Shown in pieces: positions 1-64,000 of a DNA stretch of 64,000 bases. The position numbers were made by a program, and so were the translations under genes. Source of the stretch: Euphorbia lathyris. Lineage: Eukaryota; Streptophyta; Magnoliopsida; Malpighiales; Euphorbiaceae. Below the pieces are notes generated by a model. The model ran no database searches, was not told where the DNA came from, and saw nothing but the letters and a program-made list of their open reading frames with translations. The stretch spans positions 92,099,256 to 92,163,255 of the forward strand of contig NC_088911.1 in assembly GCF_963576675.1 (NCBI RefSeq), in the 5' to 3' direction. Numbering within the stretch: the stretch's first letter is position 1; each line of letters starts with the position of its first letter.

Positions 1-1040
1 ATGGTCATCTCCCCGAAAGAAAGGTGGAAAGTGTGGGTCGAGTCAACCCACCGCTCACATAAGGCGCGTAAGCCAAAGCGGTCGTATACCCCGTTGGTGC
101 GGGGCAACGCTGCAATAAAAGGCTCGAAGCCCAACTCGCGCACGCGGGCTCTCGCCGCGGCGCCCAGCCTAGCATACCACGAGTGAATCTCGGCGGTGGT
201 CCTAGAAATCTCAATAAACTAGAAAGAACAAGACAAGAAAATTTAAATACAGTTCCTAAAGCATGCAATCAATGAGGACGCGTTAAGACTAGGCATTCTT
301 TCATTATCTAACCTAGAGACATCTGGTCAATTAGGGCCAACTTTCTGTAAAAGTCTCTCCCTTAGGGCCGCTCATGTAAGGTTTAGTTAATTCTTTAATC
401 CACTCTCGTCCGCATTGACAAGGAGCATAGATTAAGTTTACTATTCATGTGCATTCGTTAAGTTTTCACTATTCACGTTTTTTTACTATTCACGTGCACT
501 ATTCACGTGCATCAGTTAAGTTTTCACTATTCACGTTTTACTATTCACGTGCACTATTCACGTGCATTAGTTAAGTTTTACTATTCACATGCATTAGTTA
601 AGTTTTCACTATTCACGTGCATTAGTTAAGTTTTTACTATTCACGTACACTATTCACATTTTTACTATTCACGTGCACTATTCACGTTTTTACTATCCAC
701 GTTGTTTTTACCATTAGCATGCATAAATTCGTAGTGTCGTTATTCACATGCATATAACGCGCATTCTCACACAGAAATAAACAAGTGTTACTTGTAAGTG
801 AAGAAATTCATGTTTTCTAGCTAAAGTCCTCTAAGGCAATCTAAAGGTTAGCATGCAAATCATGTTCGGATAGGAATGCTAAAGCCTAGAGTTTGAATCA
901 AATAAAAGTGAGAAATTACTTACCTCGTTGCAGCGTGTCCGGCTCAGATGCGTTGTAGGGTCGTGGAAGGGATCCACTCTATCTAGGTTTACGTAAACCT
1001 CGTCCATGCCTCTAGTGCCATCCCATTCATCTAAATCCAT
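1..1040 (-). CDS. Antisense plant mobile domain (PMD) gene carried by G1; exons 924-1040 and 1-218, continues off the left edge
   Basis: On the minus strand an ATG at 1040-1038 opens a 39-codon acidic exon ending GAG at 924, followed directly by a GTAAGT donor. A pyrimidine-rich stretch and a TTTCTAG acceptor (222-219) precede an open exon of 72 codons running to base 1 in the same phase. Exon 2 reads through LGFEPFIAALPR, then RWVDSTHTFHLSFGEMT, the hallmark start of the plant mobile domain (aminotransferase-like PMD), known from MAIN/MAIL1 and from some plant transposons. A TATA box lies about 80 bp upstream of the ATG. The 705-bp intron carries tandem repeats. In the MAIN family PMD proteins help silence transposons; what a transposon-borne copy does is unknown. 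The C-terminal part and any lesions there cannot be seen. Splicing is inferred from consensus sites and phase. Confidence 0.72.
432..703. repeat. Short tandem repeats built on CTATTCACGTG inside the PMD intron
   Basis: About 17 near-copies of an ACTATTCACGTG-type unit alternate with a CATTAGTTAAGTTTT-type spacer. Roughly six contain a perfect CACGTG palindrome (G-box core). The unit order is irregular, so it is a degenerate higher-order array and not a clean satellite. It lies entirely within the proposed intron. Confidence 0.8.
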
Positions 1041-1120
1041 CTCGAGAATAATCCAAAATCAAAGTCTAGAGAGAGAAAGAAGAGAGAGAAGGTGTGGGGT
1101 TGAAATGAAACCCCACCACC

Positions 1121-1127
1121 TTATATA
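1121..1127 (-). promoter_or_regulatory. TATA box of the antisense PMD gene
   Basis: Read on the minus strand the sequence is TACTATATAAGG, about 80 bp before the ATG. The stretch between them is rich in CT on that strand, as in many plant 5' leaders. Confidence 0.5.
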
Positions 1128-1472
1128 GTAAGAGGGAATGACATTCCCGTAAATAGTGAAAAAGGTATGATTTGACATAAAGGTAAAAAGTAAATAATTA
1201 ATTATTAGGCGCACAGACCTCCGATTTGCAGTCCGTTTCAGCCCGCATTTCTCCCAGACAGCAGCCAATATTGTCAAGATATGAACTCCAGGCAACAGCC
1301 AATTTTTACAGAACAGTGACACCAGTCAAAATACAGACGACAGTCAACAGAAAAATAATCGTTAGTCTATATCATTCCAGACCAAAATACGTTCCCATTA
1401 AACCTTCGAGATACTAGCTCCAGACAATGGTGTTTTAAAAGAATTCAGAATCATTAGAAAGAACTTTTCTGC

Positions 1473-1853
1473 CCTTTAGCCATCTTACCTACGGTTCACG
1501 ACCGAGATAGCTTTTTAGCCATCTTACCTACGGTTCGCGACCGAGGTAGCTCTTTAGCCATCTTACCTACGATTCACGACCGAGGTAGCTTTTTAGCCAT
1601 CTTACCTACGGTTCACGACCGAGGTAGCTTTTTAGCCATCTTACCTACGGTTCACGACCGAGGTAGATTCTTAGCCATCTTACCTACGGTTCACGACCGA
1701 GGTAGATTTTTAGCCATCTTACCTACGGTTCACGACCGAGGTAGCTTTTTAGCCATCTTACCTACGGTTCACGACCGAGGTAGCTTTTTAGCCATCTTAC
1801 CTACGGTTCACGACCGAGGTAGCTTGTTAGCCATTCTTACCCATAGTCAACGT
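1473..1853. repeat. Tandem array of nine 39-bp units plus a decayed tenth, 3' UTR of G1
   Basis: Each unit contains TAGCCATCTTACCTACGG, then TTCACGACCGAGGTAGC and a T run. Copies start near 1473, 1512, 1551, 1590, 1629, 1668, 1707, 1746 and 1785 and differ at only a few positions. A tenth, strongly diverged copy follows 1823. Tandem arrays at this place, between the last gene and the 3' LTR, are a known trait of Tat elements and a proposed source of satellite DNA. Confidence 0.9.
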
Positions 1854-2060
1854 ACGCTAGATTCCGAGAGAAAAACATCCACCGACGGCCGATTCAGAGG
1901 CGAGGCGGGAAAGAATCGACAAACAACACCGGAACGCGCAGCGTGAAGGTCAGGTATGTTCCCTCCTACTCTTTACGTGTCTTTTACTTTTATATGTTTT
2001 ACATTGCATGTGTTACGTTAGCAAAAAAACGTTTTCAAAACACACACATCACTGTCAAAA

Positions 2061-2078
2061 TAGAAAAGTAGGGGCAAC
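2061..2078 (+). other. Polypurine tract of G1
   Basis: The purine-rich TAGAAAAGTAGGGGCAAC directly precedes the TG that opens the LTR, the expected place for plus-strand priming. It also shows that the LTR at 2079 is the 3' LTR of an element lying to the left. Confidence 0.65.
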
Positions 2079-2429
2079 TGTAGACACCGAGTCGGAGGAC
2101 CTGTGACGAAAACCTGAAAACAAGACGGTTAAAGTGATTGATTCCGGAAGTTTCGAAAAAATAAAATAAATAGTTACAGTCGGTCGCTGCTGTGATGTGC
2201 GTAGTGCGAGTGCTTAGCGGCGGCCGACGCGTGTTCGACGACAGTCGGACACCCGCTCGATGACGCAAAGCGCGCGCTCGACGCTCGGCGGTCACAACGC
2301 GTGGACGCCTGACGGCGGAGCACGCGAGCCCGACGGTCACGACGCGTGAGCGTCCGACGGCGCGGAACGCGAGCTCGACGGCCGCGGGGGCATGCACGCC
2401 CGACGGTGCAAGACGCGCCCCAGCGGCCG

Positions 2430-2600
2430 TTGGGCGAGCGCCCAACCGCGTCGGGCGGACGCCCAACGACAGTTGGGCGCGCGCGCCCAACCTCGCGTTG
2501 GGCGATCGCCCAACAATCGTTGGGCGGCCGCCCAACAATGTTGGGCGGTAGCCCAACGCGAGGTTGGGCGACGCCCGATTTTACTCGGGCGTCGCCCATT
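2430..2600. repeat. Array of eight GGGCG..CGCCC palindromes upstream of the G1 LTR TATA box
   Basis: Eight inverted repeats of the form TTGGGCG-N-CGCCCAA follow one another every 20-25 bp, with differing centres (AG, GA, CGCG, AT, GGCC, GTA and others). The AT-centred and the GGCCG-type units are perfect 16-bp palindromes. The array ends about 20 bp before the TATA box. The second family copy has a comparable array at about 13620-13790. Confidence 0.85.
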
Positions 2601-2620
2601 GGTCCGGGGACCCGTTTGCC

Positions 2621-2629
2621 TATAAAAGG
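2621..2629 (+). promoter_or_regulatory. TATA box of the G1 LTR
   Basis: TATAAAAGG lies about 540 bp into the LTR, just after the palindrome array. The copy at 13592-13599 (minus sense, CTATATAAG) is at the matching place. Transcription would start about 30 bp further on, making R/U5 unusually long (about 2.3 kb). Confidence 0.7.
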
Positions 2630-4131
2630 CATGGATCCCCATACATTTAGATGGAGAGAATTTTGGAGCCTTTCTCACTCTAAACATTTTTAGAGAGAGA
2701 AAGTGATTTTTTTGAGAAAAATATTTTTTTTTCTCAAAAATTCCGAATTTCCCAAAGTTAAATTTTTACTAAAAAACATAAAAAACCGAAAAATCACGAC
2801 TCGTGGAATCAATCGGCTTCGACTGTCAGATACCGAACTTGAGGTATTATCCGAGGACTAGACTCGTTTTATTTTATTTAATTTATTTCTTTTCCTTTAT
2901 CTATTTTTATGTTATAACTTTATTTATTTATCACGTTTTATTTAATTTTTCGTATTTATTTAATTCCCGTCTCGTGTTGAATAAAATTCGGTTTTGCTTT
3001 AAAATAAAAAACCTCGTTTTGATATACCAATACGAACCATGATCCGATAAAAAGGTAGTTCGGGTGTTAGAAACGTTGTAATTATAAGTTTTAATTTAAA
3101 AGAATTTCCGAATAATGTTTTAAAATAAAAACGTTGTTTTAGGAATTTCCGTTATTGACTATGATCCATTTTTGGTAGTTCGGAAATCCAAAACGATTGA
3201 ATTAGACTTAATTTAAAGCTTTTGAATAAATCTGGAAACAATTGGAGTGCTGCTGTAATTTTCCGTTTCTGTCACTAATTGCTGTTTACTGACGGATTTT
3301 TCGTCGGTAAATCTGCCAAAACGTAAAAAATGTCATTTCAGTCCATTTTTATTAACTTTTAAGCTTTTAATCCTTAATATATATATGTATAGTTATGTAA
3401 TATATATTTTCAAACCATTTTAGATATTTAGTGTATATAATTATTTAGGATGTTTGTATATCATTTTTTATTCAATTTTTTAAGCATAGGTATATGTATA
3501 TATATTCTCCTTTTTTATTCATTTGAGTTATATTAGATTCTATTTTAAAAGGTTATTTATTTGGGCATTTTGGGAACTAATTAGTAAGTATTAGTATATG
3601 GATATATGTTATTTTTGGTATTTAAAACTATATTAGTTATGTATATATATAGTTTTGGGATATTTGGATTATGTTATTGTTTATTATATGAAACTATTTT
3701 GGATAAATGTTATTTTCTTATCTAATGAGATTTATTTACTATTTCCACCTCTTTAAAGTATAAATGTATTATATCTAGTATTTTCATATATGTATTATAT
3801 AGTTTCTTCTTATTAACTTTTATTTTCATATTCTCTTTTTGATTTGAATGTATATATATATGCTTAAATTATTTTCTTTATTCTTTTGGACCATTTATGG
3901 GTCCATGTTTCAAATGGGCTTTATTTGGGAGTGAATCTTGGTTTAAATGGGTTTATTATTGTAATTATAATAGGTAAAGAGTCCATTAAATAAAAGGAGA
4001 AAATAAATCACAAAAAGAGAGTTTTCAATTTAATTATTTAAACTAATGAATTTTTAGAGGTTCCTAATGTAAATAAATATAGTTGTTTTGTTAATATTTC
4101 AAATCGTTTTCAAAACACCACGTTTTAAAAC

Positions 4132-4390
4132 CTTAATCCGTTCTAAAGGCGGATTAAGCAACCTTGTAATTAAAATCATTTTCATTGTGAATAATCGAAT
4201 ATTTTGAACCATTTTCTCAAAAGAATTTGTACAAAATAAAATGGACTTGTATGTTTAACCACGTTTTCTTACTAAAGGTTTTTATCTCAAACGTTTTCAA
4301 ACACTTGAGTCGTTCCAACGGCGATTCGAGTAAACTTCACCAATCGGGGTTTTAAAACGCACCTAAATCATTCCAACGGCGATTAAGGTG
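4132..4390 (+). other. Three hairpins sharing a TTCCAACG loop in the G1 LTR leader
   Basis: Hairpin 1 (4132-4158) has perfect 9-bp arms CTTAATCCG/CGGATTAAG. Hairpin 2 (4303-4331) pairs CTTGAGTCG with CGATTCGAG. Hairpin 3 (4360-4390) pairs CACCTAAATC with GATTAAGGTG. The loops are TTCTAAAGG, TTCCAACGG and TTCCAACGG. All three exist in the G2 copy near 12047-12078, 11874-11905 and 11818-11850 with stems still paired. A further hairpin, TTTAC.GACGGA/TCGTCGGTAAA, lies at 3284-3311 and as a perfect 12-bp stem near 12882-12908. Confidence 0.65.
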
Positions 4391-4957
4391 CGAACCACGT
4401 AAATAAACTCGTTTTGGGGGGAAATAAGTTAGCATGGAATAAACACACAGCATGACATTTAAATAAAGTTGTAAATAAATCACTTCTTCCTTCCCCCTTC
4501 TCTGTGTATGTATAATATAAATGGGTGATTCTTTACTAATATGGCTTTCCAATAATATATGCTCAAAACGGTTTCTGAAAAAAGAAAGAAAAGGTCTCAA
4601 ATGAATTTTAAACTTAAAGAAGTATACGATTAGTCCGTTATCGCCTAACATGCTGAGTAGGAGGCCGGTGGTTCATAACCGGGCGATATCGGGGTGCCTA
4701 GTAGCCTTTCTCCGGAAAGGAGCTAGCCTTCTCGGCTCGTACCTAAGTTTCCCGAACCCACACCGGTCTCCCGCAAGGGATCGGTGTTCATTTTCCCATT
4801 CGTGGGTGGCGACTCTTCCATATCTCCGAGCTCCGGTCCTGCCGAGCAGCTTGATTCCACGATTGGTTGCTTTCGGCGCCAATCACCGCTTACGTCGCCA
4901 TGAGGCGTCCACCCCCCGGTCCGCCCGAGAGATTAGGCCGCGGCACCTCGTCTAACA

Positions 4958-6356
4958 CCTGGTAATTAGTTCCAAAGGGGGGGTTAGGAACTAATATAAC
5001 TTTTTCGCGTTTAATTAAGCTGACTGAAGGTTGTTTTGAGAGTTTATTAACTTAGCCTTTGGTCAGCTTGGTGAGATATGTTTCAGGACAGCTTTAGTCA
5101 GATGTTGACCAAAGTTGTTTTCTTGTGAGTTAAGAATTGACACTCTTGGAGGTCAGCTTCTAACTCAGCACCACTTATTTACTCAAGATCAGCTTAGGTA
5201 ATTTATATGCTGAGTAAATAAAGCAAACAACACATGCAATTATAAGAGAGAGTTTAGAGATTACTCAGTATCACTTATCCTGGTTCGGCCTCTCTGCCTA
5301 CGTCTAGTCCCCAGAGTCCTCCGGGCTTTTTGAATCCAATACTGAGCTCTTTAAAGGTAGAGCACAAACCGATTACAAGGCAGTTGAATATGCAAGAGTA
5401 CCTTCCTCTATTCGTCTACTCAACTCCTACTAAGTGCTACAACCCAGCACCTAGATTTCTCTACCACTGAAATGCTTACAACCAAGCACTCAGCTTAACA
5501 CTCTCAATATTCCTATTGATCACAAACTTGTTCTCTTTGAACTAAAGAACACTTTAGATGATTACAAGTCAATCTAGCATTTACACAGAGAATAGAAAAG
5601 TTGGTGTAAGATCTTTTTGTATTTGAGTGCTTTCAAGACTTTCTCTCTTTGTATTTTTCTCTTGATGCTTCAGTGATATTTCCAGTTTTTCGATTGTCCT
5701 TTTATAGAAGGAAATCTGTAGTTTTGATTCGTTTGAAATGTCTTGACCGTTAATGTCAAAACGGCTCTTTTGGGGAACAATTTCTGGATAGCTTCAGACT
5801 GCACCGCCATTCCTTTTCTCTGTTTTCTTCAGGCGTCAGGTTTGTCTTCTAGCGTCTGGTTTGTCTGTTTGCGTCAGTTGTCTTTTTCCAATAATCCATC
5901 GTCCCATGACTCTTGGAATTAGTCTTTTAGGTGTCTTCGAGGTTCCAATTATTGGTGCAGAAAATTGGCAGACTTCATCTTTTAGTGAACGGATCCTTCA
6001 TGATGTCCTGACTGTTACTCAGCTCCGTTTGTTCTTTTCAAATGTTCAACGTTCATGCTGAGTTCCTTCAAGGTCAGCTCCGTTCTGTTTAACCGCTCCA
6101 ATAGAAGTCTGCAACTTTAGTCAGCTTCGTTTTGCTTCTGAATTTTAACTCCACTCAGTTTCTATTCTGTCATGCTGAGTTCCGTTCTACTCAGCTTCGT
6201 TCGTGCTGACTTTTGTCCTGTTTTTACTTTATATATTTTTGCACTCAATATTTAACAAACATATTAGTACAATTAAATCAAAGCATCTAAATTTAATTGT
6301 CTCTTAATCATGGATGATTTTGTCAAATCAAAATCTTGTGGAAAGGTGTTTCAACA
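4958..6356 (-). repeat. 3' LTR of Copia A (last 8 bp displaced by G1)
   Basis: It matches 18214-19613 with about 17-20 differences that I noticed. It includes the GTTTCAACA end, the CCTTTTATA (minus-sense TATAAAAGG) promoter near 5697, and the poly-G tract near 4972. The outermost TGTTGGTC is missing at the left because G1 entered there. Confidence 0.85.
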
Positions 6357-6763
6357 AACTCCCCCATTTTGATGTTGGCAAAATACATAATTACGGAACT
6401 CAGTTATAAGTTACCCCATGATTGAATTATTATTATTATTTTTATGCTGAAACTACTCCCCCGTAAGGGTTGCATACATTTTGTTTTAACTTTATTCTAA
6501 GTCTTCCAAGATCTAATTTAGACTTAAAACATTTGAGTGTACTGACTCAGTTTTGGAAAGATGTTGTGTTTATTTTTGGTGTTTATTGTTTTTGACCTTT
6601 TTGATTTGTTCTGTTCAAACTAGATTAGTCAGATCAGAAAGAAAACAACTATTTGTAATATTGAGTTTAAACAACAGAAACAAACAACCAAAAAGAAAAA
6701 TCTACCCAAACAAAGACAGGATAATTTATGGACATGATTAAACAAGTTCTACTTCTTCTTTTT
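6357..6763 (-). other. 3' untranslated region of Copia A with three purine tracts
   Basis: Next to the LTR, minus sense AAAATGGGGGAGTT is the primary polypurine tract. Two more purine-rich stretches, ATCATGGGG (about 6415-6423) and ACGGGGGAGTAG (about 6458-6470), lie upstream. The same three occur in copy C in the same order. Repeated purine tracts before the 3' LTR are reported for Sireviruses. No gene is seen here. Confidence 0.6.
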
Positions 6764-9649
6764 CTAAGCTGAGGGTTCAGCTAGGGCAATTCCTTTGCCT
6801 TTCTCTTTGCTTCCACCGGCATTTCCTGCAGGCTGAGTTCCTCCTTTACTTGTCTCCCCCATTTTGCCATCATCGGGGTGGTAAAGGAAGGTCTTATTTC
6901 TGGCGGCAGAGGAGAGATAGTTAGAGTAGCGATGAAGCCTTTTTGTGCTTTCATCCAAACTGTCAATGACGGGAACGCTATCGTCCTGGACGTGCCTAGG
7001 AACCCGAAGGGAGCTGCTGATCATACTGAGGAGACATTCATGAGCTTTACTCAGGTAGGAGATTGAGCTGGTGACCTGACCATAAGATTGATGGAATAGT
7101 TTTAGCAGAGCAGAATCATAAAACATGCGATGGGCATTGTTGATCCGCATGGCCTTCATGATAGCTTGTGAAAAGCTCATGAGTTCTGTGTTGGATACAG
7201 GATCAACATCCATCTGGGCTCTATCAATGTTCAGGAGTCTGACTGCCTCACTTAATTGGTCAATAGTACACTGAGAAGAAGAAGATACTAAGTCACGTGT
7301 ACTTGTTAGCTCAGCATGAAGCTTGGTGAAGCATTGTTGAAGTTCGGTAGAGGTGACAAACTCAGTATCGCTGGGTGGACTGGATTTGGTTAGCTTAGCA
7401 TACAGCTTGGTGAAGCAATCTTGCAACTCAGCGGATGTGGCAGATTCAGTATGGGTAGTTGGTCTAGAGGGGGTCAGTTCCGCTGCTAGCTTAACAAAAC
7501 CGTTTTGAAGCTTAGTAGAAGTGACGTACCCTGGATTGGCTTCTGACAGTTGTTGAATTTTCCCTTCAAGAGAGTTCAGATGGGTGGCCATTGTAAGTAC
7601 TGATTCAGTCAGTTTGGCCATTTGCTCTTGGTTTGGTTGCTGAGTCTGGACTGTAGTGATGATGTTAACCAGATCTTTTAGGCCTCGAAGTTCATTCAGA
7701 AGCTGAGTAATACCTGTCAGGTGAGAGGGCTCAGTTTGAGTGGAGTGGTGACCATCAGCTTGAGTAGGATGAAAGTCTTGAAGCAAGGACTGAGCAGAAG
7801 CAATGACCCATCGGCCAGAGTCAGTAGCATTCAAGTATGCAAACTTGGCAGCATTGGACTCAGAGGCTGGTTCAAAATTTGATGGTGGTGGAGGAATTGG
7901 TTCTCTGCCAGATTGAGTATCTTGATTGGTACCTGGACTTGGATTGATTGGATTAGCTGAGTCATCAACATGTTGTGTTGAGGGTGGAACTTGATTTGAT
8001 AAGTTACTCTTCTCAGCTTGAAGAGGTGAAGTGGAGACAGGAGGTGTGTCACCTTGAGTATCTTGAGTTGGATTTGCAGGGTTTTTGGCTTGTTCCTCGT
8101 CCTGAGTAACAGAGGGTTGTTTTTCCACTAGATCTTCTGGTGAAGACTCAGTTTCATTTGAGAAGTACTGGAACTGGATTGTTGAGAGGTCAGTTTCTGG
8201 CTCGTCAATGGGAAAATCGTTCATGAGATCAAATTGCTTTTGCGCTTTCTTCTTTAATCTTCGCCGGGTCTGAGTTTTAGGTGGTGAATGGTCAGTTCGA
8301 AGACCTTCACTGGATTCAGTAGCAATTGTCTCCTCTTCTACAGGTTGCCCAACAGGGCTCTCAACAACGTTACTTTCTTTCTTTTGCTGCTCAGCATTGT
8401 CATTGGGGTATTCTTCCTCTTCAGTATTAACTTGTTGGTGCTCAACGTGTTGCTCATCTTTTTGGTCAATTCCATGACCTTCAGGTTGAGTAGAGGTTAG
8501 TGGGACAGCTTCAACTATTTTTAAAGAGTTTCCCTTTTTCTTTTTCTTTAAAGGGGTTTCTGGAGTTTCTTCGTTCTCATCCTCAGGCTCTTCTTGCCTC
8601 TTTCTTTTCTCATCATGCTCCTTAGCCTTGTCGGCTTTAGCTTTCTATCTTGATGAAAGCCTTACTTTCTTTGGGACATCATGAATGTCATTGGAGCAGG
8701 TTTCTACAACCTTCCTCTTCTTTCTCTTCTCAGGCTGAGCAGTTTCTGGTGACTCAGCACGGGCTTCAACCTCTTCTGCAGGCTCAGCTTCAGGCTCAAT
8801 TTCTTGTTGCACATATTCTTCATCTTCTTCAGCATCTCCAGCTCCTTCATATCCCTTCAAGGGTTGATTGTACAACATTCCATCCAGCAGAACTGCAGTA
8901 ATTTCACTTCCCAAGCTACTTGTTTCACTTTTCGTTTCAATCTGCTTGTCTTCAAGAATCTTTGTGATTAGAGATCCCAAACGGAGTTTCTTACCACTTC
9001 GTTGAAACGCACCAACTAGAAACACAGGAAGATTGAATGGAGTGTAGGTCAATATGTGCCAGATGAAGCACTGTTCGAAATTCGATGCGGATGAAGCTGA
9101 GCTGAGTTTGGGGAAGATAAAGTTGGTCAACATGAAGTGGACCATCTTTTGTTCTTTACCCATGCAGGTGCTGGGTATTTCCCCCTTATGATCTTTGGGT
9201 TTACAGAACCCCTTTAACTTATCAGATGTGGCTTTTGGTATTTTTTCCTTTATCGTTCTAAATTGAATTCCTTCGTCTGGTAACTCTAGCAGTGTGGCTA
9301 GATAAGCAGGGGTTATGATGATTTTCTGACCTTTCACAGTGGTTTCCAAATAATCAGAGTCATCTGCATCAACACTTAAATTCGAGTAAAATTCCCGTAC
9401 TAACCTGGGGTAAGCTGTTCCTGAGAGGGAGAAGAGACCTTTCCATTTGTTTTTCTTGATCCATTCACAGAATGGTTTCTCAGATGAGACGAAACTTGGA
9501 GAAAACCATCGGCACTTTAAAACCTCCAGATTATTGACCTTTGAGTGTACCTTGATCATTGTCCTTTTGATTTCCGTTGAAGGACCAGCGTGGTCAGTGG
9601 ATTTGTCTGTGGTTTGAGTTTTAGGAGATTTGTTTTTGCCGGAAGCCAT
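6764..9649 (-). pseudogene. ORF3 of Copia A (962 codons, one in-frame stop)
   Basis: One reading frame runs from the ATG at 9649 to a stop at 6764, broken only by TAG at 8647-8645. The N-terminal 220 or so residues (RWFSPSF, CEWI, YPRLVREFYSNL, IIITPAYLATLLELP, FEQCFIWHILTY) resemble the 'putative plant transposon protein' domain also seen in annotated envelope-like genes. A basic motif (KRKKRKVVETC) follows, then a long acidic, Pro/Gln-rich stretch, a probable coiled coil, and a threefold 28-residue repeat (7525-7274). I see neither signal peptide nor membrane segment. The copy C counterpart keeps the same domain order and frame. It sits where the env-like gene of SIRE1-type elements sits, but its role is unknown. 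Confidence 0.75.
7274..7525 (-). repeat. Three tandem 84-bp coding repeats in ORF3 of A
   Basis: Three 28-residue units each begin (V/A)TS(T/A)(E/K)LQ..F.KL.A.L and are separated by Ser/Pro/Thr-rich linkers. Copy C has only one unit (about 38104-38187), so the repeat number differs inside the family. Confidence 0.8.
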
Positions 9650-10246
9650 TTTTGAAGGTTTTGAAGTTTTTAGAGAGAAGAACGTTTGATTTTAGGAGAT
9701 TACAGGTGTAAGGGATGAAGAGTGGGGATTCTTCCACTTTATACAAATCTGCGACGACCCTTAATCATTAACTAGCCGTTTCTACCTAGGGAGGTTCAAC
9801 TGACACAAATTCTGTCAATTATGACATCTTCGGTGCATGGGATTTTCCATTAATGTGCGTCTTCCCAAGGTGTCAGAGGTTTACACGTGTAGGTTTACTT
9901 TATGCGAGTGGGTTTTTTACTAGGTTTTACTAGAATTCGAAACATCCTAGATATTGAGTGCCTAACTTTTGTGAAGATTATTTCTCTATCTCAACATACG
10001 TCACTCACTCAGCATGTGCATTCACTCAGCATGGAGTGATTACTCAATATGTTTATCTACTCAGTATAGGATGTTTACTCAGCTTTTATGCCTACTCAGT
10101 ATCATCACTCAATATATATGTCAATTCAGCATAGGGTGGCTTTTTCATTTTCAAGCTTAGTAAGAAGTAGATATTTTACTCAACATGGCATTTGCACAAT
10201 TATTCAAAGTTCAACTCATGTGACAATCTATTCAATACAGATTTAG
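9650..10246 (-). other. Spacer between pol and ORF3 in Copia A
   Basis: No gene is visible. It holds the ORF3 promoter and leader (9650-9743) and, at about 9995-10140, around ten copies of an ACTCAGCAT-like motif. The matching spacer in copy C is enriched in the same motif in inverted sense. Confidence 0.6.
9738..9743 (-). promoter_or_regulatory. Internal TATA box before ORF3 in Copia A
   Basis: Minus-sense TTGTATAAAGTGG is 94 bp upstream of the ORF3 ATG. The leader after it is rich in A and CT. Copy C has a TATA box at the matching place, which argues for a real internal promoter. Confidence 0.55.
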
Positions 10247-13200
10247 TTAGAGTGGATTTGACATACCAATTGCTTCCCTTAGTGTGTTGAATTGTTCTCG
10301 TGCTAAGGGCTTTGTGAAGATATCTGCAAGCTGGTCATTTGTTGGCATGTAGGTCAGCTTGATCTCATCTTTTAGTACATGGTCTCTGATGAAGTGATGC
10401 CTTATGCTAACATGCTTCATCCTGCTGTGTTGGACTAGATTTTTAGATAGATAAATGGCACTTTTATTGTCGCATTTGATCTCTATTGTCTTTGTTTTGA
10501 CTCCGTAATCCTCAAGCTGTTGCTTTATCCATAGGACTTGTGCAACACAGCTTCCACAGCCACGTACTCAGCTTCAGTTGTAGACAGAGCTACGGATGAT
10601 TGCTTCTTACTGAACCACGATACTAGACAGATTCCGAGGAAATGACATCCTCCCGAAGTACTTTTTCGTTCTAGCTTATCTCGTCCGTAGTCAGCATCAG
10701 TATATCCAATGAGTGTGAAATCATTTGAGGTTGGATACCATAGACCTGCATCAACTGAGCTTTGCAAGTATCTAAAAATTCTTTTTACAGCAGTTAGATG
10801 AGATTCCCTGGGGTCAGCTTGATATCTAGCACAATAGCATACTGAGTATTGAATATCTGGTCTACTAGCAGTGAGATAGAGTAATGAACCTATCATACCT
10901 CGATAGAGTTTACTATCAACTGACTTACTCTTTTCATCCTTCCATAGGACAGTATCAGTACCCATGGGAGTTGATATTGGTTTGCAATCTACCATGCTGA
11001 ATTTCTTTAACATTTCCTTGGTGTACTTAGACTGACTTATAAAGATGCCATTCTTTTCTTGCTTGATTTGAAGTCCAAGGAAGAAGTTGAGTTCACCCAT
11101 CATGGACATTTCGAACTCAGTTTGCATCTGTTGGCTAAATTCTTTGCACAAGGATTCGTCAGTAGCACCAAAAATTATATCATCAACATATATCTGCGCA
11201 AGTAGGGTATGTTTACCCTTTTTCTTAATAAACAAGGTTGTGTCAGCTGTTAGACGAGGTGCCGCAGCCTAATCTCCCGGGCGGACCGGGGGGTGGACAA
11301 CCTCATGGCGACGTAAGCGGTGATTGGCGTCTAAAGCAACCAATCGCGGAATCAAGCTGCTCGGCAGGACCGGAGCTCGGAGATATGGAAGAGTCGCCAC
11401 CCACGAATGGGAAAATGAACACCGATCCCTTGCGGGAGACCGGTGTGGGTTCGGAAAACTTAGGTACGAGCCGAGAAGGCTAGCTCCTTTCCGGAGAAAG
11501 GCTACTAGGCACCCCGACATCGCCCGGTTATGAACCACCGGCCTCCTACTCAGCATGTTAGGCGATAACGGACTAATCGTATACTTCTTTAAGTTTAAAA
11601 TTCATTTGAAACCCTTTTCTTTCTCTTTTTAGAAACCGTTTTGAGCATATGATATTGAAAAGCCACATCAGTAAAGAATCACCCATTTATGTTTATACAT
11701 ACACAGAGAGGGGGAAGAAAGAAGTGATTTATTTACAACCGTATTAAACGTTATGTTGTGTGTTTATTCTACTCTAACTTATTTCCCCAAAGCGGATTTA
11801 TTTACATGGTTCGCACCTTAATCGCCGTTGGAACGATTAGGGTGCGTTTTAAAACCCCGTTTGATGAAGTTTACCCGAATCGCCGTTGGAACGACTCGAG
11901 TATTTGAAAACGTTTGAGATGAAAACCTTTTAATGAGAAAACATGGTTAAACATACAAGTCAATTTTATTTTGTACAAATTCTTTAAGAAAATGATTCAA
12001 AAATTCTATTATTCATGAAGAAAACGATTTTATTTACAATGTTCGCTTAATCCGTCGTTGGAACGGACTAAGGTTTTAAGAAACGATTTGAAATGTTAAC
12101 AAGAATGACTCTATTTATTTACATTAGAAATCTAAAAAACTCATTAATTTAAATAGTTGAATTGAAAACTCTCTTTTTGTGATTTATTTTCCCCTTTTTA
12201 TTTAATGTACTCTTTACCCATTGTAATTACAATAATAACCACATTTAAGCCCAAAATTAATTTTTCAAAGTGAATCCCATTAGAAACATGGACTCATAAA
12301 TGGCCAAAAGAGATAAAGAAAATAATATAGATATATATTTACACATTTTAGCCCAAAAGACATAAAATAAGAGTAAAAGAAAGTATACTATCTAATACAT
12401 ATATAAGAAAGAGTAATGAAAATAACATATTTATACTTTAAATATATGAAAATAGTAGATGAAATTCAAAAATAAGAAAATAGCATTTATCACTCAAAAT
12501 AACTCTATTTATCAATAATTAACATAACCCAAATATACTCCGAAACTATATATATATACATAACAAATATAATCTTAATGTCAAAAAGACTATATGTTTA
12601 TCCCCTAATATCTACTAATTGTCTCACAAAATACCCAAGTAAATAACGTTTAAAATAGATTTTAATGTGACTTAAACAAATAATAATAAAAAAAGAGAAA
12701 ATAATACATACATATATAAAAATAAAATGGAACACCACTCTTCTAAAATAATTATATATGTTAAAATTCTAAAACAATTTGAAAATCATATATTACATAA
12801 TTATATATATATATACTAAGGATTAAAAGTCTAAAAGTTAAGAAAAGGGGACCGAAATGGCATTTTTTACATTTTGGCAGATTTACCGACGGAAAATCCG
12901 TCGGTAAACAGCCTTTAGTGACAGAATTGGCAAATTACAGCAGCGCTCCAACATTTTCCAGATTTGTTCAAAAGCATTAAATTAAATCTAATTCAATCGT
13001 TTTGGACTTCCGAACTACCAAAGATGGATCATAGTCGAAAACGGAAGTTCCTAAAACGATGTTTTTGTTTTAAAACGTTATTTGGAAACCTCTTTCAAAT
13101 AAAAAAACTTATAATTACAACATTTTCGATACCCGAACTACCTTTTTATCGGATCACGGTTCGTATTGGGATATCCAAAACGAGGTTTTTATTTTAAAAT

Positions 13201-16200
13201 AAAATCGAATTTTATTTAACACGAAACGAAAATTAAATAAATACGCTAACTAAATAAAACGTGACAAAATAAATAAATGATTAAAGGAATAAAAACTATA
13301 GCATAAAAAATAAATAGAAGGGGAGAAATAAATTAAATAAAATAAAGAGTCTAGTCCTCGGATAATACCTTTGATTCGGTATCTGACAGTCGAAGCCGAT
13401 TGATTCCACGAACCGCGAGCTCCCGATTTTAATAAAAATTTAGTAAAAATTGAACTTAGGAAATTTGGGAATTTTTGAGAAAAAAAATATTTTTCTCAAA
13501 AAAATCCACACTCTCTCTCTCTAAAAATGTTTAGAGTGAGAAAGTTTCCCCCCCCAAAAAATCCTCCTCCTTTACCTTGGGATCCGTGCCCTTATATAGG
13601 GAAACGGATCCCGGAACAATGGGCGACGCCCAAAAAATTTTGGGCGTCGCCCATTGTGGTTGGGCGGCCGCCCAACAATGTTGGGCGATCGCCCAACGGC
13701 GTTGGGCGAGCGCCCAACGCGAGGTTGGGCGCCCGCGCCCAACCCTCGTCGGGCGTCCGCCCGACGTGGTTGGGTGCCCGCCCGGCGACCCTCGGGACGT
13801 GCCCCGCGCCGTCGGATGCGTGCACTCCGTGCACTCCGTGGCCGCCGAGCGCGCGTTCCGTGCAGTCAGACGCTCGCACGTCGCGGCCGCCGAACGCGCA
13901 CCTCGCGCTGCCAGGCACGTGTGCTCAACGGCCCACGAGGGCGCGCACCGCCAGCGGTCCCAGGCATTGCTCGGACGTCGAGAGCGTGCCACTCGCGGTG
14001 CGTCCGACGGACGCCGCACGCACGTCTCGAGCCGTCAAGCGGGCGTTCGACCATCGTCGTCCGCGTGTGGGATGCCGTTGCGTGCCCACGCCGTGCCGTT
14101 AATTTTCCTCAGTTTATTATTCTTTATATATTTTTCAAAACTTCCGGAATCAATCGCTTCGACCGTCTTGTTTCAGGTTTTCGTCACAGGTCCTCCGACT
14201 CGGTGTCTACATCAGCTTTTCCCCTGACATAGTTCCTGGTCAGCAGGAAGTTGGTCAACCTCTCATACCAAGCTCTTGGAGCTTGCTTTAGGCCGTACAG
14301 GGTCTTTTTGAGTTTATAAACGTGGTTTGGAAATTTTGAATCTTCAAACCCAGGAGGTTGATTAACATATACCTCTTCGTTTATAAAGCCATTAAGAAAC
14401 GCACTTTTTACATCCATTTGGTATAGTTTAAAATTCATATAACTAGCATAGGCACACAATATACGTATAGTTTCTAATCTAGCAACAGGAGCAAATGTTT
14501 CTCCATAGTCTATACCCTCTTGCTGACTATAGCCTTGGGCTACAAGTCGAGCTTTGTTTCTAATCACATTTCCATGCTCATCTAGCTTATTTCTAAAGAC
14601 CCATTTGGTTCCTATGGGCTTTTGATTCCTAGGTTTAGGTACTAAATCCCATACCTCATTTCTGGTGAATTGGTCAAGCTCTTCTTGCATAGCATTGATC
14701 CAATATTCATCTTGCTCAGCATCAGCAAAGTTCTTTGGCTCATGTATTGAGACGAATGCAACATTGCTGAGGTATTTTCTAAGTTGATCTCTGGTCATTA
14801 ATTTGTTGTTGGCGGCATCAAGAATAGCTTGTTCTGTATGTCCTCTTGGGATCTTTATTTCCTTGGGCAGTGTTGAGTCGTTTAGAAGAGGTGTTTCTAC
14901 AATCTCTACAGGAATAAATTGGTCAGCAAATGATATTTCAATTTCTTGCTTACCTTGAGTCAGCTCCTGTATAGATGACACAGAGGCTTCTAGTTGATCA
15001 GCGGAGGCTAAGCCTGGTTCATCTTCTTCAGGCTGAGCTGACTTACCTGTAGGGTCAGTTTCATCGAACTCAACATGTACAGACTCTTCTACAACCTGAG
15101 TTCTTTTATTAAATACTCTATATGCTTTACTGTTTGTTGAGTACCCTAAAAAGATCGCCTCATCAGCTTTAGCATTAAATTTAGCAAGGTTGTCTTTTGT
15201 GTTAAGTATAAAGCATTTACACCCAAAGGCACGAAAGTATCCAATGTTGGGCTTTCATCCTTTTCAAAGCTCATATGAGGTTTTCTTAAGTATAGGTCTA
15301 ACTAGAGCCCTATTCAGTATGTAACATGCCGTGTGAACAGCTTCACCCCAGAAGTACTTTGGAAGCCTATTTTCAATCAGCATTGTCCTAGCTATTTCGA
15401 CAATGGTTCTATTTTTCCTTTCAACGACCCCATTCTATTGAGGTGTTCTAGGAGCAGAGAAGTTGTGGTCAATACCACTGGTTTCACAGAATTCATCAAA
15501 CTGTTGGTTTTTGAATTCACCACCATTGTCGCTTCTAATGTGAGCTACTCTTAGGTCTTTGTCATTTTCAAGCTTTTTTTTATCATTGTGGTAAACATCT
15601 CAAAAGTTTCATCCTTGCTACTCAGCAAGATGATCCAAGTGTACCGAGAGAAATCATCTACAATAACCAAGGAAAATTTCTTACCTCCCAAGCTGAGTGG
15701 CTGGATAGGTCCGAAAAGATCCAAGTGTAGTAATTCCAATGGTCTTTTGGTTGAGACGATATTTTTGCTATGAAATGATTTTTTAGTTTGTTTACCTTGC
15801 TGACAAGCTTTACATAGTTGATCTTTTTCAAACTTTAATTTGGGTAATCCCTCAACTAATTGCTTTCTAGCTAATTTGGCAAGAAGGTCCATGCTGACAT
15901 GCCCAAGTCTTCTATGCCATAGCCAGGAGTTGTCCTCTTTAGACACTAAGCATATGTTTTTTGAAAACTGTTTTTCTAAGTTTAACATATATACATTTTC
16001 TACACGAGGGGCAGTTAAAATCAATTCATTTGTATTTCCCTCGAGTATTTGACACTTAGTGTCATTAAATACAACCTTTCTGCCGCTCTTGCAAAGCTGA
16101 GCTACACTCAGCAGATTGTATTTGAGACCTTTAACTAAAGAGACGGACTCAATGGTTGGGTTACCTCTGATAGTACCTGAGCCGGCTATCTTACCCTTCT

Positions 16201-16343
16201 TGTTGTCTCCAAAGCTTACACTTACCACCTCGTTTAAGCTCTAGTGTGATGAACTGAGTTTCATCACCTGTCATATGCCTTGAGCATGCACTGTCTATAT
16301 ACCATAGTTTTGACTTCTCCACGCATGTCAAGCTGACCTACAG
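10247..16343 (-). pseudogene. pol: pol of Copia A, disrupted
   Basis: The order on the minus strand is protease remnant, integrase (HRRLGHVSMDLL and CKACQQGK zinc site, DLFGP, DDFSRYTW), reverse transcriptase ([45 protein letters not shown]) and RNase H ([17 protein letters not shown]), with the stop at 10249-10247. Lesions: the start ATG of other copies is CTG and the next codon is TAG; there are frameshifts near 16225, 15570 and 10547; stops lie at 15437-15435 and 15257-15255; and a 2.96-kb solo LTR separates the two reverse transcriptase halves at 11248-14211. Protease starts just after gag in the same frame. Confidence 0.85.
11248..14211 (-). mobile_element. Solo LTR G2 of the Tat-type family, inserted in pol of A
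   Basis: It runs from TGTTAGACG to GTGTCTACA and is flanked on both sides by TCAGC (11243-11247 and 14212-14216), a perfect 5-bp target duplication. Its content matches 2079-4957 in inverse orientation: GC-rich palindromes (13620-13790), TATA (13592-13599), the AT-rich core, hairpins and the conserved 300-bp end. No internal region is present, so it is an LTR-LTR recombination product. It is more diverged from the G1 LTR in the AT-rich part than in the end block, so the two came from different parents. Confidence 0.9.
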
Positions 16344-16349
16344 TTTAAA

Positions 16350-18143
16350 CTATTCATTTTTAGGTACCCAATTCCTTTTGGGTCCTTTCTTGTTAGTATA
16401 AACAGGTGCAAAATCATATTTTAACTTGTGACGACATACTTTTACAGTGTGGCCTGACTTACCACAGAAATCACAAAAAGGTACCCTTTGTGGGTTGAAC
16501 TGAGTGTGGTCAGCATTATTGTGTTTTGCATGCCAACATACTTTCGTGGTATGCCCTTTTCTTCCGCAGAAGTCACATTGGACAAGCCGCTTGTTATGCC
16601 AACACACATCCTTTGTGTGCCCCCTTTTTCCACAACACTCACATTGAGTGAATTGCTTATGCTGACTAGTATTTGCGTACTCAACTTGGGGTTTATTTCT
16701 ATTTGAGCCCTTCCCTTGACTCTGTAACATTGTGATATCCTTTCTAAGTTTCTTTGACTCAGATTGGACCTCCGTGACAAACTTATGTAAGATTTGCATG
16801 TTGGTATGCAAGTCAGAGTTGTCCTGGAGAAGATATCGGAGGTCACTCAGCTTGACCTCTTCAATCTCATCACATCGCCTGCTGAGTGCCTTAATCTTTT
16901 TGTTACACTTTTTGGTTAGTGTATATAAGTCACTCAGGGCATTTACCATTTCGTTTCTAAGTAAAAGTAAGGATGTTACCTCATTGCTGTGATCCTCCTA
17001 GTCAGTTTCATCAGAAAGCTCAGCTTGCTCAGATTGGGATTGGTCAGCTCCATCATCTGCCATAAAACATATGTTGGCTATTTCATTTTGCTCAGCTTCA
17101 GATGATGTTGACTCTTCACTGTCACTCCATGTGGCTACCATAGCCTTTTTGCTTCCCTTCTTCTCTTTCTTGAGGTTGGGACAGCTTGACTTGATGTGCC
17201 CAGTTTGATGACACTCAAAACATGTGACAGACTTCGAGCTGTCCTTCTTGTACTTATCACTTGACTCAGCTTTATACTTATCACTTCTTCTAAATGACCT
17301 TTTACCGTTTCTATCATTTCTTCTGAACAGCTTTTTCATCTTTCTGGTGAACATGGCCAATTCCTCATCATCAGTTGACTCCGCTTCAGTTGAGTCAGCT
17401 TTCATGACAAGTGACTTTTGTTTCTTATCTTCTGATTTTTCTTTCTCTTTGGCTTCAAAGTTTTTCATAGAGATTTCATGGGTCAGCAGGGATCCGATCA
17501 GCTCATCATATTTGTAGGTAGTCAAGTCTTGGGCTTCTTCTACAGCTGTCTTCTTTGCTTGCCAGCTCTTGGGCAGACTTCGCAGGATTTTCTTTACCTG
17601 TTCTTCTTCAGTGAAGTTCTTTCCAAGCCTTTTTAGCTCATTTATAATGTTTGTGAACCTTGCGTTCATTTCTGAGATGTCTTCATTCTCCTTCATCTCA
17701 AACAGCTCGTAGAATCTCATATGTTGATTGACTTTAGACTCATTAACTTTGCTTGTGCCTTCATAGGTTACTTCAAGCTTCTTCCAAATCTCCTGTGCTG
17801 ACTCACAACCTGAAATCTTATTGTATTCTGCAGCATCTAATGCACAGTCAAGCATGTTTATAGCCGAAGCATTATTTTGTAGTTTTCTAAGATCATCCTC
17901 TGTCCACTCAGCCTCACTTTTAACAATTTTCTCATTGTTAACAGTTTTGTATGGCACATGTGGACCTTGAACAATTGCAAGCCATGCACTCATGTTTGTG
18001 GCTTGTATAAAGTTCTTCATCCTATTCTTCCAGAAGGTGTAGTTTGACCCAAAGAATAGGGGAGGTCTAGTGATTGATAATCCCTCAGGGAGTATCTGTG
18101 TTGTTTGGTTTCCTGGAAGGAAACGAGTGCTATTCTCACCCAT
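16350..18143 (-). pseudogene. gag: gag of Copia A (598 codons, one in-frame TAG)
   Basis: One frame runs from ATG 18143 to TAG at 16352-16350, interrupted only by TAG at 17000-16998 where copy B has CAG (Gln). The N-terminal half is the Sirevirus/Opie-type gag core (SRPPLFFGSNYTFWKNRMKNFI region, then the UBN2-like helices). Four CCHC knuckles follow: CFECHQTGHIKSSC, CECCGKRGHTKDVC, CDFCGRKGHTTKVC and CDFCGKSGHTVKVC. An acidic Ser-rich linker and a Leu-rich helical stretch separate knuckle 1 from knuckles 2-4. The stop is followed after TTTAAA by pol in the same frame. Confidence 0.85.
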
Positions 18144-18191
18144 TTTTAGGGATCAGCTCAAGATTGTTAAATCTTTGAGTAGTGAGCTTAA

Positions 18192-18203
18192 GCTCTGATA
18201 CCA
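18192..18203 (-). other. Primer binding site of Copia A
   Basis: Minus-sense TGGTATCAGAGC, complementary to the 3' end of initiator methionine tRNA, lies two bases inside the 5' LTR. Confidence 0.9.
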
Positions 18204-18205
18204 CT

Positions 18206-19613
18206 TGTTGGTCCCTGGTAATTAGTTCCAAAGGGGGGGGGTTAGGAACTAATATAACTTTTTTGCGTTTAATTAAGCTGACTGAAGGTTGTTTTGAGAG
18301 TTTATTAACTTAGCCTTTGGTCAGCTTGGTGAGATATGTTTCAGGACAGCTTTAGTCAGATGTTGACCAAAGTTGTTTTCTTGTGAGTTAAGAATTGACA
18401 CTCTTGGAGGTCAGCTTCTAACTCAGCACCACTTATTTACTCAAGATCAGCTTAGGCATTTTATATGCTGAGTAAATAAAGCAAACAACACATGCAATTA
18501 TAAGAGAGAGTTTAGAGATTACTCAGTATCACTTATCCTGGTTTGGCATCTCTACCTACGTCCAGTCCCCAGAGTCCTCCGGGCTTTTTGAATCCAATAC
18601 TGAGCTCTTTAAAGGTAGAGCACAAACCGATTACAAGGCAGTTGAATATGCAAGAGTACCTTCCTCTATTCGTCTACTCAACTCCTACTAAGTGCTACAA
18701 CCCAGCACCTAGATTTCTCTACCACTGAAATGCTTACAACCAAGCACTCAGCTTAACACTCTCAATATTCCTATTGATCACAAACTTGTTCTCTTTGAAC
18801 TAAAGAACACTTTAGATGATTACAAGTCAATCTAGCATTTACACAGAGAATAGAAAGGTTGGTGTAAGATCTTTTTGTATTTGAGTGCTTTCAAGACTTT
18901 CTCTCTTTGTATTTTTCTCTTGATGCTTCAGTGATATTTCCAGTTTTTCAATTGTCCTTTTATAGAAGGAAATCTGTAGTTTTGATTCGTTTGAAATGTC
19001 TTGATCGTTAATGTCAAAACGGCTCTTTTGGGGAACAATTTCTGGATAGCTTCAGACTGCACCGCCATTCCTTTTCTCTGTTTTCTTCAGGCGTCAGGTT
19101 TGTCTTCTAGCGTCTGGTTTGTCTGTTTGCGTCAGTTGTCTTTTTCCAATAATCCATCGTCCCATGACTCTTGGAATTAGTCTTTTAGGTGTCTTCGAGG
19201 TTCCAATTATTGGTGCAGAAAATTGGCAGACTTCGTCTTTTAGTGAACGGATCCTTCATGCTGTCCTGACTGTTACTCAGCTCCGTTTGTTCTTTTCAAA
19301 TGTTCAACATTCATGCTGAGTTCCTTCAAGGTCAGCTCCGTTCTGTTTAACCGCTCCAATAGAAGTCTTCAACTTTAGTCAGCTTCGTTTTTCTTCTGAA
19401 TTTTAACTCCACTCAGTTTCTATTCTGTCATGCTGAGTTCCATTCTACTCAGCTTCGTTCGTGCTGACTTTTGTCCTGTTTTTACTTTATATATTTTTGC
19501 ACTCAATATTTAACAAACATATTAGTACAATTAAATCAAAGCATCTAAATTTAATTGTCTCTTAATCATGGATGATTTTGTCAAATCAAAATCTTGTGGA
19601 AAAGTGTTTCAAT
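18206..19613 (-). repeat. 5' LTR of Copia A
   Basis: It begins at the left with TGTTGGTCCC and ends at the right with GTGTTTCAATA, where CAACA is expected, so one terminal base is mutated. The minus-sense promoter TATAAAAGG is at about 18956-18964. A poly-G tract lies near 18230. To the right, B reverse transcriptase sequence starts at once. Confidence 0.85.
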
Positions 19614-21459
19614 AGGTTTCACCATAATCAATGCCCTCTTGCTGACTATAGCCTTAGGCTACAAGTCGAGCTTTGTTCCTGATTACATTTCCATGCTCAT
19701 CTAGTTTGTTTCTAAAAACCCACTTAGTTCCTATGGATTTTTTATTCCTAGGTTTAGGTACTAAATCCTATACCTCATTTCTCGTGAATTGGTCAAGCTC
19801 TTCTTGCATAGCATTGATCCAATACTCATCATGCTCAGCATCAGCAAAGTTCTTTGGTTCATGAACTGATACGAAAGCAACGTTTCAAAGGAATTTCCTA
19901 AGCTGGTCTCTAGTCATTACTTTGTTGTTGGCATCATCAAGGATGGACTCTTCTGAATGTCCTCTTGGAATTTTTATCTCCTTGGCTAATGTTGAGTTGT
20001 TTGGAACAGGTGTTTCTACAATCTCTACAGGGACAGATTGGTCAGCAAAGGTAATTTCAGTTTCGATTTTACCTTTGGCCAGCTCTTGTGCTGATGGCTC
20101 AGCAGCTCCACTTTGGTCAGTATGAGCTGAGTTTGGCTCGTCCTCCATGGGTTGGGTTGTCTTACCTGCAGGGTCAGTTTCATCGAAATCTACATGGACT
20201 GACTCTTCTACAACTTGGGTTCTTTTATTATAAATTCTATATGCTTTGCTGTTTGTTGAGTACCCTAAAAAGATTGCTTCGTCAGCTTTGGCATCAAACT
20301 TTGCCAAATTATCCTTAGTGTTGAGTATAAAACATTTACACCCAAAGGCACGAAAGTATCCAATATTGGGCTTTCGTCATTTCCAAAGTTCATAAGGAGT
20401 TTTTTTTAATATAGGTCTTACTAAGGCCCTATTCAATATGTAACATGCTGTATTGACAGCTTCTCCCCAAAAATACTTTGGAAGCCTATTTTCACTCAGC
20501 ATTGTCCTAGCAATTTCTACTATTGTCCTATTCTTCCTTTCAATAACTCCATTCTGTTGAGGAGTTCTAGGGGCAGAGAAATTGTGGTCAATACCATTAG
20601 TTTCACAGAATTCATCAAACAATTGGTTTTTGAATTCTCCACCATTATCACTTCTAATGTGAGCTACTCTTAGGTTTTTGTCATTTTCAAGCTTTTTCAC
20701 TAATGTAGTAAACATCTCAAATGTCTCATCTTTGCTGCTCATCAAGATGACCCAAGTATACCTAGAGAAATCATCTACAATAACTAAGGAAAATTTCTTA
20801 CCTCCCATGCTGAGTGGCTGGATAGGTCCGAAAAGATCCAAATGTAGTAATTCCAATGATCTTTTGGTTGAGACAACCTTTTTGCTATGAAAAGATTTTT
20901 TGGTTTGTTTACCTTGCTGACAAGCATTACAAAGTTGATCTTTTTCATACTTTAATTTGGGTAATCCCTCAACTAATTGCTTTCTAGCTAGTTTGGCAAG
21001 GAGGTCCATGCTGACATGCCCAAGTCTCCTATGCCATAGCCAGGAGTTTTCCTCTTTAGATACTAAGCATATATTATTTGAAAATTGTTTTTCTAGACTC
21101 AACATATAAACATTTTCTACACGAGGGGCTGTTAAAATCAAATCGTTTGTTTTTCCCTCGAGTATTTGACATTGAGTATCATCAAATACAACCTTTCTTC
21201 CACTCTTGCAAAGCTGAGCTACACTTAGAAGATTATATTTGAGACCCTTAACTAAGGAGACTGACTCAATTCTGGGATTACCTCCGATAGTTCCTGAGCC
21301 AACTATCTTACCCTTCTTGTTGTCTCCAAAGCTTACACTACCTCCTCGTTTAAGCTCTAGTGTGATGAACTGAGTTTCATCACCTGTCATATGTCTTGAG
21401 CATGCGCTGTCTATGTACCAAAGTTTTAACTTCTCCACGCATGTCAAGCTGACCTGCAT
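19614..21459 (-). pseudogene. pol: pol of Copia B, protease to start of reverse transcriptase
   Basis: ATG is at 21459-21457, nine bases after the gag stop codon and in the same frame. Protease (WYIDSACSRHMTGD), integrase zinc site (HRRLGHVSMDLL, CNACQQGK), catalytic core (HLDLFGP, DNGGEF, ERKNRT) and the Copia-type GYSTNSKAY stretch follow without frameshift. In-frame stops occur at 20379-20377 (TGA), 19887-19885 (TGA), near 19770 (TAG at a conserved Trp) and near 19654 (TAA at a Gln). The frame ends at the insertion of A. Confidence 0.85.
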
Positions 21460-21465
21460 TTTAAA

Positions 21466-23256
21466 CTATTCATCTTTAGGTACCCAATTCCTTTTGGGTC
21501 CTTTCTTGTTAGTATAAACAGATGCAGAGTCATATTTTAGTTTGTGACGACATACTTTTGTAGTATGGCCACTTTTACCACAAAAGCCACACTGAGTTAC
21601 CCTTTGAGGGTGATGTTGAGTGTGGTCAGCATTGTTGTGCTGAGCATGCCAGCATACCTTGGTAGTATGACCTTTCTTACCATAGAAGTCACATTGGACA
21701 GTCTGTTTGTTATGCCAACACACAGCTTTTGTGTGTCCTTTCTTCCCAAAACAGCTACATTGAGTAGACTGTTTATGCTGACCAGTACCTGAGTACTCAG
21801 CATGGGGTTTATTCTTAGTTGAACCTTTTATTTGGTTCTGTAAGGTGGTGACGTCCTTTTTCAGTTTCTTTGAATTTGATTGGACTTCCAAGACAAACTT
21901 GTGCATAACTTCTATGTTGCTATGCAATGTTGAGTTGTCTTGGAGGAGATATCGAAGATCACTTAATTTGACCTCCTCAATCTCGTCGCAGCGCCTGCTG
22001 AGTGCCTTAATCTTTTTGTTACACTTCTTAGTTAGTGTATATGAGTCACTCAGGGCATTTACCATTTCATTTCTAAGCAAAAGTAAGGATGTTACCTCAT
22101 TGTTGTTTTCCTCCTGCTCAGAATCTCCAGAGAGGTCAGCTTGCTCAGATTGAGATTGGTCAGCTCCATCATCTGCCATGAAACATATGTTGGCTGTTTC
22201 ATTTTGCTCAGCTTCAGATGATGTTGACTCATCACTATCACTCCACGTGGCCACCATTGCCTTTTTGCTTCCATTCTTATCTTTCTTCAGATTAGGACAG
22301 CTTGACTTAATATGCCCAGTTTGATGGCACTCATAACATGTGACAGGCTTGGAGCTGTCCTTTTTGTATCTGATGTCACCGGACTTAGCTTTATATATGT
22401 CTCCTCTCTTGTATGGCCGCTTACTGTTTCTTTCATTTCTTCTGAACAGCTTTTTCATTTTTCTAGTAAACATGGCCATTTCCTCATCATCAGTTGACTC
22501 AGCTTCTGTGGAGTCAGCTTTCATCACTAGTGATTTCTGTTTCTTATCCTCAGATTTTTCTTTAGCTTCAAAGTTTTTCATGGAAATTTCATGGGTCAGG
22601 AAGGAACCGATCAGCTCATCATATTTGTATGTGGTCAGGTCCTGAGCTTCCTCTACAGCTGTCTTCTTAGCTTGCCAGCTTTTGGGAAGACTTCGTAAGA
22701 TTTTCTTCAATTGTTCTTCTTCAGTGAAGTTCTTCCCGAGTCTTTTGAGCTCATTTATTATGTTGGTAAACCTGGCATTCATTACTGAGATGTCCTCATT
22801 GTCAGTCATCTCAAACAGTTCATACAATCGCATGTGCTGGTTTACTTTGGACTCCTTGACTTTGCTTGTGCCTTCATAAGTCACTTCCGGCTTCTTCCAG
22901 ATCTCCTGTGCTGACTCACAACCTGAAATCTTATTGTATTCTGCAACATCTAGAGCACAGTGAAGCATATTGATAGTCGAAGCATTATTTTGCAATTTTT
23001 TGAGGTCATCTTCTGTCCACTCAGTTTCACTCTTGATAACTTTCTCATTATCAACAGTTTTGTATGGTATATGTGGACCTTGAACTATTGCAAGCCATGC
23101 ACTCATGTTTGTGGCTTGAATAAAGTTCTTCATCCTATTCTTTCAGAATGTATAATTAGATCCAAAGAATAGGGGAAGCCGACTAATTGATAATCCCTCA
23201 GGGAGTATCTGTGTTGTTTGGTTCCCTGGAAGGAAACGAGTGCTATTTTCAGCCAT
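21466..23256 (-). pseudogene. gag: gag of Copia B (597 codons, one TGG-to-TGA stop)
   Basis: The ATG is at 23256-23254 and the stop at 21468-21466. TGA at 23145-23143 replaces a Trp codon (YTF-W-KNRMK in A). The rest is open. Of the four knuckles, CYECHQTGHIKSSC and CGFCGKSGHTTKVC are intact, the second has Phe for Cys (CSCFGKKGHTK) and the third has Tyr for Cys (CDFYGKKGHTTKVC), consistent with decay. Confidence 0.85.
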
Positions 23257-23305
23257 TTATCGGGATCAGCTCAAGATTGTTAGATCTTTGAGTAGTGAGC
23301 TTTTA

Positions 23306-23317
23306 GCTCTGATACCA
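23306..23317 (-). other. Primer binding site of Copia B
   Basis: Minus-sense TGGTATCAGAGC, as in A and C, lies two bases from the LTR. Confidence 0.9.
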
Positions 23318-23319
23318 CT

Positions 23320-23610
23320 TGTTGGTCCCTAGTAATTAGTTCCAAGGGGGGGGGGGGTTAGGAACTAATGTAACTTTTTCACTTTTAATTATGCTGACTT
23401 AATGTTATTTTAAGAGTTTGTTAAATCAGCGTGTTGGTCAGCACGACCGATTGTTTAGTCAGACAGTTTTAGTTCTATGCTGACTAAGACTGCTTGACCT
23501 GAGAGTTGGGAATTGACACTTGAAAGGTCAGCTTCCAACTCAGCACTCAGATTTACTCAGTTTCAGTTTTAACAATTTATATGCTGAGTAAATATCACAA
23601 GCAACACATG

Positions 23611-23665
<55 letters not shown>

Positions 23666-24802
23666 AGAGAAAGAGTTTAGAAGTTACTCAGCACGACTTA
23701 TCCTGGTTCGGCCTCTCTGCATACGTCCAGTCCCTAGTTCCTCCTGGGATTTTCAATCCAATACTGAGCTCTTTCAAGGTAGAGCACAAACCCTTTACAA
23801 GGCAGTGAGTATGCAAGAGTACGTCCTCTATTCGTCTACTCAGCTCCTACTAAGTACTACAACCCAGCACTTAGATTTTTCTACCATTGAATGCTTACAA
23901 CCAAGCACTCAGCATACACTCTCAATATTACAATTGATGAAAGATTGTTCTCTCTCAAATGAAGAACACTTTAGATGATTACAAACAATCAATCTAGCAT
24001 TTACACAAAGAATAGAAGATTTGGTGTAAGATCTTTTTGTATTTGAGTGCTTTGAAGATTTCTCACTTGTATTTTTCTTTTTGTACTTCGGCCATGATCC
24101 AATGCTCTTGATTGTCCTTTTATAGATGGAAATTTGCAGATGGATCATTTGAATTGTTTTAGCCGTTAACACCAAAACGGCTCTTTTAGGGAACATCTTC
24201 TGGTCAGCTTCAGACTGTTCCGCCATTCCCTTCCTTTGTTTTCTTCAGGCGTCAGGTTTTGTCTTCTTGCATCATACTTGTCTTTTTGTGCCAGTTGTCT
24301 TTTACCAATAATCCATTAACCCATGTTTCTTGGAATTAGTCTTCTGTGTATTTTCGAGGCTTCAATTATTGGTGCAGAAGATTGGCAGACTTTGTCCTTT
24401 AGTGAACAGATCCTTCATGTTGTCCTGACTGTCACTCAGCTTCACTCGTTATCTTCGAATGTTCAACTTCCATGCTGAGTTCCTTCTTAGTCAGCTCCGT
24501 TCTGTTTATACGATTCTAAAGGAGTCTTCTAATTTAGTCAGCTTCGTTCTGGCAACTTTGAAGAAGACTTCTGAGACTGAGTTCTACTTCACTCAGCTTC
24601 AATTCTTTTATGCTGAGTTCCGTTCCACTCAGCTTGTATTCTTTCATGCTGACTTTTGTCCTGTCTTACTTTATATATATATTTTTGCACTCAATATTGA
24701 ACAAACACATTAGTACAATTAAATCAAAGCGTTTAAATTTAATTGCCTCTTAATCATGGATGATTTTGTCAAATCAAAATCTTGTGGAAAGGTGTTTCAA
24801 CA
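23320..24802 (-). repeat. 5' LTR of Copia B
   Basis: It runs TGTTGGTCCC to GTTTCAACA. Minus-sense TATAAAAGG is at about 24116-24124. It carries a 12-13 base G tract near 23346 and a long microsatellite absent from the A LTRs. It is visibly diverged from the A LTR over its whole length. Confidence 0.85.
23611..23663. repeat. (CA)n(TA)n microsatellite in the B LTR
   Basis: About 12 CA units are followed by about 14 TA units. Element C has (AT)n with (GT)n at the homologous place. Confidence 0.95.
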
Positions 24803-26713
24803 CCAGGGATGTCCTTACAAGTTGTTTGCGGCGGAGGATTAGAAATAGATTATCAATAAAGGTTTGGAGATATCCATGGTAAATTAAGGAAAGTAGTTTT
24901 CATGTTACATCGCCTTGTGTAGTAAGGATGGAAAATTGGAAGGTCACATATCTCTTTATACTAGGAATAAGAGCGTGGGATAAAGGAAATTTTGAAGTTT
25001 CTTTCCTACATGATGAACTAATTACTAATATGTTTCTTCATTTTCGGTCTTGTAATGACAATCTATCCTAGCATTTCACCAAGAATGGTTGTTATAGTTC
25101 AAAATTGGGTTATCGACTGTTAGAAGGTGGGAGGAGCTCTCAATTTGTTAATGATGGCTGCAGTAGTTTGTGGGATATTCGTTTGCTTCCAAGGATTAAA
25201 ATGTTTCTCTAGAAGTTGTGCTCTAAAAGTCTTCCAACGCACAACCCGCTTCAAGGTAAACACATTCCAGTTCCGATTAAATGTCTTTTTTGTGGTACTA
25301 ACATTAAGCACGATGTCCATCTCTTAATAGGATGTCTGTCTGCTGTGGATGCCCAGTTATCGATGAATTTGCAGGTTCCAACATGCGAGTTTGAAGAAAT
25401 CGGGGACTATTTCCTTAGCCTCTATTTTTTTTTTACTAATATTGAGTTGGAAATTATCGACCACTTCAAGCAAATGGTTGGCTGGGCCCGAGATTGGTAG
25501 CAAGTACATGCTAAACTTTGTGCTCTGAGTCACTCTCCTTTTGTTCATAGCTTGGCATGCTGGTTGCGTCCTGATATAAGATAGGTCAAATGCAATATCG
25601 ATACTACGACATTTCATGTGGCTGGAAAAAATGGAGTTGGTGTTGTAATTAGGCGTAGTTATGGAAGTTTTGCAGCAATGACCAGTTCTTAGATCAATGC
25701 CTCTCTTAAAGAGAAATATGCTGAAGCACTTTCTCTTCTACGCAGTATCCAGTGGGTCTCTGTGGTTGGGGTGACTTAAGTTCGGTTCAAAATGGATGCC
25801 AAATTCATTGTGGATTGTCTCTAGGGCTGTGATTGAGACGAGCTGAGCCTAGCTTTGGCCTGCTAAAGCTCGACTCGCTATAAAATTAACAAGCTCGATC
25901 CTGAGTCGAGCTTTGGCTTGCTCAAGCTCGGCTCAGCTTATTAGAAAATAAACGAGCTTGAGCCGAGCTTCAAACTTGGTTTGAGCCTAAAATCCTCTTT
26001 GAACTTGGTTTATTAAGAAAAAAATTTAACCATGAATTGTTTGTGAGTAAATTATTAATTATATTTATGAAGTTTGCTTGCAAATAGCTCTTTAATTGTG
26101 TACATAAACAAGCTCACAAGCAAAGTTCGTGAATAAATAAACAAGATGCTTATAAATAGTTCGTCTATTACTCATTTATTATGTTTGTGAACGAACTCAT
26201 CTAATAGCAAATGAAATAATATTAAGTTTAGATATTTGTGAACTAACAAAAAACCATATAGTTTTCTACAAAACTAAATTTTGTTCATAAATGTTCTAAT
26301 CGAGCCTGATCGTGAGCTTTCGACCTAAGCTTTGGCCTGCTCAAGCTCGACTCATTTACGAACCGAGCCAGTAAATCATGCTCATGAGTAGCCCGTTTAC
26401 AAATCGAGTTGAGTCGAACTGAGATTTTATCGAGCCGACCACTAAGCCACTCATGAGCGGCTCGGCTCATTTACAGCCCTAATTGCCTTACGTCCCCCAA
26501 CCAAGACTTATATGATTTTGGTAGTTTAATACAATACTATCGAGAGCTTTTCCTATATAGACCTGATTTTTTAGTGTCTTTTATTCCTAGATTAGTGAAT
26601 GGAGATACTCATTGTATTTCTCATAATGCCTTTTCCAAAGTTAACCAGTTTATTTCGTTTTCTATTCCTAGCTGGTTAACTAGTGCTTTATGTACGGATA
26701 TTTCGTCTGAATA
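24803..26713 (+). pseudogene. Decayed LINE ORF2 3' end (zf-RVT and RNase H), split by a MITE
   Basis: Broken frames on the plus strand read as the end of a plant L1-type ORF2. A SKLGYRLLEGG-like stretch near 25100 and a zinc-binding region (PIKCLFCGTNIKHDVHLLIGC, about 25270-25340) come first. RNase H pieces follow (GVGVVIRR near 25635, AEALSLLRSIQW near 25725, FKMDAKFIVDCL near 25790). After the MITE come FIPRLVNGDTHCISHNAFSKV and an end near 26713. Stops and frameshifts are common, so it is old. The left part was cut by element B. Confidence 0.65.
25822..26481. mobile_element. hAT-like MITE, 660 bp, in the decayed LINE
   Basis: Its terminal inverted repeats are TAGGGCTGTGATTGAG at the left and, in inverse, TAGGGCTGTAAATGAG at the right. 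It is flanked by ATTGTCTC and ATTGCCTT, an 8-bp duplication with two differences, the hAT signature. Repeated GAGC/GCTC-rich segments lie near both ends. No transposase is seen. Confidence 0.8.
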
Positions 26714-26859
26714 AAGTTCTTTCTTCCAATTTTTATTTATTTCTCCCATGATTCAACCAATCATCTTTATTGTTTTCATTTCCTTCAATATTTTCAATGC
26801 TTTGATCAAATATTGCATCATGTGGTGGATTTGGCGATGGAGGATGCAAATTGGTATTC

Positions 26860-27067
26860 TAAGGAAAATAGCAAGAAATCCAATTAAAGAAGGACTTTCT
26901 CAAAAGCGTTTTCTTGCAAGTTCACGTTCTTAAAACAAATCAAACCAAACTTGACCCGAAGGCAAGGAAATGTATTTTTGTTGGCTATGATGTACGCAGT
27001 AAAAGGTGGAGGTGTATGGATCAAATGACAATGTTACATCCAGAGATGTCATGTTTGATGAAGTATC
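26860..27067 (+). pseudogene. Old Copia E, piece 1: end of integrase
   Basis: The frame reads KLDPKARKCIFVGYDVRSKRWRCMD, the conserved Copia region after the integrase core, then degrades and is cut by solo LTR D at 27068. The left limit is uncertain. The wording differs from the A/B/C family, so this is another Copia lineage. Confidence 0.7.
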
Positions 27068-28427
27068 TGTTGAAACACAATTTCCACATAGATTTTGATT
27101 ATGACAAAAATATTAATATAATATCTCCATAATAAATAACATATGAAAAGATAAAAATGATTTATTTATACTAATGTATTTGTTGAAAGTGTTTGGTTCA
27201 TTTTAAGCAATAGTTCAAAGATGTTTGATTTGGGCCGTAAGGCTTAAACGAAGCCCATCACCGAGAAAGGCTTGTGAATCAAAAAGGCTAAGCCTTAATC
27301 ATAGAAGGATCCAGAAGATCTTTTATTAACTCTAAATCCAAAGTGTTCCGGAAGATAAAAAATTAAGCCACGATTGACAAGATCAACAGACGATCAACAG
27401 AGACAGAAGTGACCTGCACACATCTGACGATTGCCCATACCTGATAAGGAAAGCTTCAGAACCACAGACGACATGTCCTCTAGTCAACCTGAAAACTTTA
27501 CCTAATTTGGTTAGACAAGGAAGACAGATTCCGACCAACTCTGATCGACAGCGTAACAAACAAACCAACGGACACAAGAAACAAGATGATTGGTTGTTGG
27601 CTCTAGCCTCTGGAAAGTGAAAATGACACCTACACACTTTCCCTCTCAACGGTTATTTTGAAATTTGAAATAACCTCTTCCTTAAGTATCAACTATAAAT
27701 AGCCTCTCACTTGCAACCTTGAAGACACACAGACACACGAGAGAAAGAACGATCTTCAAGCAAAAATCTCCAAGTGACTATCTCTTGAAATTTAAAAGAG
27801 CAAAGCAAGAACTGCTTTACACAAACACTTATAGATTTTTTGTGTAATCTTTTCTTTCAGATCATTCAATGTGGTTTTAGATTAGAACAAAAATCATCAA
27901 TTCTCTAGCATAGTTCGGAAGCTCTGTTTGTTCGGTATTTAGCAAATAGAGGTAGATAGTTAGTCGGAGTGTAGAATTATAGAGGAAGGTACTCTGTAAT
28001 TGGCTCAACAACTATTGTAAGGGTTTTTGCTCTACCAAAAAGAGCTCAGTAGTGGATTAAAGCTCAAAAGACGAATTTCGGGGACTAGATGTAGGCAGGA
28101 GGCCGAACCATGATAAATCTGGTGAGTATCACTTTCTAACTCTTACTCCGTATATTTGCTTGCTCATTATTTTGAAACTGCTTATCCAACCAGAATGTTA
28201 TCTCTAATGTGCAAGATTCGGAAGCCCTCTAAGTGTTGCTCTCCGAATCAAGGACAAAAGCAATCTTAGTTACAAGTTAACTAAAATTGTCTCTGGACTC
28301 TAACATCTGCACTCTGGTCTGTGTTGTGTGCTGTGAGAAACGTTTAAGAATGTAAAAAACTTTTAAATCCTTAATAGTTCCATTAACCCCCCTCTGGAAA
28401 TAATTCTCACATAACTAAGGGACCAAC
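27068..28427 (+). mobile_element. Solo LTR D, a divergent relative of the A/B/C Copia LTR
   Basis: It starts TGTTGAAACACAATTTCC and ends GGGACCAAC. It contains TATAAATAG at 27694, the GCTCTACC..AAGAGCTCAGTA..GGATT block and the GGGGACTAGATGTAGGCAGG..GGCCGAACCA block found in the C LTR, in the same order, but diverged elsewhere. No internal genes are present. The flanks do not show a clear duplication, so age or a small deletion has blurred it. Confidence 0.75.
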
Positions 28428-28716
28428 TACTGAAAAATTGATACCGAAAAGTTGCCAATCTTATTGATGGTCCTGATGTTTTTGAGGTGTTTCCTCAAAA
28501 TGATGAACAAGACAATGGTGATTCTAGACATCAAGGAAGTATTGAATCTCCAAGATCTAAAATAAACACTCTAAGAACTCATAGTGATGATCAAACCATT
28601 AGAAGATCTTCAAGGGAGAGAAGACAACCAGACCATCTTGAAGATTATGAAGTGCAATTGAATCATTGTAGTGTTAGTTTATGCATATTCGTTGGAGGAA
28701 AAATTGAAGAAGAAAC
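28428..28716 (+). pseudogene. Old Copia E, piece 2: integrase-to-RT linker
   Basis: The frame reads RRSSRERRQPDHLEDYEVQLN, the typical linker before Copia reverse transcriptase. It ends at GAAAC, the target site of element C, and resumes at 40755 with the same GAAAC. Confidence 0.7.
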
Positions 28717-29435
28717 TGTTGAAACACCTTTCCATATGATTTTGATTTGACAAAATTATTTAAGTTAATCCATGATTAAGGGACAATTAAATTTAAGTGC
28801 TTTGATTTAATTGTACTAATATGTTTGTTCAATGTTGAGTATAAATATAAATACAAATGAAAATAAAAAGTAAGACAGGACGAAGTCAGCATGGGAATAC
28901 AGCACAAGCTGAGTGGAGTGTAACTCAACATGATAAAAGATCTTCAGAATAAAAGCCTAAAGATCAAACAAATCAACGAAGCTGAGTAGAACGCAACTCA
29001 GTATCAAAAAGTCTTCTTGAGAACTGTCTTGCAGAACGAAGCTAACCATGGAAGCTGAGTAAAAGAGAACTCAGTATTTGTATTAGCAACAATCGAAGAC
29101 AGCGTTTATCAAAGTCAAGCTGAGTGATCTTCAGGACAGCATGAATGATCCGTTTGCTAAAAGACAAGATCCGACAACTGTCTGCACCAATAATAGAAAC
29201 CTTGGAATTACGCAAAAGCCAATTTCAAGATGCATGGGTCAACTGTTCTTTTGCTAAAAGACAAACTGGCACAAAAGGATGAAACCTGCGAGAAGAAGAC
29301 AAACCTGACAACTGCTGAATTCAGACGACAGATTGGCCTGCAAAACTGAAGCTGACCAGAACTTGTCTAAAAAAGGAGCTGTTTGGATCAACGGACAAAT
29401 CCAAGATTCAAATCATTTCTGCTTCAGACCTTAAC

Positions 29436-29444
29436 TATAAAAGG
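29436..29444 (+). promoter_or_regulatory. TATA box of the C LTR
   Basis: TATAAAAGG lies about 720 bp into the LTR. The same box at the same place in A, B and (as TATAAATAG) D marks the likely U3/R border. Confidence 0.75.
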
Positions 29445-29888
29445 ACATGATCATTCTTGGATCACTAGCCGAATATAACAAAAAAGAAAGAGCATACATA
29501 CAAAGCACACAAAAACCAAAAGAAATCTTACACCAAATTTCTACTCTTGTGTAAAAGCTAGATTGATTTTCTGTAATCATCTAAAGTGTTCTTCATCCAA
29601 AAAGAACAATTTGTATCAATTGTAAATTGAGAGTGTTGTGTTGAGTACTTAGTGTTAAGTGCTCAGTGGTAGAGAAATCTAGGTGTTCGGTTATAGCACT
29701 TAGTAGGAGTTGAGTAGACGAATAGAGGATGGTACTCTTGCATATTCAACTGCCTTGTAAACGGTTTGTGCTCTACCTTTAAAGAGCTCAGTATTGGATT
29801 TAAAAAGCCCGGAGGGATTCTGGGGACTAGACGTAGGCGGAGAGGCCGAACCAGGATAAGTCGTACTGAGTAATCTCTAATTCTCTCT

Positions 29889-29889
<1 letters not shown>

Positions 29890-29940
<51 letters not shown>
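29890..29940. repeat. (AT)n(GT)n microsatellite in the 5' LTR of C
   Basis: About 17 AT units run into eight GT units. The 3' LTR has (AT)n but almost no GT, so the two LTRs have diverged here. Confidence 0.95.
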
Positions 29941-30229
29941 CTGTTGCTTGTCATATTTACTCAACATATAAATTGTTTAAATTGACACTGAGTAAATAAG
30001 AGTGCTGAGTTGGAAGCTGAACACAAAAGTGTCAATTCCCAACTCATATGTAAAATAGCTCTAGTCAGCTTCTGACTAAAACTGTCTTACACTACAATCG
30101 GCCGTGCTAACCTAAGCTGAGTTAACAAACTCAAGAAACTATATTAAGTGAGCTTAATTAAAAAGAAAAAGTTATATTAGTTCCTAACCCCCCCCCCCCC
30201 CTTGGAACTAATCACACGGGACCAACAAG

Positions 30230-30241
30230 TGGTATCAGAGC
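30230..30241 (+). other. Primer binding site of Copia C
   Basis: TGGTATCAGAGC lies two bases after the LTR end and matches initiator methionine tRNA. Confidence 0.95.
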
Positions 30242-30291
30242 CTAATAGCTCACTACTCAAAGATATAACTATCTTGAGCTGATCCCGATAA

Positions 30292-32071
30292 ATGGCTGAG
30301 AACAACACTCGTTTCCTTTCAGGGAACCAAACAACACAGATACTCCCTGAGGGACTATCAATTAGTCGGCCTCCCCTATTCTTTGGATCTAATTATATGT
30401 TCTGGAAGAATAGGATGAAGAACTTTATTCAAGCCACAAACATGAGTGCATGGCTTGCAATAGTTCAAGGCCCATATGTGCCTTATAAAACTGTTGACAA
30501 TGAGAAAGTTGTTAAGAGTGAAACCGAGTGGTCAGAAGATGACCTTAAAAAATTACAAAACAATGCTTCGGCTATCAATATGCTTCTTGTGCGGTAGATG
30601 CTGCAGAATACAATAAGATTTCAGGTTGCGAGTCAGCACAGGAGATTTGGAAAAAGCTTGAAGTAACTACGAAGGTACAAGCAAGGTCAAGGAATCAAAG
30701 GTGAACCAACATATGAGATTATACGAGCTGTTCGAGATGAACGACAATGAGGACATCTCTGAAATGAACGCTAGATTCACCAACATCATAAATGAGCTAA
30801 AGAGGCTCGGCAAGAACTTCACTGAAGAAGAGCAGGTGAAGAAAATCTTGAAAAGCTTACCCAAGAGCTGGCAAGCTAAGAAAACTGCCATGGAGGAAGC
30901 TCAAGACTTGACCATATACAAATACGACGAGCTGATCGGATCTCTGCTGACCCATGAGATCTCTATGAAAAATTTTGAAGCAAAAGAAAAGTCAGAAGAC
31001 AAGAAACAAAAATAACTTGTCATGAAAGCTGACTCAACCGAAGCTGACTCATCGGATGATGAGGAAATGACAATGTTCACAAGGAAGATGAAGAAGTTGT
31101 TCAGAAAGAATGAAAAGAACAGCAAGAGGCCATTCAGAAGAGGCGACAGGTACAAAGCTGAGTCCAGTGACAAATACAAAAAGGACAGCTCCAAGTCTGT
31201 CACATGCTTTGAGTGCCATCAAACTGGGCACATTAAGTCAAGCTGCCCTAATCTGAAGAAAGAAAAGAAGGGAAGCAAAAAGGCAATGGTGGCCATATGG
31301 AGTGACAGCGATGAGTCAACATCATCTGAAGCTGATGCCACTGAGTCAGCAAACATATGCTTCATGGCTGATGACGCCGCTGACCACATTTGATCTGAGC
31401 AAGCTGACCTCTCTGAAGAATCTGAACAGAGGAGTACTCCAATGAGGTAACATCCTTACACTTGCTTAGAAATGAAATAATTAATGCCCTGAGTGATTTA
31501 TATACACTAACTAAAAAGTGTAACAAGAAAATAAAAGCACTCAGCAGGCGATGTGACGAGATCGAAGAGGTCAAACTTAGTGACCTTCGATATCTTCTTC
31601 AAGACAACTCAACTTTGCATAGTAACATGGAAATTATGCACAAGTTTGTCTCGGAGGTCCAATCAGATTCAAAGAAACTGAGAAAGGACGTCACAAACCC
31701 ACAGAACCAAATAAAAGGTTCAACCAAATCCCATGCTGAGTACTCAGGTACTGGTCAGCATAGACAGTTCACTCAGTGTGACTGTTGTGGGGAAAAAGGG
31801 ACACACAACAGATGTGTGTTGGTATAACAAGCGGATTGTCCAATGTGACTTCTGCGGAAAGAAAGGACATACCACTAAGGTATGTTGGCATGCTCAGCAT
31901 AATGGTGCTGACCAAAAACAAAGTCACCCCAAAAGGGTAGCATTTTGTGACTTCTGTGGTAAAGCTGGCCACACAATAAAAGTATGCCGTCACAAATTAA
32001 AACATGACTTTGCACCTGTCTATGCTAACCCACGAGGACCAAAAAAGAATTGGGTACCTAAAGATGAGTGA
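30292..32071 (+). pseudogene. gag: gag of Copia C, broken
   Basis: ATG at 30292 opens the same gag as in A and B. Frameshifts occur near 30590, 30670, 31430 and 31795, with in-frame stops near 31014 and 31391. Knuckles 1 (CFECHQTGHIKSSC), 3 (CDFCGKKGHTTKVC) and 4 (CDFCGKAGHTIKVC) are intact; the second is cut by a frameshift. The end codon TGA at 32069-32071 is followed by TTTAAA and the pol ATG in the same frame. It is clearly more damaged than pol of the same element. Confidence 0.85.
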
Positions 32072-32077
32072 TTTAAA

Positions 32078-35000
32078 ATGCAGGTGAGCCTGAGATGCAT
32101 GGAAAAATCGAAACTATGGTATATTGATAGCGCATGCTCGAGGCACATGACTGGTGATGAAACTCAGTTCATCACACTTGAGCTTAAACGAGGTGGAAAT
32201 GTAAGCTTTGGAGACAATAAGAAGGGTAAGATAGTAGGATCAGGTACTATCGGAGGTAACCCCAACATTGAGTTAGTCTCCTTAGTTAAGGGTCTCAAAT
32301 ATAACCTATTGAGCGTAGCTCAGCTTTGTGATAGCGGTAGACAGGTTATACTTGATGCTACTCAGTGTCGAATACTCGAGGGAAAAACAAATAATTTGAT
32401 TTTAACTGCCCCTCGTGTTGACAACGTATATATGTTGAGTTTAGAAAAACAGTTTTCCAAAAATATATGCTTAGTATCTAAAGAGGATAACTCCTGGCTA
32501 TGGCATAGGAGACTTGGTCATGTAAGCATGGACCTCCTTGCCAAATTAGCTAGAAAGCAACTAGTTGAGGGATTGCCCAAATTGAAATTTGAAAAAGATC
32601 AATTATGTAATGCTTGTCAGCAAGGTAAACAAACGAAAAAGTCTTTTCAAAGTAAAAACATTGTCTTAGCCAAGAGACCATTGGAATTACTACATTTGGA
32701 CCTTTTCGGACCTGTCCAGCCACTCAGCTTGGGCGGTAAGAAATTCTCCTTAGTCATTGTAGACGATTTCTCTCGGTATACTTGGATCATCTTGCTGAGT
32801 AGCAAGGATGAAACTTTTGAGATGCTCACAACATTGATTAAAAGGCTTGAAAATGACAAAGACCTAAAAGTAGCTCATATTAGAAGTGACAATGGAGGAG
32901 AATTCAAAAACCAACAGTTTGACGAATTCTGTGAAGCCGGTGGTATTGACCACAATTTCTCTGCTCCTAGAACGCCTCAACAAAATGGGGTGGTTGAAAG
33001 GAAGAACAGAACAATTGTCGAAATTGCTAGGACAATGCTGAGCGAAAATAGGCTTCCAAAGTATTTCTGGGGTGAAGCTGTCCACACAGTATGCTACATA
33101 CTCAATAGGGCCTTAGTTAGACCTATTCTTAAGAAAACCCCATACGAACTTTGGAAAGGACGAAAGCTCAACATTGGCTACTTTCGTGCCTTTGGGTGTA
33201 AATGTTTTATACTCAATACAAAAGATAACCTTGCAAAATTTGATGCTAAAGCTGACGAAGCGATCTTTTTAGGGTACTCAACTAACAGTAAAGCATATAA
33301 GGTGTATAATAAATGAACTCAAGTTGTTGAAGAGTCTGTCCATATAGAGTTCGATGAAACTGACCCTGCAGGAAAGACAACTCAGTCCGCCGAAGATGAA
33401 CCAAGCTCAGCTTCCGCTGACCAAACAGGAGCCACCGAGTCATCAGTACAAGGGCTGACCAAAGGTAAACACGAACCCGAAATTACCTTTGCTGACCAAT
33501 CTATTCCTGCAGATATTGTAGAAACACCTATTCCAGACAACTCAACATTACCTAAAGAAATAAAAATTCCAAGAGGACATTCGGAGAAGTCCATTCTTGA
33601 TGCCGCTGACAACAAGCTGATGACAAGAGATCAGCTTAGAAAGTATCTCGGGAATGTTGCATTCGTCTCAGTAAATGAGCCAAAGAACTTCGCTGATGCT
33701 GAGCACGATGAATATTGGATCAATGCTATGCAAGAAGAGCTTGATCAATTCACAAGAAATGAGGTATGGGATTTAGTACCAAAACCTAGGAATCAAAAGA
33801 CCATAGGAACTAAGTGGGTCTTTAGAAATAAACTAGATGAGCAAGGCAATGTGGTCAGAAACAAAGCCCGACTTGTAGCCCAAGGCTATAGTCAGCAAGA
33901 GGGCATTGACTATGGTGAGACCTTTGCTCCTGTTGCTAGGTTAGAGGCTATACGTATATTGTGTGCATATGCTAGCTATATGAACTTTAAATTATATCAA
34001 ATGGATGTTAAAAGTGCCTTTCTTAATGGCTTTATAAACGAAGAGGTATATGTTAGTCAGCCTCTAGGGTTTGAAGATCCAAAACTCCCAAACCACGTTT
34101 ATAAACTCAAGAAGGCCTTATATGTCCTGAAACAAGCTCCAAGAGCTTGGTATGAGAGGTTGACCAACTTCCTGCTGACCAGGAATTATGTAAGAGGCAA
34201 AGCTGACACAACCTTGTTCATTAAGAAAAAGGGTAAACATACCATGCTGGCACAAATTTACGTAGACGATATAATCTTTGGTGCTATTGACGAATCCTTG
34301 TGCAAAGAGTTTAGTAAACAGATGCAGACTGAGTTCGAGATGTCTATGATGGGTGAACTCAACTTCTTCCTTGGACTTCAAATCAAGCAAGGTAAGAACG
34401 ACATCTTCATTAGTCAGTCCAAGTACGCCAAAGAAATGCTAAAGAAATTCGATATGGAAGATTGTAAACCCATATCAACCCCAATGGGTACTGACATTGT
34501 CCTATGCAAAGATGAGAAAGGTAAATCTGTAGATAGCAAGCTATATCGAGGTATGATTGGCTCTCTACTTTACCTTACCGCTAGTAGACTTGATATTCAG
34601 TACTCAGTATGTTATTGTGTAAGATATCAAGCTGACCCCAGGGAATCTCACCTTATAGCTGTAAAAAGAATTTTTAGATATTTGCAGAGCTCAGTTGATG
34701 CAGGTTTGTGGTATCCAGCTTCAAATGACTTCACACTCATAGGATACACTGATGCTGACTATGGACGGGATAAGCTAGAACGTAAGAGTACTTCGGGAGG
34801 ATGTCACTTCCTTGGAAGTTGTTTAGTATCTTGGTTCAGCAAGAAGCAGACATCAGTTGCCCTGTCTACAACTGAAGCTGAGTACGTAGCTGCTGGAAGC
34901 TGTGTTGCACAAGTCCTATGGATTAAGCAACAGCTTGAGGATTATGGAGTCAAAACGGAGACAATAGAGGTTAAATGTGACAACAAGAGTGCCATTGACC

Positions 35001-35206
35001 TATCCAAGAATCCAATCCAACACAGCAGGATGAAGCATGTCAGCATAAGGCATCACTTCATCAGAGATCATGTACTCAAGGGTGAGATCAAGCTAACCTA
35101 CGTTCCAACAGATGAACATCTTGCAGATATCTTCACTAAGCCTTTGGCTCGTGAGCAATTCAACATACTAAGGGAAGCAATCGGTATGTCTAATCCTCTT
35201 CAATAA
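32078..35206 (+). pseudogene. pol: pol of Copia C (1043 codons, one in-frame TGA)
   Basis: The whole polyprotein frame is open from ATG 32078 to TAA 35206 except for TGA at 33314-33316, where A and B have AGA. Protease WYIDSACSRHMTGD is followed by the integrase zinc site (HRRLGHVSMDLL, CNACQQGK) and core (HLDLFGP, DNGGEF, ERKNRT). Reverse transcriptase ([33 protein letters not shown]) and RNase H ([41 protein letters not shown]) complete it. One odd residue is Val in [10 protein letters not shown], where A has Gly. It is the best preserved pol of the three. Confidence 0.95.
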
Positions 35207-35716
35207 AATTCTATGCTTAAATTGAATATTGAATGATTACCATGCTGAGTGAACTGTGCTAAATGAGTAACTATTGCATGCTGAGTAAAAAATGATATGA
35301 AATCACCCCATGCTGAGTAGATATACACGCTGAATGATTATCTTAAGCTAAGTTACTAAGCACCCGAATAATTCACTACGTAAAACTGACTACTCAGAAC
35401 TCCAAACGTTTAGAATTCTTAACGCTGAGTAAAGATCCGTTGTAAAATTAATGCTAGCACGCATATTAAATAGCCACATAGGATGACGTAAGCGCAATAA
35501 TTAGAAAACATATGCGCCGATTATATCATAAATACCAGAATCATTGTCAGTTGATTATCTCGAGGTCAAACCGCCACCTCAACGCTTCAGATCAACTCGA
35601 CATCCCTATAAATAGTGGACAAATTCCCACTTGTATCTCTTTACGCTTAAGATTTCTGGCATTCAATCTTCTGCTCTATCTAAAATTCCCAAACCTCTCA
35701 AAAATCTCTGAAAATC
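35207..35716 (+). other. Spacer between pol and ORF3 in Copia C
   Basis: No gene is seen. It holds several ATGCTGAGTA-like motifs (35220-35440) and the ORF3 promoter and leader (35607-35716). It occupies the same place as 9650-10246 in A. Confidence 0.6.
35607..35615 (+). promoter_or_regulatory. Internal TATA box before ORF3 in Copia C
   Basis: TATAAATAG lies 110 bp upstream of the ORF3 ATG and is followed by a CT-rich leader. Element A has TATAAAG 94 bp upstream of its ORF3. The surrounding sequence differs between the copies, yet both keep the box. Confidence 0.6.
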
Positions 35717-38700
35717 ATGTCGGATTCTCAGAATATCTCCGGTGGTGATTACGACAGAAATCACTCCGATGAAAACCCTAAATCTCCTCCTCAGTAGGAA
35801 TATAGCGAGACTCCCACCAAGTCTCAAGGACAAGGTCAGCATGACCAAACTCCAAACAAGAGCCCCCAAGCTGACCTCGCAACCTCTTCGAAAAAGAAGA
35901 AGAAAAAGAAGGACAAACAGGCCAAGGAAAGGGTATTCCTTAAAGTCTATAAAAGTGTTAAGAACCATGAGGTACTTCGCTGTCGGTGGTTCTCTCCGAG
36001 CTTCATAACGGCTGAGCAACCATTCTGTGAGTGGATCTCGAAAAACGGATGGGCTGAACTCTTCTCTCTTCCTAGTAAAACCTACCCTAGGTTGGTAAGG
36101 GAATTCTACTCCAACCTCTGTCTTGACGAAGAAGATGTTGACCATCTGGTAACCCATTTCAAAAGCCAAAAAATAACGATTACCCCATCTTATCTAGCAA
36201 CCCTGCTAAAACTGCCAGCCAAAGGGAAAGAATTCAGGACTACAAAGGAGAAACTTGACCACACCGTGACGTTCTGTAAGCCGGAGGACCACAAAGGGGA
36301 AATAGCTAGTACATGCATGGGGCAGAATCAAAAGATGGCTCACTACATCCTGACTAACTTTATCTTCCCTAAAATCAACTCAGCATCATCAGCTTCAAAC
36401 TTCGAACAGTGCTTCATCTGGCACATGCTGACCTATCAACCACTCAACATGCCAGTATTTCTTATCGGTGCACTTCAACAAAGTACTGGGAAACTCAGGA
36501 TGGGGTCACTCATTACAAGAATCCTTGAAGATCATCAAATAGACATGATTAATGGAACTGAGACTTGGGGAACTGAAATCACAGTGGCTCTGCTGTTTGG
36601 GTTAGTATACAACCAACCCCTCAAGTCTAAGAAGGGAAAAGGGGTCATTGAGGAAAATGAGGAAGAAGTTGATGATGTACAGGATGTGCAACCCAAGGAA
36701 GGGAAGAACGCCATGGCTGAACCTGCTGACCAAGCTAAGCGAGAGAAGAAGAGGAAAGCCATTCAAACCTGTTCCAAAGGTGTTCATGCTGCTCCGAAAA
36801 AGATTCGATTTGTATCTAAGGGAAAGAAGAATAGTGATGTGCAAGGTCAGGAAGAACCTGAGTCAGCTGGTAAACGAAAAAGGTAAGATGAGCCTGAGGA
36901 AATCGAAAGTGAGGAAACACCTCTGAGGAAGAAGAAGAGATCTTCTAGTCTAAGTCTAATTGATGCTGTCCCTCTTGGTTTTGCTGTTTCTGATGATTCC
37001 CACTTCGTGAGAAGCCAAAAAATTGACCTTGAGAAAATCCCTGTTGATCAAGAAACAGAAGAACTAAGAAACGATGAAGGTCAGCGTGATGATGTTGAGC
37101 CATGTCAGGAAGATAATGTTGTGCAAGAACAAACAGCAGATATTGAGCAGATTGAGAATCCAACTGTGCCAAGTAAGACAGTTGATGCTGAGTTCACAGA
37201 GCAAGACATAGCCGGGGAAGAACTCAATACTGACCTAAGGGTAAACTCACCTTCTGAAACTCTTGACTCTATTCAAGCTGACCCCTCTCCTCCAAAGGCT
37301 AAGAAATTAAGGCGACTTAAGAAAAAGGCTCATAAATCTCCAGTTATTGATCTTCTGGATGATTATCCTCTACGGGATCCTATCACTGATCTCTCTGACA
37401 TGCAATTCAAATTCTTCTCCAATCCCATTGAGTCAGCTCCGGAGCAATCTACACAAAAGCAAGCCTTTGTTACTCATTCTGAGGAACAAGCCAAGACTCC
37501 AGAAAATCCAATCCCTGCTGAGCAAGAGCTCGAAGTCCAAGCTGCTCAAAGTGAAAAGCATGCAAAGGAAAATCCTGCTCAAACTGAGTTGACTCCTCCT
37601 GCACCAACTCAAACCAACATTGAGCAGGTCAATATCTCTGCTGATCCACCTCCTTCCACTCTGATATCGTAGAATGTTGAGAAGTCAGTTCCTGCAACTG
37701 ATCTAAATAAAAGCCCAGCTGTTGACCAAGCTGGCCCCTCCGGTTCCACTCAAATTCCGGCAACTGAGCAAAATCCTGAAGCACAATATGCTTATCTTCA
37801 TGCTACTGAGTCTGGGCGTCAAATTATTGACTCCGCTCAAACTATTCTCCAGGATTTAAACACTACTCATGCCGATGCTGCTGGGTCTGTAAATATTGAG
37901 TCACCATAAATCTCGTCTGTCACTCAGCTCCTAAATGAGATCAAGGGTCTCAAAGATCTAGTAAGTGTCATGACAACGGTCCAAACACAGCAACCCAAGC
38001 AAGAATCCATCGTCAAGCTGGCCGAACTGCAGTTAATGATGGTGAATCACATGGATTCCCTTCAAGGCCAAATTAATGCTCTTTCTGCAGTCAACATGGG
38101 CTATGCTACCTCTGCTGAGTTGAATCAACACTTTACCAAGTTAAACTCTGATCTGACCGGCACTCGCGAGCTAATCTCCTCAACTTCTCAATGTTAGGTC
38201 GAACAAATTAGCGAAGTTGTCCGTCTACTCAACTTGAGTAAGGAAGAAATGGAAACTGACCAACTCAAGATGAACGAACTGTTGCAATACTCCCGAGCCA
38301 CCTACAAATATATGCGCCACACGAATGCTCAACGTTAGTTCTACGATTCGGCTTTACTTAAGATGTACCATCAAGCTTATGCCATGTTGACTGACACTAT
38401 CACTTGGGTTGGCAAATCCCAAGAATATATTTTGAGTATGTTCAGTGCCTCTATCAGAATTCCCGGTTCTACCTTGGACGATGGAGTTCCAGTTTTTGAT
38501 GGTCTAAGGGAAAGCACGAAAAGGCTTAAGGCATATTCTGTTAGATTAACTCGTGCTGCTCTCAACGACACCTTCGTTCCTCCTCCGCCCGATGCTGGCA
38601 AAACGGGGGAGAAAGAACAAGCTGATAGAACTCAGCACACAGGAGAAGCATCTGGTAGTCAGCAGCAACAAAAGGGAAAAGGCAAAGTCAATACTGCCCA

Positions 38701-38719
38701 AGTCAATAGGAAGAAATAG
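35717..38719 (+). pseudogene. ORF3 of Copia C (1001 codons, six in-frame stops, no frameshift)
   Basis: One frame runs from ATG 35717 to TAG 38717-38719. Stops interrupt it at 35795 (TAG), 36884 (TAA), 37670 (TAG), 37907 (TAA), 38195 (TAG) and 38336 (TAG). The N-terminal domain matches A: RCRWFSPSF, CEWISKNGW, YPRLVREFYSNL, ITITPSYLATLLKLP, NFEQCFIWHMLTY. A basic motif follows, then an acidic Pro-rich middle, a Gln-rich coiled-coil-like stretch, one TSAEL..HFTKL repeat unit, and a conserved end with a Gly/Gln/Lys-rich tail. I see no signal peptide or membrane span. A frame kept over 3 kb while stops accumulate suggests recent coding function. Confidence 0.8.
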
Positions 38720-39255
38720 TTTGGCTAGATTTGCTAGTTTTTTTTTACTTGTATTTTTTATCTGGCGCATTTTGTCTTGCTGACTATCTATAAAATTATG
38801 CATCTCTTATTCAAAATTGATTAATCTCATGTGATGCTTACTTACGTATTGTGCTGATCTGTCTTAAATTGAACAAACAAAAGAAAAAGGAATATACTCA
38901 GTACACACGAAGACTTGATACATCTGCTCTAATAATATTTTCTCATAACTCTGATATAAAACTAACCATGTATCAAAACTGAGTAAAAACATATTCCACA
39001 CATTGACCTCTTCTGAAAACTGACCTAGGCTCATCTGAATTAGATCTTGGAAGGTCTAGAACTGAACTAAGTCAGTATAAGCATACCTTAATTCTACTCA
39101 ATTAAATCTTAGCATGTTTAGAGTTAAGATAAGTCAATATATGCAACCCTTATGGGGGAGTAATTTCAGAAGCATAAAAAGAATTTCAATCATGGGGAAT
39201 CTCAATGCTGAGTTCCATCAATTAAATATTTTGCCAACATCAAAATGGAGGAGTT
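38720..39255 (+). other. 3' untranslated region of Copia C with three purine tracts
   Basis: Purine tracts ATGGGGGAGT (about 39152), CATGGGGAATC (about 39193) and AAAATGGAGGAGTTT next to the LTR repeat the arrangement in A. No gene is seen. Confidence 0.6.
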
Positions 39256-40427
39256 TGTTGAAACACCTTTCCACATGATTTTGATTTGACAAAATTATTT
39301 AAGTTAATCCATGATTAAGGGACAATTAAATTTAAGTGCTTTGATTTAATTGTACTAATATGTTTGTTCAATGTTGAGTATAAATATAAATACAAATGAA
39401 AATAAAAAGTAAGACATGACTAAGTCAGCATGAGAATACAACACAAGCTGAGTGGAGTGTAACTCGGCATGATAAAAGATCTTCAGAATAAAAGCCTAAA
39501 GATCAAACAAATCAACGAAGCTGAGTAGAACGCAACTCAGTATCAAAAAGTCTTCTTGAGAACTATCTTGCAGAACGAAGCTGACCATAGAAGCTGAGTA
39601 AAAGAGAACTCAATATTTGTATTAGCAACAATCGAAGACAGCGGTTATCAAAGTCAAGCTGAGTGATCTTCAGTACAGCATGAATGATCCGTTTGCTAAA
39701 AGACAAGATCCGACAACTGTCTGCACCAATAATAGAAACCTTGGAATTACGCAAAAGCCAATTTCAAGATGCATGGGTCAACTGTTCTTTTGCTAAAAGA
39801 TAAACTGGCACAAAAGGATGAAACCTGCGAGAAGAAGACAAACCTGACAACTGCTGAATTCAGACAACAGGATTGGCATGCAAAACTGAAGCTGACCAGA
39901 ACTTGTCTCAAAAAGGAGCTGTTTGGATCAACGGACAAATCCAATATTCAAATCATTTCTGCTTCAGACCTTAACTATAAAAGGACATGATCATTCTTGG
40001 ATCACTAGCCGAATATAACAAAAAAGAAAGAGCATACATACAAAGCACACAAAAACCAAAAGAAATCTTACACCAAATTTCTACTCTTGTGTAAAAGCTA
40101 GATTGATTTTCTGTAATCATCTAAAGTGTTCTTCATCCGAAAAGAACAATTTGTATCAATTGTAAATTGAGAGTGTTGTGCTGAGTACTTAGTGTTAAGT
40201 GATCAGTGGTAGAGAAATCTAGGCGTTCGGTTATAACACTTAGTAGGAGTTGAGTAGACGAATAGAGGACGGTACTCTTGCATATTCAACTGTCTTGTAA
40301 ACGGTTTGTGCTCTACCTTTAAAGAGCTCAGTATTGGATTTAAAAAGCCCAGAGGGATTCTGGGGACTGGACGTAGGCGGAGAGGCCGAACCAGGATAAG
40401 TCGTACTGAGTAATCTCTACTTCTCTC

Positions 40428-40468
<41 letters not shown>

Positions 40469-40754
40469 GTATGTGTTGCTTGTCATATTTACTCAGCATA
40501 TAAATTGTTTAAATTGACACTGAGTAAATAAGAGTGCTGAGTTGGAAGCTGACCACAAAAGTGTCAATTCCCAACTCATATGTAAAATAGCTCTAGTCAG
40601 CTTCTGACTAAAGCTGTCTTACACTACAATCGGCCGTGCTGACCTAAGCTGAGTTAACAAACTCAAGAAACTATATTAAGTCAGCTCAATTAAAAAGAAA
40701 AAGTTATATTAGTTCCTACCCGACCCCCTTGGAACTAATCACACGGGACCAACA
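39256..40754 (+). repeat. 3' LTR of Copia C (1499 bp)
   Basis: TGTTGAAACACC to GGGACCAACA, followed by GAAAC. It matches the 5' LTR apart from about 30 substitutions, the microsatellite, and a shortened, interrupted poly-C tract near 40718. Confidence 0.95.
40430..40466. repeat. (AT)n microsatellite in the 3' LTR of C
   Basis: About 18 AT units lie at the site homologous to 29890. The GT part is reduced to CTGTATGTG. Confidence 0.95.
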
Positions 40755-42265
40755 GAAACAACATGTTTTAAAGAAGCAAAAGGTTGTCCAAAATGGGAAG
40801 AAGCTAAAGGTTGTCCAAAATGGGAAGAAGCAATGCAAGAGGGATTGAAGCTTTGAGAAGAAATCATACATGGGAGCTCATGCCAAACCCATAAAATTGC
40901 AAGCCAGTCACTTGCAAATGGGTTTATCAGGAAGAAAAAATCAAATGGTACCAACGACAGACATAAATCCCGACTTATTGCTCGTGGTTTCTCTCAAAGC
41001 TGTGGATTGGACAACGAGGAGACCTTTACTCATGTGGCAAAAAATAGTGACTTTGAGAACAATATTTTCCCTTGCTGCATTTCAAAGTTGGAAGTTATGG
41101 CAACTTGATATAAAGAATGCGTTCGTCTATGGAGAATTGGACTAAATAAGGCGTTGTACGGTCTCAAACAAGCGCCACGTGCTTGGTATGGTAACATTGC
41201 TTAGTATCTCATATTTTGTGGATTCACTGTTTCTGATTCAAATTCTAGTTTATTTGTGAAATTAGAATCAAACAAGCACTTGTTGGTTTTATTGTATGTT
41301 GGTGACATGATAATTACAGGAGATAATGAAGCTGGGATCTCTCCTTGAGAAATGATTTGTCAATTCGTTTTGAAATGAAAATTTTGGAAGAAGTAGAATT
41401 GTTTCTTGGTCTAGAAGTTGAGAAAACATGTTAGGGATATTTTATATCTCAAACAGTATATGCAAAGAACCTATTGGAGCATTTTGGTACCGGGGAGTCT
41501 AAAGCCATGGCTACGCGGAGGCACATCTCAAAATTGAAGAAGGAAGAAGGAAAGTTGCTGAAAGTTCCTAAAAGGTTTCGGCAACTTGTTGGCAGCTTAA
41601 TTTAATTGACGATTATTAGGCCAAAAATTGCATATTCTCTAAGTGTAATATCTCAATTTATGCAAAGTCCAAGAATCCCTCACCTAAATGCTGCTAAGAG
41701 AATTTTACATTATATACAAGGTTTCATTGGTTATGGTCTCATGTACAAAAAGGGAGTTGATATTCCGTTGAAAGGTTTTACCGATGCAGATTGGGCAGGT
41801 GACATAAATGATCATTGTTCATCTTCTGGTTATTGTTTCAACACTGGTGCAACATAAATTTCATGGTGTAGCAAAAAGCAATCAACTGTTGCTCTTTCAA
41901 GCACTGAAGCTGACTACATGGCAGCAACAATGGAAACACAAGAATGTATCTGGTTAAAGTGTTTGATAAGAGACATTTTTTTTAAGATCAATTATACAGT
42001 ACCTATTGGATGTGACTATGAAAGTGTAATCAAACTTGCTTCAAATCCAGTCTCTCATTGGAGGACAAAACACGTTGAAGTTCATCATCATTTTGTTCCC
42101 GATAAAGTGTTGAATCAAGAAATTGAGTTGAAGGGAGTTCGTAGTAATAATGAGATTGCTCACATATTTACAAAGGCTCTAGCTAAGCTTAAGTTTGAAA
42201 GCTTCGGAGCTGTGTTTGAAATCATTGACAGTAAGCATGCACCAAGGGGGAATGTTGCAAATTAG
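40755..42265 (+). pseudogene. Old Copia E, piece 3: reverse transcriptase and RNase H
   Basis: Broken frames show EAKGCPKWEEAM near 40780, [17 protein letters not shown] near 41150, a YVGDMIITGDNEA active-site region near 41300 (Gly for Asp), and ISQFMQSPRIPHLNAAKRILHYIQG, TDADWAGD, STVALSSTEADYMAA and HVEVHHHFVPDKV at the end. Many stops and frameshifts are present. A 27-bp tandem duplication lies at about 40783-40836. The lineage is distinct from A/B/C. Confidence 0.85.
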
Positions 42266-42482
42266 TGCATCTTTCTTGGTCAATTTGATGTTATTTTTAG
42301 TTCTGCTTTGAGAATTAGTAAAAAACATAGGTGTCAAATAAAAGAGTTATTTGCTCTATTTCTGATAGGATATTTTGTTCCTTATTTTTAGGAGTTTTTC
42401 GTTAGTTTTTCGATCAATAAATTCAGTAGCTATTGTATTGTATGATCATTTGAAATAAATTGCCTCATTCTTCAATATCCAG
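42252..42482 (+). repeat. Possible 3' LTR of old Copia E
   Basis: After the purine tract ACCAAGGGGGAA a TGTTGCAAATTAG sequence could open a short LTR ending near TTCAATATCCA. There is no partner LTR in the window and no duplication could be checked. Confidence 0.35.
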
Positions 42483-42726
42483 TTCATTTACTAGTGTTTA
42501 GTTAAGAATTTCTTTTCTCCTTTCTTTTGTTATGATCAATCGACGTAAAAATTTATACGAGAAAACTTTTCAATCCACAAAAAACTCGAATCCTGCCATT
42601 TATAGAATGCCAATTTACTAGAATTCCAGATTGAAGAATTAAAAGTACCGGACAACCCAGAGCGTTAAAAAAAATCACCTAGCAAGTAAAGAAGCAATAA
42701 AATTACTACATTCAATCAAATCCTAA

Positions 42727-43093
42727 GAGCATCTCCAACAGCCTCTTAAGTTAAAATTTGAGGAGGGAGAATGAAAAATCAGTTCCAACAGTCTCTTAGT
42801 GGCTCCTCAAATCACTAAGAGCCTCTCCATCCTCTCTATTAATAGAGAGCATCTTTCCACCTCTTAGTGCCTCTTAATTCATTTTTTATTAATAATTTAT
42901 TATTTAGGAGTCTCTCTCCTTACACTATTGGTTAATATAATAACAAATACTAAATTTATAATAAAATAATAAATAAGGAGTGAATATAAAGAGTATTGTT
43001 AGAGATGATATGTCTTAGTCACTTTTAAATTACTAAGAATCAATTATTTACATTATTTTTAGAAAATGTACTAAGAGTCTATTGAAGATACTC
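42727..43093. mobile_element. PIF/Harbinger-like MITE, 367 bp, upstream of the receptor kinase
   Basis: The termini GAGCATCTCCAACAGCCTCTTA and TAAGAGTCTATTGAAGATACTC are imperfect inverted repeats, flanked by TAA on each side (42724-42726 and 43094-43096). The TAA duplication and size fit a Tourist-type MITE. It contains no ORF. Confidence 0.75.
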
Positions 43094-43498
43094 TAAGATC
43101 TCTTCCTAAAAATAGATAAATTTAGAAGCTTCAACTCTTAACTCCGCTTCAACTCTTAACTCCGAAGCCCCTTTCTGATGCTTTTTGCCTTAATATCATT
43201 CATGTGATATATATATACACCTCAAAATGCTTTTGACTTAATGAGTCATGTGATATGTGGGTCGTTGACTCCTTGTTTTTGCTCGATTATAAGATTTTCG
43301 GAGCTAATACAATTTTATTAATTCGAACATACGTGTTCATGTGTACAAGGAAGCAAGTTTTGTTTCTTTAAGTTCTAGAAGCTTTGACTACACTCCGGCC
43401 GCACATAAAAAAAATATTAACAAAAATTTGAACTCCTTAACAACGATTGAGCCTACTTTATTCTCATTTCACCTATCTGTGAATTACTAAATTAAATT
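43094..43498 (+). promoter_or_regulatory. Upstream region of the receptor kinase gene, with W-box cores
   Basis: No gene lies here. TTGAC cores (WRKY W-box) are at 43233, 43265 and 43384, and a TGAGTCA bZIP-type site at 43242. A TATATATATA run near 43207 and A/T-rich stretches closer in are candidate TATA elements; none is decisive. A 17-bp CTTCAACTCTTAACTCC unit is duplicated near 43129-43163. Confidence 0.4.
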
Positions 43499-46462
<2,964 letters not shown>

Positions 46463-46988
46463 ACACTATCATATAACAGTTCTGAAGTTTACATTCTTTT
46501 TGTATATGTTAGTTAATGTCAAATAAGATTGAGTCTGTAGTCAGATATTGTTCAAGTATACAAATCTCATATTCTATTCTTTAAAAAAGGAATTTTTTTT
46601 TATCCTATTTAGGCCCCTAGATTTAGGGGTGCAACAAGCTCAATTGAACTGGGGTTTTAGAAGCCCCAATTTAATAGAATCCACCAAGCACCAACTTTTT
46701 AAATTTAAATTGTATTTACAATTTCACAAACAGAAACCACAAGAAAACAACCCTCTTCTTTTCTATTAGTTCCTTAAGGATTTTTCCTAAAGAGAGGGTG
46801 CTAAATTAGAGGGGAATAATTTATCAACTATACTTAGTTAAAATTCTTAAATTGAAATTTTATATTAGTTTGAAGATTTGGTATATGATTTTGCTCCAAA
46901 ATTGTATTGCGATACTATTATCAATAAATGAAATTATTTTGAAAGACAATTGTTATACAAAAGTATTAATTAAAGTTATGTAATTTTT
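46463..46988. other. Downstream flank of the receptor kinase
   Basis: A likely 3' UTR (AATAAG near 46519) is followed by AT-rich sequence without coding potential. TTTAGGCCCCTAGA occurs near 46611 and again at 46998. I see nothing else. Confidence 0.4.
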
Positions 46989-47004
46989 AAAAGTATTTAG
47001 GCCC

Positions 47005-47590
47005 CTAGATCATAGGGATTGGAGGGCGTTTAGAATGATTAGTCCAAGAAGCCGAGTTGTGGCTCCGGTGATTGCTGGATGGAGTCCGCCTAGGGTGGGT
47101 TTTGTGAAATGTAATCTTGATGGAGCAATTTTCAGTTCGGAGGGAAGTTGCGGATTGGGTGCGGTTGTTCGAGACGCTGAGGGAACGTTTATGTTCTGTA
47201 GTAGTAGTATTTGCAAGGGCTTGAAGGAGCCAAAAATCGTTGAGGCACTGGCTGTTCGGACTGGGTTATTATGGATGGCGGGGCTGAATTTTCATTATGT
47301 TGAGTTTGAGACTGATGCGAAGTTAGTGGTTGACAAGATTTGTGATACTGTCAGGGATTTGTTTGAGTTCGGGATGCTAATTCAGGATTGCAAAGACATT
47401 TTACACCAGTTTTCAGATTTTAAAATTTCTTTTATTCCTCGCCTAGCGAACGGTGCTGCCCATTTGGTTGCACGACATGCACGTTCCAATGCTAGCGATT
47501 TTGTCTCTTCTTCTTTGCCGCGTTGGCTTGCTGATGTAATTTTTAAGGATGTGAATCCTTCAGTTTAATAAATGGGTTTTGGTTTTCAAA
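47005..47590 (+). mobile_element. 5'-truncated LINE (RNase H end only)
   Basis: It is flanked by AAAAGTATTTAGGCCC (46989-47004) and AAAAGTATCTAGGCCC (47591-47606), a 16-bp duplication with one difference, and ends in a short A run. Only the last domain of ORF2 and a 20-bp tail remain. Confidence 0.85.
47035..47568 (+). CDS. RNase H domain ORF of the truncated LINE, 177 residues, uninterrupted
   Basis: It reads as a complete plant LINE RNase H fold: VKCNLDGA (first Asp), GLGAVVRDAEG, KIVEALAVRTGL (Glu), VEFETDAKLVV (Asp) and IPRLANGAAHLVAR (last position His, as in many plant copies), ending SLPRWLADVIFKD. It has its own ATG, but upstream frames are closed and the insertion lacks a promoter of its own, so it is probably not expressed. 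It differs from the RNase H of the LINE at 50458, so it comes from another family. Confidence 0.6.
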   Translation: MISPRSRVVAPVIAGWSPPRVGFVKCNLDGAIFSSEGSCGLGAVVRDAEGTFMFCSSSICKGLKEPKIVEALAVRTGLLWMAGLNFHYVEFETDAKLVVDKICDTVRDLFEFGMLIQDCKDILHQFSDFKISFIPRLANGAAHLVARHARSNASDFVSSSLPRWLADVIFKDVNPSV

Positions 47591-47606
47591 AAAAGTATCT
47601 AGGCCC

Positions 47607-48261
47607 TATTTTTTATATTTAACACATGACTCTAAAAATGTTTAAGGCAACTCTGAATCTATTATATTCCATTTTATTTCATTCTATAAATCAAACGACA
47701 ATCTTAGGGCTAAACTTCATATTTCAATTTTTTTTCTGCCTATCAAACTCGGAAGATTCTTTTTTCATAGTTTATGCATATCAATTTTGAAAAAACATTA
47801 CAAATTTTTGTAATGAATGTGAGAAACTCAGCATGTTAAAATGTAAAAATCTAACAAAATAATGTTTATATCCATCCCTTTCTGTAACTTGTGGTTCCAA
47901 TTTACATGTTTTCAGTTGCTTAATTGAAATGCAATTCGTGATTATCCAAAGATTGAATTATTAACTCCCACTTAATTCCCATATTCATCCGTCTACCAAA
48001 AAAAAAAAAAAAAAAAATTCATATTCATCCATTTTTGTACCATGGTTTGAACTATAATATCTAACATACGAGGGGCTTGAAATTCCAATTTTCTCACTGC
48101 AATATATGTTGGGTTGGGCAAGCATCCGGCTGAACTCGATCCAGCCTGCAACAAATATGAAAATAAATTACATACAAAAACATGTTATTATATTAATGCA
48201 CGTCAGAACTGGTACTGACAATTTAGGCATCCTAAATAAGTAATAAGGACCATTTTAATAA
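47607..48261. other. AT-rich intergenic sequence
   Basis: No gene is seen. It contains the very short LINE insertion listed separately. Confidence 0.5.
47991..48019 (+). mobile_element. Extremely truncated LINE insertion: GTCTACC plus poly-A
   Basis: Seven bases GTCTACC and about 20 A are flanked by CATATTCATCC on both sides (47980-47990 and 48020-48030). The full LINE at 50458 ends TTCTACC before its poly-A, so this looks like the same family cut to its last few bases. Confidence 0.6.
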
Positions 48262-48270
48262 TAAAAAATT

Positions 48271-48768
48271 GAGTAAAGTTCAAATAAAACTCCTGTGGTT
48301 TCACTAATTTTCAGATAAAGAACTGTGGTTTACTTTTTGTCAAAACGAGGACTGAGGTTTTCAAATTTAGCAAAATAAGGACTTTTTCGATTGATACTAT
48401 TAAAATCACCATTGACGACTTCAAAAATGACATATTTTAAAAACTACTAATATTCTAAGCAACTTTAATTCTTCAACGTTTTTATTTCGAGATTATTTAG
48501 ATGATATTTGGTAAAGAGAGAGAAAGTTAATGTTTAGAGAGAGAAAGTTCCAAAAAAGATGATTTTCTAAAATCGAAAATGTAGTTTCATAGAAAATATG
48601 GCATTGAACAACTTTAATTCTTGAAAATTTTCATTTTCAGGTCGTTAAAGATAGTTTTAATAGCATTATTAAAAGTGTGAAACCTCAATCCTCGTTTTGA
48701 CAAAAAGTAAACCATAGTCCTTTATCTGAAAATTAGTGAAACCACGGGGTTTTATTTGAACTTTACCC
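48271..48768. mobile_element. MULE-like MITE with about 95-bp inverted repeats, 498 bp
   Basis: The left end GAGTAAAGTTCAAATAAAA and the right end, read in inverse, GGGTAAAGTTCAAATAAAA continue to match for about 95 bp. It is flanked by an exact 9-bp duplication TAAAAAATT (48262-48270 and 48769-48777), the Mutator-like signature. No transposase gene is present. Confidence 0.85.
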
Positions 48769-48777
48769 TAAAAAATT

Positions 48778-49092
48778 TATACATAACAAAATAAACATTT
48801 TAATTTTTTTATCAATGGGTTTCGGAAAGAAATAGGCCCTCCTATATAATTTTATCACGATTTATATTAAAAAAAATTAATTTGTTTGGGCCCCTTCAGC
48901 CCTGGGCCCTAGGCCAGCACACCCCGGGCCTATGCCCAGGGCCGGCCCTAATGCATGTCAAATATAACTTTTAGCAATAGCAGACATGGCTCAAGGGCAA
49001 TGATAGAGTCGGTCGTTGGGACGCTAAGTTGAAAAAAAATGGCACGAAATAAATAAATAAAATATTGTGTAAATTTATTTTATTGGCACAGA
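48778..49092. other. Intergenic stretch with a GC-rich GGGCC-type segment
   Basis: No gene is seen. At about 48888-48952, GGGCCCC..CCAGGGCCGGCCCTA resembles one end of a hAT-type element, but I find no matching inverted end nearby. Confidence 0.35.
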
Positions 49093-50571
49093 ACAAATGT
49101 CACGACCCATCCCACGGACCGTGACCGGCGTTAGGGAACGGGTAAGCTCAAACTACCGGAACCCGTAGCAACTCCTTAATATAATATAAGATCAATCTTA
49201 CCAATAGTCTTAATATAATTTAATATTAAATCCTTCATGAAACACACAATATAATCCTCAAACTGGTACTGCGGTCTAGAATATAAATTTTAACATAATT
49301 CTTAAATAGTCATACATAGTAAGATATATGTGCTGCCGAAGAAATATATTGGGCTGCAACAGACTTCTAGTCACCTGAAAAATTAAAGGAGTCAAACCTC
49401 CTATAGTGAATTAATTATATGCAATGCATGGGTAATTTAACATTTATGTCACACACAATAATAATAATTACATATATAATATAAGTAGGCACACAATATG
49501 CTTTTCATAAAATTATCTTGTAAATAAATAGATAAGTGGTTTAATACGTGTGTGGACCCTAAACCTCAATACCCAATCTAATAATCCACCAATAATCACC
49601 ATTTCACTCATATCCAATAACTGGGGGACTGAGAATAACTCAACCGACCACACGCCCAGTTAGCTGGAGGACCGAGAATAACTCAACCGATTCCGTACCC
49701 AGCCTCACTTAAATCCAAAATCCACATATCATATAGCCCGAGAATATCTCAACCGAGCTTATCCATGTATCACAACATTCACAACATTAGTATCATCAAT
49801 ATCTAATAACCCGATAGTACCTGTGCGCACAAGGTTCTGATGCCGCTCACCAGGAAGCATGTCCATAACACATATTTATCCACAAATAATTACGTATAAA
49901 TTATTATAAACAATAAGACACTTTTATAAGTAAAAATAATATTTTACTTGAAATATCATGAAATTATTTATTATGAATGCAAATGCTAAATTAAAAATAC
50001 ATAACATATAATTAACTCATAAATTGCTCCTAGCCGACTGTCCTAATTTTCAGGTACTGCTGCTCCTCCTACCAGTTAAGTATCTAAAAGAGATAATATT
50101 ATTTTTAGAATTTATATATGTTTAGGGAAATATTAAAATTTACTTTGTCTCGTTTTACAAACTGTCTACCGAAAATTCGGTAGAGTCTCCCCTATAAAAC
50201 GAACATCCTCCTAGTAATAACTAGGGTCAACCCTGCAATAAAATACACTTCTATATTCAAAATATTCAAAGTCCAAACCGGGACTCCATGGACTACAATT
50301 TATCAACCCGGTTGGATCAATCATCCGACAGTTCCATAACTATCAGTAATTCCAATACTTTACTCCCAAAATTACTCATCATCAAACAACATATAAACAT
50401 ATATACTTATAATCCATTTTCATAATACCTATATCCATCAAATTAACTAACCAATAACTTGAGAGAAGTTTTCTCCTTCTTTCATTAGAGAAGTTTTCTC
50501 CTTCTCATGGGAGCTATGGTTTTCCCCTTCTCGTGGGAGCTACGGCTTGTGGTTTGGTTATTTTAAGGTTT

Positions 50572-50880
50572 GTTTTCTCTCTCTCAGAACTGTCTTCTCT
50601 CTCTCTCAGATCTGTCTTTATTCTATCTCGGATCTATTCTCTCTCTCAGATCGATCTTCTCTCTCTCAGATCTGTCTTCTCTCTCTCAGATCTGTCTTCA
50701 TTCGATTTCAGATCTATTTTCTCTCTCTCAGATCTGTCTTCTCTTTCTCAGATCTGTCTTCTCTCTCTCTCAGATTCGTCTTCTCTCTCTCAGATCTGTC
50801 TTCATTCGATCTCATATCTGTTTTCTCTTTCTCAGATCTATCTTATCTCTCTCAGATCTGTCTTCTCTCTCGCAGATCTG
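50572..50880 (+). repeat. CAGATCTGTCTTCTCTCT tandem repeats in the LINE 5' UTR
   Basis: About 15 units of 18-27 bp, each a CT-rich run with an AGATCT core (often CAGATCTG), are joined head to tail. The three apparent ORFs across it are Ser/Leu-rich products of the repeat and not genes. Confidence 0.85.
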
Positions 50881-50923
50881 ATGGCGAAAGACAGAGAGAG
50901 AGAGACCTAGGGTTAGGCGGACC

Positions 50924-53086
50924 TTGGAGGGGGGCGGTGATGGCGGCAATTCCGATCTTGGTGAGACGGATCGGGCGGCTAGGGTAGGGCGGGCGTCGGA
51001 TTTGGTGCAGGATGGAGTGTCGGCTGGCGGCATTGTGGCTTCGGCAGGGGATGCAAGGGAGAAGAGGGGGCATGGCGAGCGGGTGAGGGACCGCTCCCGG
51101 GAGCGGGGTCGGGGGTCTTGGCAAGGGTCCGATGGGTTAGATCCGGCAGGATGCGGCGCCGGTTTAGGGGATTGGGGGGCTGGAGGGGCCTGGGATCGTG
51201 GGGATAGGGGCGTGGCGCCTGGATCGGTTGCCTTGCTTGCGGATTCGGCTGGGACGCAGGCGGCGCCGCTGGAGGGGTATTCATCGGCAGGGAGGTTGGA
51301 CGAGCGGTGCCCTGTGCCTGGGGCAGTGGTTGCAGGATGTTTGGGGGGTGGGCGCATGGGATCGGGTGACGCGGTTGCCCGCCCCTTGCTCCCCGTGATC
51401 CCGGATGGACGGGTGGGCAAGTTGCCGCCTGCGGACTGTGCGGCGCCTGTCCTCCCTGCCGATGGCGTCGGGCACCGCAGGGGGCCTGCCGATGCTGGGG
51501 CTGGGCGTTGGCCTGGTTTTTCCGGCATTGTGCCTGGCATTGATTGTCCTATTTCAGTCAGTGCTGGGCAGGCTGAGGCTGCATTTGGGGGGCAGGTTGC
51601 CTCGAGTCAGAGCCCTTTTGAGGCTGGGCATGATATTCAGGGACAGGGGAACATGGCCTCCCCCAGGAGTGCAGTTGGCAATAACGGGATAGGTAAAGGG
51701 TCTTGGAAAGACACTGTTATGGGAGTGGTTGAGGAGGAGCTCTACTTTGAGGAAGTGGAGATAGTAGGGGATTCTGCGGATCTTTTCTTTGATTCGGACG
51801 AGGAGGATGGTGTCCAGGATGATCCTCTTTTTCCGATTATTAGACTGTCTTCGGAAGAGAAGAGGGAACTCAGAGAGAAGTGGAAGGTGTCTTTGATAGT
51901 TAAGGTGTTGGGGAAGAGGATCAGCTTTAATTATTTTGCCCAAAGGATTCAAGCCCAATGGGCTAGGAAAGGGAAAGTCAGTATTACTGACCTTGAAAAT
52001 GACTTCTATGTCATCAAGTTTACTAGAGTTGAGGATTACAATACTGTGATCAAGGGGGGCCCATATATTATTTCCAACCACGTTCTGGCTTTACGGCCTT
52101 GGATTCCTAATTTTAATCCCCATGATTCTACTGTTAACAGGATTTTGACTTGGGTTAGGTTTCCGGGCCTTCCCATTGAGTATTACAGTGAGAAATTCCT
52201 AAGCAAAATAGGAGGCATGGTTGGGAAGGTCCACCACGTGGATAAGACTACTATTGGTGCCATTAGGGGCAAGTTTGCTAGGGTTTGTGTGGATGTGGAT
52301 CTTGCGAAACCCTTATTATCTAAGTTCTGTGTTCAGAACAATGTGTTCTTTATCGAATATGAAGGCTTACATAACATTTGTTATGATTGTGGCATTTATG
52401 GTCATTCTCAGGAAGGTTGCCCCAAAAGGGAGAGTGTTTTGAAGGAGACTGTTATGGAGAGTGGGAGTATTTCTGTAGGTAACCAAGGGAATGAAGGAAA
52501 CTTCGGTCCTTGGATGGTAGCTAAACGGACTACTCGTCGTAGAACTCAGCCTCCTATTATGCAGAATCTTTCTCCTGATATTATCAAGAAGGGGATTTCC
52601 GCTCCTTATAAGCCTATGGCTGCCCCTAGTGTGAAGGAGAAGCCTATCCCCAAGGCTAGGGAGGAGGCTGGTACCAGCTTAGCTCTTAGGTCTGGCTCTA
52701 GGTTTGGTGCCCTATCTATTGAAGACGTTCATGAGCCTGTCCAGGGAGATGAGCTTATGGAACACAGTTTGCCGGGTCTGGAGTCTGTTGTGTCTTCTGA
52801 GCTAGTGGTTGAGTCTGTTAATCCCCTCTTTGCTTCCAAGAATGAAGCTCAGGGGGGCCCCCTGGTTCAGGCGGCCCGAAAGATGAAGGAAACTAATGAG
52901 GGTAGTTCTTCTATTCTTACTGATGGACCTGGAATTGGGAATCCAATGGGGGTTATTAAACCTGGCTTGAAAAAGCCAAAGGGCAAACAAAAAAGCATCC
53001 AGAATTCCTTGGCTTTTTCAGAGAAGAGAGGACCTACGGGTACCTCGGTGAGGCTCTCAGGAGCCCCTAGTAGATACCTGGCTTAG
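50924..53086 (+). CDS. LINE ORF1 protein (DUF4283 and CCHC knuckle)
   Basis: It is open from 50882 to TAG 53086 without interruption. The only start near the 5' end is TTG at 50924; the first in-frame ATG is 51356 (577 residues), so the true start is uncertain. The first 240 or so residues are Gly/Ala/Arg-rich and coded by very GC-rich DNA. A DUF4283-type domain (LKVLGKRISFNYFAQRIQAQW-like region, WVRFPGLPIEYYSEKFL, GKFARVCVDVDL) lies about 310-470 from position 50924, followed by the knuckle CYDCGIYGHSQEGC. ORF1 proteins of plant LINEs bind the element RNA. The stop is 31 bp before ORF2. Confidence 0.85.
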   Translation: MEGGGDGGNSDLGETDRAARVGRASDLVQDGVSAGGIVASAGDAREKRGHGERVRDRSRERGRGSWQGSDGLDPAGCGAGLGDWGAGGAWDRGDRGVAPGSVALLADSAGTQAAPLEGYSSAGRLDERCPVPGAVVAGCLGGGRMGSGDAVARPLLPVIPDGRVGKLPPADCAAPVLPADGVGHRRGPADAGAGRWPGFSGIVPGIDCPISVSAGQAEAAFGGQVASSQSPFEAGHDIQGQGNMASPRSAVGNNGIGKGSWKDTVMGVVEEELYFEEVEIVGDSADLFFDSDEEDGVQDDPLFPIIRLSSEEKRELREKWKVSLIVKVLGKRISFNYFAQRIQAQWARKGKVSITDLENDFYVIKFTRVEDYNTVIKGGPYIISNHVLALRPWIPNFNPHDSTVNRILTWVRFPGLPIEYYSEKFLSKIGGMVGKVHHVDKTTIGAIRGKFARVCVDVDLAKPLLSKFCVQNNVFFIEYEGLHNICYDCGIYGHSQEGCPKRESVLKETVMESGSISVGNQGNEGNFGPWMVAKRTTRRRTQPPIMQNLSPDIIKKGISAPYKPMAAPSVKEKPIPKAREEAGTSLALRSGSRFGALSIEDVHEPVQGDELMEHSLPGLESVVSSELVVESVNPLFASKNEAQGGPLVQAARKMKETNEGSSSILTDGPGIGNPMGVIKPGLKKPKGKQKSIQNSLAFSEKRGPTGTSVRLSGAPSRYLA

Positions 53087-53117
53087 GTAGGTTGGTGCGG
53101 TCAGTCTCCTCCTTTCT

Positions 53118-56100
53118 ATGGACTTGTTGTGCTGGAATGTTAGGGGTGCGGCTAGCAAGGCTACCCGTATCCATATTAATGACCTAATTAAACAGTTTAA
53201 CCCCTCGTGTTTTGCTTTACTGGAAACTAAGATTAGTGGAGAGAAAGCAGATGAGGTGGTTAATAAGTTTAAGAACTGGAGGTGTGTTAGATCGGAGGCT
53301 ACTGGCCGAGCTGGTGGGATCTGGCTTTTCTGGAGGCCAGATCGGATTCATTTTGATGTTATTAGTATCGATAAGCAGTTCATTCACTGTAAAGTGAGCA
53401 TTTCTGGTATTACTCCCTTCTTGACTACCCTTGTGTATGCTGATCCGATCTTAGTTAATCGCAAACGGCTGTGGGAGATCCTCTTTTCGATGAGTGGCAG
53501 CATCTCTGAGCCCTGGTTTATTGCGGGAGACTTTAATGATATCGGCCTTATGAGTGACCAGAGAGGAGGTTCCAATCATTATGTTAATCGCTGTCTTCAC
53601 CACAAAAATAATATGGATTTATGTGGGCTTTCCGACTTGGGGGCTTCGAGTCATAGATTCACTTGGAAACGCAATAGTACCTTTGTTCGTTTGGACAAGG
53701 TCTATGCTAATGTGGCTGCCCTGACTTCTTTCCCTGAGTGTTCTATTTTAAATCTTCCGTTCCGTCATTCGGACCATTGCCCTATTTTGTTTAGACTTTT
53801 GAGAGGCAACCGGCCTAGGGGGAAGAGATCATTCCGGTACCAGCTGGCGTGGGAGTCCCATCCTAAGTTTAAGGAGTTCGTCCAAGATAATTGGAAACCT
53901 CATTCGAATGTCCTGCAAGCTTCTGAAGGGTTCAGGAAGAAGGTGCTTGGTTGGAATAAGAATGTCTTTGGGCACATTATTAGAAGAAAGAATAAGTTGT
54001 TAAAAAGGATGGAGGGCGTTCAGCGTAGGTTGGATGTGAGGTTTGATCACAGTTTAGATGGCCTCCTTAGAGCCCTTCAGAAGGAGCTGGAAGCTGTGCT
54101 TAGGCAGGAGGAGCTTCTCTGGTTCCAGAAGTCTAGGAAATCCTGGATTAGGGATGGGGATCATAATACCAGGTACTTCCATCTGTCTACTATGATCAGG
54201 CGGCAGAGGAATAGAATTGAGGCTATCAAAGATTCTGATGGGGAGTGGGTGTATGAAGATGAGGTGATTCGGAATTTGGCTCTGGAGTTCTATAAGGAGC
54301 TTTTCAAAGAGGATCCTGTTCAGCTGGAGAGGGCTCACTCTATTGCTACCTTTCCTTTGATCAGTGAGGATATCAGTCAGAGTGCCTTTCTTCCTATTTC
54401 CCGAAAAGAGATTGACCATGCCATCTTCAGCATTGGGGCGTCTAAAGCGCCTGGTATTGATGGTCTTCCAGTTGGCTTCTACCACAAGCACTGGGGTGTT
54501 GTGAAGGAGGGTACCTATGAGTTTATCATAGGTGTGTTCAATGGGTCTAAGGATATTGAGATGGTTAATAGAACTCTCCTGGTCCTTATTCCTAAAATTG
54601 ATAAGCCTTCTTCCTTTTTGCATATGAGACCCATCAGTCTTTGTAATGTTCTTTACAAAACGATTACAAAAATTGTGGCTAATAGAATCCGTGGCATTAT
54701 TCCGGAGATCATTTGTCAGAATCAGGGTAGTTTTGTACCCGGTAGACAAATGATGGATAATGTGGTGATTGCCCAAGAAATGGTGCACACTATGAAGATT
54801 AGGAAAGGGAAGAAAGGCATTGTGGCTCTTAAGCTGGATTTGGAGAAGGCCTATGATCGCATCAACTGGAACTTCCTGATGGAGAGTCTGGAGAGAGCTA
54901 GGATCCCGGACAGTTGGAGAAATCTTATTAAGGTTTGTATTACTTCTCCTGTGTTTCAGGTTATGGTGAATGGGGATATGTCGGAGGAGTTCTCTCCGGG
55001 TCGGGGCATCCGTCAGGGTGATCCTATGAGTCCCTTCCTTTTCGTTATTGCTATGGAGAGGCTGTCCCACCTTATTCAAGATGTCATTGATATTGGGAGT
55101 TTCCACCCGGTGGCCATCAACAGTTTCTATCCCCAGGTGACCCACTTATTCTTTGCGGACGATGTCCTTATCTTTCTTGAAGGTAATGAGGAGCAGTTGA
55201 GTGTCATTATGGATATTATGGATTGTTTTTGTTCGGCCTCTGGTCAGAGACTTAATATCCAGAAATCTAAGATGATGTGCTCTAAGAATATGAATCCGAG
55301 AATTTGTAAAAGATTAAGTGATTTGTCTGGTATTCCTCTTACTAATTCTCTTGGAAAGTATCTGGGGATTCCTCTCCATAGTGAGAGAGTGTCTAAAGTT
55401 TCTTTTAAAGATACTTTGGACAAAGCCAATACGAGGTGTGCCACGTGGAAAGCCAAGACTCTCTCCCTCGCTGGCCGTCTGACTTTAATTCATTATGTGA
55501 ATTCCGCTGCTCCCAACCACATCATGCAGGCTTGTCAGCTTCCGAATCCTGTGCTTAATGATCTTGATAAAATTAACCGAAGGTTCCTGTGGGGGGAAGC
55601 TGTGGAGGGAAGAAAGATCCACCTTGTGCCTTGGAGTGAGGTTTGTCAGCCCAAAGATTCAGGGGGTTTGGGCATTAGGAGAGCTAAGGATAATAATAAA
55701 GTTTTATTAATGAAACTCCTTTGGCGTATGTGGCAATGCCCCTCCTCTCTCTGGGTTCGCCTTCTTTGTGGTAAGTATCGAAAAGATAAGATCTTTGGGG
55801 GCCCGAAAGAGAGAGTTATCAATTGTTCCTTCCTCTGGAAAGGGCTTAGTGCCGTTTTTGCTGAGTTTTGCTCGGGGGTTGGTCTGGATGTGGGTAATGG
55901 TAAGTCCATAAGCTTCTGGTTTGATACCTGGATTGGGGATAAACCTTTAGTGGATGTGTGCACTTCCCCCCCGCCTAGTGATATCCAAAACTGGAGGTTA
56001 GCCGATGTGGTGGACTCTGAAGGGGACTGGGTTTGGCCTAAATTTGATTCTTTCTTTAGCCTTGAGACTCTCCTTAGAATTAGAGGAGTGAAGGTGAGTA

Positions 56101-57217
56101 ATCAAGAGGAAGACATGGATAAGCATTGCTGGGCGCTGACTAACATGGAGTCTATTCTTGCAAATCTGCCTTTGAAGCTTTTTCCCTTAACAGGACTTAT
56201 AATCCCTCGGATATTTGGAAGACCATTTGGTCCCTTAAAATCCCCTACCGTATGAGGAGCTTCCTGTGGCTGGGCGTTAAAGACAGATTATTTACTAACT
56301 CAGATAGATATAGAAGGCATTTGGCGACCTCTGGAGCTTGCGGTAGATGTAGAGGCAATGTTGAATCGTTGTGCCACGCTCTTAGGGATTGCCCTAAGAG
56401 TGAAGAGGTTTGGAAGAAAATTCTCCCTCATCATACTTTCTCTTCCTTCATGTCCCATTTTGTGAACGACTAGTTCTCAGATGGTATTAGGGGAAAGTTA
56501 TTGTCTTATATGGAGCATGGGGACATTTTCTTTGCCATTATCTGTCATCAAGTGTGGAAATGGAGGAACGAGGAGATTTTCGATAATAAAGCTGTGCTTT
56601 TGCCTAACTTAGCTGAGTTCTTCTTGAAGAAACTCTCCTCTATTATTGATAGTTTCAAAGGTGAGTCCCTTGCCAGATCTTCCCCGAGTAGTGATGTCCA
56701 CCTCGTGAGCTGGAGCAGGCCGAGAGAGGGGGTTGTGAAGCTGAATACTGATGGTTCCTGCCTCAGTAATGGTAAGATTGCTGCCGGAGGTGTTCTTAGG
56801 GATGCGGGAGGCGCCTGGCTTTCTGGGTTTACCCAGAATTTGGGTTTGGGTTCTTCCTTCTCTGCGGAGCTCTGGGGCATTCTCTCTGGGATCCAACTGG
56901 CGATTAGGCTGGGTGTTAAGAGGCTTTCTGTGGAGTCAGATAACTTGGAGGCCATCAATATGATTTTGGGTAGTCATACCATGGGTCTTCATAGCCGCAA
57001 CCTTATTAAAGTTATTAAGAGGCTTAGCCCCTCATTTGATATCCTTGAGTTCAGCCACATTTTCCGGGAGCAGAACCGTGTTGCAGATCACTTGGCGGCG
57101 GCATGCCATGAGGGGGTGTTAGGTGTTTCTACCCTTACCGTTCCCCCTATCGCTCTTTCTCCTCTTCTTTTAGAGGATAGGATTGGGGTTAGCTTTCCTA
57201 GGCTAATCCCGGTGTAG
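53118..57217 (+). pseudogene. LINE ORF2 (endonuclease, reverse transcriptase, zf-RVT, RNase H), one frameshift and one stop
   Basis: The endonuclease is at residues 1-230 (LLCWNVRGA, LLETKISG, WFIAGDFNDI, RHSDHCPI). Reverse transcriptase is at about 450-720 (RPISLCNVLYK, NQGSFVPGRQ, LKLDLEKAYD, GIRQGDPMSPFLF, FFADDVLIF). A frameshift near 56145 closes this frame at 56255. The zinc-binding part continues in another frame (SFLWLGVKDRLFT, CGRCRGNVESLCHAL), meets TAG at 56471-56473, and RNase H ends it (VKLNTDGSC, AELWGILSG, SVESDN, REQNRVADHLA) at 57217. Both lesions lie late in the gene. The endonuclease and polymerase motifs I can read look complete. Confidence 0.9.
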
Positions 57218-57671
57218 TTGCTTGTTTTGCTTTGCTTTCCTTTCCTTTTCTACCAAAAAAAAAAAAACTAACCAATAATCTTAAGAGCATAATTAATTAA
57301 TTATGCTTAGTCCAATCTCCCTTCAACTTTTATTTTTAAAATTATATATTCTTATTTTTTTATTTAAATGAGGATCCAACAATTATTTTTAACCCAACTT
57401 AATTACTTTCCTTAATTTCACCCAACTATATACTTTCGTAATTTATATAGACTAAACGATAAGGAATTTGGCCAAAGTCCAAGAATTAATGTTGCTCCAA
57501 ATAATATTTAGAACATTCTGAAGTTAACCAAACATTTTTTCTGCCCTTATTTTGTATATCACCGGAAAATATCACCGGTGGTCGGGATCCGCCTATCGAA
57601 AAAATTAAAGTTGATTATCTTGAGAAATTAATTATACCACTTTGTTTCTTATGATTTCAGGGGTCTAAAAT

Positions 57672-58195
57672 TAGGGGTGAGCATCGGTTCGGTTAACCGA
57701 ACCGAAATTTGCTCTATTTTTATAACCGAACCGAACCGAATAAGTTTGGTAACCGAATTTGATTTAACCGAGATTTTTTTGTTCGGTTCGGTTACCGACC
57801 GAATAACCGAAAACTCAAAATATTTAATTTTTTGTACTTTTTTATTTAATTAGTTTTCAAATAATATCTTTGTACAAAAGTTACAATTGAACAAATTAAA
57901 GGCTACTAAACCAAAATATATATATACAAAGATAAAAGTGTATTTTTTAGGGTTGGACTTTTTATTTATATATATATAAAGATAAAATTATATTTTTTAT
58001 ATGTATATATGAAGTTCGGTTCGGTTATCGGTTACACCGATATTTTTTTAAATAACCGAACCGATAACCGATTACCAAAAGTAAGCTAAAATTAAAATCG
58101 AACCGAACCAGAATGTTAAAATAACCGAACCAAACTAAGATTTTAGTTCGGTTATCGGTTTGGTAATCGGTTACCGGTTATTTTGCTCACCCCTA
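57672..58195. mobile_element. hAT-like MITE, 524 bp, in the 3' LTR of H
   Basis: The ends TAGGGGTGAGCATCGG and, in inverse, TAGGGGTGAGCAAAAT are flanked by TCTAAAAT and TCTAGAAT, an 8-bp duplication with one difference. The inside is full of CGGTTCGGTTA/TAACCGAACCG repeats in both orientations. No transposase is present. Confidence 0.85.
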
Positions 58196-58837
58196 TCTAG
58201 AATCACTCTCAAAACACCCAAAATCAACCGGAAAATTAAACTTTGGTTAGATTTCTTACTTTTTCCGGTGTAGCTCCGATTACACCTCAAAACTCCTTGC
58301 ATGCATCAAAATCTAGTGTATCCATAGGTAAATCGACCCCCTGAGTCCATTTTTGGTGTTAGAATTGCAAAATAATAAACATAGGACCGAGAAATAGAGA
58401 GAATAGCAAAAGTGACGAATTTTCTCTCTCTAAACGATTTTTAAAAACTCAAAATCTCACAATAAAACTTACATGCACTTGTAGCTAGAGTTGAGAGCTT
58501 CGTTTCGGTATAAAGAACGTCAAAAACGGTGAAGAAATGAGGAAGAGAAGAGTTTGAGTTTCAAAAGGAATGGAGTTAAGGCTCAAATGGTATGAGGAAG
58601 AAGAAGAAGAAGACCGGTATGATGCGGTCTTATTTCTAAAAGATTGGTTAATTCCAATTTGATCCCTATATTTATAATATCTTTTTAAAAATTTCCCAAA
58701 AGCAATTATACTTTAACTTTTAAGTCCTTCTAACTAATTCATTTTACCAATTAGCTTAAATATATACAATTTGGGGTATTACAATTCTTCCCCCCTTAAA
58801 GAAATTCGTCATCGAATTTAAAATTGAAGGACTAACC

Positions 58838-61800
58838 TCATGTTTGAAATAGATAAGGATAATTGTTCTGCATCTCTAATTCGGATTCCCAAGTGCACTC
58901 TTCCATAGAATGGTTACTCCATAACATCTTCACCATTGGGATAACTTTTGATATAAGTTGGCGAACTTGATTATCCACAATTGCCACTGGTTTCTCCTCA
59001 TAAGATAAATCTTCACTAACTTCTATCGCTTGAGGATGAAGAACATGAGAAGGATCGGGAACATATTTCCTTAGCATTGATATATGGAACACAGGATGAA
59101 CCTGTGATAAGTTAGGAGGCAATGCTAATTGATATGCAACTTCGCATATTCTCTTCAAAATCTCAAATGGTCTGATGTATCTAGGTGTCAACTTTCCTTT
59201 CTTCCCAAATCTCATGATTCCTTTCATTGGTGACACTTTGATAAAAACATAGTCCCCTTCCATGAATACCACGTCCTTCCTCCTTGGATCCACATAGCTT
59301 TTCTGCCTACTAAAGGCAATTTGCAATCTTTGACGAATGATAGGAACCTTTTCAGAAGTTATTTGTATTATCTCGGGACCAGTGAGCTTCCTTTCACCAA
59401 CTTCTTCCCAACATAAAGGAGATCTACACTTTCTACCATATAACGCTTCATAAGGAACCATTTGAATGCTTGAGTGGTAGCTATTATTATATGCAATTCA
59501 ATGAGAGGCAAATATCTATCCCAATGACCACCAAAGTCCAACACACACATTCTCAACATGTCTTCCAGCGTTTGGATTGTTCTTTCAGATTGATCATCTG
59601 TCTGTGGGTGAAAAGTTGTGCTAAAATTTAACCTAGTGCCCAAAGTACTTTGGAGTTTTTCCCAAAATTTTGAAGTAAATACCGAGTCTCTATCTGACAC
59701 AATAGACACTGGTACTCTATGTAGGAAAACAATTTTATCCACGTACAACTGTGCCAATTTTGCCACTGAATATGTTGTCTTTACTGCAAGAAAATGTCCT
59801 GATGTGGTTAATCTATCAACTATGACCCAAATAGAATCATATCTGGTTAAAGCATGGGGTAATCCAACTACAAAATCCATGGTTACTCGCTCCCATTTCC
59901 ATTCTGGAATAGGTAACTGTTGTAATAATCCCGAAGGCTTCTGACGTTCGAGCTTCACTTGTTGACAAGTCAAACATCGAGATACAAACTCTGCTACATC
60001 TCGCTTCATACCATTCCACCAATACAGCCTTTTAAGATCTTGATACATCTTAGTAGAACCTTGATGTAAAGCTACAAAATGTGTCTCTTCCATGATCTCC
60101 TTTCTTAAATTATCTACATTCGGAACACACAATCATTCTCCATGCCGTAGACATCCACCATCATCAATTTTAAAATCTCGAGGCTCACCATCATTCAATT
60201 AATCTGCAATCTTACACAATTAAGGATCTCTTGATTGAGTTGCCTTGATTCTATCAAGTAATACCGATCTAACCTTAAAGTGAGCCAAGAATGTGCCATG
60301 ATGATTCAACTCTAGTTGCACTCCAGAATCATACAGATCGTGCATTTCTTTAATCAAATGCCTTCTTTCTGAGCTAATATGAGCTCGACTTCCTGAAGAT
60401 TTCATGCTTAGAGCATCTGCCACGACATTAGCTTTACCAGGATGATATAAAATGGCACAATTATAATCTTTCAAAAGTTCCATCCAACGTCTCTGCCTTA
60501 AATTCAAATTCCTTTGCTGGAATATGTACTTAAGACTCTTGTGATCAGTGTAAATTTCACAAGCTTCTCCATACAGATAATGTCTCCAGATCATTAGTGC
60601 AAATACTACTGCTGCCATCTCTAAGTCGTGAGTTGGATAATTCTGTTCATATTTCTTCAACTGTCTTGAAGCATAAGCTACAACCCTACCATTTTACATC
60701 AAAACACAGCCTAAGCCAACTCTTGAAAAATTAGAATATACAGTGCATCCTCCTGATCCAGATGATAATACAGATGTTGAAGTCAAACATTCTTTTAGCT
60801 TTTGAAAACTATTCTCACATGCGTTCGATCATATAAAATGAACATTTTTCTGAGTTAACTGAGTTAAAAGTGTTGATATATTGGAAAAATCTTGAACAAA
60901 TCTCCTATGTTAGCCGACTAAACTTAGAAAACTACGAATTCAGTCATAGTGGTATGGGTCTCTTCCAATTGGTGATTACTTCTACCTTTTTGTAATATAC
61001 TTGTATTTCATATCTAGACACCACATGTTCTAAGAAAGACAGACTTTCTATTTAAAATTCACATTTAGTGAACTTGGCATAAAGTTGTTCTCTCAAAGTC
61101 TGCAATATCATCCTCAAATGGTATGCGTGTTCTACGTTGCTAAGTGAATATATCAAAATATCATCAATGAATAAAATCACAAAATAGTCTAAGAATGGCC
61201 TAAACACCATATTCATTAGAATGATAAATGATGTTGGTGCATCGGTTAAGCCAAACGACATCACCAAAAATTCATAATGTCCATATTGTGTTTTGAATGA
61301 TGTCTTAGGTACATCTTCACTCCTCATTCTCAACTGATGATACCCAGACAGCAAATCAATTTTAGAAAGTGACACGCACCTTGCAACTCATTAAATAAAT
61401 CATCAATTCGAGGAAGAGGGTATTTGTTAGTGATTGTCACTTTATTCAATTGTCTATAATCAATGCAAGGCCGAAGCGATCCATCTTTCTTCTTAACGAA
61501 CAACACCGGAGCATCTTAAGGAGACACGCTACATCAAATGAAGCCTTTATTAATTAAATCTTACAATTGTTCCTTCAACTCCTTCTACTCTATCCGCACC
61601 ATCATATAAGGTGGCATAGACATTGGGGTAGTACCAGGAACTAAGTCAATACAAAACTCAATTTCTGTTTCAATAGATAACCCTGGTAATTCCTCGGGAA
61701 AAACATCTGGAAATTCATTAACAACAGGAACATTATCTACTTTACCCTTATCTACCATTGTATCCTTGACTAAGGCCAAATATTGACATCCTTTATGCGA

Positions 61801-62190
61801 CAACTTTCTAGCTGCTATGGCTAATATCAAAATCGAAGAGGAAGTATCTTTATTACCTTTGAATTCGAATTTAACATCTCCCGTTATGTTAAATCTCACT
61901 ACCTTCCCACGATAATCTAAAGTGGTAAAATATTGAAATAACCAATCCATTCCCAATATGACATCAAAATCAATCACATCCAACAGAATCAAATCTGCTA
62001 GTAGATCTCTTTCTTCTACCATAACAGGACAAGAAGAAAATACAAGATCTGTTTCCATCGGGTTGCTTAGCGGAGTAGCAACAGATAAGGAGAACTCTAA
62101 CCTTTCTAGAGTCGTGTTTATTATTATAGGAAGCAAAGAGCAATAAGAGAATGAGTAACACCAAGATCCAAAATCTTATAGCATCCCATG
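58838..62190 (-). pseudogene. pol: pol of chromovirus H, decayed
   Basis: Pieces on the minus strand: a protease with LDLGVTHSLI near 62150 (Leu where Ser is usual) and VILGMDWLFQY; reverse transcriptase [31 protein letters not shown] and [10 protein letters not shown] (61052-61375); RNase [12 protein letters not shown] and RQRRWMELL (60220-60660); integrase with H2C2 motif (CLTCQQVK), DFVVGLP and the core (59368-60132); the end of integrase and a chromodomain ([28 protein letters not shown]) at 58838-59461. Frameshifts and stops separate the pieces. Chromodomains of this kind bind modified histones and steer integration to heterochromatin. Confidence 0.9.
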
Positions 62191-63517
62191 ATACATTTCA
62201 CGTCTCATTATCTTATGGAGTAAGAGTGAATTACACTCTAGCTTGTCCCTGTTCAGACTACAAATTTCTGCCAACTGTCATGTCTCCACAAACGAAACAA
62301 CTCGAATAACCCAGATGCATTCCACGCATATTCTGAATCTCATGATGTAGAAAGATTCCCAATTTGAATAAGAAGTTTGGTTTACTGCACTAGATGAAGA
62401 CCGTTGAAAAAGGAGGTTAAAATTCTTATTGCGAACATTATTTGATATATGCTCACACTACTTACGAAAAACCCATTGGTTGTAACATAATAAGGACCAT
62501 GATAATTTAGGCCATAGATAGTATTATCTTTTTCTGATGGTTGTAAATTTTTTTTTTTACTACGACTTCATTAAATAATTTCTTAATTTTATCCTTCGTC
62601 ATACTTTTTATTTAAGATTAAATATTATCTTTCAACCATACTTATACACCACTCTTCAAAGAGAATTCTACCATATGGATAGTAAGATAGTTGTTGCATT
62701 TTTCTCTACTTAATTAACTAGTCCATAAGGTAATCTATGACACCATCATACATAGTATGCGTCATTCTGAAAAACCTTTCAACTAACATAAACCGCAATA
62801 ACTTCCACTAATATTCTATCATCTTACCAAAATTTGTACAAGTTGAGTTGAGGTGAATACTTGTGTGTGTGGTACGAAGGTTAGTAGATGATCAATAGGG
62901 TTAATAAGTTATAGGTTCGTTAGAGATACGAAAGAAAACGAACCAAATTATGGATATATGTGTCGCACTTAGGAATTGAGGGCAAAATAGGATAAGCTTT
63001 AATGTAAGGCATTAAAGTCACAATTCATAAGAAAATATAATACCAGTTTGGTAGGCCGAAGTTTGAGGAGAAATGTAATACTAATAAAACAAATGAAGGA
63101 CAACGGAAGGAATTGATTGAATTTTAAATTGCTTGTATTTCTAGAGAAAATTATTTCTTCTTGCCGAACTTGTTGGTTCAAATGAGATTCTAATTATTTA
63201 GTCCTCTATTTCGTTTGCCTTCTAAATCTGCATCTTCATCTCCGAAGAGGTAGTTGGGGCAATAAATTATTACACTTTTTGCGAAAAAAATCTCATAATC
63301 AAGATCACGTGTAATTAGTTCATTTACTAGTTCAGTTTAAACTAATTTAGACATCGATTGCCTCATTATGTGAATTTATAAGGAAGAATTAGAATATAAC
63401 AGACTCTTACGGTACGCTGAACTCTAGTTATAAGAAGACTGACAAAGACGAATTTGAAACCTATTTCCGTAGTATCCAGATTTTCTATCATCCTAGGTCA
63501 TACAATCTCTAACCTAG
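62191..63517 (-). other. Region between primer site and protease of H: no recognisable gag
   Basis: A gag of about 400 codons with a CCHC knuckle is expected here. I find neither an ORF above 60 codons with gag features nor a knuckle. The sequence is AT-rich. The gag has probably been deleted or replaced. Confidence 0.5.
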
Positions 63518-63529
63518 GCTCTGATACCA
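63518..63529 (-). other. Primer binding site of H
   Basis: Minus-sense TGGTATCAGAGC lies a few bases inside the LTR end at 63534. Confidence 0.85.
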
Positions 63530-63533
63530 ACTT

Positions 63534-64000
63534 TGTCACGACCCATCCCACGGACCGTGACTGGCGCTAGGGAACGGGTAAGCTCAAACTACCGGAACCC
63601 GTAGCAAGCCTTAATATAATATAAGATCAATCTTACCAATAGTCTTAATATAATTTAATATTAAATCATTCATGAAACACACAATATAATCCTCAAACTG
63701 GTACTGCGGTCTAGAATATAAATTTTAACATAATTCTTAAATAGTCATACATAGTAAGATAGATGTGCTGCCCGAAGAAAGATATTGGGCTGCAACAGAC
63801 TTCTAGTCACCTGAAAAATTAAAGGAGTCAAACCTCCTATAGTGAATTAATTATATGCAATGCATGAGTAATTTAACATTTATGTCACACACAATAATAA
63901 TAATTATATATATAATATAAGTAGGCACACAATATGCTTTTCATAAAATTATCTTGTAAATAAATAGATAAGTGGTTTAATACGTGTGTTGGACCCTAAA
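63534..64000 (-). repeat. 5' LTR of H, incomplete at the window edge
   Basis: It begins TGTCACGACCC and matches 49098-49562 almost base for base up to the end of the window. Confidence 0.9.

Follow-up and report, generated by a model that had tools for sequence, protein, structure and literature searches.

Plant mobile domain (PMD) genes were reportedly described by Steinbauerova et al. in 2011 as extra open reading frames (ORFs) of Tat/Ogre elements, i.e. in Ty3/Gypsy elements, as is the gene reported here. According to the accessible parts of later work, PMD occurs in 57% of Ogre elements (Neumann et al. 2019, PMC6317226; Ikeda et al. 2017, PMC5418596), the PMD-A1/A2 clades are confined to Gypsy elements (PMC5418596), and the direction of the Gypsy/host PMD origin is called fully open by Ikeda et al. 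(PMC5418596). The closest antisense systems are the aORFs of Grande (gene23) and Retand (TRP28), which share with our gene a position between pol and the 3' LTR, their orientation and nearby tandem arrays (PMC7264820; Vicient 2025, PMC11963269; as far as their available text goes). The Grande antisense gene has its own internal promoter and a nuclear protein product (same sources). Both differ from our gene in their protein domain, which in Retand TRP28 is PF04195. Earlier publications therefore already cover PMDs carried by Tat/Ogre elements, the antisense ORFs that lie past pol and ahead of the 3' LTR, the internal promoter of Grande and the tandem arrays of this region. Introns are a different matter. 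The available portions of PMC6317226 and PMC5418596 make no mention of an intron in, or antisense splicing of, a PMD ORF (the intron passage of PMC6317226 concerns Ogre gag-pol), and the word 'intron' is absent from PMC5418596 and, as far as available, from the body of PMC7264820 and PMC11963269; PMC7264820, a review, names spliced antisense transcripts as worth looking for. The search of Neumann et al. was for uninterrupted ORFs of at least 250 codons (PMC6317226, available part), whereas every exon of the gene described here is shorter.

The window, i.e. the whole stretch of 64,000 nucleotides that was analysed, corresponds to C2:92099256-92163255 of the 1.02 Gb genome of Euphorbia lathyris. 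It opens inside a retrotransposon, so the left flank was fetched as well (L009 and L010). The retrotransposon is complete and measures 19,708 bp including both LTRs, which are 98.4% identical (5' versus 3', 2230 aligned columns, using the part of the 5' LTR that lies within L009). Its boundaries and the array next to its 3' LTR are as follows, with positions given in the window unless C2 or L010 is named.

C2:92084505, start of the 5' LTR, placed by comparison of the LTR ends
1475..1841, no strand, 39-nt tandem array of 9.4 units, separating the antisense gene from the 3' LTR
2079..4957, plus strand, 3' LTR, placed by LTR comparison
4958..4962, plus strand, 5-bp target site duplication CCTGG, with its second copy immediately before the 5' LTR

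Pfam matches on the sense strand run from two gag-matching ORFs (the first at E = 2.7e-4, under the Pfam cut-off) through reverse transcriptase (RT) and RNase H to an additional RNase H (RVT_3) and integrase. The RVT_3 match occupies residues 56-173 of ORF L010:1658-3535, ahead of Integrase_H2C2 and rve, and RT with its own RNase H sits one ORF before. The same order, with an additional RNase H between RT/RH and integrase, is reported for Ogre and Retand in the available text of PMC6317226. With the LTR pair, the 5-bp duplication and the additional RNase H all present, the element is a Tat/Ogre-type LTR retrotransposon. Within L009:4151-6904 both consecutive sense ORFs match Retrotrans_gag, the second with two matched stretches, and the element may contain the gag domain more than once.

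Between pol and the 3' LTR, on the strand opposite gag-pol, lies a gene of six exons and 665 codons, which has the placement of an antisense aORF-3R (opposite strand, pol to 3' LTR). The first-pass annotation had read on the minus strand a TATA box, an ATG, a short exon, a GTAAGT donor, a 705-nt intron, a pyrimidine-rich acceptor and a second exon, all of which lie where it had put them. It had also located the gene between a then unseen pol and the 3' LTR of a Tat-type element, as the left flank bears out, and extension leftward, which it had proposed as a check for further PMD exons, yielded more PMD sequence and four more exons. The parts of the gene are listed below in the order of transcription, with negative window numbers counting leftward from the window.

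1121..1127, minus strand, TATA box TATATAA, 87 nt before the ATG, present in 30/30 copies
924..1040, minus strand, exon 1 (117 nt, 39 codons), ATG at 1040-1038, with the ATG in 30/30 copies and no indel
219..923, minus strand, intron 1 (705 nt, phase 0), GTAAGT...TTTCTAG, with GT in 30/30 and AG in 30/30 copies
432..703, no strand, tandem array in intron 1 with units of about 28 and 55 nt and CACGTG palindromes
218 to window -432, minus strand, exon 2 (651 nt), PMD by PF10536 match, its start lying in the window at 1..218
window -510..-674 (L010 5490-5326), minus strand, exon 3 (165 nt), from the gene model
window -743..-1138 (L010 5257-4862), minus strand, exon 4 (396 nt), from the gene model
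window -1213..-1563 (L010 4787-4437), minus strand, exon 5 (351 nt), from the gene model
window -1677..-1994 (L010 4323-4006), minus strand, exon 6 (318 nt), from the gene model
L010 4008-4006, minus strand, stop codon, some 2 kb beyond the window's left edge

In this spliced model each of the six exons is a multiple of three and each of the five introns is in phase 0. Introns 2-5 measure 77, 68, 74 and 113 nt, none of them a multiple of three, and intron 1 is one. The window copy contains a single in-frame stop, in exon 4. Intron 1 varies between 653 and 841 nt among 30 copies of the gene, and the CACGTG (G-box-like) palindromes of its array number 2-8 per copy in 30/30 of them; positioned just 3' of the presumed transcription start, this array could act as an intronic enhancer. 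The TATA box lies inside the internal region of the element. A spliced antisense gene, HBZ, is carried by HTLV. HBZ is described as antisense in the available part of PMC11963269 and parallels our gene as a regulatory gene opposite gag-pol in a retroelement, a role that is putative here; HTLV has its antisense promoter within the 3' LTR (PMC7264820, available part), whereas our TATA box is internal, 952 bp from the 3' LTR.

PMD motifs had been claimed for the in-phase second exon, and its open frame matches PF10536 with E = 2.9e-21 (76.5 bits, against a gathering cut-off of 34.9); the frames of exons 4, 5 and 6, searched singly, gave no PMD match. The NCBI protein P0011 matches the same profile with 89 bits over residues 130-353. 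PF10536 was the only profile that P0011 matched at E <= 1, and Transposase_28 (PF04195), the Retand TRP28 domain, was absent from that search. An AlphaFold model of P0011, built from a 34-row alignment, has a mean pLDDT of 57.4 and is confident mainly at the PMD (about residues 81-310); the middle is poorly predicted, and a long C-terminal helix is predicted with moderate confidence. Foldseek comparison of this model with the PDB returned 31 matches up to E = 10 and 0 at E <= 0.001, phmmer against PDB chains gave 0 matches up to E = 1, and an NCBIfam search gave no meaningful match.

The gene model was compared with NCBI proteins that bear the name Euphorbia lathyris, as a weak proxy for transcript evidence. 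All five junctions, that between exons 1 and 2 included, are present in P0011, and P0003, P0004 and P0006 have junctions 2/3, 3/4, 4/5 and 5/6 as in our model. P0002 agrees at 2/3, 4/5 and 5/6 and differs in its 3/4 join, and P0008 agrees at 3/4, 4/5 and 5/6. Disagreement is found in P0001 at 2/3, in P0012, which has another 2/3 border, in P0005, which terminates shortly past exon 2, and in P0013, where exon 3 directly follows exon 1. Numbered NCBI isoforms (X2, X6, X7) usually imply transcript support in the NCBI pipeline. In P0011, P0012 and P0013 an extra in-frame stretch precedes the ATG, and in P0011 the start of this stretch resembles, by eye, the sequence upstream of the TATA box. Four of the proteins (P0007, P0009, P0012 and P0013) fuse PMD exons to gag-like or copia-like sequences, with a gag-like part joined to exon 3 in P0007 and a copia-like part joined to exon 4 in P0009. 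These fusions are either annotation artefacts or read-through transcripts spliced into the exons of the antisense gene.

Conservation was assessed in 30 copies, i.e. the window copy and L012-L040, which are the best 30 of 44 matches (40 scored candidates, 2412 first-look candidates); as the copies most similar to the window were chosen, intact ones may be over-represented. Over the five introns, the donor GT is kept in 147/150 cases and the acceptor AG in 148/150, and the terminal TAG is present in 29/30 copies, alongside TATATAA and ATG in all 30. What is conserved is the TATA box of a putative promoter of the gene's own; the NCBI model P0011 starts further upstream. Indels were counted as gaps against the window copy, and such counts vary with the alignment. 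Those found in at least two copies number 0 in the 1998 nt of exon, whereas the introns hold 27 frame-breaking and 8 in-frame ones (frame-breaking, exons versus introns, Fisher p = 2.0e-13); without the repeat-rich intron 1 the same test compares 0 in 1998 nt with 7 in 332 nt (p = 1.1e-6). Single-copy frame-breaking indels do occur in exons, 9 in total. Of 10 distinct indels that fall within the 217 nt preceding the TATA box, 9 are frame-breaking, so this stretch does not look coding. Individual copies are often damaged: 18/30 have an in-frame stop and 12/30 have none, 7/30 have a frameshifted exon, and 8/30 have neither defect. The strand of pol is opposite to that of the PMD gene in 30/30 copies and in both subfamily loci checked. 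The splice sites of the antisense PMD gene are under selection within the family. Together, the conserved splice dinucleotides, TATA box and ATG, the absence of shared frame-breaking indels from the exons and the selection on the frame (below) confirm that the antisense gene is an observation well beyond chance.

To place the gene among PMD proteins, we compared its introns with those of the plant's own genes. Two host loci (L046 and L047) match the Prunus protein P0050, which we take to be a genic PMD-C protein, with 71 and 74% over the main exon. The borders in these host genes, all in phase 0, are IWDGQ/ERG (the slash marks the intron; the donor side is visible in L047 only), GCLTLLQ/CWSYF, and LDSLEPCD/VDWVPY or LDSLQPSD/VEWLPY. 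Intron positions were measured against the C1 host gene in 25 realignments with random sets of other PMDs. Element intron 2 (GGYTFALL/VWAYER) coincides with the second host border in position and phase in 25/25 realignments. Element intron 3 (IDSLTLRQ/IKFRW) matches the third host border in phase in 25/25 and lies within two residues of it, being exact in 9/25, off by one in 1/25 and off by two in 15/25. Intron 1 is unreliable in the alignment and ranges from -9 to +11 residues relative to the host border. The host PMD-C (MAIN/MAIL) genes therefore resemble the element gene in their PMD, their phase-0 introns, the intron 2 site and the approximate intron 3 site, whereas their proteins are very diverged and fall into a separate tree group, and the C-terminal part with the predicted long helix is a feature of the element gene. 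In a 38-row tree, the bootstrap of which had not fully settled, eight element PMDs form one group (100/100) that stands alone on a branch of 2.71 changes per site, and both host genes cluster with the Prunus protein (99/96). A first tree (53 of 54 rows) gave the same separation, with a branch of 2.54. The tree sequences came from searches listing 10 proteins plus the best 120 of 240, and closer relatives in other plants may exist. This separation implies that the intron common to both genes is old and that the element PMD gene is no recent host copy; because the proteins are very diverged, any exchange would be ancient.

The intron match could instead reflect coincidence or misalignment, the introns having been gained separately and providing no evidence of common descent. 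In favour of this, the proteins are extremely diverged, the match of intron 3 is of limited exactness and intron 1 wanders, and two other repetitive PMD families in the genome (L048-L055) read through the intron-2 site without interruption, which indicates that introns come and go in the PMD family. We nevertheless regard coincidence as unlikely, as every one of the realignments returned intron 2 at the same position and phase, and intron 3 in the same phase and within two residues. The first-pass annotation had spoken of a captured gene; the common intron position is compatible with capture, with the reservations that any capture was ancient and that transfer in the reverse direction fits equally well. 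A recently captured host gene was considered and rejected, given the branch of 2.71 and the grouping of the host genes with the Prunus protein. It is possible, and we propose it tentatively, that the element PMD gene and the host MAIN/MAIL-type regulators are two branches of one intron-bearing gene that was exchanged between host and element with its introns in place, perhaps by domestication from the element, the antisense orientation having preserved the introns. A sense-oriented Gypsy PMD was sought in the same genome as a contrast, by sampling the two other repetitive PMD families (L048-L051). The one member of each that was examined adjoins MULE-like transposase ORFs (by eye, from translations), so these families supplied no such contrast; one of these MULE-associated families has 40 near-identical scored copies (95-100%).

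Selection on the encoded protein was examined in the same 30 copies. The first-pass annotation had named dN/dS across family copies as a check, and the values are far below 1: the pooled pairwise dN/dS is 0.263 (95% CI 0.217-0.324), and comparisons with other subfamilies give 0.093-0.127. For exons 1-6 dN/dS is 0.128 (CI 0.054-0.302), 0.224, 0.340, 0.376, 0.173 and 0.516, respectively. The ratio of nonsynonymous to synonymous variants is 233:131 for private variants, 81:71 for those in 2-4 copies and 18:50 for those in at least 5 copies (common versus private, p = 1.5e-8). By exon, common variants number 1:4, 4:16, 4:5, 4:3, 3:18 and 2:4 in exons 1-6; exons 2 and 5, which are clearly depleted where exon 4 is not, supply most of the signal. 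As controls, common variants show no depletion in the flanks or when these exons are read in frames +1 and +2. Pseudo-codons in the introns drop partly in one frame (common 21:22 versus private 104:51) and less in another (28:19 versus 122:39), so base composition could account for some of the signal in the exons. The same 30 copies give a dN/dS of 0.131 for the integrase end of pol, with common variants at 4:31.

A protein search with P0004 (327 matches, 78 scored candidates, 6315 first-look candidates) extended the comparison to loci of other subfamilies, and the exon-by-exon borders recur among the matches listed. In three such loci (L043-L045) in-frame matches to exons 2-6 reach from one splice site to the next: introns 2-5 all have GT and AG, exon 2 is preceded by an acceptor, and exon 6 is followed by TAG in each locus. 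The exon lengths in these loci were read off alignments with protein sequences, which can yield nothing but multiples of three. Exons 2-6 contain one in-frame stop in L043, none in L044 and two in L045. Against the window copy, dN/dS is 0.127, 0.093 and 0.100 for L043, L044 and L045 (dS 1.51, 0.65 and 0.63, respectively). L043 gives 0.138 with L044 and 0.148 with L045, and L044 versus L045 gives 0.452 at a dS of 0.06. Selection has maintained the reading frame, the splice sites and the place of the stop codon within the family and, as regards exons 2-6, in the three loci of other subfamilies as well.

These data bear on three further explanations. In the first, the antisense RNA and not the protein would matter, pairing with the genomic RNA and limiting the element via small RNAs, with the coding frame secondary. 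The anatomy of the gene predicts antisense transcription against the element's own RNA, and such an effect was raised for antisense ORFs generally by Vicient and Casacuberta 2020 (PMC7264820, available part), but selection acts on the amino acids both within the family and between subfamilies, and the exons contain no common frame-breaking indel, which makes this explanation very unlikely. It is less credible still that the gene has lost its function and travels with the element as a dead relic: the in-frame stops in 18 of the 30 copies, the window copy among them, would suit a relic, yet nonsense variants are rare in frequency (13 private, 4 in 2-4 copies and 0 in at least 5 copies), and the low dN/dS between subfamilies persists at dS of 0.63-1.51, which together contradict it. 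Constraint imposed by a sense-strand protein that uses the same third codon positions can be set aside, as the element-sense frame with those positions is also low (common variants 25:47) but the antisense frame fits better, each sense frame contains 18-26 stops over these exons in the window copy, and the PMD match is antisense.

We conclude that the antisense gene is very probably an accessory gene of this Tat/Ogre element, with its own TATA box and a spliced PMD protein that aids the element, descended from an ancient intron-bearing PMD gene. The founding gene, from the host or from an older element, would have joined long ago as intron-containing DNA. RNA polymerase II presumably transcribes the gene from its own promoter, and the transcript would be spliced in the plant to give a protein of benefit to the element. 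The sense genomic RNA carries the reverse complement of the gene, in which the introns read CT...AC; by established rules of splicing they remain uncut there, survive reverse transcription and are handed on to new copies. Since the sense RNA has no splice signals for the antisense introns, orientation alone explains their survival, and the paradox that had been seen in an intron-bearing gene within a retroelement does not arise. By analogy with Grande gene23 (PMC7264820) and MAIN/MAIL1 (PMC5418596), the product is most likely a nuclear regulatory protein that would act on the element's own transcription or chromatin. One version of this role, countering MAIN/MAIL-type silencing, we hold to be doubtful; anti-silencing use was raised for MULE-borne PMDs by Ikeda et al. 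(PMC5418596, available part), and the great divergence from the host PMD genes does not favour simple mimicry.

As the locus shows, a plant retrotransposon can carry, as an antisense accessory gene, an ordinary gene of several exons in which selection maintains both the splice sites and the protein. Surveys of long uninterrupted ORFs, with minimum lengths of 250 codons in PMC6317226 and 600 bp in PMC11963269 (according to their available text), catch such genes partly or not at all. The gene also provides a concrete route by which introns survive retrotransposition, and its intron positions offer a test of direction, i.e. of whether the PMDs of Gypsy elements derive from host genes or the silencing genes of the host from Gypsy PMDs. 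What is new here is modest: the multi-intron structure, its selection and the host-matching intron, none of which was found in the literature covered by a limited search of partly available texts.

Two further observations concern the surroundings of the element. On the minus strand, a Transposase_32 (PF20167) ORF lies downstream of a Ty1/copia-type reverse transcriptase ORF (window 8645-9649 and 10525-11235), and the former may be an additional sense ORF belonging to a copia element. Beyond this pair, the minus-strand ORF 11269-11556 is nearly identical to the plus-strand ORF 4650-4955 near the end of the 3' LTR, which suggests a nearby inverted partial LTR of the same family as the element's 3' LTR.
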